From the NCBI GenBank assembly GCA_946480595.1, contig CAMLKC010000001.1:1-51945 (forward strand): a DNA stretch of 51,945 nucleotides. Direction: 5' to 3'. Positions 1-51,945 of this stretch are shown here, piece after piece. A model generated the notes under the pieces. The model saw nothing but the letters and a program-made list of their open reading frames with translations. It had not been told where the DNA came from and did no database searches. Positions within the stretch are counted from its first letter, which is position 1. The number at the start of each line of letters is the position of its first letter. The translations under genes and the position numbers were made by a program. The stretch comes from an uncultured Candidatus Saccharibacteria bacterium (GTDB taxonomy: Bacteria > Patescibacteria > Saccharimonadia > Saccharimonadales > CAMLKC01).

Positions 1-213
1 AAGATCAAGAAGCGCATGGGCGTGGAAGATCCAAAACACCACATCGACTTTTCAGAAGGCGAAGTGGTTTCTATCACCGACGGTCCGTTCAAGGGCTTCG
101 ACGGTGCTATCTCTGAGATCGACACCCAAAAAGGTAAGATCAAAGTCATGGTCAGCATGTTTGGCCGCGATACTCCTGTTGAGCTTGACGCGCTGCAGGT
201 AAAGAAAGTCTAA
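1..213 (+). CDS. nusG: Transcription termination/antitermination factor NusG, C-terminal part
   Basis: The frame is open from base 1, so the gene starts outside the window and only about 70 C-terminal residues are present. They form a KOW domain: VVSITDGPFKGFDGAISEID followed by KIKVMVSMFGRDTPVELD and a VKKV end, the standard NusG C-terminus that contacts Rho or ribosomal protein S10. NusG binds RNA polymerase and modulates pausing and termination. A strong intrinsic terminator follows. In most bacteria nusG is followed directly by rplK; here rplK lies about 7.2 kb further on. Confidence 0.93.
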   Translation, partial: KIKKRMGVEDPKHHIDFSEGEVVSITDGPFKGFDGAISEIDTQKGKIKVMVSMFGRDTPVELDALQVKKV

Positions 214-227
214 ACGTATCCTACGTC

Positions 228-262
228 AAAAAACACCTCCTAGATGGAGGTGTTTTTGTTTT
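228..262 (+). terminator. Intrinsic terminator of nusG
   Basis: A stem AACACCTCC/GGAGGTGTT with loop TAGAT is followed by TTTTTGTTTT. It overlaps the last bases of the convergent receiver gene. Because the A-run precedes the stem, it may also work for the minus-strand operon. Confidence 0.85.
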
Positions 263-644
263 CCATTTCCTCAAATGACTTGATGATATCTATTAGGTCG
301 GAGAGCTTGATTTCAGCTTTGATCACATAGCCGTCCATATCTTTTTGTACCTTCGGGTCGACACGGCTAGCGTCGCCAAGGTTGGTCAAAAGGACAATTT
401 TCGACTTTGTACAGCCATAACTCTCGTCGTGGCGCAAAATCTTGAGGACGTTGAGCCCGTCAACTTTCGGCATCATGATATCAAGGAAGATGAGACCGGG
501 ATGAGTCTTTTTAGCTAGCTCTAGGCCTTCTTCGCCGTCCATAGCTGACACAATGTCATAGCCGCGCCTGCGCAGATACTGCTCGTAAATGGTGCGCAGC
601 TCGAGGTTATCCTCAACGAGTAATATTTTTTGTGACCCAACCAC
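240..644 (-). CDS. Single-domain response regulator (CheY-like receiver)
   Basis: A 134-residue receiver with no output domain. Visible landmarks are the acidic pair in LLVEDN near residue 10, the phospho-acceptor Asp in FLDIMMPK, the Thr in VLLTNLG and the conserved Lys in YVIKAE. It overlaps the 3' end of the histidine kinase gene by 32 nt, so the two are co-transcribed and probably translationally coupled. It is the likely phosphorylation target of that kinase. With no DNA-binding domain it should act by protein contact or as a phosphorelay element. A further partner is not visible here. Confidence 0.9.
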   Translation of the reverse strand: MVGSQKILLVEDNLELRTIYEQYLRRRGYDIVSAMDGEEGLELAKKTHPGLIFLDIMMPKVDGLNVLKILRHDESYGCTKSKIVLLTNLGDASRVDPKVQKDMDGYVIKAEIKLSDLIDIIKSFEEMENKNTSI

Positions 645-2823
645 GTTTTCTCCTTATCGGCTGGCTGCCATCATCACCGTGTTGCTCAGCCTGCACCTTT
701 GTTAATTGAGACTCGCTAAAAATAGGAACGGTGAAGGTGAAGGTAGAACCTTTGCCTTCCGTCGAATCAACACCGATCGTTCCGCTATGCCGCTCGGCAA
801 TTGATTTTGCAATGTAGAGTCCCAGCCCTGTGCCGTTGCTGCCACTTTCCAGGCCGCCATGGACACGGTAAAACTTATTGAATAGGTACTTTTGCGCCTC
901 TTTTGACATGCCGATGCCCGTATCTGTGACTTTCACTGCGTAACTATCCGCGCTTTCATCAAGTAACACCTTTACTGATCCGCCAGGCTGGGTGTACTTA
1001 ATCGCGTTGGTAAGCAGGTTGATGACAACTTCACGAAGCGCAATCAGATCGCCAACCACAAACTTGCCGTCATTCGGGCCATCGTAGCTGAGACTGACCT
1101 GCCGGTCGTCTGCGGAAAAACGCGCATCGTCAACAGCATGCCGGATACACTCCGCGAGGTCGATCTTTTCCATGTTGAGCACCAGAGTGCCCCGCTCAAT
1201 TCTTGTAACGTCGAGCAGGTTATTGATAAGTCCGTTCAGTTCGTTAACATTCTTGAGGGCTTTGTCGACAAACACCGCACTATCCGCCTCATGCCGCTGC
1301 TCCTTAGACGAAGCCATCTCGAGATAGCCACGTACAGCCGTCAGTGGAGTGCGAAGCTCGTGTGCTGCCATAGACACAAAGTCAGACTTCATGTTCTCCA
1401 ACTCGTGGCTAGCGGTCTCGTCGTGAATCGTCACGATAGCGTGCGTACGCCCGGCCTGTAGGTCTTCGTGCACTGGTGCGACAATTAGCTTCACGTATCG
1501 CTTGGTGCCTTCTTTGTCGACATACTGCAGGTTTTCGTAGGCTTTGGTCTGTGGATCTTTGTAGTTAATAGTAAAGGGCTGCATACCGTGCCGCCAAGCA
1601 AAGATGTCATTCATGTTTTTGCCAAGCAGATCTTTTGCGGTGCCTTGCACCAGCTCTTCTGCGGCATTGTTGGCAAGCAGCACATTCGCCTCATCATCAA
1701 TCGCAAAAATGCCTTCTGTCGTGGTGTTAAGAATAACCTCGAGGCGTTCGCGCTGTGATTCAATGCCTCTGATCAGTCCGCTCAGATCGTCTTTCATCGC
1801 GTCAATGCCCCGGCCAAGCGTACCAATCTCATCGCGGCGGGTAAAGCCGACGCTTGCCGAGAAATCACCGCCACCGATCTGGCGGGCGATCCGGCTCATG
1901 TGCAAAATGGGGCGCGTAAAGAACCTCGTCAGCACCAGTGCCATAACGATTATGACCATGCATACGATAAAGAAAATCCAGCCCATTGCCGCCCGGAGCG
2001 CTTCGGTTGACGCGAGGGCCTCGCTACGGTCTATTTTGGTGGCAACCTGCCAGTCACTCAGCCCAACGGGATGCGTCACGACAAGAACCTCGTGGCCACG
2101 GTAGTCGGTCGCATCGTGGTATGCACCTGCCGTGCTGTTTTTAATCCCCATGCCCGAGAGATCCGTTTCTAGTGCACCGTCCGTCTTAAACCGCAAAGGG
2201 AACAACGACTTGCCCTCATGCGCCACAACAAGTGTTTCGCCCGTTTTATCGAGACCGGTATAATCTTGTGCGATTGCCGTCAAATCGTCGGTTCGATACA
2301 CAGCACTTAACATAGCGTAGGTACTAATACGCGTTGAAATCTCCAGCTTTATCAGTCCGTCGCGCGGATCCTTAACCACCCTGATATTATTGACGTTACC
2401 GCCGCCGGGTAGAATCAGCTTAGAAATAAAATCACCTGACGACTCGTCGGACACGGATGAAGCTATCTGCGCGTCACCAGTCACATCAAACAGCCGCAGG
2501 TATTGCATCGAAGGGTTCGCAACCTTAGCATCCTGCAGTAGCGTACTGAGCTTTTGCTTATTGGCGGCAATTGGCTGCGCCAAATAGCCGGCGAGCGCCA
2601 CCCGAAGGTCATAGCGGTTGGCTGTTTGCGTGGTGGTCTCTTGTTGCTCCTGAAGGATCGCGCTGATCCGCTCGGTCTGTTTAATCGCCACGCTATTCAA
2701 CTGGTCGGTCGTCTTATGCAGCAGCGCATTGCTTGCCGAGCTATATGCAAAGACGCTCATAGCGTACATTGGTCCAAGTCCAATCAGTAGCAGGGCAAGA
2801 ATGAATTTTTGGCGGATCTTCAT
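613..2823 (-). CDS. Membrane sensor histidine kinase (extracellular sensor, HAMP, PAS, HisKA, HATPase)
   Basis: A 736-residue kinase. Residues about 7-28 form a first membrane helix. An extracellular sensor of about 250 residues (cache-like, inferred from position and size) follows, then a second helix (WIFFIVCMVIIVMALVL). After that come HAMP, a PAS domain, the phospho-acceptor box FVSMAAHELRTPLTAVRGY and a HATPase domain with GTGLGLYIAKSIAERH. It starts 2 nt after the solute-binding protein gene and overlaps the receiver gene. This is a three-gene operon in which an external binding protein may present ligand to the sensor domain. The C-terminal tail is basic and has no recognised domain. 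Confidence 0.93.
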   Translation of the reverse strand: MKIRQKFILALLLIGLGPMYAMSVFAYSSASNALLHKTTDQLNSVAIKQTERISAILQEQQETTTQTANRYDLRVALAGYLAQPIAANKQKLSTLLQDAKVANPSMQYLRLFDVTGDAQIASSVSDESSGDFISKLILPGGGNVNNIRVVKDPRDGLIKLEISTRISTYAMLSAVYRTDDLTAIAQDYTGLDKTGETLVVAHEGKSLFPLRFKTDGALETDLSGMGIKNSTAGAYHDATDYRGHEVLVVTHPVGLSDWQVATKIDRSEALASTEALRAAMGWIFFIVCMVIIVMALVLTRFFTRPILHMSRIARQIGGGDFSASVGFTRRDEIGTLGRGIDAMKDDLSGLIRGIESQRERLEVILNTTTEGIFAIDDEANVLLANNAAEELVQGTAKDLLGKNMNDIFAWRHGMQPFTINYKDPQTKAYENLQYVDKEGTKRYVKLIVAPVHEDLQAGRTHAIVTIHDETASHELENMKSDFVSMAAHELRTPLTAVRGYLEMASSKEQRHEADSAVFVDKALKNVNELNGLINNLLDVTRIERGTLVLNMEKIDLAECIRHAVDDARFSADDRQVSLSYDGPNDGKFVVGDLIALREVVINLLTNAIKYTQPGGSVKVLLDESADSYAVKVTDTGIGMSKEAQKYLFNKFYRVHGGLESGSNGTGLGLYIAKSIAERHSGTIGVDSTEGKGSTFTFTVPIFSESQLTKVQAEQHGDDGSQPIRRKRGWVTKNITR

Positions 2824-2825
2824 AG

Positions 2826-4043
2826 CTACTGGTCAAGTGCCGTAAACGCACCGCCTCTCACCTGAAGCAGGTCGTACTTGTAGCTCATGCCGGGTTCTTC
2901 GCCGTTTGGATCGAATGAGATTGCTGCCGACATGCCTTTAAAACTAAGCGCTGGAAGTTTGGCATGAATCTGCTCGCCAGTCGTTGCACCTTTTTCAAGT
3001 AACCGGTAAATGGCTTCAAACGCATCGTATGCTTGAGGTGCTGCGTAAAGCTGTTCTGTGACCTTATTTTCTTTTAGTAACTGCTGCTTAAATTCACTTG
3101 TCCCGGTGGGGAAGGTGGTAATGGTCAGGCCCTCGGATGCCGTCGGTGCATTTGATATAAGCGTCTTGTCATAAAGGATGTCACCGCCAAATAGCGGCGC
3201 CGTGATTCCTTGGTCCCTTGCTATCTGAACAGCCGCCGTGCCCGTCACGAGGGAATTGGGCGCAATAAATACAGCTTGGGGTTTCGCGGCCTTCAGTTTC
3301 TGCATTTCAGACGCTAGGTTAATATCGTCCGGCTCGGCATATGCCGTAGCGACAACCTTGCCGCCCAGCGTGCGAAACTGCTGTTGAAAACTAGTGTTCA
3401 TCGCTGAACCGTAGGGTTCGTTCGTATAAAAGACGGCGACGTTTGTAATGCCTTTTTTGCGGATGGCTTGGGCAATATATGCAGCCTGATAATTATCCGA
3501 GGGAATAACACGGAAAAAATAGTCATTCGGCAGGGAGAGCGTCGTCGATGACGCCGACGGGCTTATCATCGGCACTTTGTTACTGTTTGCCAGAGTTAAA
3601 GCCGCGACCGATGCGCTCGAGCAGCCGTCGCCAATCACAGCAACCACCCCTTGGTCGATAAGGCTTTGCATGGCCGTTTTAGCCGCCTTTGGGCTACACT
3701 GTGAGTCGGCCTGGACCAGTTCGACATTATCAGCGCCAAGCTGTTTTTTCGCTAGCTGGATGCCTTTCATCGTGCCATAGCCCATATTGCTCGAGCCGCC
3801 CGTAAATGCCATAAGAACACCGACTTTTACTGCCGGCTTTTTCTCCGGGACATTCGCCCTATAACGTAGAAACGCCTGGACGCCGACAGCAACAGCAATC
3901 ACCAAGAGTACAGCCACAACAGCAAACGTGAGTTTTGTGCCGCCTTTTCGTTCGGGCTCTTCAGGTGCGACAGGCTTATTACCTCCCGTATCCTCCCTGA
4001 CACCAGTCATCGTTGGTAGCTCGTCCTGCGGCATATCAAACAC
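2826..4043 (-). CDS. Membrane-anchored branched-chain amino acid-type solute-binding protein
   Basis: A 405-residue protein. A cytoplasmic N-terminal tail of about 35 residues is followed by one membrane helix (TFAVVAVLLVIAVAVGVQAF) and then a periplasmic-binding-protein type 1 fold of the LivJ/LivK (Peripla_BP_6) family, with VKVGVLMAFTGGSS, VVAVIGDGCSSAS and PMISPSAS. There is no lipobox, so it is anchored by the helix. No ABC permease or ATPase is adjacent; instead it heads a kinase-receiver operon. That points to a receptor or co-sensor role rather than import. The start has an AAGGGGTG ribosome site. A possible promoter upstream is TTGACA-18-GATGAT (minus strand, 4068-4097). Confidence 0.88.
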   Translation of the reverse strand: MFDMPQDELPTMTGVREDTGGNKPVAPEEPERKGGTKLTFAVVAVLLVIAVAVGVQAFLRYRANVPEKKPAVKVGVLMAFTGGSSNMGYGTMKGIQLAKKQLGADNVELVQADSQCSPKAAKTAMQSLIDQGVVAVIGDGCSSASVAALTLANSNKVPMISPSASSTTLSLPNDYFFRVIPSDNYQAAYIAQAIRKKGITNVAVFYTNEPYGSAMNTSFQQQFRTLGGKVVATAYAEPDDINLASEMQKLKAAKPQAVFIAPNSLVTGTAAVQIARDQGITAPLFGGDILYDKTLISNAPTASEGLTITTFPTGTSEFKQQLLKENKVTEQLYAAPQAYDAFEAIYRLLEKGATTGEQIHAKLPALSFKGMSAAISFDPNGEEPGMSYKYDLLQVRGGAFTALDQ

Positions 4044-4126
4044 CCCTTATGCTTACGTGTTGTCTCTATCATCCGTGAAAGCAGCCATTGCTGTCAAGCG
4101 CGTTTTCAGGCAATAGGGCAGAAGAT

Positions 4127-4752
4127 CTAGACTTTTTTGTCGTTCGTAACGCGGATTTCTTTTTTAAGCAGATTGCCGCTACCGTCAATTTCATACACCA
4201 GCACTTCGCCGGTCATGATTTCGACGCTATGCGCCTGCTCGTCGGCTATTTCGTCCAGATGCTTTATAAGGGCACGCAGCGAGTTGCCATGCGCCGCCAC
4301 AATAACGTTTTTGCCATTTTTCAGATCTTCGAGGATATGCTTTTCGTAAAAAGGGAGTACGCGCTGCGAAACATCTTTCAGCGTCTCTCCGCCTGGTACC
4401 GGGTGATCCCAGCTGCGGCGCCATAAAGTAAACTTTTCTTCGCCGTGCTCTTCTTTGACTTGCCATTTGTTTTTACCGGTCAGGTCACCGTAGTCACGTT
4501 CGTTCAATTCCTCGTGCTCGGTTCGGTGAAGGTCGTTGCCGTCAAGATGCGCGACAATCTCATCAAGCGTGTGTTTGGCGCGCTGTAATTTGGAAGTATA
4601 CGCGCGATGAAGATCGATATCTTCTAGCGTGCGTGCGGCTTTTCTTGCCTCCGCGCGGCCTTCGTCGGTCAGCTGGACATCAGTTAAACCCGTCCATTGG
4701 CCCAGCACATTCCACTCAGACTGGCCATGACGCACAAGCACCAGATATGCCA

Positions 4753-4753
<1 letters not shown>
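4127..4753 (-). CDS. gpmA: 2,3-bisphosphoglycerate-dependent phosphoglycerate mutase
   Basis: A 208-residue member of the histidine phosphatase superfamily that interconverts 3- and 2-phosphoglycerate in glycolysis. The catalytic motif RHGQSEWN lies at residues 8-15, with ERDYGDLTGKNK in the middle and the second histidine in VAAHGNSLRALIKHL. Its start codon overlaps the last base of eno, the next enzyme in the pathway, so the two are one operon and probably coupled. It is slightly shorter than the E. coli enzyme, as in many Gram-positive versions. Confidence 0.95.
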
Positions 4754-6054
<1,301 letters not shown>

Positions 6055-6120
6055 TTATATGCACAACCAATAGTACACCTAATATACGTAAGCGAAAAGG
6101 GAATCGAACACTTCGTCGAC

Positions 6121-6660
6121 CTACAGGTCAATGTTTTGGTTTCGCACCATTATGAGGTCTTGGGCTGGTTTGCCGGCAATCTCAAAAGTAGTGACGCCGC
6201 ACTTCTTAAAGCCATAGCCTTCATACATCGCCAGCGCCCGATGGTTTTCTTCCCATACCTGCAGGAAAACGCGTGACGCATGTTTCATTTCTGGGTCACC
6301 GAGCGCCTCGTCCATGAGTTGCCTGCCTATGCCATAGCCTTGCAGTGCCGTATCGACATATAGCCGTCCCAGCTCACGGTCATCTTTCGTCGCATCTGCT
6401 TCTTCCATCTTGACTGGACCATATTGCACGTACCCGGCAATCTTACCGCCGTGCTTTGCCACTAAAATCGTGCACTCCTTAAGGGCACGCATAAAATAGG
6501 CGGCCGACCTGTCATCGGCAAGCGACTGTTTCAAATCGTCCGGCTCCATACTGTCTCCAAAAGCATCGGCAAACGTTCTGGCGGCAAGATCCGCAAGCTC
6601 AACGAGCTCCACCGTCTGGACGGGTTCTATAGTAATTTCGAGTCTTTGTTTTTGTGACAT
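6121..6660 (-). CDS. GNAT family N-acetyltransferase
   Basis: A 179-residue GNAT protein. The acetyl-CoA binding motif appears as LGRLYVDTALQGYGIGRQLM, preceded by the strand IAGYVQYG and followed by LQVWEENHRALAMYEGYGFKKCG. The substrate cannot be told from sequence; the family includes small-molecule and protein acetyltransferases. Promoter TTGATT-17-TACCAT lies 9 nt upstream of the ATG, so the mRNA leader would be only 2-3 nt. It is the first gene of the minus-strand block, with its own promoter. Confidence 0.88.
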   Translation of the reverse strand: MSQKQRLEITIEPVQTVELVELADLAARTFADAFGDSMEPDDLKQSLADDRSAAYFMRALKECTILVAKHGGKIAGYVQYGPVKMEEADATKDDRELGRLYVDTALQGYGIGRQLMDEALGDPEMKHASRVFLQVWEENHRALAMYEGYGFKKCGVTTFEIAGKPAQDLIMVRNQNIDL

Positions 6661-6669
6661 TCTTAGGGT

Positions 6670-6698
6670 ATGGTACTACGACCACTGTCCTAAATCAA
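6670..6698 (-). promoter_or_regulatory. Promoter of the GNAT gene
   Basis: On the minus strand, TTGATT (6693-6698), a 17-nt spacer and TACCAT (6670-6675). The ATG at 6660 is 9 nt past the -10 box. It is back to back with the plus-strand promoter at 6707. Confidence 0.6.
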
Positions 6699-6706
6699 TC
6701 TGACTA

Positions 6707-6735
6707 TTGACAACTACGTTTATAAGTGATATTAT
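6707..6735 (+). promoter_or_regulatory. Promoter placing the transcript start on ATG 6743
   Basis: Consensus TTGACA (6707-6712), a 17-nt spacer and TATTAT (6730-6735). The first downstream ATG is only 7 nt beyond the -10 box, so the mRNA would be leaderless. The longer reading frame that begins with TTG at 6707 is therefore an artefact: that TTG is the -35 box. Confidence 0.8.
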
Positions 6736-6742
6736 TTACCGC

Positions 6743-7231
6743 ATGCCCGCCACTCATCGGAGAATGGCGGCACGAGAGGAAGAGGCAGCCTTGACTGCTA
6801 CTATCGCTACGCCCGAGTTCACCTTCGCCGACAACATCGCGAAGGAGATCGAGGACGCCTACGAGGAGTTCAAGCTCCAGCAGGCCATGGGCGACACGGA
6901 CATGGACGCCATCGAGGCGATCATCACCGCGAGCGCCGAGACCCCGAGCACTCCGTTCGAGCTGACGCTGCTCTGCGACAAGATCGCGCACAGCCTCCGT
7001 CCGAACCCGAGGGCCCGAGCCATGACCCGCAAGGGCCGCCGCTACTGCATCCGCAAGGACCACGGCACGAAGATCTTCTACCAGGAGGTCGCCGAGTCCA
7101 ACGCCGCGCAGGGCAACCGCCAGATGAACAGCCGCGCGGCCAAGCGCAAGCTGTCGAAGCTGACGGACTACAGCGGCAACCCGCGCGTCATCGCCAAGCT
7201 CAAGAAGCTGGGTGACCTGCTGGTCGACTGA
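6743..7231 (+). CDS. Hypothetical protein rich in G/C-ending codons
   Basis: A 162-residue protein of no family I recognise. ATG 6743 is preferred because it sits at the predicted transcript start. Alternatives in frame are ATG 6764 and TTG 6791, the latter with an AGAGG site five bases upstream. The first half is acidic and helical (FADNIAKEIEDAYEEFKLQQ). The second half is very basic (RARAMTRKGRRYCIRKDHG, AAKRKLSKLTDYSG), suggesting nucleic acid binding. Codons end almost always in G or C, unlike the flanking genes. A hairpin CCGCCA/TGGCGG (6747-6770) covers the 5' end. It has its own promoter and terminator. Confidence 0.7.
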   Translation: MPATHRRMAAREEEAALTATIATPEFTFADNIAKEIEDAYEEFKLQQAMGDTDMDAIEAIITASAETPSTPFELTLLCDKIAHSLRPNPRARAMTRKGRRYCIRKDHGTKIFYQEVAESNAAQGNRQMNSRAAKRKLSKLTDYSGNPRVIAKLKKLGDLLVD

Positions 7232-7235
7232 CCCG

Positions 7236-7319
7236 CACGGGGCGATAGCTTTTTCTCGACCGGCCCCCGGTCTCCTGCGCACAACCTGCGCAGAGGACCG
7301 GGGCCGGCTCGACGCCCCT
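7236..7319 (+). other. Long imperfect hairpin in the 3' untranslated region
   Basis: Arms CCGGCCCCCGGTCTCCTGCGCA and the near-complement ending in GGGGCCGG form a stem of about 20 bp around loop CAACC. An outer pair GGGGC/GCCCC and a TCGA repeat extend it. There is no U-tract here; the terminator is separate, just downstream. It could be an mRNA-stabilising element or a processed small RNA. Confidence 0.55.
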
Positions 7320-7328
7320 ACACGTAAA

Positions 7329-7352
7329 GCCCTTTGAGGGCGTTTTTGTTTT
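7329..7352 (+). terminator. Intrinsic terminator of the 6743 gene
   Basis: GCCCT-TTG-AGGGC followed by GTTTTTGTTTT. Confidence 0.85.
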
Positions 7353-7363
7353 AAGGGACCGAC

Positions 7364-7392
7364 TTGAAAAACCACCGGCATTTTGCTATAAT
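7364..7392 (+). promoter_or_regulatory. Promoter of rplK
   Basis: TTGAAA (7364-7369), a 17-nt spacer and a perfect TATAAT (7387-7392), about 50 nt upstream of the start. Confidence 0.8.
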
Positions 7393-7444
7393 AAATAACC
7401 GTTACGCACTCGGTAATACGAGTACAAAAGAAGGAAATAACACA

Positions 7445-7870
7445 ATGGCTAAAAAAGTTATCGGAAACATCAAGTTCCGCGTGCCAGCAGGCCGCGCAAC
7501 CGCAGGTCCTCCAGTAGGCTCTACTCTGGGTCAATGGGGTCTGAACATGATGGATTTCATCAACCCATTCAACGACGCTACTAAGGGCGACATGGGCAAA
7601 GACGTGATCGTTCACCTTCAGGTGTTCGAAGACCGTACCTTTACCTGGAAATCCCTTGGACAGCCAGTTGACGACGCTATCCGCGAAGCAATCGGCATCA
7701 AAAAGGGAAGCGGTAAGCCTCACGCTGAAAAAGTTGGTAAGATTACCCGCGCTCAGCTTGAAGTTATCGCAGAGTCTAAAAAAGACTTCCTTAACGCCAT
7801 CGACATGGACGGCCGCGTCAAGATTATCGCCGGCACCGCACGCTCAATGGGCGTCGAAATCGTCGAATAA
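7445..7870 (+). CDS. rplK: 50S ribosomal protein L11
   Basis: A 141-residue protein, the usual L11 length. L11 binds 23S rRNA in the GTPase-associated centre together with L10 and L7/L12. The signature is clear: FRVPAGRATAGPPVGSTLGQWG at the N-terminus and AGTARSMGVEI at the end. The ATG is preceded by an AAGGAAA ribosome site; the frame is open further upstream but that stretch contains the promoter. It stands alone between its own promoter and terminator, not next to nusG or rplA. Confidence 0.97.
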   Translation: MAKKVIGNIKFRVPAGRATAGPPVGSTLGQWGLNMMDFINPFNDATKGDMGKDVIVHLQVFEDRTFTWKSLGQPVDDAIREAIGIKKGSGKPHAEKVGKITRAQLEVIAESKKDFLNAIDMDGRVKIIAGTARSMGVEIVE

Positions 7871-7885
7871 ATCGTCGCGCAACCT

Positions 7886-7923
7886 AAAATCACCGCAGCT
7901 TCTTAGGCCGCGGTGATTTTTTT
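7886..7923 (+). terminator. Bidirectional intrinsic terminator between rplK and the SIMPL gene
   Basis: Stem AAAATCACCGC/GCGGTGATTTT with a 13-nt loop and a T-tract. The A-run on the left side also suits the convergent gene that ends at 7933. Confidence 0.88.
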
Positions 7924-7932
7924 ACAGCGAAA

Positions 7933-8688
7933 TTACTTCAGGAAATAAACGACGCTTACCTGATAGGTCAGATCGTTTTCTCCTGGCTGCAGGCTCAGTT
8001 GGGTTGACGAGGCACTATCCTGACCGCTTGTGCCGCCAGAAATACCTGGATAGCCGCCAAAGTTCACGCCGTCGCTGACGGTTTTTACCTCGCCGATCAT
8101 AAACCCAAGCTTCTGCGCTGACTGCTCGGCTTTTTTGCGCGCGTCTTTGGTTGCTTCGTCCCGGGCTTTACTTTCGAGCTCTGCACGCTTGGCATCGCTA
8201 AACGTATACTGCGGGGAAACAGAGCCGCTTGGGGAAGTTGTCAGTAGGTAGTTCTGTACTTTTTGTGCCAGGATCTTATCGCTCACCGTTACCGTCAGCC
8301 GCAGGGCATAAGTAGCGGTCGACGTGTCGTCCTTGCCGTAAACGGGATAGCTATACCCGTCGGAGTTGGTCTTGATCTTATTGTCCGCAACTCCCAGATC
8401 TTTGAGCTTTTTGACAACTTCATCGCTTTTCTTCGAAAGCTCGGCAAGCGCTGTGTCGCGGTCCGCATTTTTAAACTGGTACGCAGGCATAAAAACATAC
8501 TCGTCCGGTGCGGCTGCCAGTTTCGCTTGCCCCGTGACGCTCACCGTGCGGGCATTACCATCAACCCGTGACTCCCACGGTCGCCACATGAGAAGCATGG
8601 CAGCGATTACCACCAAAAGTACCCCTATAACGACGCGGTAGTCTAGTACCATGCCATTCGGCTTCTTATTCGACGTACTCGTATCCAT
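7933..8688 (-). CDS. SIMPL-domain (DUF541) protein, membrane anchored
   Basis: A 251-residue protein with one N-terminal membrane helix (YRVVIGVLLVVIAAMLLMW) and then the extracytoplasmic SIMPL/DUF541 fold. Visible family features are RTVSVTGQAKLAAAPDEYVF at the start of the domain, DTALAELSKKSDEVVKKLKD, and a C-terminal beta strand ending in VSVVYFLK. Members form oligomeric shells or act in stress tolerance and BMP-like processes; the precise role is unknown. The ribosome site GAGGAG precedes the ATG. It is a single-gene unit. Confidence 0.85.
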   Translation of the reverse strand: MDTSTSNKKPNGMVLDYRVVIGVLLVVIAAMLLMWRPWESRVDGNARTVSVTGQAKLAAAPDEYVFMPAYQFKNADRDTALAELSKKSDEVVKKLKDLGVADNKIKTNSDGYSYPVYGKDDTSTATYALRLTVTVSDKILAQKVQNYLLTTSPSGSVSPQYTFSDAKRAELESKARDEATKDARKKAEQSAQKLGFMIGEVKTVSDGVNFGGYPGISGGTSGQDSASSTQLSLQPGENDLTYQVSVVYFLK

Positions 8689-8747
8689 AGCATCTCCTCA
8701 CTAATTGTTACGCTTATGGTAGCAAAAAGCAGACATAAGTAAAATGA

Positions 8748-8776
8748 TTGCCCGCATGAAATACATCTTCTATACT
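8748..8776 (+). promoter_or_regulatory. Promoter of the 8783 pilin gene (leaderless)
   Basis: TTGCCC (8748-8753), a 17-nt spacer and TATACT (8771-8776). The ATG follows after 6 nt, so transcription should begin on the start codon. Confidence 0.7.
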
Positions 8777-8782
8777 ACAGCT

Positions 8783-9292
8783 ATGCGGGCAAGCAAACGC
8801 GGCGAAAAAGGTTTTACGATCGTAGAACTTTTGATTGTCATCGTTATTATTGCTATTCTCGCCGCTATCATTATCGTCGCGTATAACGGCATACAAGCCA
8901 GAGCTAGCTTTTCCAAGGCGCAGCAAGACCTAAAAAACATCACCAAAGCGCTCGATCTCTACCATGTCGATCACGACAGCTACCCGATCTCAGTCGACCA
9001 GCCAGGATGCACTTATGATTGGTGCGGTTGGGACCAGGTGACCGGCGATAGTTTTATTGACGGCCTTTCGCCCGAGTACATGAGCCAGATTCCACAAATG
9101 CCCGCCACTAATGCAGCCAGAGACACGTATTTATACCGCTCCGACGCGACCGGCGCAAACTACCAACTACTTCGCTATAAAGGTGCGGATTTGGGCGGCC
9201 TACCAGACGCTGAAAAGGACAACCCACTTTCGGCCGATGGTGATTACGACGGCCTTGCATGGGGTTACCGCACAAACGGCACATGGTGGTAG
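8783..9292 (+). CDS. Type IV pilin-like protein (prepilin)
   Basis: A 169-residue prepilin. A short basic leader (MRASKRGEKG) ends in the prepilin peptidase site G|FTIVELL, with Glu at mature position 5, then a hydrophobic helix (IVIVIIAILAAIIIVAY). The remaining 120 residues are an extracellular pilin-like head with a Cys pair around YDW. ATG 8783 is chosen over upstream codons because the promoter -10 box ends 6 nt before it, and because it gives a normal-length leader. Related proteins build type IV pili or pseudopili, which Saccharibacteria use for twitching and host contact. Confidence 0.85.
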   Translation: MRASKRGEKGFTIVELLIVIVIIAILAAIIIVAYNGIQARASFSKAQQDLKNITKALDLYHVDHDSYPISVDQPGCTYDWCGWDQVTGDSFIDGLSPEYMSQIPQMPATNAARDTYLYRSDATGANYQLLRYKGADLGGLPDAEKDNPLSADGDYDGLAWGYRTNGTWW

Positions 9293-9301
9293 AATAAGCT
9301 C

Positions 9302-9838
9302 ATGGCCCATATTCACACCCAGCCCGGACAGCACGACCACACCGCCAGCGCGTATATTATTCGCACTGATTTTGACGAACCGAAGATAATGTTGCACCTG
9401 CATCGTAAGATAGGCAAGTACCTGCAGTTTGGCGGCCATGTAGAGCTCCACGAAACACCGTGGCAAGCGGTCGCCCACGAACTCCGTGAAGAGTCCGGCT
9501 ACGATATCGACCAGCTGCGCATTTTGCAGCCCGAGCAGCGCGTCAAACAACTCTCTGACGCAGTCATCCATCCGCAACCAGCCGCTCACAGCACACACCC
9601 TTTCGGTGGTGGTACCGATCATTTCCATACCGATATCGGCTATGCTGTCGTCGCCACTGAGCCGCCACGCCACCTCCCGGAAGACGGTGAATCAACCACC
9701 ATCAAGCTCCTCACCCGCAGCGAACTGGCCGCCATGCCGGAAAGTGACCTCCCAGACAACGTCAAGCAGATCGGCCTGTTTATTTTTGATTATTGTCTCA
9801 AGCACTGGGAGTCGGTCCCGGCAACCGAATTTAATTAG
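9302..9838 (+). CDS. NUDIX hydrolase
   Basis: A 178-residue NUDIX protein that would hydrolyse a nucleoside diphosphate-linked substrate. The Nudix box reads GHVELHETPWQAVA-HELREESGY. It matches GX5EX7-REUXEEXGU except that the first Arg is His; the metal-binding EE pair is kept. The N-terminus (HIHTQPGQHDHTASAYIIR) and length resemble Patescibacterial NUDIX proteins of unknown substrate. A TAGAAT element ends 6 nt before the ATG, inside the end of the pilin gene. It could be a leaderless promoter, though its -35 is weak. Confidence 0.88.
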   Translation: MAHIHTQPGQHDHTASAYIIRTDFDEPKIMLHLHRKIGKYLQFGGHVELHETPWQAVAHELREESGYDIDQLRILQPEQRVKQLSDAVIHPQPAAHSTHPFGGGTDHFHTDIGYAVVATEPPRHLPEDGESTTIKLLTRSELAAMPESDLPDNVKQIGLFIFDYCLKHWESVPATEFN

Positions 9839-9859
9839 TTGTAAAAAAGCATTTTGCCA

Positions 9860-9890
9860 TTGACCACCCAGCTATAGGGCGCGCTATACT
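9860..9890 (+). promoter_or_regulatory. Promoter of the candidate structured RNA
   Basis: TTGACC (9860-9865), a 19-nt spacer and TATACT (9885-9890). The predicted start is near G9897. The long spacer makes this only moderately convincing. Confidence 0.5.
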
Positions 9891-9896
9891 AAAAAA

Positions 9897-10114
9897 GGTC
9901 ATGAGAGTACTGGTGGAGAACCTTTTTACTAGCAGACCTATATAACTACAAGTCGGCATACACACTGGCCTAGCCAAGCGTCCCTGTCGAACTACATATT
10001 CAATCGCTACTTCAGGTGATACAGCAAATAATATTACGCGGTGTTATTTGTCTCCTCGTAGCTACCCTATAAATTCCGCAACTGACCAATCTTCTTGTTG
10101 TCAGTTTTTTATTT
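9897..10114 (+). ncRNA. Candidate structured RNA or riboswitch-like leader ending in a terminator
   Basis: There is no open gene in 9839-10156. From a plausible promoter the transcript would run about 218 nt to an intrinsic terminator. Pairings I can see: AGTCGGCA (9951-9958) with TGTCGAACT (9985-9993), enclosing TGGC-CTA-GCCA; a perfect CAAATAA/TTATTTG stem (loop TATTACGCGGTG); and 5'-GGTCA (9897-9901) with TGACC (10083-10087). The last pair overlaps the terminator's left arm and would compete with it. I looked for tmRNA, RNase P and SRP signatures and found none. It may be a standalone small RNA or the attenuating leader of the gene at 10157. Confidence 0.45.
10080..10114 (+). terminator. 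Intrinsic terminator of the candidate leader RNA
   Basis: AACTGAC/GTCAGTT with a 13-nt loop, then TTTTATTT. It lies 43 nt upstream of the next start codon, the usual geometry of a transcription attenuator. Confidence 0.75.
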
Positions 10115-10156
10115 ACCAAAAAACAAAACATTTTATCTTTAAGGGAGAGTACGAAT

Positions 10157-10402
10157 ATGAAAAACCAAACTACTATTAACAGTCCAGTTGATGTCACCGC
10201 GATCGGGTTTGCACGCGGCATGCGCGCCTACCCGCGCCGGATAGAGTTCGAAGGTTCTACCTACGATTTCATCGACGCGGGCCTGCGTACCGTTATCCGA
10301 AGCGGCGAACGGATCTCGCAGATCTTCACCATGACAGACGGCCGTCAAAACTACCGCCTGAAAAGTGAAGGAAACAATTGGACCCTGCTAAGCGTTTTCT
10401 AG
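10157..10402 (+). CDS. Small conserved-looking hypothetical protein
   Basis: An 81-residue soluble protein. I do not recognise its family. The core reads like a compact beta fold (YPRRIEFEGSTYDFIDAGLR, ISQIFTMTDGRQNYRLKSEG, WTLLSVF). The ATG has an AAGGGAGAG ribosome site 8-15 nt upstream. It follows the candidate regulatory RNA and its terminator, so its expression may depend on read-through. A terminator follows immediately. Confidence 0.7.
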   Translation: MKNQTTINSPVDVTAIGFARGMRAYPRRIEFEGSTYDFIDAGLRTVIRSGERISQIFTMTDGRQNYRLKSEGNNWTLLSVF

Positions 10403-10419
10403 CTTGGCGGAATAGAAAG

Positions 10420-10450
10420 AAAGAGAGACTTTATAGGTCTCTCTTTTTAT
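10420..10450 (+). terminator. Intrinsic terminator after the 10157 gene
   Basis: AAAGAGAGAC/GTCTCTCTTT around a 7-nt loop, followed by TTATTTT. Confidence 0.85.
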
Positions 10451-10451
10451 T

Positions 10452-10472
10452 TTAGGCGTATTATAAGCCTAA
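10452..10472 (+). promoter_or_regulatory. Inverted repeat over a probable -10 box
   Basis: TTAGGC and GCCTAA, separated by 9 nt that contain TATTAT/TATAAG. A repressor binding this repeat would cover the promoter of the 10509 gene. A start near 10473 would follow. Confidence 0.4.
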
Positions 10473-10508
10473 GGTCATATCTCAGCAGCTTGAGAAGGGG
10501 GAAGAGAG

Positions 10509-10784
10509 ATGACTGGTAGGAGATGGCGCCGTTCGAGTGCGCGCATGTGTGCGCACACGGACAGCGTCCTGCGGCAAATTGTCCGAGCGGGCGTTGCATT
10601 GCCCGGCGGTATCACCAACGGTCGGCAAATCACTGACGTCGCGTGGGATCTGATGGATCTCGCCGAAACAGTGGTCGCCGACGACGCCATCTGGCGTCAG
10701 CTACCCCGCAACCTGCGGATCGACGGGATGTACCCGCAAGAAGCTCGCGAGCACCTCTTGAGCCTCGTCGAGGACAGCAAGTGA
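10509..10784 (+). CDS. Small hypothetical protein, basic N-terminus
   Basis: A 91-residue protein with no recognised family. The first 12 residues are strongly basic (TGRRWRRSSARM). The rest looks helical, with a Trp-containing acidic segment (VAWDLMDLAETVVADDAIW) and a terminal helix (EAREHLLSLVEDS). A GGGGGAAGAG ribosome site precedes the ATG. Codons end mostly in G or C. The gene is flanked by its own promoter-like inverted repeat and a 3' hairpin, the same one-gene layout as its neighbours at 10915 and 11313. Confidence 0.65.
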   Translation: MTGRRWRRSSARMCAHTDSVLRQIVRAGVALPGGITNGRQITDVAWDLMDLAETVVADDAIWRQLPRNLRIDGMYPQEAREHLLSLVEDSK

Positions 10785-10785
10785 C

Positions 10786-10824
10786 GGGTGGGGAGCGTAC
10801 GGATTGACCACCCGCGCGCTCCCC
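10786..10824 (+). other. 3' hairpin with two overlapping stems
   Basis: GGGGAGCG/CGCTCCCC (10790-10797 with 10817-10824) and GGGTGG/CCACCC (10786-10791 with 10808-10813) overlap in the order a-b-a'-b'. They are therefore alternative hairpins or a tight pseudoknot. The downstream U content is poor, so it is not a clear terminator. The loop contains TGACC, complementary to GGTCA at 10473. Confidence 0.5.
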
Positions 10825-10849
10825 ATAAAAATTTTGATATAATACACAC

Positions 10850-10878
10850 TTGATATGTAAGCATAAGCGGTGTTAAAT
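10850..10878 (+). promoter_or_regulatory. Promoter of the 10915 gene
   Basis: TTGATA (10850-10855), a 17-nt spacer and TTAAAT (10873-10878), giving a start near G10885. A second, extended -10 promoter (TGATATAAT ending at 10843) lies just upstream. Confidence 0.6.
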
Positions 10879-10914
10879 AATACCGACAGGCGGGGCAGCC
10901 CGATCGGAGGAGTT

Positions 10915-11226
10915 ATGACACAGCGGGCACCTTTTATCCGCACTATCCGTAGCAATACCGATACGAGAGGAGGAGAGGTACGCATCACCATCCGCGTGTT
11001 TTGGTTTCACCTGACACCGGAAATGCTGGACAGCCTCAACGATGTCACACTGGAATACCGACAGACGGTCCCAACCTCACACTATGGACCCGTCGAGGAA
11101 TTCCGTCTCACCGTCAAAGGCGATGCAGCAAGATGCAAAACCGTGCAGAGCGCCGTTCTTCAGCTCATTCGCGGCAACACGCCAGCCTGGCAGGCGCTTG
11201 TCGCGCTTGCCAATCAGCAGCAGTAA
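10915..11226 (+). CDS. Small hypothetical protein, paralogue of the 11313 gene
   Basis: A 103-residue protein of unknown family. ATG 10915 follows a strong GGAGGAG ribosome site; the upstream in-frame codon at 10870 lies inside the promoter. The core (HLTPEMLDSLNDVTLEYRQ ... FRLTVKGDAARCKTVQSAVL) lines up with the next gene (EIDTSVVEALNNVTLTHQ ... YVLVIEADSQQEKAVRNGMV), so the two look like diverged tandem duplicates. The mRNA start region (10885-10900) is nearly perfectly complementary to the loop of the 3' hairpin. Confidence 0.65.
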   Translation: MTQRAPFIRTIRSNTDTRGGEVRITIRVFWFHLTPEMLDSLNDVTLEYRQTVPTSHYGPVEEFRLTVKGDAARCKTVQSAVLQLIRGNTPAWQALVALANQQQ

Positions 11227-11227
11227 C

Positions 11228-11261
11228 GGGATATGACGGCCGCCCCGCTTGTCATATACCC
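11228..11261 (+). other. 3' hairpin whose loop matches the 5' end of the same mRNA
   Basis: Stem GGGATATGAC/GTCATATACCC. The segment 11238-11253 (the loop plus GTC of the right arm) pairs with 10885-10900 over 16 positions, with one G-U pair and one mismatch. The right arm also carries the -35 box of the next promoter. Confidence 0.6.
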
Positions 11262-11277
11262 AAAATTCTGTTTTAAT
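11249..11277 (+). promoter_or_regulatory. Promoter of the 11313 gene
   Basis: TTGTCA (11249-11254), a 17-nt spacer and TTTAAT (11272-11277). The predicted start is 11284, exactly the first base of the 15-nt segment that is complementary to the 3' end. Confidence 0.65.
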
Positions 11278-11283
11278 GCGCCT

Positions 11284-11298
11284 TGGCAAGCAGGAGGC
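11284..11298 (+). repeat. 5' arm of a 15-nt inverted repeat containing the ribosome site
   Basis: TGGCAAGCAGGAGGC at the predicted mRNA start is the exact reverse complement of 11622-11636, beyond the stop codon of the same gene. It contains AGGAGG, the best match to a ribosome binding site for this gene. Confidence 0.85.
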
Positions 11299-11312
11299 GG
11301 AGAGAGTGAGCC

Positions 11313-11606
11313 ATGTCCGGACTGAGTTTTCATTCGGAGTCCGCAAGAAACAAAGGCAGACAGCTTCATTCCACGTTCCATGTCGAAGGAGGCGAGATCG
11401 ACACCAGCGTCGTCGAGGCGCTGAACAACGTCACTCTGACCCATCAGGGCGGCGGCACGTACGTCCTTGTCATCGAAGCAGACTCGCAGCAGGAGAAGGC
11501 TGTCCGCAACGGGATGGTCTACAACGCGCTGCTGAGGAAGTTCTGCGACGGCAACGACGGCCCGTACAACAGGCTCGTCCAGCAAGACAAGGACGAGCGG
11601 TCCTAA
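11313..11606 (+). CDS. Small hypothetical protein, paralogue of the 10915 gene
   Basis: A 97-residue protein of unknown family. It shares the helix LNNVTL and the following strand-helix (YVLVIEADSQQEKAVRNGMV) with the preceding gene. A Gly-rich turn (THQGGGTY) replaces a longer insert there. Codons end mostly in G or C. The ribosome site AGGAGG lies 15 nt before the ATG, which is far; GGAGAG is nearer. The whole gene is bracketed by a perfect 15-nt inverted repeat, one arm at the mRNA 5' end and the other in the loop of the terminator hairpin. Confidence 0.65.
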   Translation: MSGLSFHSESARNKGRQLHSTFHVEGGEIDTSVVEALNNVTLTHQGGGTYVLVIEADSQQEKAVRNGMVYNALLRKFCDGNDGPYNRLVQQDKDERS

Positions 11607-11608
11607 CC

Positions 11609-11651
11609 AGTACATGACCAAGCCTCCTGCTTGCCATGTACTTCGTTTTTA
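11609..11651 (+). terminator. Intrinsic terminator whose loop is complementary to the mRNA 5' end
   Basis: AGTACATG/CATGTACT, then TTCGTTTTT. The 18-nt loop holds GCCTCCTGCTTGC, most of the second arm of the inverted repeat with 11284-11298. Confidence 0.8.
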
Positions 11652-11751
11652 CAAAGTGTGGGAATATAAAATTACATTGAGTCTTTGACTATAAATTGAT
11701 ATAATAGCCGACATTGTGCATAATAAATTCTTCGGAGTTATTTTTTAGTTC

Positions 11752-13095
11752 ATGATAGAACTTGCTCTTCTTTTTGTTGCGCTACTTCTTGTTTTTGCCT
11801 GTGGCTTATTTGTCATGGCAGAGTTTGCCCTCATCACCGTCAACCGTTCGACCGTTGAGCGCCTGGCGAAAAAAGGGAACAAGGCAGCAGAGGGCGCCGC
11901 ATATGCGCTCAGCACCCTTTCGACACAGCTCTCAAGCGCGCAGGTAGGTATTACTATTACTAACCTTGCGATAGGTTTCCTAGCGGAACCCGCAATCGCG
12001 CACTTTCTAGAGGCGCCCCTGGCGAGCATGGGCATATCAGAGGCGGTCGTGCCGGGTGTCGCCCTGACCTGCGGAATCGCCCTCGCCACGGCAATTACTA
12101 TGATATTTGGCGAACTGGTGCCAAAAAATATCGCGATCGCCAAGCCGCTCGGCGCCGCGCTTCGCATTCAAAAGGCATTACTGCCTTTTACAAAGTTCAT
12201 CCGTGGTCCGCTGAGGCTGCTTAATGGTGGCGCCAACCTCATCCTGAAACGACTCGGGGTCGAGCCCCAAGAGGAGCTAGCATCAGCGCGATCAGCCGAC
12301 GAACTACTGTCACTCGTACGGCGTTCTGCCGAAAAAGGCACGCTGGCAAAGGAAACTGCAATCATGCTGGAACGGTCGCTCGCATTTAGCAACCAGACTG
12401 CACTAGACGTCATGACGCCGCGTGTCAAAATGAAAGCCATTCACGTCGACGCGACCATCACCGAGGCATTACAGCTAGCAAAATCCAGCGGACTCTCGCG
12501 ATTCCCGATTTATGGCCGCAACACCGACGACATTGTCGGGGTTATGCATATTAAGTATGCGTTTGGGGTACCTCGGGCCGATCGAGGTAATACGACAGTG
12601 CGGCAGATTATGTGCCCGCCCGTCCTTGTCCCTTCGACCGTTGAACTAGAGCCGCTTCTTCGTGCACTCCGCCAAGGCGGGCTTCAGATGGCCATCGTGA
12701 TTGACGAATTCGGCGGTGCAGACGGAGTCGTCACGATAGAGGACGTCCTAGAAGAACTAGTCGGAGAGGTCAGGGACGAATACGACCATTCTGCGCCTTC
12801 AATTCGAAAATTATCCGACCACTCGTGGCTGCTCTCAGGCCTGCTGCGTCCAGACGAAATTGCCGAGGAGCTTGGGATTGTGCTGCCCGATGAAGATGAA
12901 GTCGAAACGCTCGGAGGGCTCTTTATTCATCACATCGAACGGATCCCGAAGGCAAAAGACACGGTTCGGCTTCCAGCCGTTAACGAAGACGGCCAAACGC
13001 TGGACGTGCTCCTGACTGTTGAACGTATGGAAGGCAACAGGATCGACCGCCTGAAACTGTCCGCCAAGCCGTTGGAAGAGGAGGCTACGCTATGA
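11752..13095 (+). CDS. CNNM/CorC-type hemolysin family membrane protein (DUF21, CBS pair, CorC_HlyC)
   Basis: A 447-residue protein. A DUF21 membrane domain with about four helices (residues 1-180, including FVMAEFALITVNRSTVERLA and IIFGELVPKNIAIAKP) is followed by two CBS domains (ALDVMTPRVKMKAI; IVIDEFGGADGVVTIEDVLEELVGEV) and a C-terminal CorC_HlyC domain. Relatives transport or sense Mg2+/Co2+. A TATAAT at 11699 gives a leader of about 45 nt. It overlaps the next gene by ATGA and so forms a two-gene paralogous operon. Confidence 0.92.
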   Translation: MIELALLFVALLLVFACGLFVMAEFALITVNRSTVERLAKKGNKAAEGAAYALSTLSTQLSSAQVGITITNLAIGFLAEPAIAHFLEAPLASMGISEAVVPGVALTCGIALATAITMIFGELVPKNIAIAKPLGAALRIQKALLPFTKFIRGPLRLLNGGANLILKRLGVEPQEELASARSADELLSLVRRSAEKGTLAKETAIMLERSLAFSNQTALDVMTPRVKMKAIHVDATITEALQLAKSSGLSRFPIYGRNTDDIVGVMHIKYAFGVPRADRGNTTVRQIMCPPVLVPSTVELEPLLRALRQGGLQMAIVIDEFGGADGVVTIEDVLEELVGEVRDEYDHSAPSIRKLSDHSWLLSGLLRPDEIAEELGIVLPDEDEVETLGGLFIHHIERIPKAKDTVRLPAVNEDGQTLDVLLTVERMEGNRIDRLKLSAKPLEEEATL

Positions 13096-14141
13096 GCCTC
13101 GAACTAAGCTTGCTGCTAGCCGCAGTAACACTTCTTGGGAACGCCTTCTTTGTCGGAGCGGAGTTTGCTCTTGTGTCCGTACGGCGGACAAACATCGAGC
13201 TAAAAGTACTAGCCGGCTCTCGCCTCGCCAAGATAACACTTGGCGGCATGGAAGAAGTTTCATTGATGCTAGCCGGTGCACAACTGGGCGTGACACTCTG
13301 CAGCCTTATATTTGGTGCTGTCGGCGAACCACTGGTCGCTCATGCCCTGGAGGGGCCATTCCACCAGCTTGGCATGCCCGAGGTACTGCTTGAGCCGATC
13401 TCATTTATCATCGCGCTGAGCCTCATGGTCTATCTTCATGTCGTTATTGGCGAAATGGTGCCGAAAAACCTTTCGCTGGCTGCGTCGACCAAAGCTGCAC
13501 TACTACTTGTGCCGCCACTCTACTTTGGCGTTAAGATCACAAGGCCGGTCATTGTCGCGCTCAACGCAGTTGCAAACGGCACCGTACGCCTACTTGGCAT
13601 TACGCCTCGCCGCGAAATCCGCAGCAGTTTTGACCGAGATGAGGTCGCGGGGTTTGTCAAAGAATCTCACCGCGAAGGGCTTTTAAGTAAGGACGAAGAA
13701 CAGCTTCTTTCCGGCACGCTCGACCTTGAAGAGCGAACGATTACGCGGATCGTTCTGCCGTTTGACTCGATCATTACGACTTCACTCAGGCCAACTCCCG
13801 GTGAAATTGACCGCTTATGTCAGCAGACAGGCTATTCGCGCTTTCCTGTGCCAGACGCGAAGGGAGCCTTACGAGGGTATATCCACCTTAAGGACATGCT
13901 TTACATTACCGACGCGCAGCACGACAAGCCGCTGCCGGCTAAATATATCCGTCCACTCACCAGCGTTAAGCAATCGACTTCACTACGCGATACGCTTGCC
14001 ATGATGCAACAAACAGGTTCACATATCGCCCAGGTAAAGGGGCAAAAAGGCTTGCCAGTCGGAATTGTTATGCTTGAGGACGTTCTCGAGGAACTTGTCG
14101 GTCCAATACGAGACGACACGCAAACGAACACCCCCGCTTAG
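13092..14141 (+). CDS. CNNM-type membrane protein (DUF21 plus CBS, no CorC domain)
   Basis: A 349-residue paralogue of the previous gene. The DUF21 domain is intact (FFVGAEFALVSVRRTNIE, VIGEMVPKNLSLAAS). The CBS pair follows (ERTITRIVLPFDSI; GIVMLEDVLEELVGPIRDD). The protein stops soon after and lacks the C-terminal CorC_HlyC domain of its partner. The pairing of a long and a short copy, coupled by a 4-nt ATGA overlap, is common in bacteria and suggests a hetero-oligomer for divalent cation transport. Confidence 0.9.
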   Translation: MSLELSLLLAAVTLLGNAFFVGAEFALVSVRRTNIELKVLAGSRLAKITLGGMEEVSLMLAGAQLGVTLCSLIFGAVGEPLVAHALEGPFHQLGMPEVLLEPISFIIALSLMVYLHVVIGEMVPKNLSLAASTKAALLLVPPLYFGVKITRPVIVALNAVANGTVRLLGITPRREIRSSFDRDEVAGFVKESHREGLLSKDEEQLLSGTLDLEERTITRIVLPFDSIITTSLRPTPGEIDRLCQQTGYSRFPVPDAKGALRGYIHLKDMLYITDAQHDKPLPAKYIRPLTSVKQSTSLRDTLAMMQQTGSHIAQVKGQKGLPVGIVMLEDVLEELVGPIRDDTQTNTPA

Positions 14142-14166
14142 AATTCGGCCCAGCGTATCTCTGCCA

Positions 14167-14195
14167 TTGATAATTCACTCAAAAAATGCTACAAT
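14167..14195 (+). promoter_or_regulatory. Promoter of rplA
   Basis: TTGATA (14167-14172), a 17-nt spacer and TACAAT (14190-14195). The leader of about 60 nt may carry autoregulation; I see no clear L1-binding hairpin. Confidence 0.75.
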
Positions 14196-14261
14196 AAAGG
14201 GACACTATCAATGTTGGGAGGTTTGAAACGCCGCTTGCACCACAGAAAGGATTTACACCCT

Positions 14262-15254
14262 ATGGCTAAAAAAGCCGAATTGCTTGAAAAAGCTACTGAA
14301 CTCAAACTTGAGGTCAGCGAAAAGAACACGATCGCCGAGATCGAAGCTGCCATCGAAGCCGCCGGCCCTGCTCCAGTAGCAGCCGAAGAAGAGTCAGAAG
14401 AAAAAACAGCTGCAAAGGCTGGCAAACGCAGTGAAAAAACACAGCGCGAAACTGCTGAAAAGCTTGAAAAAGAAGCTCGCAAAGAAGCTGGCGACACGAC
14501 TCCTCAGTCTGAAGAGGCCGAAAACAACGTTAAAAAAGGCCCAAAGCCAGTTACTCGCCCTCGCCTTGAGCGCCGCGGCAAAAACTACCGCAAAGTGGCA
14601 GAACTCGTTGAAAAGAACAAGGTATACTCACTCGCTGACGCGCTTGAGCTCGCTACTAAGACCAACCCTGTAAAGTTTGACGCTTCAGTTGAAGTCCACG
14701 TCCGCCTTGGCGTTGACCCACGCCAGGCCGACCAGAACGTTCGCAGCACCGTTTCACTGCCACACGGTACTGGTAAGACCGTCCGCGTTGCCGTATTCGC
14801 TCCAGAAGCCGAACATGACGCAGCTAAAAAAGCCGGTGCCGACATCGTTGGTGACGAAACTTTCATCAAGCAGCTTGAAAAAGAAGAGCTGAACTTTGAC
14901 ACCCTGATCGCAACCCCTCAGTACATGCCAAAACTTGGTAAGTTCGCACGGCTTCTTGGTCCTCGCGGCCTCATGCCAAACCCTAAGGCTGGTACGGTTG
15001 CTACCGACATCACCAAAGCCGTTACCGAAGCTAAGGCTGGTAAGGTTGAGTACCGTGTCGACAAGCAAGCCATCGTCCACCTTTCTATCGGTAAGGTATC
15101 GTTTGGCGCCGCCAAGCTCGCCGACAACGCAAAGGCATTCTTTGACAGCCTGCAGTCACAGAAGCCATCAAGCATCAAGGGCGGTTACGTTAAGTCAACC
15201 AGCCTCTCGACAACGATGGGCCCAAGCATCAAGGTTGAAGACTCAGTTAAATAG
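14262..15254 (+). CDS. rplA: 50S ribosomal protein L1 with an N-terminal extension
   Basis: A 330-residue protein, about 100 longer than typical L1. Residues from about 105 onward are a complete L1 ([57 protein letters not shown]). L1 forms the mobile stalk of the 50S subunit and often represses its own operon. The extra N-terminus begins with a helix-extended-helix stretch ([31 protein letters not shown]) resembling SAP/Rho-N type domains, then a charged linker. ATG 14262 has an AAAGGA site; an in-frame ATG at 14211 would add 17 residues but has no such site. Confidence 0.93.
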
Positions 15255-15267
15255 TCGACAACCTCTC

Positions 15268-15302
15268 AAAATACCCCGTGCTACGCGGGGTATTTTATTT
15301 TC
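15268..15302 (+). terminator. Intrinsic terminator of rplA
   Basis: AAAATACCCCG/CGGGGTATTTT with loop TGCTACG, followed by ATTTT. Confidence 0.9.
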
Positions 15303-15371
15303 CAAAAACTACAACAGACAATACCAGGCCAAATATGTCATACTAAAACCATAAGGGAGAGGGGAAGAGGT

Positions 15372-16289
15372 ATGCGCCAGTATTTGGACTTGCTGCAGGA
15401 TATAAAAACAAACGGAACAACAAAAACGGACCGCACTGGGACAGGCACAAAAAGTGTATTTGGACGTCAGATGCGGTTTGATTTAAGCGAGGGCTTTCCG
15501 GCCGTCACGACAAAAAAGCTGTTTCTTCGCGGCATTATTCACGAACTTTTGTGGTTTTTGCAGGGTTCAAGCAATATTGAATACCTGGTACAAAACAACG
15601 TTAACATCTGGAACGAGTGGCCATTCAGGGCATACCTAGAAGAAACCGGCCAGGAAATGCCTGAACCAAACTCAGACAAGTGGAACGAAAAGCTCGCCGA
15701 ATTCGTCGAGAAAATCAAAACCGACCACGAATTTGCCAAAAAGTATGGTGAACTGGGCCCCGTCTATGGCTACCAGTGGCGCCACTGGCCAGACGGCAAG
15801 GGCGGTGAGATCGACCAAATCTCACGTGCTATCGACATGATCAAAAACACGCCGGACTCGCGACGAATCATCGTCTCAGCTTGGAACGTTGCCGACATCG
15901 ACGAAATGGCCAAAGCTGGCCTGCCGCCGTGCCACACGCTGTTCCAGTTTTACGTAAACGACGGCAAACTAAGTTGCCAACTGTACCAGCGCAGCGCCGA
16001 TACCTTTTTAGGTGTCCCGTTCAATATCGCCAGTTACGCGCTGCTCACCATGATGGTCGCGCAGGTTACCGGGTACGAGCCAGGTGAATTCGTGCACACT
16101 CTTGGCGACACGCATTTATACTTGAACCACCTCGAGCAAGTAGACGAGCAGCTTTCACGTGAGCCGCGCCCGCTGCCAACCATGAAAATCAACCCCGACA
16201 TAACGTCCATCTTTGACTTTACGATCAACGATTTCACCCTCGAAGGTTACGACCCGCACCCGGGCATCAAAGCACCGATCGCCGTTTAG
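15372..16289 (+). CDS. thyA: Thymidylate synthase
   Basis: A 305-residue ThyA that makes dTMP from dUMP using methylene-tetrahydrofolate. Landmarks: [13 protein letters not shown], the catalytic Cys in [33 protein letters not shown] and [14 protein letters not shown]. It is longer than the E. coli enzyme owing to an insert after the WNEWPFR region, a known variant. The ribosome site is GGGAGAGGGGAAGAGG. It converges with dfrA, overlapping by 4 nt. It opens a run of dTTP genes. Confidence 0.97.
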
Positions 16290-16771
16290 TGACGGATGTA
16301 CGTTACGAAGTCGAAAGCGTACTTGTTGCGTTCGTCGGCTTCGTAGTGTTCACGCGACATCTCTTGCCATGTCTCGTCGATAGCAGGAAAGAACACCTCG
16401 GCCTGCGGGAAAGAAGCATCTACCTCGGTTGCTAGAATTCTATTGGCTGTTGGCATCGCCAAAGCGTAGATTTGTCCGCCGCCGATCACAAAGGGCTCGC
16501 GCCCGGCCTCAACCGCCTCATACGCCGCATCCAAGCTGTTGACGACAGTCACTCCTTCGATGTTTAGTGGCTGGCGGCTAATAACGATGTTCTGCCGGTT
16601 CGGCAGCGGCCGGCCAATGGACTCGTAGGTTTTACTCCCCATAATAATAGCGTTGTCGGTCGTCGCTTCTTTAAAATGTTTCAGATCCGCAGGCAGGTCC
16701 CGCTGCCATAGCAGATCGTTGCTCGCACCAATCCCAAGGTTTTTGTCATACGCTACGATAAGAGTCTTCAT
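16286..16771 (-). CDS. dfrA: Dihydrofolate reductase
   Basis: A 161-residue DHFR that regenerates tetrahydrofolate, which ThyA consumes. Landmarks are [20 protein letters not shown] at the N-terminus, [34 protein letters not shown] and [13 protein letters not shown]. It lies tail to tail with thyA. A TAGTAT element ends 6 nt before the ATG on the minus strand, so the message may be leaderless, but the -35 is weak. Confidence 0.95.
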
Positions 16772-16866
16772 AGTTCTATACTACAGGATCCATTGCGAAG
16801 CCAAAACAGTTATGGCATACTGTAGACAAACCAAAGAAACAAACACCTGGGGAGGTGAGCGCTAAC

Positions 16867-16929
16867 ATGGAGGGTACGCGGGAGGCGGGCCTACCTAAGC
16901 GGGAGTATAAGGATGAGCGTCTACAGTAA
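16867..16929 (+). CDS. Upstream leader ORF (20 codons) overlapping the dcd start
   Basis: ATG 16867 has a strong GGGGAGGTGAG ribosome site. The reading frame encodes 20 mostly charged residues (MEGTREAGLPKREY...) and stops with TAA at 16927-16929, 14 nt inside dcd. This arrangement suggests translational coupling or peptide-dependent control of dcd. No amino acid run indicative of attenuation is present. Confidence 0.45.
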   Translation: MEGTREAGLPKREYKDERLQ

Positions 16930-17632
16930 TACCGAAATTAAAGCTGCCGTTGCCGATGGGACGATTGTCTGTTTACCATACAATGAAGCGCACGTAAGCG
17001 AAGCCAGCCTGGATTTTACACTTGGGCATTATTTTTACAAACAAGAATACCAGGAACAGTCTAAGGTCTATAACCCCTTCGACCGAGGGGATGTTGAGCG
17101 GTACTTCAAAGGCCCGCTTGAAGCCATGCCGCACAAAGAGTGGTGCGAAAAGCACGGCTATCAGCTGTTCGAGAACATTCCCGAGGATCACCCGATCATC
17201 GTATTGCGCCCTGGTGAGCGTATCTTGGCGCACACGCACGAGTTTATGGGCATTCGCGCACACGGCGGCGCTAGTGAAGTCCGCTCGCGCAGTAGTTGGG
17301 GCCGCAATGGTGTGGCTGTTTGTTTTGACGCCGGCTGGATCGATCCGGGCTACATTAACCGTATTACGCTTGAAATCTACAACTTAAACGAACACGAATC
17401 GGTCGTACTGCCAGTAGGTGAGCGCATGGGCCAGGTTATTTTCCATAAAACAGGCGCAGTTGATGGCGACTACAGCGACGGGCGCGATGGCATGAGCGGT
17501 AAGTACCAGCACACCAGTGACCTCGACGAGCTTGTTGCTACCTGGTCGCCAGACCAAATGCTGCCGCGCGCTTACAAAGACGAACGCAAGCTTCCGCCAA
17601 CCATACCCGGCCTGCCCGAGGGTATGAAATAA
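16913..17632 (+). CDS. dcd: dCTP deaminase / dUTPase family protein
   Basis: A 239-residue protein of the Dcd/dUTPase fold, which converts dCTP to dUTP (some members go on to dUMP). The active-site block is GASEVRSRSSWGRNGVAVC, followed by the strand PGYINRITLEIYNLNEHESV and QVIFHKTG. It is longer than E. coli Dcd (193 residues) because of an insert around YNPFDRGDVERYFKGPLE and a C-terminal extension. ATG 16913 has GGGAG seven bases upstream. Together with tmk and thyA it supplies dTTP. Confidence 0.88.
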   Translation: MSVYSNTEIKAAVADGTIVCLPYNEAHVSEASLDFTLGHYFYKQEYQEQSKVYNPFDRGDVERYFKGPLEAMPHKEWCEKHGYQLFENIPEDHPIIVLRPGERILAHTHEFMGIRAHGGASEVRSRSSWGRNGVAVCFDAGWIDPGYINRITLEIYNLNEHESVVLPVGERMGQVIFHKTGAVDGDYSDGRDGMSGKYQHTSDLDELVATWSPDQMLPRAYKDERKLPPTIPGLPEGMK

Positions 17633-18304
17633 ATGGCAGACAAGGGCCGTTTTATTGTCATTGAAGGCAGTGACGGGTCGGGCAAAAGCACCCAGTTCAA
17701 GCTCCTCGTGGACTACCTCACCACTCATAACATTCCGTTTGCGTCGCACCATTTTCCGCGTTACGAAGAGCCATCTTCCTATTTTGTGCAGGAATACCTG
17801 AAAGGCACCTACGGCGGCGGTGACGAACAGGGCGCTTATAAGCCGTCACTGTTTTATGCACTGGACCGGTTTGCTGCCGGCGAAGGTATTCGAAAAGAGC
17901 TGGAGGAAGGCAAGATCGTCCTTTGCGACCGGTACATAGGTTCGAATATGGCACACCAAGGGCAAAAACTTGCCTCGCAGGAAGAGCGCACAAAGTATTT
18001 CTCGTGGCTCCACGAAATTGAATACGATATTTTAGGGATTCCAAAACCCGACGAAAATGTAGTTCTTAGTATGCCAGCCGAGCTTTCTATCAAGTTGATG
18101 TCGCAGCGCGACCAGTCCAACAGCGTCAAAGGTGATATTCACGAAGCCGACCCACACCATCTTGAGCGGTCAGTGCGCACATACCGGGAAATCTGTGAGC
18201 TATTTCCCGACGAGTTCTATCTGGTTGATTGTGCAGATAATGGCGAGCTACGGGCAATCGAAGCTATTCACCAACAGATACTTGTTCGCCTGAACCTGGC
18301 GTAG
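17633..18304 (+). CDS. tmk: dTMP kinase (thymidylate kinase)
   Basis: A 223-residue kinase that phosphorylates dTMP to dTDP. The P-loop is IEGSDGSGKSTQF at residues 10-22, the DR motif is VLCDRYIGSNMAHQGQK, and a basic lid follows. It starts directly after the dcd stop, so it is in the same operon. Its last 41 nt overlap the convergent gene that ends at 18264. Confidence 0.94.
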   Translation: MADKGRFIVIEGSDGSGKSTQFKLLVDYLTTHNIPFASHHFPRYEEPSSYFVQEYLKGTYGGGDEQGAYKPSLFYALDRFAAGEGIRKELEEGKIVLCDRYIGSNMAHQGQKLASQEERTKYFSWLHEIEYDILGIPKPDENVVLSMPAELSIKLMSQRDQSNSVKGDIHEADPHHLERSVRTYREICELFPDEFYLVDCADNGELRAIEAIHQQILVRLNLA

Positions 18305-19148
18305 GGAGTTCGACAAACTTCACGTAATACGAGGTCGCGAGCGGCTGCAGCCATTTGCGGGCCGCGTCTTCAGCTGGCGTATCGTAGGGAAGTGAGACAA
18401 GACCTTCGACTTTGTCATAGATCTCTCCGTGCCGTTCGCTGTTGCGCACTTTACGACCCAAATACGGGTCATTTTCAGCGGCAGCTTCTTCATCGCCTCG
18501 CACCAAAAAAGCCTTGCGCTGCACGATCTGGAACATGCCATCCGGCGTGCGCAGTTCGGCGACGGTGCGCTTTCGAAGCGTTGTCATTGCTGGAATATCC
18601 GGCTGGTATGACTTGGTTTTATACCGAGCCTCCTCAAACGAGGGCGAAAATCCGGCTTCGGTCAGTGCGCGCAGCACATCGATATCCATTTGTGTCGTCG
18701 CGGTTGAGTCAAGCGGGTGAAATAGCTTGGCAATTTCAAGTGAACCCAGTTCAGGGTAGTCAATCAGAAGCGACAGTAGGCTTAGCGGCGAAGCTGTGCC
18801 GTCAAGCGCTTCTTCGAACCGCGGATCGCTGCTATCTACCTTTTCGTGTATTTGGGCACCGGGGTTCAGCTGAATGCGATAGCAAAGCGAATCGTAAAGT
18901 GACAGCTCGATCATGGCGTGAAGACGCTCGGCAAGCTCGGGCGACTCCGTCCAGTCGTGCTCTAGGACAGCTTCGTCAACAGCGACATCAACACCCTTAC
19001 GGATACGATTAAGTGAGGTGTTAACATACGGCTCAGCCTTGCCATCTTCGCCGGTCACCTCAAAGGCAGTCCACGGATCAAAAGGAATCGCCCCGTAATC
19101 CGGGCGACGTTCGCGAAGAAGCTGGTGTGTTGACTGCTTTTCTGCCAT
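18264..19148 (-). CDS. Hypothetical protein, about 294 residues
   Basis: I do not recognise the family. The protein is soluble, acidic and largely helical, without a signal or membrane helix. Notable segments are RPDYGAIPFDPWTAFEV near the N-terminus, LHAMIELSLYDSLCYRIQLN in the middle and the basic VRGDEEAAAENDPYLGRKVR near the end. ATG 19148 is chosen because a good promoter lies 12 nt upstream; an earlier in-frame ATG at 19214 falls upstream of it. The end overlaps tmk antisense by 41 nt. Confidence 0.65.
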   Translation of the reverse strand: MAEKQSTHQLLRERRPDYGAIPFDPWTAFEVTGEDGKAEPYVNTSLNRIRKGVDVAVDEAVLEHDWTESPELAERLHAMIELSLYDSLCYRIQLNPGAQIHEKVDSSDPRFEEALDGTASPLSLLSLLIDYPELGSLEIAKLFHPLDSTATTQMDIDVLRALTEAGFSPSFEEARYKTKSYQPDIPAMTTLRKRTVAELRTPDGMFQIVQRKAFLVRGDEEAAAENDPYLGRKVRNSERHGEIYDKVEGLVSLPYDTPAEDAARKWLQPLATSYYVKFVELPTPGSGEQVSVGE

Positions 19149-19160
19149 AATAGAATACAT

Positions 19161-19189
19161 AGTATACAACGTATCTTTAAAATAAGCAA
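19161..19189 (-). promoter_or_regulatory. Promoter of the 18264-19148 gene
   Basis: On the minus strand, TTGCTT (19184-19189), a 17-nt spacer and TATACT (19161-19166). The expected leader is about 5 nt. Confidence 0.65.
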
Positions 19190-19207
19190 CGACAAGCGGG
19201 CGTGGTG

Positions 19208-19237
19208 TTGACATTTTGACAGGTTGTCTGTTACACT
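19208..19237 (+). promoter_or_regulatory. Promoter of rplJ-rplL
   Basis: TTGACA (19208-19213), an 18-nt spacer and TACACT (19232-19237). Confidence 0.75.
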
Positions 19238-19243
19238 ACATGC

Positions 19244-19352
19244 AGACATTGCCAGAGACAGTAGCGGTGAAACCCACTTAATAAGCTACCGAGGAATGAA
19301 ATAAACATTCGAGTCAAGTCTTTGGTAATGCGAGAATCAAAGACTTTTTCTT
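19244..19352 (+). promoter_or_regulatory. Ribosomal protein L10 leader with terminator
   Basis: The 5' leader contains AGAGACAGTAGC ... GCTACCGAGG, closing a GTAGC/GCTAC stem with an internal TTAATAA. This is the characteristic L10-leader (r-protein autoregulation) sequence that binds the L10-L7/L12 complex. It is followed by an intrinsic terminator AAGTCTTTG/CAAAGACTT and TTTCTTTT (19316-19352). Excess L10 should favour termination, before the rplJ start at 19428. Confidence 0.8.
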
Positions 19353-19427
19353 TTGGAAAAATCGGCGAAACTCTCATTACCGTACGTTGACAATTCGGTC
19401 GGAAAAACAACTAAAGAAAGGACTTTT

Positions 19428-19952
19428 ATGGCTATTTCACGCGATAAAAAGAACACTTTGGTTGCTGAAATGAGTGAGACGCTCTCAAGCGCTAAGATGA
19501 CTGTGTTCGCACAGTACCAGGGCTTGAGCGTTGCTGATGTCCAAGAACTTCGCGGTAAAGCCCGCGAAGCCGGCGTCGTTATCAAGGTGGTCAAAAACCG
19601 CCTCGTGCGCGTTGCCTTGGCATCAACCGATACTTACAAAGAAACCGACACCTCGCCACTGACGGGCCAATTGCTTTACGCAATCAGCTCTGAAGACGAA
19701 GTCGCCCCAGCTCAGGTTCTGGATGCGTTTGCAAAGACTCACCCAGCACTTCAGTTTGTCGGCGCTTTTTCTGGCGAAGGTGCGCTTCTTTCTGCCGCTG
19801 AAGTTACGGCGCTTGCAGGCCTGCCTAGCAAGAACCAGCTTATCGGTCAGGTTGTATCGCAACTGCTTTCACCGGTTCACGATGTTACCAACGCACTGTC
19901 GGGCAATTTGCACGCGCTGCTCGATGGCATCGAAGCCAAAGCAACCAGCTAA
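19428..19952 (+). CDS. rplJ: 50S ribosomal protein L10
   Basis: A 174-residue L10, which anchors L7/L12 dimers to the ribosomal stalk. Features: MAISRDKKNTLVAEMSETL, AQYQGLSVADVQELRGKARE, VIKVVKNRLVRVAL, and a C-terminal helix for L12 binding (VTNALSGNLHALLDGI). ATG 19428 has an AAAGGA site; the upstream open frame runs through the leader. It follows an L10 leader with terminator and precedes rplL by 32 nt. Confidence 0.96.
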   Translation: MAISRDKKNTLVAEMSETLSSAKMTVFAQYQGLSVADVQELRGKAREAGVVIKVVKNRLVRVALASTDTYKETDTSPLTGQLLYAISSEDEVAPAQVLDAFAKTHPALQFVGAFSGEGALLSAAEVTALAGLPSKNQLIGQVVSQLLSPVHDVTNALSGNLHALLDGIEAKATS

Positions 19953-19984
19953 TCAATTTTTACTAGAATTTCAAGGAGTCTATT

Positions 19985-20362
19985 ATGGCTGATATCAAGA
20001 AACTCGCAGAAGAGCTTACTAAGCTTACTGTACTCGAGGTTAACGACCTCAAAACTATCCTTAAGGATGAATACGGCATCGAGCCAGCTGCTGCAGCTGC
20101 TGTTGCCGTAGCCGCTCCAGCTGCCGCTGGCGCTGCTGACGAAGACGCAAAGACTGAATTCACCGTTACGTTGCAAGACGCTGGCGCTCAGAAAGTTGCT
20201 GTCATCAAAGCTGTTAAAGAAATCACCGGCCTTGGCCTTGGTGAGGCAAAAGCCCTCGTTGACAACGCTCCAAGCGCTATCAAAGAAAAGGTTTCAAAAG
20301 ACGACGCTGAAGCTGCTAAGAAGCAGCTCGAAGAAGCCGGCGCAACAGTCGAACTCAGCTAA
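19985..20362 (+). CDS. rplL: 50S ribosomal protein L7/L12
   Basis: A 125-residue L7/L12, the mobile stalk protein that recruits translational GTPases. The N-terminal dimerisation domain ([19 protein letters not shown]), an Ala-rich hinge (residues 35-55) and the C-terminal domain with [20 protein letters not shown] are all normal. An AAGGAG site precedes the ATG. A 16-bp terminator follows. Confidence 0.97.
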
Positions 20363-20389
20363 TTTCATACCGACCGAAGTCAACCAATC

Positions 20390-20428
20390 AAATAAATACC
20401 GCCCCGTAAATGGGGCGGTATTTATTTG
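20390..20428 (+). terminator. Intrinsic terminator of rplJ-rplL
   Basis: A 16-bp stem AAATAAATACCGCCCC/GGGGCGGTATTTATTT with a 6-nt loop. The -35 box of the ilv promoter begins inside its right edge. Confidence 0.9.
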
Positions 20429-20454
20429 CAATCACAAAAATAGGGGAGTATACT
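20426..20454 (+). promoter_or_regulatory. Promoter of the ilv operon
   Basis: TTGCAA (20426-20431), a 17-nt spacer and TATACT (20449-20454). The leader-peptide ATG follows after 8 nt, so the transcript begins almost on it. Confidence 0.75.
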
Positions 20455-20462
20455 GAACCCCA

Positions 20463-20525
20463 ATGAGCGCTTCACAGCAAATTATTGTCAGCATTCTTCT
20501 TACCACGCCTAACGCGCGGCGCTGA
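20463..20525 (+). CDS. ilv operon leader peptide (20 residues)
   Basis: ATG 20463 to TGA 20525. Residues 6-13 read QIIVSILL, so six of eight codons call for isoleucine, valine or leucine. This is the composition expected of a branched-chain amino acid attenuation peptide. It lies between a good promoter and an intrinsic terminator, immediately upstream of ilvB. Ribosome stalling on these codons when the amino acids are scarce would prevent terminator formation. Confidence 0.75.
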   Translation: MSASQQIIVSILLTTPNARR

Positions 20526-20550
20526 TTGCTCATTCAACAAAATAAGACAA

Positions 20551-20585
20551 GAGCATCCCCGGCCGCAAGCCGGGGATTTTTGTTA
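20551..20585 (+). terminator. ilv attenuator terminator
   Basis: ATCCCCGGC/GCCGGGGAT with loop CGCAA and a TTTTTGTT tail, 18 nt upstream of ilvB. Upstream, TGCTC (20527-20531) can pair with GAGCA (20551-20555), while GCTCA (20528-20532) can pair with TGAGC at the peptide start. These are candidate 2:3 and 1:2 helices, each only 5 bp. Confidence 0.8.
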
Positions 20586-20602
20586 TAAAGGGAGAGCCGC
20601 GT

Positions 20603-22366
20603 ATGGAAAGTACGATACAAGCACCGCCGCAAAAAACAACAAAGCATGCAACCAGTCAGCAACTCACTGGAGCCGAGGCCCTTATTAAATGCCTCGAAGC
20701 CTGCGGAGTAGAGTATATTTTTGGCTACTCTGGAGGTGCGGCAATCCCTATTTTTGATGCGCTCGTCACGACAAAAACCAGTATCAAACTTGTCGCGGCC
20801 CGGCACGAACAGGGTGCCGCACATATGGCTGACGGCTACGCTCGTGTCAGTGGCAAGCCGGGCGTTGTTCTAGTAACCAGCGGGCCCGGAGCCGGAAACA
20901 CGATCACCGGCCTTATGACCGCGCAGATGGATAGCGTTCCTATCGTTGTTATTAGCGGCCAACAGATTACTTCCATGCTAGGGCTCGATGCTTTTCAGGA
21001 GGCCGACACACTGAGCCTTAGCATGCCGGTCGTCAAGCATAATTACCTCGTATTGGAAACTAACGACATTCCATCGACTGTTTTTGAGGCCTTCCACATC
21101 GCAAGCTCTGGCCGGCCGGGCCCGGTACTTATCGATATCCCCAAAGACATCAGTTCAGCCGCGTTTACTGGTGAGTTGCAGCGGCCGCGAAGCCTGCGCG
21201 AACTATCGGCTCCGGCTGCAAGCGGCGAAGCTGTTGCGGCAATTTCTAAGCATCTGACCAGCGCCAAACGGCCGGTGATTTTAGCCGGGCATGGCGTGCT
21301 GATCGCCAAGGCGGAAAAAGAGCTCCAACACGTGGCAGCGGCGTTCGACACGCCCGTTGTCACCACGCTTCTTGGCAAAGGTGCCATCGACGAAACGAAC
21401 GAACTCTCACTGGGAATGCTTGGTATGCACGGCACCGCATACGCTAATAAAGCTATTGAAGAGGCGGATCTTATCCTTAACGTCGGTTCGCGGTTTGATG
21501 ACCGGATTGTCGGTGACCCAGCAAGTTTTAGCGCCGGAAAAACAATCATCCATGTGGATATCGACGCTACCGAACTAGGCAAAATCATACAGCCAGACAT
21601 TGCCGTGCAGGCTGATGCCAAAGATTTTTTGAGCCAACTGGGCGGCATGAAACAAACGGCCAACCATACTGAATGGCGACAACATTTGACCGGCTATAAA
21701 AAACGCTTTCCCTTACGATACTCAGATAAAAATGGCCTGACGCAGCAACGGGTCATCGACACCGTCATGCAGCTAACGGGCGGAGAAGCGATCGTAACGA
21801 CCGATGTTGGGCAACATCAAATGTGGGCAGCGCAGTTTTACAAGGTGAAGAATGCCCAGCACTGGGTTAGCTCGGGTGGTGCCGGAACAATGGGGTTTGG
21901 ACTGCCAAGCAGTATTGGTGCCCAGATAGCCGCTCCCAACAAGCAAGTCGTAACATTTGTAGGAGACGGCGGTTTTCAGATGACATCGTATGAGCTTGCG
22001 ACGGCAGTCCTCCACAAACTGCCTATTAAAATATTCGTTCTGAACAACCATTACCTGGGAATGGTACGCCAATGGCAGGAACTTTTTTACGATAACCGCC
22101 TTAGCGGAGTGGACCTTGTTGGCAATCCCGATTTTGCAAAGCTGGCCGAAAGTTACGGCATAAAAGCTATCAATATCGATAGCACCGGCGAAGCCGACCA
22201 AAAAATAGCCGAAGCGCTGGCATATTCCGACGGCCCAATGCTTATTAACTGCGAAGTTGTAAAGACCGACAATGTCTATCCTATGATTCCTGCAGGCCGC
22301 GGCTACGCGCATATGCTGGTTGAGGCCCCGTCCACGAAATTAGAAAAGCCAACGGGGAGTACCTAA
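20603..22366 (+). CDS. ilvB: Acetolactate synthase, large catalytic subunit
   Basis: A 587-residue thiamine diphosphate enzyme that condenses pyruvate with pyruvate or 2-oxobutanoate, the first common step of valine/leucine/isoleucine synthesis. The catalytic Glu lies in [16 protein letters not shown]. The ThDP/Mg motif is [19 protein letters not shown] followed by [18 protein letters not shown]. First gene of an ilvB-ilvN-ridA-ilvA operon under leader-peptide attenuation. Confidence 0.96.
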
Positions 22367-22367
22367 G

Positions 22368-22622
22368 ATGAACCAAAACGATCACGCCTACAAGCTGACA
22401 CTTACCGTCCGCAATAGCCCGGGAGTGTTGGTCCGCTGCGCCCAAGTTTTTAGCCGGCGTGGACATAACATTGAAAACCTTTCGGTTGCGGCAGTTCCTC
22501 GCTCATTTGCCACTTCGTACATGACTATCACCGCGTCTGGCAATGAAGCCACTTTACACCATATTCAACAGCAACTAAAGAAACTCGTCGACGTCATACA
22601 CGTCGCGGAAAAGGAACTTTAA
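22368..22622 (+). CDS. ilvN: Acetolactate synthase, small regulatory subunit
   Basis: An 84-residue ACT-domain protein (YKLTLTVRNSPGVLVRCAQV, SRRGHNIENLSVAAV, LKKLVDVIHVAEKEL). It binds the large subunit and gives feedback inhibition by valine. It has only the ACT domain, like the short IlvN/IlvM type, not the 160-residue IlvH type. It begins one base after the ilvB stop. Confidence 0.92.
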   Translation: MNQNDHAYKLTLTVRNSPGVLVRCAQVFSRRGHNIENLSVAAVPRSFATSYMTITASGNEATLHHIQQQLKKLVDVIHVAEKEL

Positions 22623-22623
22623 T

Positions 22624-22995
22624 ATGACGACATTCGGCCCCTACGCGCCCGTTCGCCAAGCAGGGAATCTCCTATTTGCTTCCGGCCAAATAGGCGTCAA
22701 TCCCATAACTAAGGCCGCTCCAGCCAACGTCGCTAGCCAGACAGAACAAGCACTTATTAACCTTAAGGCAGTCCTTGCCGGCGAAGGCGTGACAATGAAC
22801 GACGTGGTAAAAACGACCGTTTTTCTGACCGATATGAACGACTTTGCCACAATGAACGAAGTCTATGAGCGGGCTTTTAGCGCACCGCGTCCAGCTCGCA
22901 GCACCGTAGCCATACGTGAACTGCCGCGCGTCACTGAAAACGGCGCCGCGCTATTGGTTGAAATAGAGGCTATTGCTCACAAGGTGAACTCATGA
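22624..22995 (+). CDS. ridA: RidA family enamine/imine deaminase
   Basis: A 123-residue Rid protein that hydrolyses reactive 2-aminoacrylate and 2-aminocrotonate to 2-oxoacids. Landmarks: PVRQAGNLLFASGQIGVNP, VVKTTVFLTDMNDFATMNEVY, the catalytic Arg in RPARSTVAIRELPR, and GALLVEIEAIA. It sits between ilvN and ilvA, overlapping ilvA by 4 nt. This matches its known task of clearing the enamine released by threonine dehydratase and accelerating 2-oxobutanoate formation. Confidence 0.92.
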   Translation: MTTFGPYAPVRQAGNLLFASGQIGVNPITKAAPANVASQTEQALINLKAVLAGEGVTMNDVVKTTVFLTDMNDFATMNEVYERAFSAPRPARSTVAIRELPRVTENGAALLVEIEAIAHKVNS

Positions 22996-24497
22996 CGCCG
23001 GTACTCATAGACACGACGGTCAAAGACATCCTCACTTCCAGCGTGTACGATGTCGCCATAAAAACACCGCTGGAACGGGCGGCAAAACTCAGCCAGCTCA
23101 CCAAAGCTAGCGTTTACTTAAAGCGCGAAGATCTCCAGCCGGTGCATAGCTTTAAACTCCGTGGCGCCTACAACAAAATGGCTCAGCTAACCAAGCGGGA
23201 ACGCGCGAATGGCGTTATTGCCGCCAGTGCCGGCAACCATGCACAGGGCGTAGCACTCGCCGCTAAAAAGCTCGGACTCAGCGCGCTTATTATCATGCCG
23301 CGCACCACGCCAAGTATAAAAATAGATGCTGTGAGAGGCTACGGCGCAGAAGTCGAACTAGAAGGCGACAGCTATTCCGAGGCCGCCGACTACTGCAAAA
23401 AACGAGTGGCTGAAACTGGCCGTACATACATCCACCCGTTCGACGATCCGCTAGTCATTGCAGGCCAGGGAACAATCGGCCAGGAGATATTGGAACAGCA
23501 TTCGAACGTCACGCATATTTTTGTTCCGATAGGTGGCGGCGGACTAATTGCCGGTATCGCCAGCTACGTCAAGGCAGTCCGGCCTGACGTAAAAATCATC
23601 GGCGTCGAGCCTGAGGACAGCAATGTCATGCAGGCGAGTATCCACCGAAACGAGCGGGTGGTTTTGCCGCATGTTGGTATATTTGCCGACGGAGTAGCGG
23701 TCAAGCAAGCTGGCAGCGAAACTTTTCGCATTGCCCGTGACAAAGTAGATGATTTTATGACTGTTACGACCGACGAAATATGCGCTGCCATTAAACACAT
23801 ATTTGAAGACACGCGCAGTATCGTCGAGCCGGCAGGCGCACTGGCTGCCGCTGGAACGGTAAAATACGCCCTGCCTGAAACAGCGCATGCCGTTGCTATT
23901 TGTTCGGGTGCCAATATGACATTCGAACGGCTTCAGCAGGTTGCCGAAAGAACCCTCACCGGCTCGGGCAAAGAAGCTATGTTTGCCGTGACGCTACCCG
24001 AAAAGCCGGGAGCGCTGCGCGACTTTTGCACGACAATCGTGCGCAACCATAATATCAGCGAGTTCAACTACCGCCGAAGTGATCGGCATAGCGCACATAT
24101 CCTCGTAGGCATTACTATCGGAAACACCGCCGATAAAGACGCGATCATGGAAAAAATGAAAAGGTACGGCTATGACCATACCGACCTTTCAGCCGATGAC
24201 GCCACAAAAGAACATGTCCGACATATGATTGGCGGGACGTCACACGCCGAGCACGAGCATATTTATGAGATTGCTTTTCCAGAACGCCCTAACGCACTCT
24301 CTGATTTTTTAGCGGCAGTCGGTAGCAAGTGGAATATCAGTCTTTTTCATTACCGAAGCGCGGCCAGCGACTCGGGCAGCGTATTGATCGGCTTTGAAGC
24401 CCCTGACAGGCAGACGCTTGAAGAACGGCTTGCCATGACGGGATTTACCGTGACAAAATGCGATGCAAACACCGGCGTCCAGCTCTTCATCAAATGA
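22992..24497 (+). CDS. ilvA: Threonine ammonia-lyase (biosynthetic, two ACT-like domains)
   Basis: A 501-residue PLP enzyme that converts threonine to 2-oxobutanoate and ammonia, committing carbon to isoleucine. The PLP lysine is in HSFKLRGAYNKM, the glycine loop is PIGGGGLIAGIASY, and the Ser/Gly end is AICSGANMTFERL. The last 170 residues hold two ACT-like regulatory domains (MFAVTLPEKPGALRDFCTTI; IYEIAFPERPNALSDFLAAV), typical of the isoleucine-inhibited biosynthetic form. The start overlaps ridA. Confidence 0.95.
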   Translation: MTPVLIDTTVKDILTSSVYDVAIKTPLERAAKLSQLTKASVYLKREDLQPVHSFKLRGAYNKMAQLTKRERANGVIAASAGNHAQGVALAAKKLGLSALIIMPRTTPSIKIDAVRGYGAEVELEGDSYSEAADYCKKRVAETGRTYIHPFDDPLVIAGQGTIGQEILEQHSNVTHIFVPIGGGGLIAGIASYVKAVRPDVKIIGVEPEDSNVMQASIHRNERVVLPHVGIFADGVAVKQAGSETFRIARDKVDDFMTVTTDEICAAIKHIFEDTRSIVEPAGALAAAGTVKYALPETAHAVAICSGANMTFERLQQVAERTLTGSGKEAMFAVTLPEKPGALRDFCTTIVRNHNISEFNYRRSDRHSAHILVGITIGNTADKDAIMEKMKRYGYDHTDLSADDATKEHVRHMIGGTSHAEHEHIYEIAFPERPNALSDFLAAVGSKWNISLFHYRSAASDSGSVLIGFEAPDRQTLEERLAMTGFTVTKCDANTGVQLFIK

Positions 24498-24554
24498 TAA
24501 AAATGACAACGTTTTTGCCGCTACCCCTAAAATATATGTGGAAAAGCAAGACGC

Positions 24555-24583
24555 TTGAGCTAAGTTAAAACTGTTGCTACAAT
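24555..24583 (+). promoter_or_regulatory. Promoter of the 24613 pilin gene
   Basis: TTGAGC (24555-24560), a 17-nt spacer and TACAAT (24578-24583). Confidence 0.65.
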
Positions 24584-24612
24584 GAACAAAAAGCGTAAGC
24601 AGAATAGGGACC

Positions 24613-25113
24613 ATGCACAGCAAAGGGTTTTCCATCGTCGAGCTCCTGATTGTTATCGCCGTTATTGTCATTTTGGCGGCTATTACGCTTGTCACTTATA
24701 ACTCGCTGCAAAACGGCGCGTACGACTCAGCAGTCCAGTCCGACCTCGACAATGCCGCCGGACTCATGGAATCTTTCCGCGTCAGCTCGTCGGCTGCTCA
24801 TGAATTCCCACGCACCAAAACACCCGACCTAGAATCGCTGAATTTCACCGCATCTAAAAACTCATACGACACGACCACCACAGTAAACTACGTGTATTGC
24901 ATCAATACCACCGACTATAAATCGTTCGCGCTTGCCGCACTGAGTAAATCCGGCAATGTCTATCTGATGACCCAAGACGGCTTCCAGACAACTACAATGA
25001 CAAAAGCCGACTTTTCGAGCGGTACTAATATCTGCAATACAAAACTAGGCATAGGGCTGGTTTCATCCGGAATGTACGCGCCTAACACCTGGCAGACCTG
25101 GGTACACACTTAA
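24613..25113 (+). CDS. Type IV pilin-like protein (prepilin)
   Basis: A 166-residue prepilin with a very short leader MHSKG, the cleavage site G|FSIVELLIVI with Glu at mature position 5, and the N-terminal helix (VIAVIVILAAITLVTYNSL). The head domain has two Cys (YVYCINTT and NICNTK) that could form the C-terminal disulfide loop of type IV pilins. It has its own promoter and is monocistronic. Second pilin of the window, not closely similar to the one at 8783 beyond the helix. Confidence 0.85.
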   Translation: MHSKGFSIVELLIVIAVIVILAAITLVTYNSLQNGAYDSAVQSDLDNAAGLMESFRVSSSAAHEFPRTKTPDLESLNFTASKNSYDTTTTVNYVYCINTTDYKSFALAALSKSGNVYLMTQDGFQTTTMTKADFSSGTNICNTKLGIGLVSSGMYAPNTWQTWVHT

Positions 25114-25116
25114 GCA

Positions 25117-25145
25117 TTGACAGACTTCCTACTGGCTGGTATATA
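25117..25145 (+). promoter_or_regulatory. Promoter of the 25193 gene
   Basis: TTGACA (25117-25122), a 17-nt spacer and TATATA (25140-25145). Confidence 0.75.
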
Positions 25146-25192
25146 TAGGGTTAATACTACACAAAAATAGACAAAGGAAATTGCGAGTTACT

Positions 25193-25708
25193 ATGTCTGA
25201 ACTACCCGAAAAACAAGTGAAGCGGCTGCGGTCGCTTATCCAGGAAGCTGAGACAAACCTAGCAGCAGCCAAAGAGCTGCTTATTAGCATCGTTGGTGAT
25301 GACGGTAACGTCGTCACGCCTAAAAATAGCCAAGAAGACGTCAGCGGCAAGGTCATCGAAGGTGTCTTTGACGGTCAGATCATGATTGGTCCAGATGGCA
25401 AAAGCTATCCTGTGCCAGCCAACTATGCCAGTAAATCAAAGTTGGTCGAAGGTGATATTCTCAAGCTCACCATCGCCGATGACGGTGGCTTTATCTACAA
25501 ACAGATCGGTCCAGTTGAGCGCCGACAGATCATCGGTACGCTGGTTCAGCACGATGGCGCGTACTACGTTGAGACAAACGGCCGCGAATACCGCATTCTT
25601 CTTGCCAGCGTGACCTATTTCCGCATCAACATGGGCGACCAGGTTACTATCATTGTCCCTGAAGACAACCCGGACGCAACCTGGGCAGCTGTCGAAGCGG
25701 CACTCTAG
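25193..25708 (+). CDS. Hypothetical protein with coiled-coil start and beta-rich body
   Basis: A 171-residue soluble protein. Residues 1-32 form a charged helix (KQVKRLRSLIQEAETNLAAA). The rest is beta-rich with repeated small-barrel-like segments (GKVIEGVFDGQIMIGPDGKS, VEGDILKLTIADDGGFIYKQ). This recalls a 50-60-residue OB/S1-like core, but I cannot assign it. ATG 25193 is chosen; an AAGGAAA site lies somewhat far upstream, and an in-frame TTG at 25181 is too close to it. It is driven by its own promoter, and the next gene follows after 5 nt. Confidence 0.7.
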   Translation: MSELPEKQVKRLRSLIQEAETNLAAAKELLISIVGDDGNVVTPKNSQEDVSGKVIEGVFDGQIMIGPDGKSYPVPANYASKSKLVEGDILKLTIADDGGFIYKQIGPVERRQIIGTLVQHDGAYYVETNGREYRILLASVTYFRINMGDQVTIIVPEDNPDATWAAVEAAL

Positions 25709-25713
25709 TCTTT

Positions 25714-26595
25714 ATGCCTGAAGCAGGCAGCTATTTACTAAGCGGCGTGGGGTTTTCGGCAAATGAAAAGCCCGTCTTGACGCTGCAACGCGACGGACAG
25801 TTCGTTCACTACGAACCGCTCGGAGCAGAACTGACACTCCGCTTTAGCACTGCGGAGCGATTTTGCGTTGGGTGGCGCGATCTTTCTACTGGCGAGTTAT
25901 CTTGTTGCCCCGACACGCTTGCCGTCGAATCCAAATACGAGCAGTGCTCTGCCTGCCAACAACGTACCGGCTTTAACCCTGCGTTCTACAATGCCAATAG
26001 CGTCTCTTCGCAACAAGAAGCGCGCAACCAAGAGCCGCACATTCTTTACCTCGCGAGGTTCGGGAAGGGTGTTGTGAAAGTCGGTATTTCGCATGCCAGG
26101 CGAGGAATATCACGGCTGCTTGAGCAAGGCGCCCGCGACGCCCTTATACTCGACACATTCCCGACGGCTCATATTGCACGGCAGTACGAAGCAAAGATCG
26201 CCGCAATGCCAGGTATCATTGAAACGCTGCAGCTCCGTAAAAAACTATCGCTCATCGAAGCGCCCTATGACCACGAGGAAGGCAAGAAAGAACTTAACAA
26301 AGTTAAGGCACAGATCGAAGAAGCTTTGAAAGTTACTTTTACCGGCAGTGACATCAAAAACCTTGATCCGCTATTCTTTCCCGAGGGAATACCTCAGCTT
26401 TCAGACAGCTTTTGTTCAAGTGACCAACAGATACTTTCGGGGCGGGTAATCGGTAGCCTTGGGACACTGCTATTTTGCCACTACAACGATACGCCGGTAT
26501 ATATGCCGCTTAAAAAGTACGTTGGCTACACCATAGAACTCCTCCATACACAGACCCCATTCGAGCTACCTGCCCGGCAAGCATCACTTTTTTAG
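25714..26595 (+). CDS. DUF2797 family protein (GIY-YIG-like core, zinc-binding cysteines)
   Basis: A 293-residue protein. The N-terminal part has a Cys set (LSCCPD, YEQCSACQQRTGF) likely to bind zinc. It is followed by a GIY-YIG-like segment (ILYLARFGKGVVKVGISHARRGISRLLEQGA) and a helical region. This arrangement matches DUF2797, of unknown function. The start is close behind the 25193 gene with no obvious ribosome site, so coupled translation is likely. Confidence 0.75.
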   Translation: MPEAGSYLLSGVGFSANEKPVLTLQRDGQFVHYEPLGAELTLRFSTAERFCVGWRDLSTGELSCCPDTLAVESKYEQCSACQQRTGFNPAFYNANSVSSQQEARNQEPHILYLARFGKGVVKVGISHARRGISRLLEQGARDALILDTFPTAHIARQYEAKIAAMPGIIETLQLRKKLSLIEAPYDHEEGKKELNKVKAQIEEALKVTFTGSDIKNLDPLFFPEGIPQLSDSFCSSDQQILSGRVIGSLGTLLFCHYNDTPVYMPLKKYVGYTIELLHTQTPFELPARQASLF

Positions 26596-26669
26596 TTGCG
26601 CGAAAAGCACAACGAAATATCCGTCTAAATGACGTACAATAGAAACAGAAAAGTGAGGGGAAACAAACA

Positions 26670-28178
26670 GTGTCAAAAGCATTGTACCGTAAGTATCGCA
26701 GCCGCAGTTTGGCGGAAGTCGTGGGGCAGAAACATGTCACCGATATTTTGACGCGCTCGCTTGCAGCCGGGCGTATTGCCCACGCCTACTTACTCACTGG
26801 CCCACGAGGCGTTGGCAAGACGTCTATTGCCCGGATTTTGGCGCACGAAATTAATCAGCTTCCGTACGACGAAGAAACGACTCACTTAGACATTATCGAG
26901 ATCGACGCCGCCAGCAACAATGGCGTTGAAGACGTCCGTGACCTGCGCGAAAAAGTACAGATCGCGCCCGTATCGAGCACTAAAAAAGTCTATATCATCG
27001 ACGAGGTACACATGCTGTCAAAGGCCGCATTTAATGCACTGCTTAAGACGCTCGAGGAGCCACCCGAACACGCCGTTTTTATCCTCGCTACGACCGATGC
27101 TGATAAGCTTCCCGCAACTATCATCAGCCGTACGCAGCGGTTTAGTTTTCGCTCCATCGCGCCAGCGGACGCGAAGAAGCACCTGGCTTTTATCGCTAAG
27201 GAAGAGGGAATTAAGATTAACGACGACGCGCTTGAAATCATCGCTAGGCGCGGTGACGGCAGCTTCCGTGACAGCATCAGTCTGCTTGACCAGTTGCAAG
27301 GCCTTGCCGACGAAAAAACCGGTATCACAAGAGAACTGGTCGAAGAATCACTCGGGCTTGCACCTACCGAGCACGTCACAAAACTCCTATCGGCGTACGA
27401 AAGCAAAGACATAAAAGCCATTGTCGAACTTATCGATCAAGGCGAACAGAGTGGTATTCAGCCGACGGTTCTCGTCAGCCAGCTTATTCAGATTGTCCGC
27501 GAACAAATCGCCGAAAAGCCTCAGCTTTTGCCGCTGCTTGACCAACTGCTGGACGTTGCCAAATCAGGACAGCCGGGACTTAAACTACTGACAGTTCTTG
27601 CCGCACACGCCACCCCCAAACCAAAATCAGCCGCACTCGTTTCGCCGCCAGCAGAAGTAAGCGCGCCGGTTAAGGAATTGGTGGAGCTAGCGAGCTCCCC
27701 TCGAACCGTTCCTTCGCAAAGTGGCTTCGCTCCGGGATCGACAAGAGCCCCAGCGTCTGGTCGATCTCGGGCTGCAGATACTTTGACGAAGGAAGATTCT
27801 TCGGGCCAGGCGACAGGATCCGCAAGCACTAAAGAAAACGAACAGGCACCTCGCGGTCCAGCCAACCTCGACGCCCTCGACTGGGACACCTTCATCGAAC
27901 ACACGCATCAAAACTACGTCGCTATCTACAGCGTCCTCTCAAAATGCGGCTACGAAATCGACGGCGACAAACTCATTATTTATACCATCAATAACTTCTA
28001 CAAGAAAAAACTCGACGACGCCAAATACCGCGTCAATATTGCAAAATCACTCGAAGCGGTCGGCGCCGGCGACCCCGAAATCGAGACTATCGGGACACCT
28101 CCACCGCCAAAAGATAGCACTGCGGCCGCTGTTGCTGCTATTATGGGTGGAGGAGAAGAGGTAACCGTAGATACATAA
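26670..28178 (+). CDS. dnaX: DNA polymerase III gamma/tau subunit
   Basis: A 502-residue clamp-loader ATPase with a GTG start behind GAGGGG. Walker A is TGPRGVGKTSIARI, Walker B is VYIIDEVHML, the SRC-type motif is ISRTQRFSF, and sensor 2 is GDGSFRDSISLLDQL. The four-cysteine zinc module normally found between the P-loop helix and EIDAASNNGV is absent: the linker is only INQLPYDEETTHLD. The C-terminal third has a low-complexity linker and a domain that may bind polymerase. Followed by dnaB after 17 nt. Confidence 0.94.
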   Translation: MSKALYRKYRSRSLAEVVGQKHVTDILTRSLAAGRIAHAYLLTGPRGVGKTSIARILAHEINQLPYDEETTHLDIIEIDAASNNGVEDVRDLREKVQIAPVSSTKKVYIIDEVHMLSKAAFNALLKTLEEPPEHAVFILATTDADKLPATIISRTQRFSFRSIAPADAKKHLAFIAKEEGIKINDDALEIIARRGDGSFRDSISLLDQLQGLADEKTGITRELVEESLGLAPTEHVTKLLSAYESKDIKAIVELIDQGEQSGIQPTVLVSQLIQIVREQIAEKPQLLPLLDQLLDVAKSGQPGLKLLTVLAAHATPKPKSAALVSPPAEVSAPVKELVELASSPRTVPSQSGFAPGSTRAPASGRSRAADTLTKEDSSGQATGSASTKENEQAPRGPANLDALDWDTFIEHTHQNYVAIYSVLSKCGYEIDGDKLIIYTINNFYKKKLDDAKYRVNIAKSLEAVGAGDPEIETIGTPPPPKDSTAAAVAAIMGGGEEVTVDT

Positions 28179-28195
28179 GCTACGAACGAGGTGTT

Positions 28196-29542
28196 ATGCC
28201 AGCTAAAGAAGTCCCTGCCGGAAAAGTCCCGCCACAGAATATAGATGCCGAAAAAAGCCTGCTTGGCGCCGTATTGATCGACGAAGAAACTCTCGCCGAC
28301 ATTTCAGAACATGTCACCGCAAAAGACTTTTACGACAAGCGCCATAGGACAGTATATGGCGGCATGATACGCCTATACGAACGCCACAAGCCGGTCGATC
28401 TTTTAACCCTGACCGACGAACTTAAGAAAAAAGACGAGCTCGACGCCATTGGCGGCCAAAGTTACCTGACCGAGCTGACCAACTATGTTCCGACCGCCGC
28501 GCACGCCGAAGCCTACGCTGAAATGGTCGCGCAAAAAGCGGTGCGCCGGCGGCTCATTAAAGCCAGCGCCGAAATTTCGGAGCTCGGATTTAACGAAGAT
28601 ACCACGACGCAGGAATTACTAGAAAAGGCCGAGGCCGAACTGTTCAGTGTGAGCGACCAGTCACTCAAACAAGACCTCACCAGCATCGAGCAGATCCTGA
28701 CCGACAGCTTTGACCGCATGGAAGAGCTGCACCGCAACAAGGGCGCACTCCGCGGTGTCCGCACTGGCTGGCGCGACCTCGACAATATGACCGCCGGACT
28801 ACAACGCAGCGACCTTATCATCTTGGCAGCCCGTCCGGCCATGGGTAAAACGACCCTGGTCACAAACCTCGCGTACAACGTCGCAACCGTTGCTAAACAA
28901 TCGGTGCTATTTTTCAGCCTTGAGATGAGCAAAGAGCAGTTGGTCGACCGTATGCTAGCCGACGCTAGTGGTGTCGACGCCTGGAATATCCGCACAGGTA
29001 ACCTGAGTGACGAAGACTTCTCGAAACTTTCTGAAGCCATGGGTGAAATGGCTGAAGCCCCAATTTTTCTCGACGACACGCCGGGCCTCAGTGTCCTCGA
29101 AATGCGCACCAAAGCTCGGCGCGCAGCTCACGACAACCCGCTTGGCGTTATTATTGTCGACTACCTCCAGCTGATGCAGGGAAGCGGCAAAGACAACGGC
29201 AACCGCGTGCAAGAGGTGAGCGAAATTTCACGTGGCCTCAAGCTGATTGCCCGCGAACTGAACGTGCCGGTCATCGCGCTTTCGCAGCTATCACGTTCTG
29301 TTGAAAGCCGCAGCCCGCAGATTCCTCAGCTGGCCGACCTTCGTGAATCGGGATCGATCGAGCAGGACGCCGACATCGTTATGTTTATTTACCGCGAGGC
29401 ATATTACAATCCAGAGACAGAGCGCGAAAACGTTACCGATCTTATTATTGCTAAACACCGTAACGGTCCTGTAGGTAAGGTAGAGCTTTACTTCCACCCT
29501 GAGCGACTGCGATTTATGTCGCTCGATAAGAAACACGACTAA
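28196..29542 (+). CDS. dnaB: Replicative DNA helicase
   Basis: A 448-residue hexameric helicase that unwinds DNA at the fork. The N-terminal domain (QNIDAEKSLLGAVLIDEE, KDFYDKRHRTVYGGM) precedes a RecA-like domain with Walker A AARPAMGKTTLVTNL, FSLEMSKEQLVDRM, Walker B VIIVDYLQLMQ and the arginine region ADLRESGSIEQDAD. A GAGG site precedes the ATG. It shares a replication operon with dnaX. Confidence 0.96.
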   Translation: MPAKEVPAGKVPPQNIDAEKSLLGAVLIDEETLADISEHVTAKDFYDKRHRTVYGGMIRLYERHKPVDLLTLTDELKKKDELDAIGGQSYLTELTNYVPTAAHAEAYAEMVAQKAVRRRLIKASAEISELGFNEDTTTQELLEKAEAELFSVSDQSLKQDLTSIEQILTDSFDRMEELHRNKGALRGVRTGWRDLDNMTAGLQRSDLIILAARPAMGKTTLVTNLAYNVATVAKQSVLFFSLEMSKEQLVDRMLADASGVDAWNIRTGNLSDEDFSKLSEAMGEMAEAPIFLDDTPGLSVLEMRTKARRAAHDNPLGVIIVDYLQLMQGSGKDNGNRVQEVSEISRGLKLIARELNVPVIALSQLSRSVESRSPQIPQLADLRESGSIEQDADIVMFIYREAYYNPETERENVTDLIIAKHRNGPVGKVELYFHPERLRFMSLDKKHD

Positions 29543-29571
29543 CAAGGACGTGCTATAATCGTAAGTAATTT

Positions 29572-31041
29572 ATGGTCAAACAAATGACAGATTATTGGCT
29601 TTACCGTCAGCGCTACTATATAGGGTATACGCTTATTGGTCTTACAATCGTCGGACTGTTGGTCATCGCTGGCCTCTTTATTCCGAACGGCCTTAGCGAG
29701 TCCGAAATGAGCTCTGTCGTTGCCAGTAATGCCGCGTCACTCTCTTTTACATCGTTTGCACCCGAATCCGTCATCGATCTGCCGTACCACCTGCTGCAAC
29801 AGGCGAGTATGTCGCTTTTCGGGGTGTCGAACCTTAGTATTAAACTGCCATCTCTCTTGCTAGGAGCGCTCTCCGCCATCGGTATCTTTATCTTGCTGCG
29901 AATGTGGTTCCGTCGCAATGTAGCCGTACTTACTGCTATTATTGTCATCACTACGGGACAGTTTTTGTTCGTTGCCCAAAGCGGCGCACCGAACATCGTC
30001 TATGTTTTCTGGTCAGTCTGGCTGCTGGTTTGCGCCATGATGATTTCAAGGCGGGCCAAAAGGAGTATTTTATGGAAGATCGCTCTCTTTTGTATTGCTG
30101 CGCTCAGCATTTATACGCCACTTAGTCTGTATATTCTGGTCGCACTAGCGAGCGCCATTATCCTTCACCCGCACCTACGCTATCTTATTCGCCGCTTGTC
30201 CAAGCTCAAGATCGCCGTCGGGTTATTTATCGCGCTTATTCTCATTACGCCACTCGCTTACGCCATCGTACGACAGCCATCTGTGGGACTAACGCTCCTC
30301 GGCATACCAAGCGAGCAGCCTGATATTAAAGAAAATATCTTGCAGCTACTGCGGCAGTACCTCGACTTCGTCACGCCTAGTAGCGGCATAATCATGACGC
30401 CAATTTACGGACTCGGCACCGTTATTCTTATTGCACTTGGTATCGTGCAGCTTGTCACAACCAAATACACAGCCCGAAGCTACATTATTACCACCTGGAT
30501 CGTACTGCTTGCCCCCGTACTGCTTGTTAACCCGGGCTATATTAGCATTACATTCGTCCCAGTCATGTTACTCGTCGCGATGGGAATAAGCATGCTGCTT
30601 ACCAACTGGTACCAGCTCTTCCCGAGGAATCCTTACGCGCGGCTCGCCGGACTCCTCCCGCTAACAATCCTTATTGCCGGACTTGTCCTTTCCGGAGTGG
30701 GGCGCTACGTATACGGCTATACGTACGATCCTAAAACAGCCAGTAACTTTACTCACGACCTACGAATGCTCAACGATCAGCTGGACGCAAAAGACCGTGG
30801 AGCAACAACACTGCTGACATCGCCAAGTGAAGCACCGTTTTATGCCGTCGTGGCAGCCCACAACCAAGACGTTAGCGTGACAAACAACATGCCGCTTTCA
30901 CAGGTTTCGGGAGCCAAGACAATCATCGTCACGCATGACGCTCACAAAACAAGCGACACAGCCCAACTCTACCGTATCGTAACAGACAGCGTGTCGAACG
31001 ACGGCGACCGCCTTTACATCTATAAAACAGGCGTCAAATAA
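29572..31041 (+). CDS. Polytopic membrane protein, glycosyltransferase 39 (PMT/ArnT)-like
   Basis: A 489-residue protein with about ten membrane helices. It starts with one helix, an acidic loop (NGLSESEMSSVVASN) of the kind that carries the catalytic acid in GT-C enzymes, and LPYHLLQQASMSLFGVSNL. It ends in a soluble domain of about 110 residues. Architecture and motifs resemble dolichyl-phosphate-mannose or ArnT-type transferases that move lipid-linked sugars outside the membrane; the substrate is unknown. A TATAAT ends 12 nt before the ATG. Confidence 0.7.
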   Translation: MVKQMTDYWLYRQRYYIGYTLIGLTIVGLLVIAGLFIPNGLSESEMSSVVASNAASLSFTSFAPESVIDLPYHLLQQASMSLFGVSNLSIKLPSLLLGALSAIGIFILLRMWFRRNVAVLTAIIVITTGQFLFVAQSGAPNIVYVFWSVWLLVCAMMISRRAKRSILWKIALFCIAALSIYTPLSLYILVALASAIILHPHLRYLIRRLSKLKIAVGLFIALILITPLAYAIVRQPSVGLTLLGIPSEQPDIKENILQLLRQYLDFVTPSSGIIMTPIYGLGTVILIALGIVQLVTTKYTARSYIITTWIVLLAPVLLVNPGYISITFVPVMLLVAMGISMLLTNWYQLFPRNPYARLAGLLPLTILIAGLVLSGVGRYVYGYTYDPKTASNFTHDLRMLNDQLDAKDRGATTLLTSPSEAPFYAVVAAHNQDVSVTNNMPLSQVSGAKTIIVTHDAHKTSDTAQLYRIVTDSVSNDGDRLYIYKTGVK

Positions 31042-31079
31042 CGTATACTAGGTAGGTAATTCAAGAGGAGTGACTAAAA

Positions 31080-31370
31080 ATGGCATTTGACCAAGTAAAA
31101 ATGTTGAACCAGCTGCGCAAAGCGCAAAAAGACCTAGCAAAAGAAATCATTGAAGTTGAGGCCGGTGACGGTGCTGTCGTTGTGCAGATTAACGGCGAAC
31201 TGAAGATCAAGAGCGTTAAGATCGACCCTGCACAGGTCGACCTCAACGACATTGAAGAACTCGAACACTGGATTGAGATCGCCGTTCGTGACGGCCTGGC
31301 AAAAGCACAAGAAGTTGCCGCAGAAAAAATGAAGCCGCTCATGGGTGGCCTTGGTAATCTTGGACTTTAG
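31080..31370 (+). CDS. ybaB: YbaB/EbfC family nucleoid-associated protein
   Basis: A 96-residue DNA-binding protein. It has the helical N-terminus (MLNQLRKAQKDLAKEIIEVE), the central strand (VQINGELKIKSVKIDP) and LAKAQEVAAEKMKPLMGGLG at the end, as in EbfC. The family is usually encoded between dnaX and recR, as here, apart from the two genes in between. A GAGGAG site precedes the ATG. recR follows after 9 nt. Confidence 0.92.
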   Translation: MAFDQVKMLNQLRKAQKDLAKEIIEVEAGDGAVVVQINGELKIKSVKIDPAQVDLNDIEELEHWIEIAVRDGLAKAQEVAAEKMKPLMGGLGNLGL

Positions 31371-31379
31371 GAGCAGACT

Positions 31380-32000
31380 TTGGCCCAGATCCTTCCAGCA
31401 GCGCTCATTAGGGCGATTGATGAACTCGGCAGATTGCCAGGTGTAGGCGCGCGTACTGCAGAACGCTATGCCTACTTTTTGCTGCGAAGCGATAGCCACA
31501 CGACAGACAAACTGGCCGGCAGCATCGCCGAACTCCATAGCGGCGTAAAAACCTGCCCGGTCACGTTTGCGTTGATCGACACAAACGAAGAAGTGTCTTC
31601 TCTTTATACCGACAATGGTCGCAATAAGCGGCTGATTGCCGTTGTCGAGGAGCCGCTTGACATTGTTGCCCTTGAGCGGACCGGTCAATACCATGGCACG
31701 TACCACGTACTTGGCGGAGCGATCTCGCCGATCGACGGTATTGGCCCGGAACAGCTGCATATTCCCGAACTTTTGAAGCGAATCGAAGCAGACGACGTCG
31801 AAGAAGTCATTATCGCTACTAATGCGAGCGTCGAAGGGGAGTCAACCGCGCTATTTCTTCAGCGCCACATTCAGGATGCCGGTGCCGGTAACAACGTCAA
31901 GCTCAGCCGGCTAGCCCGGGGTATTCCCGTGGGCGTCGACCTTGAATACGCCGACCAAATCACATTAACGCATGCGCTCGAAGGGCGAAGGACACTCTAA
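31380..32000 (+). CDS. recR: Recombination protein RecR
   Basis: A 206-residue RecR, which with RecF/RecO loads RecA at gaps. The helix-hairpin-helix (IDELGRLPGVGARTAERYAY) and the Toprim domain (LIAVVEEPLDIVALERTGQY, ISPIDGIG, ATNASVEGESTALFL) are normal. The zinc finger between them should have four cysteines; here only one is left (VKTCPVTFALIDTNEEV). TTG start behind AGGAG. Its TAA overlaps the ATG of the next gene. Confidence 0.94.
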   Translation: MAQILPAALIRAIDELGRLPGVGARTAERYAYFLLRSDSHTTDKLAGSIAELHSGVKTCPVTFALIDTNEEVSSLYTDNGRNKRLIAVVEEPLDIVALERTGQYHGTYHVLGGAISPIDGIGPEQLHIPELLKRIEADDVEEVIIATNASVEGESTALFLQRHIQDAGAGNNVKLSRLARGIPVGVDLEYADQITLTHALEGRRTL

Positions 32001-32983
32001 TGTACGAAAAAGCCGCAGAGCTCATACAAAATGCTAAAAAAATCGTTGTTATTCAGGGCGAAAACCCGGATGGCGATAGCCTGGGGAGCAGCCTCGCGCT
32101 CGAAGAAATCCTCGGTGATCTTGGCAAGAATATCGTCATTTACTGCGCGACCGACGTACCAAAATACATGCGTTACATTAAGGGCTGGGACAGGGTCGTA
32201 GCGACATTTCCCACTGATGCCGACATGGCAATTATTGTTGATACCAGCGCCGATATTCTCGTCAGCAAAGCACTCGAAACACCAGGAGTCCGCTCATTCC
32301 TTGAGTCGCACCCAGTGCTCGTTATTGACCACCACACCACCGAATCAAGCCTCAGCTTCCCGCACGAAATGCTAGCAGAAGATGCTGTTGCAACCAGTGA
32401 AATCATTTATGCCCTCGCGCAAAAGTCTGGCTGGGCTATTAATGCTCAGGCCGCCGAAAACATGCTTATTGCCATCATGTCGGACAGTCTTGGCCTTACG
32501 ACGCCAAACGTATCGCCAAACAGCTTTTTTGTCGCTGGCAAACTGACCGAACTCGGTGCCAGTAACTCGGTTATTGAGGAGCGCCGCCGAGAATTTATGA
32601 AAAAATCGCCAGAAATTTTGGCGTACAAGGGTGAGCTCATCGGTCGTATCGAATATTTCCTCGACGGCAAGCTGGCTCTTATTCATATTCCATGGGAAGA
32701 TATTCAAAAATACAGCGATCAGTACAACCCGAGTGTCCTGGTGCTCGACGAAATGCGCCTGGTTGAGGGCGTCGAAATCGGCGTTGCCATCAAGACTTAC
32801 CCCGACGGAAAAGCAACCGGCAAGTTGCGAAGCAATTCGCCCATAGCTGAAGAGGTTGCAGGCTACTTTGGCGGTGGCGGACACAAATACGCAGCCGGTT
32901 TCCGTGTTTACGAAGAATACGATAAAATCGTAGCAGAGCTCGTAACTGCAACAGAAAAGGCGATCAACCAACATGACGCATAA
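32000..32983 (+). CDS. DHH family phosphoesterase (NrnA-like)
   Basis: A 327-residue DHH-DHHA1 protein. The metal motifs are visible as NPDGDSLGSSLALEE, IIVDTSAD and VLVIDHHTTE, and the DHHA1 motif as GGGGHKYAAGF. Relatives degrade short oligoribonucleotides, pAp or cyclic dinucleotide products. It is coupled to recR by a one-base overlap (TAATG). It may recycle nanoRNA or pAp. Confidence 0.9.
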   Translation: MYEKAAELIQNAKKIVVIQGENPDGDSLGSSLALEEILGDLGKNIVIYCATDVPKYMRYIKGWDRVVATFPTDADMAIIVDTSADILVSKALETPGVRSFLESHPVLVIDHHTTESSLSFPHEMLAEDAVATSEIIYALAQKSGWAINAQAAENMLIAIMSDSLGLTTPNVSPNSFFVAGKLTELGASNSVIEERRREFMKKSPEILAYKGELIGRIEYFLDGKLALIHIPWEDIQKYSDQYNPSVLVLDEMRLVEGVEIGVAIKTYPDGKATGKLRSNSPIAEEVAGYFGGGGHKYAAGFRVYEEYDKIVAELVTATEKAINQHDA

Positions 32984-33067
32984 TCTCACATCCTGTACCT
33001 GCGGCGCGTAGTTTTAACTAGGCGTCTTTGGCATTTTCGACCAATTTTAAGCAGGAACCACAACAAC

Positions 33068-34525
33068 ATGACACTCCGTTTTCACAATACACTCACGAAA
33101 AAACTAGAAGATTTTCGACCCATAACAGAGGGTAAGGTGGCGCTATACACCTGTGGCCCGACTGTGTATGACCACCTTCATGTCGGCAACTGGGCTGCCT
33201 ATATTTATTGGGACACCCTCGTCCGAACTCTGATTGCGAATGGCCTTGATGTCGAACGCGTCATGAATATTACCGACGTAGGCCACTTGGTTAGTGACGC
33301 TGACGACGGTCAGGATAAGCTCGAAAAGGGCGCTCGCCGTGAAGGCAAAACCGCCTGGGAGATCGCCGAATTTTACGCCGAGGATTTTTTGGCAGGCATT
33401 GAAAAGCTTGGTCTTATTATGCCGGAGCATGTTGTTCGTGCGACCGATTTCATTCCCCAGCAGCTCGATCTCATACGCACGCTAAAAGAAAAAGGCTACA
33501 CCTACCAGATCAATGACGGCATTTACTTTGATACCAGTAAATTCCCGACCTATGCTGATTTTGCTGGCCTTGATTTAGAAGCGCAAAAAGCCGGTGCCCG
33601 CGTGGCTTTCAACGAAGAAAAGCGCAACCCTAGCGACTTCGCACTCTGGAAGTTTACGCCGAGTGACGAAAAACGCGACATGGAATGGGAAACACCAGCC
33701 GACCTGCTGGACAGTGATAAAAAAATCATGGGCTTCCCGGGCTGGCACCTCGAATGCTCGGCCATGGCAATGAGCATTCTTGGACAAACCATCGACATCC
33801 ACACCGGCGGAATCGACCATATTCCGGTCCATCACACCAACGAAATCGCGCAGAGCGAGGCGGCAACCGGACAAATATTCTCACGCTACTGGCTGCACAA
33901 CAACCACCTAAAAGTCGACGGCACAAAGATCAGTAAAAGTCTCGGTAACGGCTTTACGCTCGACGACTTAAAAAACCGCGGCTACAGCCCGCTCGACTAC
34001 CGGATGTTTATTTTGCAGGGCCACTACAAAAACGAAGGCAACTTTACGTTCGAAAACTTGGCCGGCGCCCGCAACCGCCTTCACCACTGGCGAAATGTCG
34101 CCGCACTCCGTCATCAGGCGCATGACACGCTCACGCAAAACGCCTCCAAACAAACCGACCCGTCACTCGCGCTTACGGGGCTGCTACAAGAAGCCTTGAG
34201 CGACGATCTTAACACGCCAGAAGCCCTACGTATCGTGGACGAGGCATTCTCGCACATTGAGTCACACGGGCTTAATAGGATCGATCCTCACGCTCTCAAC
34301 CACCTCCTGGAGGCCATTGATCAGCTACTAGGCCTGCAACTACTCGAGACAACGCCTGATATTGATGATGAAGCCAAGCAGCTCATTATCCAGCGTGAAC
34401 GGGCGCGAGAAGAAAAGAATTGGCAGGTATCCGACGAACTGCGCGACGAGCTGAAAGAAAAAGGTATCGTGGTACGCGACACTCCAGATGGATCGGTCTG
34501 GGAATACATAGAGGCCGACGCGTAG
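33068..34525 (+). CDS. cysS: Cysteine--tRNA ligase
   Basis: A 485-residue class I synthetase. The zinc Cys and HIGH-type motif are in CGPTVYDHLHVGNW, the second zinc site is GWHLECSAMAM with HTGGIDHIPVHHTNE, and the KMSKS loop is KISKSLGNGFTLDDL. The C-terminal anticodon-binding helices are present. The 84-nt gap upstream carries a short GGAAC site and no clear T-box. Confidence 0.96.
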   Translation: MTLRFHNTLTKKLEDFRPITEGKVALYTCGPTVYDHLHVGNWAAYIYWDTLVRTLIANGLDVERVMNITDVGHLVSDADDGQDKLEKGARREGKTAWEIAEFYAEDFLAGIEKLGLIMPEHVVRATDFIPQQLDLIRTLKEKGYTYQINDGIYFDTSKFPTYADFAGLDLEAQKAGARVAFNEEKRNPSDFALWKFTPSDEKRDMEWETPADLLDSDKKIMGFPGWHLECSAMAMSILGQTIDIHTGGIDHIPVHHTNEIAQSEAATGQIFSRYWLHNNHLKVDGTKISKSLGNGFTLDDLKNRGYSPLDYRMFILQGHYKNEGNFTFENLAGARNRLHHWRNVAALRHQAHDTLTQNASKQTDPSLALTGLLQEALSDDLNTPEALRIVDEAFSHIESHGLNRIDPHALNHLLEAIDQLLGLQLLETTPDIDDEAKQLIIQRERAREEKNWQVSDELRDELKEKGIVVRDTPDGSVWEYIEADA

Positions 34526-34528
34526 TTC

Positions 34529-34557
34529 TTGACGAATCAGTTTTATGATATTATAAG
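34529..34557 (+). promoter_or_regulatory. Promoter of the 34589 gene
   Basis: TTGACG (34529-34534), a 17-nt spacer and TATAAG (34552-34557). The predicted start is 34563-34564, at the first base of a segment complementary to the gene's 3' end. Confidence 0.7.
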
Positions 34558-34588
34558 ACTACTGTTCGTACGTCGGAAGGAACAGACG

Positions 34589-34777
34589 ATGTCCAAGCGA
34601 GGAAGGCGCGTGCGCCAGCCACGTGGGCCGCACAAGGACAAGTACGCCGCTCAGGCGGCACGGTCTCAGTCGGAGCGGGTCGCGTTCGACACGGACTGGG
34701 CGAGGAATCACCCAACCCCGTCCGCAACAACCGAACCCGCCGAAGAAACTCCCGAAGGAGGGGAGGAGTCTCAGTGA
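34589..34777 (+). CDS. Small basic-to-acidic hypothetical protein (62 residues)
   Basis: The N-terminal 20 residues are very basic (SKRGRRVRQPRGPHKDKY) and the last 20 acidic and disordered (TEPAEETPEGGEESQ). I do not recognise it; the basic part could bind RNA or DNA. ATG 34589 has AAGGAAC upstream. Codons are G/C-ending, as in the other small genes. The mRNA start TGTTCGTAC (34563-34571) is complementary to GTACGAACA (34791-34799) just before the terminator. GTTCCTT (34830-34836) in the terminator tail matches the ribosome site. Confidence 0.65.
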   Translation: MSKRGRRVRQPRGPHKDKYAAQAARSQSERVAFDTDWARNHPTPSATTEPAEETPEGGEESQ

Positions 34778-34798
34778 CACCACTCTCGCAGTACGAAC

Positions 34799-34836
34799 AT
34801 ACCCCGCCAGCAGTCGCCGGCGGGGTATCGTTCCTT
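34799..34836 (+). terminator. Hairpin terminator of the 34589 gene
   Basis: ATACCCCGCC/GGCGGGGTAT with a 10-nt loop, followed by CGTTCCTTTTA. The U-tract is interrupted. Confidence 0.7.
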
Positions 34837-34850
34837 TTAGGCCTAGTGAG

Positions 34851-35984
34851 TTAGGCTTCGTGTTTGATTTTGCTCACGATTTTCGCGATCGGACGGTCGC
34901 TATTTTTTCGGTTTTCGCGGGCACGTTCAAGATATTCTTCTAATAGCACCTTTAAACAACCGGCAATCGGGATAGAGATAATACCGCCCGCAAGACCAAA
35001 GACATACAAACCAACCGTCACCGAAGCCAACACAGTAAGCGCAGAAAGCTCTAACTTTTTTGACTGGATAGTCGGAGAAATGAAGTTGTTTTCAATCTGC
35101 TGGTACACGATAAAGTACACTGCAAAAATAACACCTGCAGTCACGTTATTCAGAACGAGCAACAGTGAAATAATAATACCCGCAATCGTGGCGCCGAACA
35201 TCGGAATAAGCGATAGGGTAAACGCAATCGCCACTGTCGGCAGCGCCAAATTACTAGGCACGCCTGGAATAAACAGACTCAGCATAAATACCGTCAGGCC
35301 TGCAAGCGCCGCGCCAATACCCGAAACGGTCAACTGTCCCGTGACATATCCTGTCACGACCGTATACATACGGTCAACAAGATTACGGTGGCGTTTCATG
35401 CGGCCTTGATCGTTATAGACTCCCCATAAGCGTTGAAGCCACATCGGCCCTTCCACCAGCATAAGGAACGTAAGCACGAGAACCAGCACTGTCGAGGCAA
35501 ATGTTGCGGCTACGGAGCCAACGCCTGACAGCAGGTTTGAACCTATGCTCGATGCCCAGTGCGTACTATTGTCTTTTACCGACTTAACGAGGTTCTCAAC
35601 CTGCGGTTCCAGGTGGTATTTCTCTACCAGACTGTTAACACCGGCCCACTGCGTCGTAACGCCGTCGACCAGGCTTGGCACGCTCTGGCTAAACTTAGCT
35701 GTCTGCTGCACGATTGGCGGCGCAATCAAAAAGGCAAAAACACCTAACACCGCCAGTACTAATACATACGCGATTGCCGTTCCGCCAACGCGGCTCTTAC
35801 CGGGCAGATGCGTTGCAATATACGTAACAGGTGCATTGAGCGCCAAGGCGAGGAAAAAGGCGACTCCCAAGAGGATAAGTGCGCTGCGTGCGCTGTAGAC
35901 AGCCAGAATAGCAAAAGCGAACCCGATCACTACCAGCCAGAAACGCACGAAAGTTTTTGTGTCGATCTCAATTCGTGTCTTCAT
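34851..35984 (-). CDS. AI-2E family transporter (TqsA/PerM-like)
   Basis: A 377-residue integral membrane protein with about eight helices in the AI-2E pattern: a pair at the N-terminus (FWLVVIGFAFAILAVYSA; LILLGVAFFLALALNAPV), a central soluble stretch (residues 100-170), and closely packed C-terminal helices (NLALPTVAIAFTLSLIPMFG, AGVIFAVYFIVYQQIENNFI). The family includes autoinducer-2 exporters and Na+/H+ antiporters; the substrate is unknown. It converges on the 34589 gene. Confidence 0.88.
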   Translation of the reverse strand: MKTRIEIDTKTFVRFWLVVIGFAFAILAVYSARSALILLGVAFFLALALNAPVTYIATHLPGKSRVGGTAIAYVLVLAVLGVFAFLIAPPIVQQTAKFSQSVPSLVDGVTTQWAGVNSLVEKYHLEPQVENLVKSVKDNSTHWASSIGSNLLSGVGSVAATFASTVLVLVLTFLMLVEGPMWLQRLWGVYNDQGRMKRHRNLVDRMYTVVTGYVTGQLTVSGIGAALAGLTVFMLSLFIPGVPSNLALPTVAIAFTLSLIPMFGATIAGIIISLLLVLNNVTAGVIFAVYFIVYQQIENNFISPTIQSKKLELSALTVLASVTVGLYVFGLAGGIISIPIAGCLKVLLEEYLERARENRKNSDRPIAKIVSKIKHEA

Positions 35985-36071
35985 AGTGATGTCATTATAG
36001 CATCTTTTTTAGTCATCTCTGCAAGCGGTGCCGCGCTAGCTTTGTTATACTAGACCAAAAGGAGACTTATT

Positions 36072-36569
36072 ATGGCGACATTTTCTTTCGATATTGTTTC
36101 GGAATACGACAAAGCGGAAATGAATAATATTTTTGCCGGCACCGAGCGCGAGATCGGCAACAGGTATGACTTTAAAGGGACGCCCGCGGCCATCGAATGG
36201 CTAAACGGCGACAAAACGGGCTTTAAAATCATCGGGGCAAACCAATGGCAGTGCGACGCTATCGTCGATGTTATCCGCAAAAAACTCGCGGCGCGCGAAC
36301 AAAGCGCGAAAGTACTGGATCTCTCCAAAACACCGGTCGAAAGCAACCTTAAGACCACTTGGGAAATTCCGTTCAAACACGGTCTTTCGCAGGACAACGC
36401 TAAAAAGATTACCAAGCAGCTCCGCGACGATGCGCCAAAAGTAAAAGCCCAGATTCAGGGCGATGCCGTCCGGGTCACGAGCAGTAGCAAGGACGAGCTC
36501 CAAAACGTTATTTCACTGCTTCAGGCAAGCGACTTTGAGTTTCCGCTTCAGTTTATCAACTACCGCTAG
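36072..36569 (+). CDS. yajQ: YajQ family cyclic-di-GMP/nucleotide-binding protein
   Basis: A 165-residue two-ferredoxin-fold protein. Signatures are FSFDIVSEYDKAEMNN at the start, IGNRYDFKGTPAAIEW, DDAPKVKAQIQGDAVRVTSS and LQASDFEFPLQFINYR at the end. Relatives bind cyclic-di-GMP or RNA and modulate transcription factors. An AAGGAG site precedes the ATG; a TATACT lies about 20 nt upstream. Confidence 0.93.
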   Translation: MATFSFDIVSEYDKAEMNNIFAGTEREIGNRYDFKGTPAAIEWLNGDKTGFKIIGANQWQCDAIVDVIRKKLAAREQSAKVLDLSKTPVESNLKTTWEIPFKHGLSQDNAKKITKQLRDDAPKVKAQIQGDAVRVTSSSKDELQNVISLLQASDFEFPLQFINYR

Positions 36570-36588
36570 CGTGATATCATAGAGGCAT

Positions 36589-37512
36589 ATGACGAAAAAA
36601 GATTCTCTCGTGACGGTAGACCACTTCCGCATGGATTTTGACAAAACGACGGTTATCAAAGACCTAACATTCGAAGTTAAAAAAGGTGAAACGTTCGGGT
36701 TTCTCGGCAGCAACGGATCAGGCAAAACCACGACCATCCGCGCACTCCTTGGCATCTATCAGCCGACCGGCGGAACGCTCTCCATCGAAGGCAAGCCCTA
36801 CGAAGTCGGCGGACCAGTTCGCCTAGGATACCTACCAGAAGAGCGTGGACTCTACAAAAAAGAAAGCGTCCTCGATACAATGGTGTACTTTGGCCAGCTA
36901 AAAGGCATGTCCCGGCGCGACGCAAAAGAATGGTCGCTTAATTACCTAAAGCGCGTTGATCTCAGCGAAAAAGCAGCCGTCAAACTCGACAAACTCTCTG
37001 GCGGTCAGCAGCAAAAAGTCCAGCTGGGCATTGCTGTCATGAATAAGCCCGACCTGCTTATCCTAGACGAGCCAACAAAAGGTTTCGACCCAGTCAACCG
37101 GCGTCTGCTTATGGATATCATCGAGGAGCACCAACAAAAGGGCGCCACGGTGATTTTTGTCACCCACCAAATGGAAGAAGTCGAACGCCTTTGTGACAGA
37201 ATCCTACTCCTCAAAGACGGCCGTAGCCGCCTATACGGCACCATCAACGAGGTGAAAGAGGAGTTCGGTGGCAAAGTTATCGAGGTAGTCTCGACAGACC
37301 CCGTTCCAGAAAACGACAAGCTCTACACCATCAAGCGCCGGGAAGGCAAGGTAACGACACTCGAGCCAAGCGGTGACCTATTTGCCATCCAGCGTTCACT
37401 AACCAGCGCCGGTGTGGCATGCGAACGATTTGAGCTGAAACGCCCATCACTCGACGATATCTTTGTTTCTATTTACGGCAAGACAGAAAAGGGGGAGACC
37501 TACCATGCATAA
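36589..37512 (+). CDS. ABC transporter ATP-binding protein (NatA-like)
   Basis: A 307-residue ATPase. Walker A FLGSNGSGKTTTIRAL, the signature KLSGGQQQKVQLGIA and Walker B LLILDEPTKGFDPVNRR are intact. A C-terminal extension follows (YTIKRREGKVTTLEPSGDLF), as in Na+-exporter and drug-type ATPases. Its last 8 nt overlap the permease start. TATCAT ends 8 nt before the ATG and is a possible leaderless promoter. Confidence 0.93.
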   Translation: MTKKDSLVTVDHFRMDFDKTTVIKDLTFEVKKGETFGFLGSNGSGKTTTIRALLGIYQPTGGTLSIEGKPYEVGGPVRLGYLPEERGLYKKESVLDTMVYFGQLKGMSRRDAKEWSLNYLKRVDLSEKAAVKLDKLSGGQQQKVQLGIAVMNKPDLLILDEPTKGFDPVNRRLLMDIIEEHQQKGATVIFVTHQMEEVERLCDRILLLKDGRSRLYGTINEVKEEFGGKVIEVVSTDPVPENDKLYTIKRREGKVTTLEPSGDLFAIQRSLTSAGVACERFELKRPSLDDIFVSIYGKTEKGETYHA

Positions 37513-38716
37513 CTTAGGCACCGTCATTCGGTTTGAGATCGTCCGCACGCTCAAAAAACGCAGCTTCTGGATTGCGGCACTAGCCGTTCCGACGATTGTT
37601 GCTGCTGTAGGTGCGATCATCTTTTTCTCGAACCAAACCACTAGCACCGAAAGCCAGAACCTTGCCAACGAACAGTATTCGTTCGGAGTGACTGACGATT
37701 CGCGCCTTATTTCGCCGCAAATACTAAAGGCAGTGGGCGCCTCGCAAATTGCCGACCGCAGTGCGGGTATTAAAGCCACCAAAGATGGCAAGCTCGACGC
37801 GTACTTCTACTACCCAGCAGACGTCACCAAACAACCGGTGCAAATTTATGGAAAAGAAGTTGGCATTTTTAAAGACAGCCGTTATGAAGAGCTCGCCAGC
37901 CAGCTGCTTATCCAGTCAGCCGCGGCCAAAACCGACCCTAGCCTACGGGCAATCCTGCAAAATAAGATCAACTTTTCGGCGACCACCTATACCGACGGTG
38001 CCGAGGACAAAGGGTTCCTTAAGCTGATTGCACCGGGTATATTCCTTGTTCTGTTTTACTTCATGATCGCCACGTTTGGCAGCCAAATCCTGACCAGCGT
38101 AACCGAGGAAAAAGAAAACCGCGTCATCGAGATGATTCTGGCAACCATCAAACCGACAACACTGCTGGTTGGCAAATTGTTGTCACTTGTCGTTCTGGCA
38201 TTCATTCAGATGGCCGTTATTCTCGTGCCCGTCATCGTTGGCTATCTGGTATTCAAGAACCAGTTATCGCTGCCCTCGCTCGACCTTTCGTCACTGCCGC
38301 TTGACCCGCTGGCAATCGGCCTCGGCGCGTCTATCTTCATCGTCAGCTTCCTGATGTACACCGGTATTCTCATGACACTTGGCGCCGCAATGCCGACAGC
38401 AAAAGAAGCCGGCGGTTTCTTCGGTGCCGTCATGGCACTCACATTCGGACCACTGTATGCCGCACCGCTCTTTATTTCGGCACCGCATTCGGTGATCGTA
38501 CAGATTCTTAGTTATTTTCCGCTTACCGCGCCGATCCCACTACTCCTAAGGAATGCTGTAGGCAACCTAGAGCTTATACCTGCGCTCATTTCGCTGGCAC
38601 TACTTATCATCACGACTGCACTAACAGTGCGGATCGGGGTACGGATATTCCGTTTTGGCGCGCTGGAATACAGCCGAAAACTCAGCATAAAAGAAGTACT
38701 TAAGCGTAAGTCCTAA
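37505..38716 (+). CDS. ABC-2 type permease (NatB-like)
   Basis: A 403-residue permease. It has an N-terminal helix (SFWIAALAVPTIVAAVGAII), an extracytoplasmic domain of about 150 residues, and then five to six helices containing the ABC-2 pattern (GIFLVLFYFMIATFGSQIL, VTEEKENRVIEMILATIKPT, LLVGKLLSLVVLAFIQMAVI). NatAB-type exporters extrude Na+ or drugs. The start at 37505 is inside the end of the ATPase gene; the frame is open further upstream but lacks a ribosome site. Confidence 0.9.
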   Translation: MHNLGTVIRFEIVRTLKKRSFWIAALAVPTIVAAVGAIIFFSNQTTSTESQNLANEQYSFGVTDDSRLISPQILKAVGASQIADRSAGIKATKDGKLDAYFYYPADVTKQPVQIYGKEVGIFKDSRYEELASQLLIQSAAAKTDPSLRAILQNKINFSATTYTDGAEDKGFLKLIAPGIFLVLFYFMIATFGSQILTSVTEEKENRVIEMILATIKPTTLLVGKLLSLVVLAFIQMAVILVPVIVGYLVFKNQLSLPSLDLSSLPLDPLAIGLGASIFIVSFLMYTGILMTLGAAMPTAKEAGGFFGAVMALTFGPLYAAPLFISAPHSVIVQILSYFPLTAPIPLLLRNAVGNLELIPALISLALLIITTALTVRIGVRIFRFGALEYSRKLSIKEVLKRKS

Positions 38717-38721
38717 GGGGC

Positions 38722-38862
38722 TTACGAGAACGTAACGATTACCGCAAGAAGTACGAGGGTAACTGCCGATAATGCAGCGATGGCGAACGTCATCTTGTTC
38801 GGCTCGAAAGCTTCTTTTTTGTGCGCGGGTTTGTTCGTTTTTTTGGCTGTACGTTTGGTCAT
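38722..38862 (-). CDS. Small single-helix membrane protein (46 residues)
   Basis: A short minus-strand frame with a basic N-terminus (TKRTAKKTNKPAHKKEAF) and one membrane helix (FAIAALSAVTLVLLAVIVTF) ending at the stop. I do not recognise it. Support is the promoter TTGTCG-17-TACACT, whose -10 ends exactly 7 nt before the ATG, as at other genes of this window. It lies between the NatB-like permease and the divergent HxlR gene. Confidence 0.6.
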   Translation of the reverse strand: MTKRTAKKTNKPAHKKEAFEPNKMTFAIAALSAVTLVLLAVIVTFS

Positions 38863-38869
38863 ACGCTTT

Positions 38870-38898
38870 AGTGTAACGCAATGATGCTTATGCGACAA
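38870..38898 (-). promoter_or_regulatory. Promoter of the 46-residue membrane protein
   Basis: Minus strand: TTGTCG (38893-38898), a 17-nt spacer and TACACT (38870-38875). Confidence 0.6.
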
Positions 38899-38906
38899 TA
38901 AGCGGT

Positions 38907-38935
38907 TTGACTCTATGTGCTAGACAATGTATAGT
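38907..38935 (+). promoter_or_regulatory. Promoter of the HxlR gene at 38943 (leaderless)
   Basis: TTGACT (38907-38912), a 17-nt spacer and TATAGT (38930-38935). The ATG follows after 7 nt. Confidence 0.7.
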
Positions 38936-38942
38936 ATAGGTT

Positions 38943-39263
38943 ATGAATACAACAGTAGAGCAAGTCGGCTGCGTCAAGGCAGCAACCGATATCCTGGGAG
39001 ACAAATGGACACCGCTTCTGCTTCGTTATTTTCTTAACGAGAACACCGTTCGTTTTTGCCAACTGCAAGATTCGACTGGCGGCATTAACCCCCGTACGCT
39101 TTCAGCCCGCCTGGCATCGCTCGAGCAATCGGGCGTTATCGAAAAACTCTCTGCCGGCGGCAACCGCTGCGAGTACCGCCTGACAGAAAAGGGACGCGAC
39201 CTCATGCCGATTCTTCAAGACATGCAAGCCTGGGGTGAAAAGTACGACCCAGCCACGGTTTAA
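38943..39263 (+). CDS. HxlR family transcriptional regulator
   Basis: A 106-residue winged-helix regulator: CVKAATDILGDKWTPLLLRY, FCQLQDSTGGINPRTLSARL and the wing EYRLTEKGRDLMPILQDMQA. The first cysteine (residue 10) sits where HxlR/HypR-type regulators carry a redox-sensing Cys. It precedes a two-component and ABC transporter cluster by 36 nt and may regulate it or itself. Confidence 0.88.
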   Translation: MNTTVEQVGCVKAATDILGDKWTPLLLRYFLNENTVRFCQLQDSTGGINPRTLSARLASLEQSGVIEKLSAGGNRCEYRLTEKGRDLMPILQDMQAWGEKYDPATV

Positions 39264-39299
39264 GATTCATTTCAGCAAATTTAGCTAGAATATGACAGT

Positions 39300-39977
39300 A
39301 TGAGAGTTTTACTGATTGAAGATGAACACAAGATTGCCCGCGCTCTCAAAAAAGCGCTCGAGCAAGAGAGCTATGCCGTCGATGTCGCCTACGATGGTGA
39401 CGAAGGACATGCCATGGCGACGACCGAGCCGTACGATGTTGCCATTATTGACCGGATGCTTCCGGGTGAATACGACGGCATCGCCATTATAAAAGCCATG
39501 CGTGACGCCAAGATCCATACACCGGTGCTTATTCTGACCGCCATCGGCAGCGTTAAAGACCGCACCAATGGCCTGGACAGTGGAGCAGACGATTACATGG
39601 TCAAGCCCTTCGCCCTCGAAGAGCTGCTAGCCAGAGTCCGCGCACTCCTCCGTAGGCCAAAAGAGCAGCAGTCCACCATTCTTAGCGCAGGCGACCTGAC
39701 GCTCAACACCGTCACCTACGAAGTGAAACGGGGAGACGCAGCCATCCAGCTGACCGGCAAAGAATTCGCCCTGCTGGAGTACCTTCTGCGAAACCAGGGA
39801 CGACCGCTGCCAAAAGAGCTCATTATTGCACACGTCTGGGACTACGATGCCGACATTCTGCCCAATACCGTCGAGGTGTATATTAAATACCTGCGCGCCA
39901 AAATCGACCAGCCATTTCCAAAGCCGCTCATTCACACCGTCCGTGGGTTTGGCTATAAATTACAGGACATGAACTAG
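39300..39977 (+). CDS. OmpR family response regulator
   Basis: A 225-residue regulator. The receiver has the acidic pair LIEDEHK, the phospho-Asp in AIIDRMLPGEYDG and Lys in YMVKPFALEELLARV. The winged-helix output domain follows (IQLTGKEFALLEYLLRNQGR, TVEVYIKYLRAKI, HTVRGFGYKL). TAGAAT ends 8 nt before the ATG. Next to the kinase at 39980. Confidence 0.95.
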   Translation: MRVLLIEDEHKIARALKKALEQESYAVDVAYDGDEGHAMATTEPYDVAIIDRMLPGEYDGIAIIKAMRDAKIHTPVLILTAIGSVKDRTNGLDSGADDYMVKPFALEELLARVRALLRRPKEQQSTILSAGDLTLNTVTYEVKRGDAAIQLTGKEFALLEYLLRNQGRPLPKELIIAHVWDYDADILPNTVEVYIKYLRAKIDQPFPKPLIHTVRGFGYKLQDMN

Positions 39978-39979
39978 CA

Positions 39980-40996
39980 GTGTTTAAATCAGCCACGCTA
40001 AAACTAACCACTTGGTATCTTGGTATCCTTATTGCCATCAGCCTGTTGTTTAGCGTGGTTATTTATTCAATTGCTTCGTCGGAAGTAGGAAACCGTATCG
40101 GCTATTTCCGGTCCGCCCCGCAGCTGAGTTTCAATATTAACAACTCGACCGTTTTCGATAATTACCGTGAACTACAGATCCATACGGCCGAGAAAAACCT
40201 TATTACTTCTCTTGTCATTACTAACATATGTATTTGGATTGCTGGCGGCATCGGCAGTTATTATCTTGCCCGGCGTACGCTCGAGCCAATCGAAGAGGCA
40301 CATGACGCGCAGTCGCGCTTTACCAGCGACGCCAGCCACGAGCTCCGCACACCACTTGCCAGCATGAAAACAGAGATCGAGGTGGCGCTTCGCGACGCCA
40401 ATGTCACCAAGCCAGAAATGCGCGAGATTCTGGAGAGCAACCTAGAAGAAGTAAACAAACTCAGCAACCTGTCACATATGCTGCTGCAGCTCTCACGGCT
40501 CGACCACGACAACATCGTACAGGAAAAAGTACCGCTCGCAGAAACAGCCGCCTCAGTTATCGAGCGGCTAAACAAAAAGCAGGACCGCATTAAATTTAAC
40601 GGCAGCAAGTCGTCGCATGCCGTCCTTGCAAATACTTCCAGCGTCGAAGAGCTGCTAGCGATTCTTCTCGACAACGCCCTCAAATATAGTCCCGAAGATT
40701 CAAAAGTCATCGTTAATCCGCTCCATAAAAAAGGCATGGCCGGGTTTGAGGTTATTAATACGGGCGAGGGAATAGCCCCCGACGTTCTTCCGCATATCTT
40801 CGACAGGTTTTATCGCGCCGACACCTCGCGCACCGGCGGCACTAAAAAGGGCTACGGGCTCGGCTTGGCACTTGCTAAAAAGATTGTCGAGCTTAACAAA
40901 GGTGAACTGTCGGTTAGCAGCGCACCAAATCAGCCGACGACCTTCAAAGTTCTTCTGCCAATTTTCAGCTTAGACAAAGCCAAAAATCAGCAATAA
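39980..40996 (+). CDS. Sensor histidine kinase
   Basis: A 338-residue kinase with two membrane helices (TTWYLGILIAISLLFSVVIY; IWIAGGIGSYYLARRTL) around a small extracellular loop of about 50 residues. The H box is SRFTSDASHELRTPLASMK, the N box ELLAILLDNALKYS, and GYGLGLALAKKIVEL follows. The GTG start lies 2 nt after the regulator gene. The pair likely controls the permease-ATPase genes directly downstream, as in BceRS- or MacB-type peptide stress systems; this is inferred from position. Confidence 0.93.
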   Translation: MFKSATLKLTTWYLGILIAISLLFSVVIYSIASSEVGNRIGYFRSAPQLSFNINNSTVFDNYRELQIHTAEKNLITSLVITNICIWIAGGIGSYYLARRTLEPIEEAHDAQSRFTSDASHELRTPLASMKTEIEVALRDANVTKPEMREILESNLEEVNKLSNLSHMLLQLSRLDHDNIVQEKVPLAETAASVIERLNKKQDRIKFNGSKSSHAVLANTSSVEELLAILLDNALKYSPEDSKVIVNPLHKKGMAGFEVINTGEGIAPDVLPHIFDRFYRADTSRTGGTKKGYGLGLALAKKIVELNKGELSVSSAPNQPTTFKVLLPIFSLDKAKNQQ

Positions 40997-41038
40997 CACG
41001 TATAGTCACGACGTCAACCCATAATACAAGGAGACGTC

Positions 41039-42397
41039 ATGAACGTACTAACCAGGGGCGTACGCAACGCGTTACGCAGCCCGCTGCGCTCAATCAGCGT
41101 CATCATTATGCTTGCCATCAGCATCTGCCTGATACTAGCAATGATGGTTGCGCGATCGAGTGTCAACGCTAAAATCGACGAGGTAAAAGCCTCGGTGGCG
41201 ACAAAAGTTTCCATCAGTCCGGCAGGAGTCAGCGGCGGTTTCGGCGGAGGCGACCCGCTCACCGCAGCCCAAATTAAGAAAATAAAAGACACGGCACACG
41301 TCGATAGTGTCGTATCCACACTGACCGATCAGCTCAGTGCCGACGATACTAGCCTGACACCGTCGTTCGAACTAGGCAGCATCGGCAAGCGCTTTGCAGG
41401 CGGCAGAGGCTCCGGGCCTGTCGTCATGTTCAAATCGGCCGACGGTACATCGGGCGAAGCTCCCAAACCGCGAACTGTCATCACAGGCACCAGCGACCCC
41501 TCGACCGTCATTGACAGCGACAAGCTGACCAGCGGCAGCATGATCGATGGAAATAACAGTGACTATACCGCCCTCGTCGGTAAAACCCTTGCCGATAAAA
41601 ATAAGCTTGAGGTAGGCGATACATTCACCGCCTATGGCAAAAAGATCACCGTCGCAGGTATCTACAAAAGCGACAACCAGTTTGAAAACAACGGGCTGAT
41701 CATGCCGATCGCCACCGTCCAAAAGCTCACCGACCAAGCTGGCGCCGCAACAGCAGCAACCGTCACGGTTGATAGCAGTGACAATGTTTCCTCAACGGTC
41801 GCAGCTCTTAAAAGCGCACTCGGTGACAAAGCAGATATCACCAGCCAGGAAGACCAGGCAAAAGACAGCCTTGCGCCACTTGAAAGCATAGCCAGCCTTG
41901 CGACGGCAGGTGTCATTGGCGCCAGTGTTGCCGGAGCGGTTATCGTTCTGCTTTCCATGATTATGGTCGTGCGCGAACGACGCCGTGAGATCGGAGTGAT
42001 TAAAGCAATTGGTGGAACCAACGCCAAGGTCATTGTCCAGTTCGTTACCGAAGCACTCACGTTAACTATCGTCGGCGGTATCTTAGGACTTGCGCTTGGC
42101 ATACTGACAAGCGGACCGCTTACCAAATCATTGGTGTCAAATTCAGACACTGACGGCCCAAGCCTTTCCGCCGGGCCAAGTAATAGCACAAACGGCCCAC
42201 GCGCTATGCGAAGCGGCGGCCTTCGCGGCATCAGTGACCAGCTCGGCACCAATATCAAAGACGTCACCAGTACGCTAACGCTAGAAATCATGCTTGAGAG
42301 TATCGGCATCATATTACTTATCGCCATTATCGGCAGCGCCGTTCCAGCTTGGGCAATTGCCCGCGTTCGTCCGGCGGAAGTACTAAGGACGGAGTAA
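41039..42397 (+). CDS. ABC transporter permease (MacB/FtsX type)
   Basis: A 452-residue permease. It has an N-terminal helix (ISVIIMLAISICLILAMMVA), an extracytoplasmic domain of about 230 residues (Gly/Ser-rich start GVSGGFGGGDP), then three helices (VIGASVAGAVIVLLSMIMVV followed by RRREIGVIKAIGGTNAK; ALTLTIVGGILGLALGIL; LESIGIILLIAIIGSAVP AWA), the FtsX signature. AAGGAG ribosome site. Co-oriented with its ATPase. Confidence 0.93.
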   Translation: MNVLTRGVRNALRSPLRSISVIIMLAISICLILAMMVARSSVNAKIDEVKASVATKVSISPAGVSGGFGGGDPLTAAQIKKIKDTAHVDSVVSTLTDQLSADDTSLTPSFELGSIGKRFAGGRGSGPVVMFKSADGTSGEAPKPRTVITGTSDPSTVIDSDKLTSGSMIDGNNSDYTALVGKTLADKNKLEVGDTFTAYGKKITVAGIYKSDNQFENNGLIMPIATVQKLTDQAGAATAATVTVDSSDNVSSTVAALKSALGDKADITSQEDQAKDSLAPLESIASLATAGVIGASVAGAVIVLLSMIMVVRERRREIGVIKAIGGTNAKVIVQFVTEALTLTIVGGILGLALGILTSGPLTKSLVSNSDTDGPSLSAGPSNSTNGPRAMRSGGLRGISDQLGTNIKDVTSTLTLEIMLESIGIILLIAIIGSAVPAWAIARVRPAEVLRTE

Positions 42398-42406
42398 AGG
42401 AGAATC

Positions 42407-43084
42407 ATGTTAGCAGTTAAAAACCTCACGAAAACATTTCAGGCAGCCCATGGCCCTGTTCATGCGCTAAACGATGTTTCATTCCGCGTTGAAACGGGTG
42501 AATTCGCCTCGATCATCGGCAAGAGCGGCAGTGGCAAGTCCACACTGCTCAGCTTACTTGGCGCGCTCGACTCACCGACAGAAGGGGAGATCGTCGTTGA
42601 CGACATTGACATCGCCGCGCTCGCCGCACGAGAACAAACGCAATACCGCGCACACAAGATTGGTTTTGTATTCCAGCATTACAATCTCATTCCAAATCTT
42701 AGCGCCCTGGAAAACGTCGCGCTCGCACTAGAATTCGGCGGCGTAAAAAGCACGCACGAACGGCAGAGTAGGGCGGCGGAGCTGTTAGAGGCAGTCGGTA
42801 TAGATGCCGACGAACAACTTCGAAAACCCGCCCGTCTCAGTGGCGGGCAACAGCAACGAGTTTCTATTGCACGGGCGCTTGCCAATAACCCGGCTGTTGT
42901 CTTGGCCGACGAGCCTACTGGAAACCTCGACAGCGAAAACGGCAAAAAGATTTTCGACCTTCTTCACAGTCTTTCACGCAGCCAAAATACCACTATTCTG
43001 GCTGTCACGCATGACCTGGATATTGCCGGCAAAACCGACCGCACATTTACACTAAAGGACGGCAAAATCGTTTCCACAAAATAG
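42407..43084 (+). CDS. ABC transporter ATP-binding protein (LolD/MacB type)
   Basis: A 225-residue ATPase. Walker A IIGKSGSGKSTLLSLLG, signature RLSGGQQQRVSIARAL and Walker B VVLADEPTGNLDSENGK are all present. It works with the preceding permease; the pair may export a lipid or peptide or act as a mechanotransmitter. AAAGGAG ribosome site. Confidence 0.94.
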   Translation: MLAVKNLTKTFQAAHGPVHALNDVSFRVETGEFASIIGKSGSGKSTLLSLLGALDSPTEGEIVVDDIDIAALAAREQTQYRAHKIGFVFQHYNLIPNLSALENVALALEFGGVKSTHERQSRAAELLEAVGIDADEQLRKPARLSGGQQQRVSIARALANNPAVVLADEPTGNLDSENGKKIFDLLHSLSRSQNTTILAVTHDLDIAGKTDRTFTLKDGKIVSTK

Positions 43085-43143
43085 CGTCGTGCTTTTAGCA
43101 ACAGTGCCTTATTTTAAGAAATGGCTCAGAAAAGGAGTGCATA

Positions 43144-43218
43144 ATGCAAATGTACGCAGAGGGGCAAACAAACACCGCCCGGGAGCGTCAAAAACAAAAG
43201 AAGGAGGACAGAAAATGA
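43144..43218 (+). CDS. Upstream leader ORF (24 codons) overlapping the Gre-like gene
   Basis: ATG 43144 follows a strong AAAAGGAG site. The product is hydrophilic (QMYAEGQTNTARERQKQK...). The TGA overlaps the next ATG as AATGA, the classic coupling overlap. The GGAGG ribosome site of the next gene lies inside this ORF. Confidence 0.5.
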   Translation: MQMYAEGQTNTARERQKQKKEDRK

Positions 43219-43682
43219 ACTCTAGAAAAACCATTTACCTTAGTAAAAAAGGCATGAAAGAGCTAAAAAAGACCATCGCACGGTTGGAGCGCGAAAAGCA
43301 CGAGGCGTACATGCGCCTGCGTGAAATGGACAAGACCGACAGCCGCGACGAACGGTTTGCACGCATCCAGCTGATGTCGGCTATCGAGGCGCTCGAAAGC
43401 GAACTCACCGAAAAACAGGCGACCCTCAGCACCGCCAAGCTATTCCCACGCAAGCGCGACGCGCTGAAAGTCGCTATTGGCTCGGTGGTTGATCTTCTTG
43501 ATACGAGCGGCCGCGTCATCCGCTACACGCTGGTCGAGAGCATCGAGGCCAACCCGAGCGACGGCCGCATCTCCGTCAGGAGTCCGCTCGGCCAAAGCCT
43601 CGTAGGCAAGCAGATCCAGGATGTCGTCGAGTGGTCGGCAGGCATGCAGACCAAACGCCTGCAGCTCATCGGAATAGGGTAG
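43215..43682 (+). CDS. GreA/GreB-like transcription factor
   Basis: A 155-residue protein with the Gre architecture: an N-terminal coiled coil (KKGMKELKKTIARLEREKHE ... ALESELTEKQATLSTAKLF) and a C-terminal FKBP-like domain (AIGSVVDLLDTSGRVIRYTL, ISVRSPLGQSLVGKQIQDVV). Gre factors enter the RNA polymerase secondary channel to rescue backtracked complexes. The tip acidic pair of canonical GreA is not clearly aligned (MDKTDSRDERF), so it could be a Gre-like anti-factor. AAGGAGG site before ATG 43215. Confidence 0.85.
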   Translation: MNSRKTIYLSKKGMKELKKTIARLEREKHEAYMRLREMDKTDSRDERFARIQLMSAIEALESELTEKQATLSTAKLFPRKRDALKVAIGSVVDLLDTSGRVIRYTLVESIEANPSDGRISVRSPLGQSLVGKQIQDVVEWSAGMQTKRLQLIGIG

Positions 43683-43700
43683 CGACCCTTACATTCATAA

Positions 43701-43733
43701 GAGCGAAGCAACTGACGCTTCGCTCTTTTAGTT
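43701..43733 (+). terminator. Intrinsic terminator of the Gre-like gene
   Basis: GAGCGAAGC/GCTTCGCTC followed by TTTTAGTTT. The next promoter's TATAAT begins 4 nt later. Confidence 0.88.
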
Positions 43734-43736
43734 TGC

Positions 43737-43742
43737 TATAAT
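43737..43742 (+). promoter_or_regulatory. -10 box of the P-type ATPase gene
   Basis: A perfect TATAAT, 7 nt before the ATG; the -35 is poor. The transcript would be leaderless. Confidence 0.6.
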
Positions 43743-43749
43743 AGTACTA

Positions 43750-46320
43750 ATGCTTTATTACACAAAAACAGTCCATCAAACCCTGAAAGAACTCCAAACC
43801 TCCGAACGGGGTTTGCCTGTCAGTGAGGCCGAAGAGCGGTTGCGGCTCCATGGGCTCAACATCATCAAGGTGAGCGGGGATCCATTGTGGCGCAAGCTCA
43901 TCGAGCCATTCGCAAACGTCTTTATGTTTGTACTGTTTTTAGCTGCTGTCATTAGCATTTGGCACCACGCCTACCTCGACGCAGGGATCATTCTTGTCAT
44001 CGTCACGGCAAGCGCGGTCATTTACTACGTGCAGCGATTTTCTACTGAGCGTATTTTGCGTGCGCTTCGAAAGCACGAAAACCAGATTATCGAGGTGCTG
44101 CGTGACGGAAAAATAATCGAACTCGACTCAAGCCAGCTCGTTCCAGGCGACATTATCACGCTTCATGAAGGCGAAAAAATCCCCGCCGATGCCCGGCTCG
44201 TCGAGGCGCAGTCACTCCGTGCCGACGAATCGCAGCTAACCGGTGAGTCCGTCCCCATCGACAAACAAACAGCCGAGCTCCACGGTGAAAAAGAAGTCTA
44301 CGAGCGCAGCAACATGCTATTCCAAGGATCGTTCATCGTCGCAGGAGAAGCGACCGCAGTCGTCGTTGCCACGGGTAACGAAACTGAGTTCGGCCAGCTT
44401 GCCGCTCTTACTAAAAACTCATCGACCGAGAGCCCTGTCCAAAAAAAGATCGATAAGCTCGTCTCGCAGATCATCGCGGTCGTGGCGGGCGTGGCGCTGG
44501 TCGCTTTTGGCCTGTCGATCATGCGCGGCATGGATATCACCGAGAGCCTCCAGTTCGTCATCGCACTCTCCGTAAGCGCCGTTCCCGAGAGCCTGCCGGT
44601 CGCTATTTCCGTCGTGCTCGTCCTAGGTATGCGCCGTATGGCATCTAAAAGAGCCTTGGTTCGCACGATGCGCTCCATCGAGACCATCGGCGTCATCACG
44701 ACTATTGCAACCGACAAAACCGGCACGCTGACTAAAAACCAGCTGACCGTCCAAGAAGTATGGCACCCGCAAAACGCCCACGCTCACGTGGCGCGTATCA
44801 TGCAGATTACCACCAATACCTCGGCGCAAAAATACCGCGATCCGCTTGACACCGCCTTTACTATGTACACCACCGAAAAGCAGGTGCATCGCCCGACGCA
44901 ACCGCCGCTGCTCAGCTTGCCGTTCGACCAAGAATCCGCCATGAGCGGCAACCTGTGGCATAGCGGCGGCGAGTACGAACTGGCCGTAAAAGGTGCACCC
45001 GAGCACGTGCTGCTGCGCTGCGACCTGACCGAGAACGAACACGAAAAAGCTATCGCCCAGCTACATAAGCTGACTGGCAATGGCTACCGGGTTATTGCAC
45101 TGGCTCATGGCAATCTCAAAAAGCCAATCACAAAATTTAGCGACCTGCACAAAAAGGACAAGCTCACATTTGCCGGGTTTGTTGCCGTTGCCGACATTTT
45201 GCGGCCAGAAGCAAAAAGCGCCATCCAGACCGCGCTTCGGGCTGGGGTTACCGTCCGCATGATTACTGGCGACCACTTCGAGACTGCCTATCACATTGGC
45301 CGGCAGCTTGGTATGGTACATTCACGTGACCAGGTGTTTGATGCGCGACACATGAACGTCATGACCGACGAACAGCTCAGCGAAATCATTGGCAACATCC
45401 GCGTTTTTTCACGCGTTATTCCCGAACACAAATACCGTATCTTGGCGCTGCTCAAAAAGCATAATATCACCGCCATGACAGGTGACGGCGTCAACGATGT
45501 TCCCGCGCTCGCTAACGCGCACGTGGGCGTTGCGATGGGCAGCGGCGCACAGATCGCCAAAGACGCGGGCGACATCATTCTTATTGACGACAACTTCAAA
45601 AGCATTGTCGACGCCATGCACGAAGGCCGCACCATTTACGCCAACATCCGGCGTATGCTCATTTATCTGCTTGCCACCAATACAGGGGAAGTCCTGACAA
45701 CTATCGGCGCGCTCGTCGTGGGGCTGCCGATTCCGCTGGTTCCCGTACAAATTCTATGGGTCAACCTAGTAACTGACACCGCAATGGTCATTCCGCTCGG
45801 GCTAGAGCCGGGCGAAAAGTACAATATGCGCCGCAAGCCGCTGCGCGCCTCAGCGCCGATCCTCGACAAGTTCCTTATATCCCGAATCGTCCTGATTGCC
45901 CTGACCATGAGTTCGCTCACTCTCGGTATTTACGCCCTTTACAACAGCCTCTACGGCACCGAGTATGGCCGGACAATCGCGTTCTCCGCGCTGGTCGTTA
46001 TGCAGTGGGCAAACGCCATCGGCCTGCGAAGCGACGACGAACCGCTCTGGACACGCCTGCGCGTATGGAACGGCAAGTTTTACGCCGGCCTTACCATCGC
46101 CGTAACATTGCAGATGCTGGCACTGTTTGGTGGCCTAGGCGATATATTGCACGTGTCACGCGTCGCCATTGGCGACCTTGTGATTACCGGCGCCATCGCT
46201 TTTGTCACGCCAATTGTCCTTATCGAGATCCACAAATACATCGGCCGCAGGTTCTTTGGCCGGGCAGTGGTTCCAAAACGAATTCGCACGGGCGGCCGTT
46301 TGGCAAAAGTCCAGTCCTAA
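43750..46320 (+). CDS. Cation-transporting P-type ATPase (P2 type)
   Basis: An 856-residue pump. The N-terminal cation ATPase domain is followed by the actuator motif ADESQLTGESVPIDKQ, the ion-site helix AVPESLPVAISVVLVLG, the phosphorylation motif IATDKTGTLTKNQLTV, the hinge MTGDGVNDVPALANAHVGVA and six C-terminal helices. The PESLPV motif and overall length fit Ca2+-type or related P2 pumps; the exact ion is not certain. Possible leaderless expression. Terminates before the zinc-ribbon gene. Confidence 0.93.
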   Translation: MLYYTKTVHQTLKELQTSERGLPVSEAEERLRLHGLNIIKVSGDPLWRKLIEPFANVFMFVLFLAAVISIWHHAYLDAGIILVIVTASAVIYYVQRFSTERILRALRKHENQIIEVLRDGKIIELDSSQLVPGDIITLHEGEKIPADARLVEAQSLRADESQLTGESVPIDKQTAELHGEKEVYERSNMLFQGSFIVAGEATAVVVATGNETEFGQLAALTKNSSTESPVQKKIDKLVSQIIAVVAGVALVAFGLSIMRGMDITESLQFVIALSVSAVPESLPVAISVVLVLGMRRMASKRALVRTMRSIETIGVITTIATDKTGTLTKNQLTVQEVWHPQNAHAHVARIMQITTNTSAQKYRDPLDTAFTMYTTEKQVHRPTQPPLLSLPFDQESAMSGNLWHSGGEYELAVKGAPEHVLLRCDLTENEHEKAIAQLHKLTGNGYRVIALAHGNLKKPITKFSDLHKKDKLTFAGFVAVADILRPEAKSAIQTALRAGVTVRMITGDHFETAYHIGRQLGMVHSRDQVFDARHMNVMTDEQLSEIIGNIRVFSRVIPEHKYRILALLKKHNITAMTGDGVNDVPALANAHVGVAMGSGAQIAKDAGDIILIDDNFKSIVDAMHEGRTIYANIRRMLIYLLATNTGEVLTTIGALVVGLPIPLVPVQILWVNLVTDTAMVIPLGLEPGEKYNMRRKPLRASAPILDKFLISRIVLIALTMSSLTLGIYALYNSLYGTEYGRTIAFSALVVMQWANAIGLRSDDEPLWTRLRVWNGKFYAGLTIAVTLQMLALFGGLGDILHVSRVAIGDLVITGAIAFVTPIVLIEIHKYIGRRFFGRAVVPKRIRTGGRLAKVQS

Positions 46321-46385
46321 CATTCAGCTAATTCTCCGTAACCCCGTGGTATAGTGACAAGGCAAAATAAGCCAAAGGAGTTACT

Positions 46386-46685
46386 ATGAAGTGCCCAGTT
46401 GACAACGCAACACTACTTATCACCGACCGATCAGGGATCGAAATTGACTACTGTCCGGAATGCCGCGGCGTTTGGCTTGACCGCGGGGAACTCGACAAGC
46501 TTGTTCAGGGCTCAGCTTCACGCGACGAGCAGCGCTATGACTCCCGCGACGACCGCCACCATGAGCAGCGCCGAAGTTACGACGACGACCGTGACCGCGA
46601 TAATCACGATAGGCGCGACTCGCATAGCGGCGGCAATCACCACAAAAAGAAAGAATCCTTCCTCGGCGATATCTTTGACTTTTAG
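46386..46685 (+). CDS. Zinc-ribbon (zf-TFIIB family) protein
   Basis: A 99-residue protein. The N-terminal ribbon has CPVDN and YCPECRGVWLDRGELDKL, which gives a Cys-rich zinc site and the diagnostic GVWLDRGEL. The rest is a low-complexity tail rich in Asp, Arg and His, ending in GDIFDF. Function unknown. AAAGGAG ribosome site. Confidence 0.88.
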   Translation: MKCPVDNATLLITDRSGIEIDYCPECRGVWLDRGELDKLVQGSASRDEQRYDSRDDRHHEQRRSYDDDRDRDNHDRRDSHSGGNHHKKKESFLGDIFDF

Positions 46686-46737
46686 CTAGGGCAGGGGTGG
46701 AACAATAACCCTATTTTATGGTAGAATGATGGAGCTT

Positions 46738-46812
46738 TGGGGTGTCGCCAAGTGGTAAGGCACATGGTTTTGGTCCATGCATTCGGGGGTTCGAATCCCT
46801 CCACCCCAGCCA
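46738..46812 (+). tRNA. trnQ: tRNA-Gln (anticodon TTG)
   Basis: The acceptor arm TGGGGTG (46738-46744) pairs with CACCCCA (46802-46808). Discriminator G and an encoded CCA end at 46812. The anticodon loop TTTTGGT between CATGG and CCATG gives anticodon TTG, reading CAA. The T arm is GGGGGTTCGAATCCCTC. A TGGTAGAAT extended -10 box lies at 46719-46727. Confidence 0.95.
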
Positions 46813-46854
46813 AGATTCACACCCAACATGACCAGAATGGTTCGGTTTGAATCT
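46813..46854 (+). other. Hairpin directly after the tRNA
   Basis: AGATTCACACC (46813-46823) and GGTTTGAATCT (46844-46854) form an 11-bp stem with one mismatch. It is probably the tRNA 3' trailer structure and precedes the terminator. Confidence 0.6.
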
Positions 46855-46863
46855 AGGTAAGCT

Positions 46864-46891
46864 AAAAGGATCCGATTTTCGGATCCTTTTT
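46864..46891 (+). terminator. Intrinsic terminator after tRNA-Gln
   Basis: AAAAGGATCCG/CGGATCCTTTT around ATTTT, with one more T. It separates the tRNA from the RT locus. Confidence 0.88.
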
Positions 46892-46916
46892 GGCGCTATA
46901 ATTTTTTACTGAAAAA

Positions 46917-46925
46917 TGGTATAAT
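46917..46925 (+). promoter_or_regulatory. Extended -10 promoter of repeat copy 1
   Basis: TGGTATAAT ends 8 nt before the first base of the 98-bp repeat, so transcription should begin at its edge. Confidence 0.65.
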
Positions 46926-46933
46926 AGTATAGC

Positions 46934-47031
46934 GCAAGTGCTGCAAAGCCCTGCGTCGCACAGTCAAGCTGATGCATGACATTGTCACTGCCGGAGTAAT
47001 CCTGCTGGCGATGACGGTCAAACTTGAACTG
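46934..47031 (+). repeat. 98-bp direct repeat, copy 1 (structured RNA candidate)
   Basis: Identical to 47216-47313. Potential pairing: CAGTCAAG (46961-46968) with CTTGAACTG (47023-47031), enclosing GTCACTGCC/GGCGATGAC (46984-46992 with 47007-47015, one mismatch and one G-U) and an inner GGA/TCC. The 5' third can form TGC-T-GC/GC-GTC-GCA. Position behind a promoter and upstream of an RT suggests a template or guide RNA. Confidence 0.9.
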
Positions 47032-47124
47032 ACGCTCACCCTTGAGCCACAGGTTGCCGGCAGTTTTGCTAAATCCCAAGGAGTAACCATTAAGAGTACT
47101 AAGGAGCACAAGGGGGACATAGCG

Positions 47125-47367
47125 GTGAACTTTTCACAACAGAATAGCGAGCGCGAGGAGGGGCAACCCGACGAGCGCCCCACAGACCAGGAAAATATGT
47201 TACAATATATACATAGCAAGTGCTGCAAAGCCCTGCGTCGCACAGTCAAGCTGATGCATGACATTGTCACTGCCGGAGTAATCCTGCTGGCGATGACGGT
47301 CAAACTTGAACTGCCCTCACTCGATCACTGCTCTAGGAAATTGCGTCCTAGCCTTGGGAGTCAATAG
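47125..47367 (+). CDS. Possible small protein upstream of the RT
   Basis: GTG 47125 has an AGGGGGA ribosome site. The 80-residue frame runs through repeat copy 2 and its TAG overlaps the RT's GTG start (TAGTG). The first 28 residues are hydrophilic (NFSQQNSEREEGQPDERPTD). The repeat part reads KCCKALRRTVKLMHDIVTAG then a hydrophobic VILLAMTVKLEL. The same frame is open back to 46933 through copy 1. It may be a genuine accessory protein or just an open stretch in an RNA gene. Confidence 0.35.
   Translation: MNFSQQNSEREEGQPDERPTDQENMLQYIHSKCCKALRRTVKLMHDIVTAGVILLAMTVKLELPSLDHCSRKLRPSLGSQ
47198..47206 (+). promoter_or_regulatory. Extended -10 promoter of repeat copy 2
   Basis: TGTTACAAT ends 9 nt before copy 2, the same geometry as copy 1. 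Confidence 0.55.
47216..47313 (+). repeat. 98-bp direct repeat, copy 2 (structured RNA candidate)
   Basis: Exact copy of 46934-47031, at a distance of 282 bp (94 codons). It ends 53 bp before the RT start codon. The bases after both copies differ, apart from a shared CTCAC. Confidence 0.9.
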
Positions 47368-48659
47368 TGAACCTTCTTGCTGAAATATCCAAACGCGACA
47401 CTTTAGTGAAAGCATGGAAAGGCCTTACGAAGAGGCCTTTTTCCTATGGTCTAGATGAGATCACGATAGAGAGTTTTCGGTACGGCTTAGACGGACATTT
47501 AGAGGAAATTCAAAAACAGCTACATTATGGCAGCTATAAGTTTTACGCCTTACGCCTCTACTTGTCGGCAAAAAAAGACGGAGGCTATCGTCCTATTAAA
47601 ATTCCGAGTGTGAGAGATAGGGTCGTACAAAAAGCGATTGCGGATACCATTTTCCTCCACTTAGATAAAAAGTACGATTTAGCAAATAAAGCTAGCTACG
47701 CATATCTGCCGGGCAAGAAAATCCAAGATGCATCAAGCGAGATTCTAAAGTGGCGCGCCGAAGGTTATAAATATGTCTGCAAAGCAGACATCAAAAAATT
47801 CTTTGAAAACATTAATAAAGATGCGTTACTTAAGCTAGTATTCGACGCACTGCCCGATAATTCATTAAACACAATTATCGAAGCGGCTGTCCGCAATGAT
47901 ATCGAATCCGGTGACTATATGTATTATGAGCGCATGACAGGCAAGTCTTTCGTATATGATCAAATAGCAGGCATTGCGCAAGGTAGCCCGCTTTCGCCAA
48001 TGTTCGCTAATCTTTACCTTTGGTCGTTTGATAAGTACATGAACGACAAAGGATTTATCATGATTCGTTATGCGGATGATATGTTGTTTCTATGTAAGAC
48101 TATGCCTGATGCGGAGGCGCAGTATAGGTTAGCTGATTCCTTCTTACGAAAAATTGGTTTGGAATTGTATCCGCTCAGAAGTGATATACCAGGAGAACTG
48201 TGGAAAAAAGATGGTAAATACTCCTACGTCAGGACTTTGGAGAACCTTGAATTCTTAGGACTAAGATTCTCAAGCGGCAAGGTTTATCCAGCCAATTCCG
48301 CATATAAGAAAGTTATGAAGGAAATACGAGGAGTCGCATATAGCACATCCGTGTCGCTGGTGAAGAAAATGAATTCAATTAACTCAAGAATTCAAGGCTG
48401 GTCTAGCGCCTTCTCATATACAACGGAAGAAGGTTTACGTCTCGACGCTCTCGATACTAAACTTGAAGATGTATTGACGCGAACGCTTAAGATCCATGGG
48501 CTGAAGAAAGTGGACAATAGGGCTACGATAAAAATATTTGGATTTCCATCTTTTAAGGAATCGTCTTCGTATGCTCGATTGTCACCGGAGGAAAAAGTAA
48601 AAAGAAAAAGTAGCAAGAGGATAAGGCAAAACAAAGACAAAAAAACCTTAGAGAAATAG
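47367..48659 (+). CDS. Reverse transcriptase (group II-like or unassigned class)
   Basis: A 430-residue RT. Motifs: RT1 IPSVRDRVVQKAIAD (79-93), RT3 VCKADIKKFFENIN with catalytic Asp141, RT4 GIAQGSPLSPMFANLYL (202-218), RT5 IRYADDMLFL (233-242, catalytic YADD), RT6-7 LENLEFLGLRF. A thumb-like segment follows (SINSRIQGWSSAFSY) and then a basic tail. QGSPLSP excludes the usual diversity-generating type; the retron VTG motif and an intron endonuclease are absent. It is preceded by two identical structured repeats. GTG start behind GGGAG. Codon use is more A/T-rich than in the core genes, consistent with recent acquisition. Possible role in phage defence. Confidence 0.9.
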   Translation: MNLLAEISKRDTLVKAWKGLTKRPFSYGLDEITIESFRYGLDGHLEEIQKQLHYGSYKFYALRLYLSAKKDGGYRPIKIPSVRDRVVQKAIADTIFLHLDKKYDLANKASYAYLPGKKIQDASSEILKWRAEGYKYVCKADIKKFFENINKDALLKLVFDALPDNSLNTIIEAAVRNDIESGDYMYYERMTGKSFVYDQIAGIAQGSPLSPMFANLYLWSFDKYMNDKGFIMIRYADDMLFLCKTMPDAEAQYRLADSFLRKIGLELYPLRSDIPGELWKKDGKYSYVRTLENLEFLGLRFSSGKVYPANSAYKKVMKEIRGVAYSTSVSLVKKMNSINSRIQGWSSAFSYTTEEGLRLDALDTKLEDVLTRTLKIHGLKKVDNRATIKIFGFPSFKESSSYARLSPEEKVKRKSSKRIRQNKDKKTLEK

Positions 48660-48791
48660 ATTAAAAGTGTATTAATTGGCGGTTATGCAGAACAATATTA
48701 GTATCAAGACTGCGAACTAAGCGTGTTTTTTCAAATGGGTGAGCGTAAAGATCAAATTTTACAGTACGCTTGCATGTCCCGACCCTGAAGA
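48660..48791. other. RT to regulator intergenic stretch
   Basis: No gene. It contains one bulged hairpin, AGCGTAAA ... TTTACagtaCGCT (about 48744-48772). I found no group II intron domain V. Confidence 0.4.
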
Positions 48792-49256
48792 CTAAAGCTT
48801 TAAACCGAGCTGACTGATTGCGCTGTTTGAACCGTAGAAGAATGAATCGCCAGACTCTAGAGCTTTACGCCATGCGGTTACAACCTCGCCTCTGTCCATC
48901 TTCATCGACTCAAACCACGCCGGATGAGAGACTGGATTCGCATAGGTAGTACTACCCCAAGTAGCAATTTCGTATAGGATAGGTACGGCGTTGATGCCGA
49001 TGGGTGTAAGTTTATAGATAGTCTTCCGCTTGTCTACTGGGTCCTGCGTTTTGGAAATAATTCCTTTATTCTCTAGGTGGTTTAACCGATCAGCTAGCAC
49101 GCTTGAGCCAATACGCTCCTCACACTCCTGAAGCTCACTAAAAGTCTTTTTGCCGAGAGTTGCCATATCTCGATAAATAACCATTGACCAAGTATCTCCG
49201 AATATTTCTACGGTGTAGTTTATTGGGCAATCCGATTTGTGATCTGCTCGTTTCAT
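48792..49256 (-). CDS. HxlR family transcriptional regulator with C-terminal extension
   Basis: A 154-residue regulator. The HxlR core is CPINYTVEIFGDTWSMVIYR, TFSELQECEERIGSSVLADR, IYKLTPIGINAVPILYEIAT. About 45 extra residues follow, including SHPAWFESMKMDRGEVVTAW. ATG 49256 is chosen because the -10 box ends 6 nt upstream, and the core starts there; the longer open frame reads through the divergent promoter. It probably represses itself and the divergent 49342 operon by binding the two palindromes between them. Confidence 0.88.
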   Translation of the reverse strand: MKRADHKSDCPINYTVEIFGDTWSMVIYRDMATLGKKTFSELQECEERIGSSVLADRLNHLENKGIISKTQDPVDKRKTIYKLTPIGINAVPILYEIATWGSTTYANPVSHPAWFESMKMDRGEVVTAWRKALESGDSFFYGSNSAISQLGLKL

Positions 49257-49262
49257 AATTTT

Positions 49263-49291
49263 AGTATAACATACTTGACTTTGATAATCAA
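49263..49291 (-). promoter_or_regulatory. Leaderless promoter of the HxlR gene
   Basis: Minus strand: TTGATT (49286-49291), a 17-nt spacer and TATACT (49263-49268). The -35 lies inside the first operator. Confidence 0.7.
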
Positions 49292-49304
49292 AGTAAGTTA
49301 TGCT
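49275..49304 (+). promoter_or_regulatory. Promoter of the 49342 operon
   Basis: TTGACT (49275-49280), an 18-nt spacer and TATGCT (49299-49304). The spacer is covered by the first operator. Confidence 0.6.
49278..49294 (+). promoter_or_regulatory. Operator palindrome 1
   Basis: ACTTTGAT-A-ATCAAAGT, a perfect 17-bp palindrome overlapping both divergent promoters. Confidence 0.7.
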
Positions 49305-49314
49305 ATACACTGCT

Positions 49315-49331
49315 ACTTTGATTATCAAACT
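49315..49331 (+). promoter_or_regulatory. Operator palindrome 2
   Basis: ACTTTGAT-T-ATCAAACT, near-identical to operator 1. The centre-to-centre distance is 37 bp, between the transcript start and the 49342 ATG. Confidence 0.7.
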
Positions 49332-49341
49332 AAAATAAGAA

Positions 49342-49944
49342 ATGAAATACATGAGAAAAATAATTGTACTATCGATGATTACCCTGGACGGCGTGATGCA
49401 GGGCATGGGTGGCCCCGAAGAAGATCCATCAGGAGATTTTAAATACGGGGGCTGGAGCGCGCCATACGATGATGCGGTCCTTCGCGAAACTATGCCCAAG
49501 TGGCTGAAGTCTTCGGATCTTCTTTTGGGTAAAAAGACGTTCGAGATCTTCTCTTCCGTCTGGCCTCAGCGAGAAACTATATGGCCAGGCATCAACGACG
49601 TGACAAAATATGTCGTGAGTAGCACGGTGAAAAAATCGGACTGGAAAAATTCCGTTTTTCTTGAAGATGTAGAAGCGGTTAAGAAGCTTAAAGGATCAGA
49701 AGGTTCTGATCTTCAGGTTTGGGGTAGCAGCAACCTCATTAAATCACTGCTTGAGCACGACTTAGTAGATGAGCTGTGGCTACAAATTCACCCATTAATA
49801 CTTGGTTCGGGTAAAAAGCTGTTTTCCGAAGGGTCAATTGCGACTGCGTTTACTCTAACAGAAAGTACTGTCACTCCAAGTGGTGTTATCGTGGTTAATT
49901 ATAAACGCGCTGGAGAGATTAAGACTGGCACCGTTGGTGTATAG
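49342..49944 (+). CDS. Dihydrofolate reductase-like (RibD C-terminal family) protein
   Basis: A 200-residue protein of the RibD-C/DHFR-like fold common near HxlR regulators. Visible: KIIVLSMITLDGVMQGMGGP at the N-terminus, LLLGKKTFEIFSSVWP, LQVWGSSNLIKSLLEHDLVD and LHPLILGSGKKLF-type end (LQIHPLILGSGKKLFSEGS). It likely binds NADPH; the substrate is unknown. In-frame ATG 49351 could be the true start. First gene of a likely three-gene operon controlled by the divergent regulator. Confidence 0.88.
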   Translation: MKYMRKIIVLSMITLDGVMQGMGGPEEDPSGDFKYGGWSAPYDDAVLRETMPKWLKSSDLLLGKKTFEIFSSVWPQRETIWPGINDVTKYVVSSTVKKSDWKNSVFLEDVEAVKKLKGSEGSDLQVWGSSNLIKSLLEHDLVDELWLQIHPLILGSGKKLFSEGSIATAFTLTESTVTPSGVIVVNYKRAGEIKTGTVGV

Positions 49945-49959
49945 CTATAGGATAGACAT

Positions 49960-50364
49960 ATGCTTAATCTAAAAACAATACGAACTGTCGTCTATCCTGC
50001 ATCTGATCTTAAGGCAAGCACGGATGCATGGTCTAAAGTACTAGGCGATCCTGTGTATAAAAATAAGGATTTCGTGACATTCTTAAACGAAGATGGCATA
50101 GATATTCGCTTAAGTCGTTTGCCATGGGCTGACTGTCCGATTACGTTCTGGGAGGTTGACAACATTAAGGCATCGTACGACGAGATGCTGCAAAATGGCG
50201 CAATCGCCATGAGTGAAACGCAAGACGGCAAGCTCGAAGAGACTACCAAGCAATCTACTAATAATACAGACGCCAACGTCGGTATTATTAGTAAGCCAGG
50301 CCGCAAATTAGCTATATTTAAGCTTTCTGACGAAAGTCTTATAGGCTTGCTGCAAGATTCGTAG
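49960..50364 (+). CDS. VOC (glyoxalase/bleomycin resistance) family protein
   Basis: A 134-residue VOC-type protein. The beta-alpha-beta halves appear as TIRTVVYPASDLKASTDAWS with FVTFLNEDGIDIRL, and ITFWEVDNIKASYDEMLQNG with GRKLAIFKLSDESLIGLLQD. The ligand is unknown; metal ligands are not obvious. AGGATAG ribosome site. Placed directly after the reductase gene. Confidence 0.8.
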   Translation: MLNLKTIRTVVYPASDLKASTDAWSKVLGDPVYKNKDFVTFLNEDGIDIRLSRLPWADCPITFWEVDNIKASYDEMLQNGAIAMSETQDGKLEETTKQSTNNTDANVGIISKPGRKLAIFKLSDESLIGLLQDS

Positions 50365-50442
50365 TAAGGCAAAGAGAATTTCACGTTCGATAATAAAAGA
50401 AATCTATTAAATAACTGAGAGAAATAATTAAGAGGAGAGTGT

Positions 50443-50841
50443 ATGGCATCCGTACTACGAGAATTTACAATCGAAACATCGGCAGATAAGGCATGGGGTA
50501 TAATCGGTGATTTTGAACATGGGCCTTTAAAACTTGCACCAAGTGTATTTGTAGGCTGCAGCATGGAGCCAGAGAACACGCGTCTTTTGACTTTTTCTGA
50601 TGGGACTAAGGCTAAGGAGCAGCTTATCTCACGCGACGACAAGCTCCGCCGCGGAGTCTGGCGTTGGGTGGATGGTAATGTAATCCATGACAACACAACA
50701 ATGCAAGTATTTCCAGAAGGAGAAGATAGGTGCCGTGTTATCTGGGTTCACGATGTCTTGCCTGATTCTGCTGCCGAATGGCTAGCGCCCACTATGGATA
50801 AGCTTGTGCCGCTTTTTCAGCAGTCGCTTACCGACCTATAG
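50443..50841 (+). CDS. SRPBCC family (polyketide cyclase-like) protein
   Basis: A 132-residue helix-grip protein: SVLREFTIETSADKAWGIIG, LLTFSDGTKAKEQLISRD, RCRVIWVHDVLPDSAAEW and TMDKLVPLFQQSL. The family binds hydrophobic ligands. AGGAG ribosome site. Probably the last gene of the HxlR-controlled set. Confidence 0.8.
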   Translation: MASVLREFTIETSADKAWGIIGDFEHGPLKLAPSVFVGCSMEPENTRLLTFSDGTKAKEQLISRDDKLRRGVWRWVDGNVIHDNTTMQVFPEGEDRCRVIWVHDVLPDSAAEWLAPTMDKLVPLFQQSLTDL

Positions 50842-51094
50842 GCTTATGTCTATAGCCATCTCCTCTAGTCATATTTCAGGCGAAAATTCTTCATATCAGA
50901 GCAGCTTCCGCTCAAGTATCGACTAACTCCATTCGGAATAGACATTGAAGTTTCTCTAATCTAGCGCCGCCGAGGCTCGTCCATCTACTCATTGTCAATG
51001 AACAACTCTCGAATTTCCTTGACATCAATATCCTCTTCTTGTGTAAAAGTTCTATTCCAGAACTTCTCCCCAGTCATGAGATTATTCACAGATC
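50842..51094. other. Intergenic stretch with a possible gene remnant
   Basis: No clear gene over about 250 nt. It holds a 34-codon minus-strand frame (listed separately). No repeat or promoter that I trust. Confidence 0.4.
50985..51089 (-). pseudogene. Possible remnant of a minus-strand gene
   Basis: A 34-residue frame (NNLMTGEKFWNRTFTQEED ... IRELFIDNE) reads like a real protein end, but there is no upstream continuation and no ribosome site. It could be the leftover of a displaced gene or chance. Confidence 0.2.
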
Positions 51095-51124
51095 AGAAAA
51101 TCGCTATCGTAGCGATTTTCTTTA
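51095..51124 (+). terminator. Intrinsic terminator before the 51140 gene
   Basis: A 12-bp stem AGAAAATCGCTA/TAGCGATTTTCT with loop TCG, then TT. It could act in both directions. TATAAT (51127-51132) follows and ends 7 nt before the next ATG. Confidence 0.8.
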
Positions 51125-51139
51125 TGTATAATACAAGAT

Positions 51140-51529
51140 ATGAACATCTACATCTCACATTGTGGCGGCGACTACGATTACAAAAATGAATTGTATAAGC
51201 CGATTAAAGAATCTAATCTCTCGAGAACACATCAGTTCTTTCTACCTCATGAACCGCAAAACGCCGATACCGATGCGATTACTGAGCTAAAACACACAGA
51301 TATACTAGTAGCTGAAGCATCCTACCCATCAACCGGCCAGGGCATTGAACTAGCCCAAGCAAAGGCTGCAGAAGTGCCCATCGTCTGCTTCTATAAAGCC
51401 GGCACTAAAACATCGAGTTCACTGCGTTTCGTGACAGATAAAATAATTGAGTACACTGACATGCCCGATCTATTCGTAAAACTTCGGACCGAGCTTGATA
51501 AACCTGCCAAACATAAAGTAACCCTATGA
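51140..51529 (+). CDS. Nucleoside 2-deoxyribosyltransferase-like protein
   Basis: A 129-residue protein with a compact Rossmann-like fold: MNIYISHCGGDYDYKNELYK, HTDILVAEASYPSTGQGIEL and VPIVCFYKAGTKTSSSLRFV. The middle motif with its Glu (VAEAS, GIELAQAK) resembles the nucleoside 2-deoxyribosyltransferase and related nucleotide-binding families. TATAAT ends 7 nt before the ATG, so it is probably leaderless. The stop overlaps the HD gene by ATGA, suggesting shared nucleotide metabolism. Confidence 0.7.
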   Translation: MNIYISHCGGDYDYKNELYKPIKESNLSRTHQFFLPHEPQNADTDAITELKHTDILVAEASYPSTGQGIELAQAKAAEVPIVCFYKAGTKTSSSLRFVTDKIIEYTDMPDLFVKLRTELDKPAKHKVTL

Positions 51530-51945
51530 CCACTGCGCCAAAACCAGATATACAGAGAATCCTCGACCTACAAAAGCTACTCGTCACATTTGCTGGCGTT
51601 GACCGCAAGGTGTATATGCTGCCCGAAGCTCAGGTTCCTGAAAGCGACGTTGAACATACCTTTTCGCTTGCGATGTTGTGCTGGTTTTTGGCGCCGCAAT
51701 TTCCGCAGCTCGACTTAAGTAAGTTGCTGCAGTTATGCCTTGCGCATGACCTTGTGGAAGCGTACTGCGGCGACACATTCTCGTTTGATAGCCAGGCGGT
51801 TGCCGGTCAGCAGAAGCTCGAAGAGGATGCATTTGCCACTCTTAAACAAGACTGGCATGATTTTCCTGCGCTTATTGAGTCCATTGCAGAATATGAAGCC
51901 CGCGAAACACCCGAGGCAAAGTTTGTCGTGGCACTCGATAGGTTC
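51526..51945 (+). CDS. HD-domain hydrolase, N-terminal part (YfbR/5'-nucleotidase-like)
   Basis: An open frame of 140 residues that runs off the window. The metal-binding His and the HD pair appear in ESDVEHTFSLAMLCWFLA and LCLAHDLVEAYCGDTFSF. That is the layout of HD phosphohydrolases acting on deoxynucleoside monophosphates. It is translationally coupled (ATGA) to the preceding nucleoside-type enzyme. Confidence 0.8.
   Translation, partial: MTTAPKPDIQRILDLQKLLVTFAGVDRKVYMLPEAQVPESDVEHTFSLAMLCWFLAPQFPQLDLSKLLQLCLAHDLVEAYCGDTFSFDSQAVAGQQKLEEDAFATLKQDWHDFPALIESIAEYEARETPEAKFVVALDRF

Follow-up and report, generated by a model that had tools for sequence, protein, structure and literature searches.

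Retroviral RNA carries an identical R region at its 5′ end and again downstream, which is the basis of strand transfer, and RNase H frees the nascent cDNA from its template, as is needed for transfer from R to R. Among bacterial reverse transcriptases (RTs), VTG is the retron motif and QGxxxSQ that of DGR enzymes, the template and variable repeats of DGRs differing at adenines; DRT2 is characterised by concatemeric cDNA made on a looped ncRNA. The closest described systems are DRT2, which jumps over a 3-nt match with the same outcome as that proposed below (PMC11100668, PMC12039810), DRT10 (UG17), which jumps over 4 nt (PMC12632851), and the G2L4 RT, a strand-annealing enzyme with YIDD instead of YADD (PMC12337344), whose published role is break repair.

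Here we describe an RT of an uncultured Candidatus Saccharibacteria bacterium that is preceded by two long identical repeats; the window is the whole stretch of 51,945 nt analysed (contig CAMLKC010000001.1), and labels such as L001 denote loci of RT relatives. The best reading of the comparisons is a system with an outcome akin to that of DRT2. As DRT2 is described (PMC11100668, PMC12039810), the likeness lies in a putative RNA upstream of the RT, a stop-free repeat unit with a length divisible by three (here in the window, L001, L167 and L002), a promoter and ribosome site within the repeated unit, and a small protein. The differences lie in the RT lineage (the window RT scores 58.1 bits with the NCBIfam Drt2 model, for which the cut-off is 390), in the template edges, which are long identical repeats here but a 3-nt ACA motif in DRT2, and in the frame, which runs in the RNA sense here, whereas the DRT2 promoter motifs are reported in the reverse-complement sense. 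DRT10 shares the A-B-A′ template logic, but A is 4 nt there and 98 nt here, and its RT has YVDD in place of YADD. PADLOC assigned the window RT 207.7 bits with its generic RT model and 146.8 bits with UG17, the second-best model, which has no stated cut-off; no SLATT gene was found among seven ORFs around the RT, repeat frame included, that were scanned with Pfam. The retroviral R region is resembled in the position of the repeat at the predicted RNA 5′ end and downstream, and in the RNase H fusion of one sublineage; unlike in retroviruses, the repeats do not enclose the RT gene, no integrase is seen as part of the system, and there is one locus per genome (7 genomes).

Features of the locus

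The features discussed below are as follows, R1 and R2 being the first and second repeat and R the repeat sequence.

46917..46925, + strand: extended −10 promoter TGGTATAAT of R1, by direct reading; TATAAT stands upstream of R1 also in L167 and L002
46934..47031, + strand: R1, where the template RNA probably has its 5′ end, from reading, repeat search and box spacing in Bacteroidota
47032..47215, + strand: spacer, which continues in frame after R1 and then holds the ribosome site, the start codon and the first, N-terminal codons of the following turn
47110..47127, + strand: ribosome-binding site AAGGGGG with the in-frame start codon GTG (VNFSQQ...)
47198..47206, + strand: extended −10 promoter TGTTACAAT before R2, within the open frame
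47216..47313, + strand: R2, identical to R1, from repeat search
46933..47367, + strand: stop-free frame across R1 and R2, with a 94-codon unit that would become endless on joining of R2 to the sequence downstream of R1
47333..47351, + strand: small hairpin CTAGG...CCTAG between R2 and the RT, from a fold of this stretch of the window
47367..48659, + strand: RT, 430 aa, YADD, group II-like, of a sister lineage of the G2L4 RTs

The repeat search returned R1 and R2 exactly as an earlier note on this DNA had described them, identical at 98 of 98 bases with a start-to-start period of 282 bp, and the first 30 nt of R (up to 3 mismatches) occur nowhere else in the window (shuffle mean 0.00). Both extended −10 boxes that the note had placed 8–9 nt before the repeats are there, TGGTATAAT stopping 8 nt short of R1 and TGTTACAAT 9 nt short of R2; a sigma-70 scan of the window, which requires a −35 hexamer, did not list them. 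R2 ends 53 bp before the RT, which is intact, starts with GTG at 47367, and carries QGSPLSP and YADD; by reading, neither VTG nor QGxxxSQ was found in it, in agreement with the earlier description.

Several known types of element were considered and rejected. A retron is contradicted by the score with the retron model St85 (71.6 bits, cut-off 235) together with the missing VTG, and a DGR by the QGSPLSP motif, the 100% identity of the copies and the presence of no more than two copies in any of 4 genomes of relatives. A group II intron was discarded on the maturase model (199.1 bits, cut-off 300) and on the Rfam gathering scan of the window, in which no intron RNA appeared and only a tRNA and an L10 leader were listed; a CRISPR array was discarded because there are two copies only, and a mobile retrotransposon because there is one RT match per genome (7 genomes), R has two copies (4 genomes), and the RT lies outside the repeats.

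The repeat pair is tied to one clade of RTs

A protein search of 5.8 billion sequences with the window RT gave 96 relatives at E 0.001; DNA was taken from the best 80 loci each of a genome-contig scan and a viral-contig scan, and further loci from whole-genome searches and from plasmid and phage records. The RT is sporadic, occurring in 3 of 392 genomes drawn from the class (E 1e-25) and in 3 of 93 in one family (E 1e-35). When the upstream stretches of 158 RTs, each of at most 1.1 kb, were scanned for repeat pairs with a score threshold of 35, a single near-identical pair was found in 25 of the 34 loci of one RT clade, which spans Saccharibacteria, Bacteroidota, Chloroflexi and Proteobacteria. 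The claim that the RT is tied to a conserved upstream repeated RNA is thereby borne out, and the search for relatives without a repeat, on which the earlier note had staked it, speaks in its favour. The 25 pairs are 97–100% alike and 76–153 bp long (that of L001 is cut by the contig), have periods of 270–485 bp and end 48–83 bp before the RT; although this arrangement is kept, the repeats of distant clade loci are unrelated in sequence. As a control, the 1.1 kb downstream of the same RTs held a pair scoring at least 35 in 1 of 141 windows.

Upstream, that score was reached in 77 of the 158 loci: the 25 clade loci, L039 with a decayed pair (41 of 42 bases alike), L070, in which the RT is partial and a 55-bp pair adjoins N, and the arrays L015, L048 and L054; the other 47 are viral loci in the range from L097 to L160. 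We take the repeats of these viral loci to be DGR template and variable repeats; they are about 77–94% alike, frequently number more than two, and for the most part lie at a greater distance from the RT.

In a tree of 94 RTs, which omits viral loci L097–L159 and RTs under 300 aa, 22 of the 25 twin loci fall in one clade of 31 (SH-aLRT 90), within which the window RT nests with the Saccharibacteria-type loci and all 31 members keep YADD, YIDD or FIDD; L173, L174 and L176, close relatives that have the pair and stand outside the tree, bring the clade to 34 and the pairs to 25. The 63 tree rows outside the clade show no single pair of this kind, the upstream stretches of L026, L032, L068 and L069 among them being too short to test. 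Clade loci with no clear pair include L017, L064 and L080, whose contigs are cut in the region, and L027, which has an N gap; L004, L024, L079 and L168 have a single repeat copy. A second tree (57 RTs and PDB chain 9d5x) placed the clade on its own side of a branch supported at 97/90 and present in 98% of 200 bootstrap trees. The solved G2L4 RT (9d5x) itself falls in the twin-repeat clade and is 86% identical to the twin-repeat member L011, whereas the window RT, with YADD in place of the YIDD that G2L4 shares with the Pseudomonas relatives, lies in the sister half, outside the branch holding 9d5x. The earlier view that the RT is neither retron nor DGR holds; its kinship with the G2L4 RT had been missed in the note. 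A text search for repeats in the two G2L4 papers found nothing, and among the papers listed from a collection that lacks most subscription titles, no entry points to RT-linked twin repeats of this kind, so that an earlier description may exist.

In four Pseudomonas loci, the two copies within a locus differ from each other at 0, 0, 0 and 2 of 130 nt, while R differs between loci at 1–9. R has exactly two copies in each of the 4 genomes searched, and matches of the RT type of the window number one per genome in 7 genomes. The pair is kept on two complete plasmids and on two contigs of about 7 Mb (L173, L174); one plasmid, H14 (L178), is the record examined among the 20 listed of at least 5000 that matched the window RT, and the other (L177) is the one record matching the L031 RT at E 1e-50. 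Among 9 phage records matching the window RT, the one examined (L179) has no pair, and the L031 RT matched no phage record at E 1e-30.

Three local variations of the arrangement were also observed. In L024 (4656–4965) and L027 (4750–4965, with two N), the R1-side flank is joined via one R to the flank behind R2, the unit having been either lost or collapsed in assembly. The Pseudomonas spacer in L031 (4522–4731) contains an internal duplication of about 103 bp, 73–74% alike, which may account for the period of 485 as against 376–379, and upstream of R2 in L176 there is a degenerate third copy of the coding part of the repeat (MAKAIEKAEHDGWDYLPLLYLTLGL).

Position of the RNA start

A TAnnTTTG box ends 6–12 nt before R1 in all six Bacteroidota loci (L003, L005–L008, L176) and occurs within 45 nt before R2 in none of them, against a background of 35 in 1234 windows. 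Because this box precedes R1 only, the repeated block seems to begin at the RNA start, and R1 and R2 look like the two ends of one template. The proposal of the earlier note that each repeat starts its own near-identical RNA does not survive this comparison (6/6 at R1 versus 0/6 at R2), and two separate 98-nt RNAs were rejected on the same ground. Pre-R1 boxes read TATAAT in the three Saccharibacteria-type loci where they are readable, and the distance from TATAAT to R1 is 8 nt in the window, 5 in L002, 13 in L012 and 36 in L167. The boxes before R2 read TACAAT (window), TACTAT (L001), TAAAAT (L167) and TACAAT (L002), so that all four loci have TGnTAnnAT without TATAAT at this position; all lie within the open frame, and TATAAT in that phase would give an in-frame TAA stop. 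In Proteobacteria a clear promoter rule was not seen.

Coding capacity of the repeated unit

The stop-free frame that the earlier note had drawn from 46933 to the RT start is present, crossing both repeats and ending in a stop (47365–47367) that overlaps the RT start (TAGTG). Coding had been set aside there on the ground that 98 is not divisible by three; the relevant unit, however, is the 282-bp period, equal to 94 codons, and the accompanying hunch of kinship with defence RTs whose cDNA repeats encode protein is judged right. The periods of the Saccharibacteria-type loci are all multiples of three (window 282, L001 309, L167 270, L002 273), and in 4 of 4 the unit closed into a circle is stop-free in one sense frame, as were 37, 11, 134 and 22 of 2000 shuffled units, respectively; the units of L178 and L028 likewise lack a stop all the way round, as did 15 and 338 of their 2000 shuffles. 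An antisense frame was rejected because, although open in the window, it contains stops in L001, L167 and L002. The same four loci have a Shine–Dalgarno-like site with an in-frame start in the spacer, namely AAGGGGG-GTG (window), AAGGGAGG-GTG (L001), GGGAGG-TTG (L167) and GAGGAGG-ATG (L002), and the first three of these frames open with (V/V/L)NFSQQ. From the GTG at 47125 through R2 to the stop at 47365, the genome already holds a complete 80-codon gene.

The ratio pN/pS in R was 0.47 between the window and L001, with a third-position excess, and 0.64–0.99 in the other eight comparisons, and over the whole unit it was 0.57–2.17 in 14 pairs. Since only 4 of the 14 pairs, none Saccharibacterial, have a lower pN/pS in the ORF frame than in either of the other two frames, the substitution pattern does not prove coding, and pN/pS failed as a general proof of it; the coding case in Saccharibacteria, which we regard as good, rests on the open frame, the start sites and the period. 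Across the clade, the unit has a stop or a period not divisible by three in 19 of the 25 twin loci. In Bacteroidota, where the coding evidence is moderate, R holds its own start and a stretch like TVTCRFGLSITVE lies behind R1, in frame with the repeat in L005–L008 and in another frame in L003; R1 with the sequence downstream forms a complete ORF in L005–L008 too. The G2L4 half contains 12 Proteobacterial twin loci, and in 8 of these the start (MQKRA.. or MQKHASR..) stands before R2 and the downstream part behind R1, so that joining would be needed to make the gene whole. Here the coding evidence is weak, and the frame could be an RNA motif, because just 2 of 12 loci have an open length over R greater than that of 95% of shuffles, and close Pseudomonas pairs show no purifying selection on the joined frame. 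A conserved ATGCAAAAACGTGCC stretch in Pseudomonas may also be an RNA motif, as the L039 version is one A shorter. Mean hydropathy of the best hydrophobic 19-mer ranges from 1.04 to 2.21 in 23 units, of which 8 beat 95% of residue shuffles, weakly suggesting that the unit encodes a small membrane protein.

Folding of the repeat and the hairpin before the RT

The repeat had been described as structured, but R of the window alone folds with a z of −1.36, equalled by 20 of 200 shuffles, and the outer stem CAGTCAAG/CTTGAACTG proposed for it is absent from the minimum-energy fold. A hairpin is seen between R2 and the RT. In 12 rows, selected by eye among the 19 Proteobacterial loci that belong to the G2L4 half (L014, L060, L072, L079, L080, L173 and L174 were left out), it has a five-pair stem with 93% of cells paired and 6 cells, in three pairs, changed on both sides; the covariation score was reached by 0 of 500 shuffles, and the number of pairs changed on both sides by 44 of 500. 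Analogous hairpins were noted by eye between R2 and the RT in Saccharibacteria and Bacteroidota. It is likely that this hairpin serves as an RT-binding or priming element.

Predicted mechanism and alternatives

The conserved architecture, its confinement to one RT clade, the Bacteroidota promoter box at the R1 edge and the open in-frame unit are read from the sequences themselves. In the mechanism that we propose on this basis, an RNA starting at R1 would run through the spacer and R2 into the RT mRNA, and the RT would begin copying near the end of R2 or at the hairpin behind it, proceeding over R2, the spacer and R1 up to the RNA 5′ end. The R1 copy at the cDNA 3′ end would then re-anneal to R2, as in R-region strand transfer, and repeated copying would yield head-to-tail 282-nt units or a circle. 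Each turn of the Saccharibacterial product would carry, besides the stop-free frame, its own promoter, ribosome site and start codon, so that the joined units would express a never-ending small membrane protein. By analogy to DRT2, this protein would bring the cell to arrest, most probably when a phage infects; the role in phage defence is a guess. That R-to-R strand transfer makes concatemeric or circular DNA with a never-ending small membrane-protein gene is, in our estimate, an evenly balanced proposition. It would account for R1 beginning at the RNA start and R2 ending at a hairpin just before the RT, for the identity of the copies, for the use of a strand-annealing RT and the acquisition of RNase H, and for the multiple-of-three period in the lineage with the endless frame. 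The RNase H domain (PF00075, E 1e-21 to 3e-27) is fused to the RT in L014, L017, L044, L058, L064 and L073, that is, in 6 of the 8 Alphaproteobacterial members scanned, L060 and L072 being without it. What counts against the proposed transfer is that ordinary gene conversion of close direct repeats could keep the copies identical, that the genome contains a complete 80-codon gene, that the pN/pS signal is weak and 19 of 25 units have a stop or an unsuitable period, that the conserved downstream peptide of L003 is out of frame with the repeat, and that four clade loci have a single repeat.

The same joined frame would also result if R1 and R2 recombined at the DNA level, through single-strand annealing by the host or with help from the RT; the unit would then leave as a circle bearing the joined gene, and one repeat would remain before the RT. 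The single-repeat loci L004, L024, L079 and L168 are what such an event would leave, and the G2L4 RT performs microhomology-mediated end joining (PMC12337344). These loci are, however, all on draft contigs or metagenome bins in which repeats may have collapsed, the contigs L001, L017, L064 and L080 begin in the repeat region, plasmids L177 and L178 and the ~7 Mb contigs L173 and L174 keep the pair, and the L031 spacer was absent from the L024 and L027 genomes in a search that had no positive control. Recombination, which moreover leaves R1 beginning at the RNA start unexplained, appears unlikely to us. Also unlikely is an RT bound to a structured repeat RNA in the manner of retrons or DRT9/DRT10, copying a short template while the second repeat serves dosage or folding: DRT2, DRT9 and DRT10 all use ncRNA, R1–spacer–R2 can be seen as a long version of the A-B-A′ template of DRT10 (PMC12632851), and R is conserved at synonymous sites in Pseudomonas, but the absence of a promoter box at R2 in Bacteroidota speaks against it and the multiple-of-three period is left unexplained. 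Folding is divided on this point, as 18 of 20 repeats fold better than the shuffle mean and 8 have a z of −2 or lower, whereas the other 12, that of the window included, lie above −2.

Plain regulation is suggested by the complete ORF that overlaps the RT at 47125–47367, and by the one formed by R1 and its downstream sequence in L005–L008: a small membrane-protein gene would be coupled to the RT, with its 5′ part duplicated and homogenised by gene conversion, and the RT would act elsewhere, e.g., in the double-strand break repair proposed for G2L4, for which repair data are published (PMC12337344). The joined frame without purifying selection in close Pseudomonas pairs is in keeping with this. 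Regulation alone, however, would not maintain a near-perfect pair with unchanged spacing to the RT across phyla with unrelated repeats, nor a never-ending frame with a start codon between the repeats, and we consider it improbable.

Returning to strand transfer, we tentatively extend it, with less confidence than for the Saccharibacterial case, to the whole clade including the G2L4 RTs, which may form one gene-synthesis system working by retrovirus-like R-to-R transfer: a permuted gene, starting before R2 and with the C-terminal half placed behind R1, would become whole only in RT-made DNA, and the break repair by G2L4 would be a side effect of the annealing that serves transfer. If true, a group of bacterial RTs would work with long repeats at the ends of the template RNA, a logic known from retroviruses. 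Genes found solely in reverse-transcribed form would then have arisen by a further, independent route, and the well-studied G2L4 RT would gain a native substrate. The RNase H-fused Alphaproteobacterial RTs, relatives of the Pseudomonas G2L4 RTs, mostly give weak maturase-domain matches.

Genomic neighbourhood

The neighbours of the RT in the window (a TFIIB-type zinc ribbon, tRNA-Gln, HxlR and RibD_C) are uninformative on its role. Those of relatives are compatible with defence islands: PADLOC found an IetS-like gene near the RT of L031 and a protein near that of L007 like PD-T4-6, a kinase family; L008 has an AAA ATPase, and plasmid L177 has recombinase, TIR and integrase genes near the RT. 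Of 10 chosen neighbours submitted to PADLOC, 3 matched, one of them weakly (L002), and 7, including the L177 TIR gene, had no match. In L031 (6522–10081), the IetS-like gene and a further neighbour adjoin the G2L4-type RT as a candidate defence island. A tRNA-Gln lies directly upstream of the system in the window (46738–46809) and in L168 (1560–1633), a tRNA-Ala near it in L167 and a tRNA-Ser in L177; such sites are possible insertion hotspots, and an island at the tRNA edge was rejected for the window, in which there is no second copy of the tRNA end. Elsewhere in the window, a ribosomal protein L10 leader is located at 19234–19359 (RF00557, E 9e-8), and at 48792–49944 an HxlR-type regulator is divergent from a gene with a RibD_C domain, a 24-bp inverted repeat lying between the two (49272–49337).
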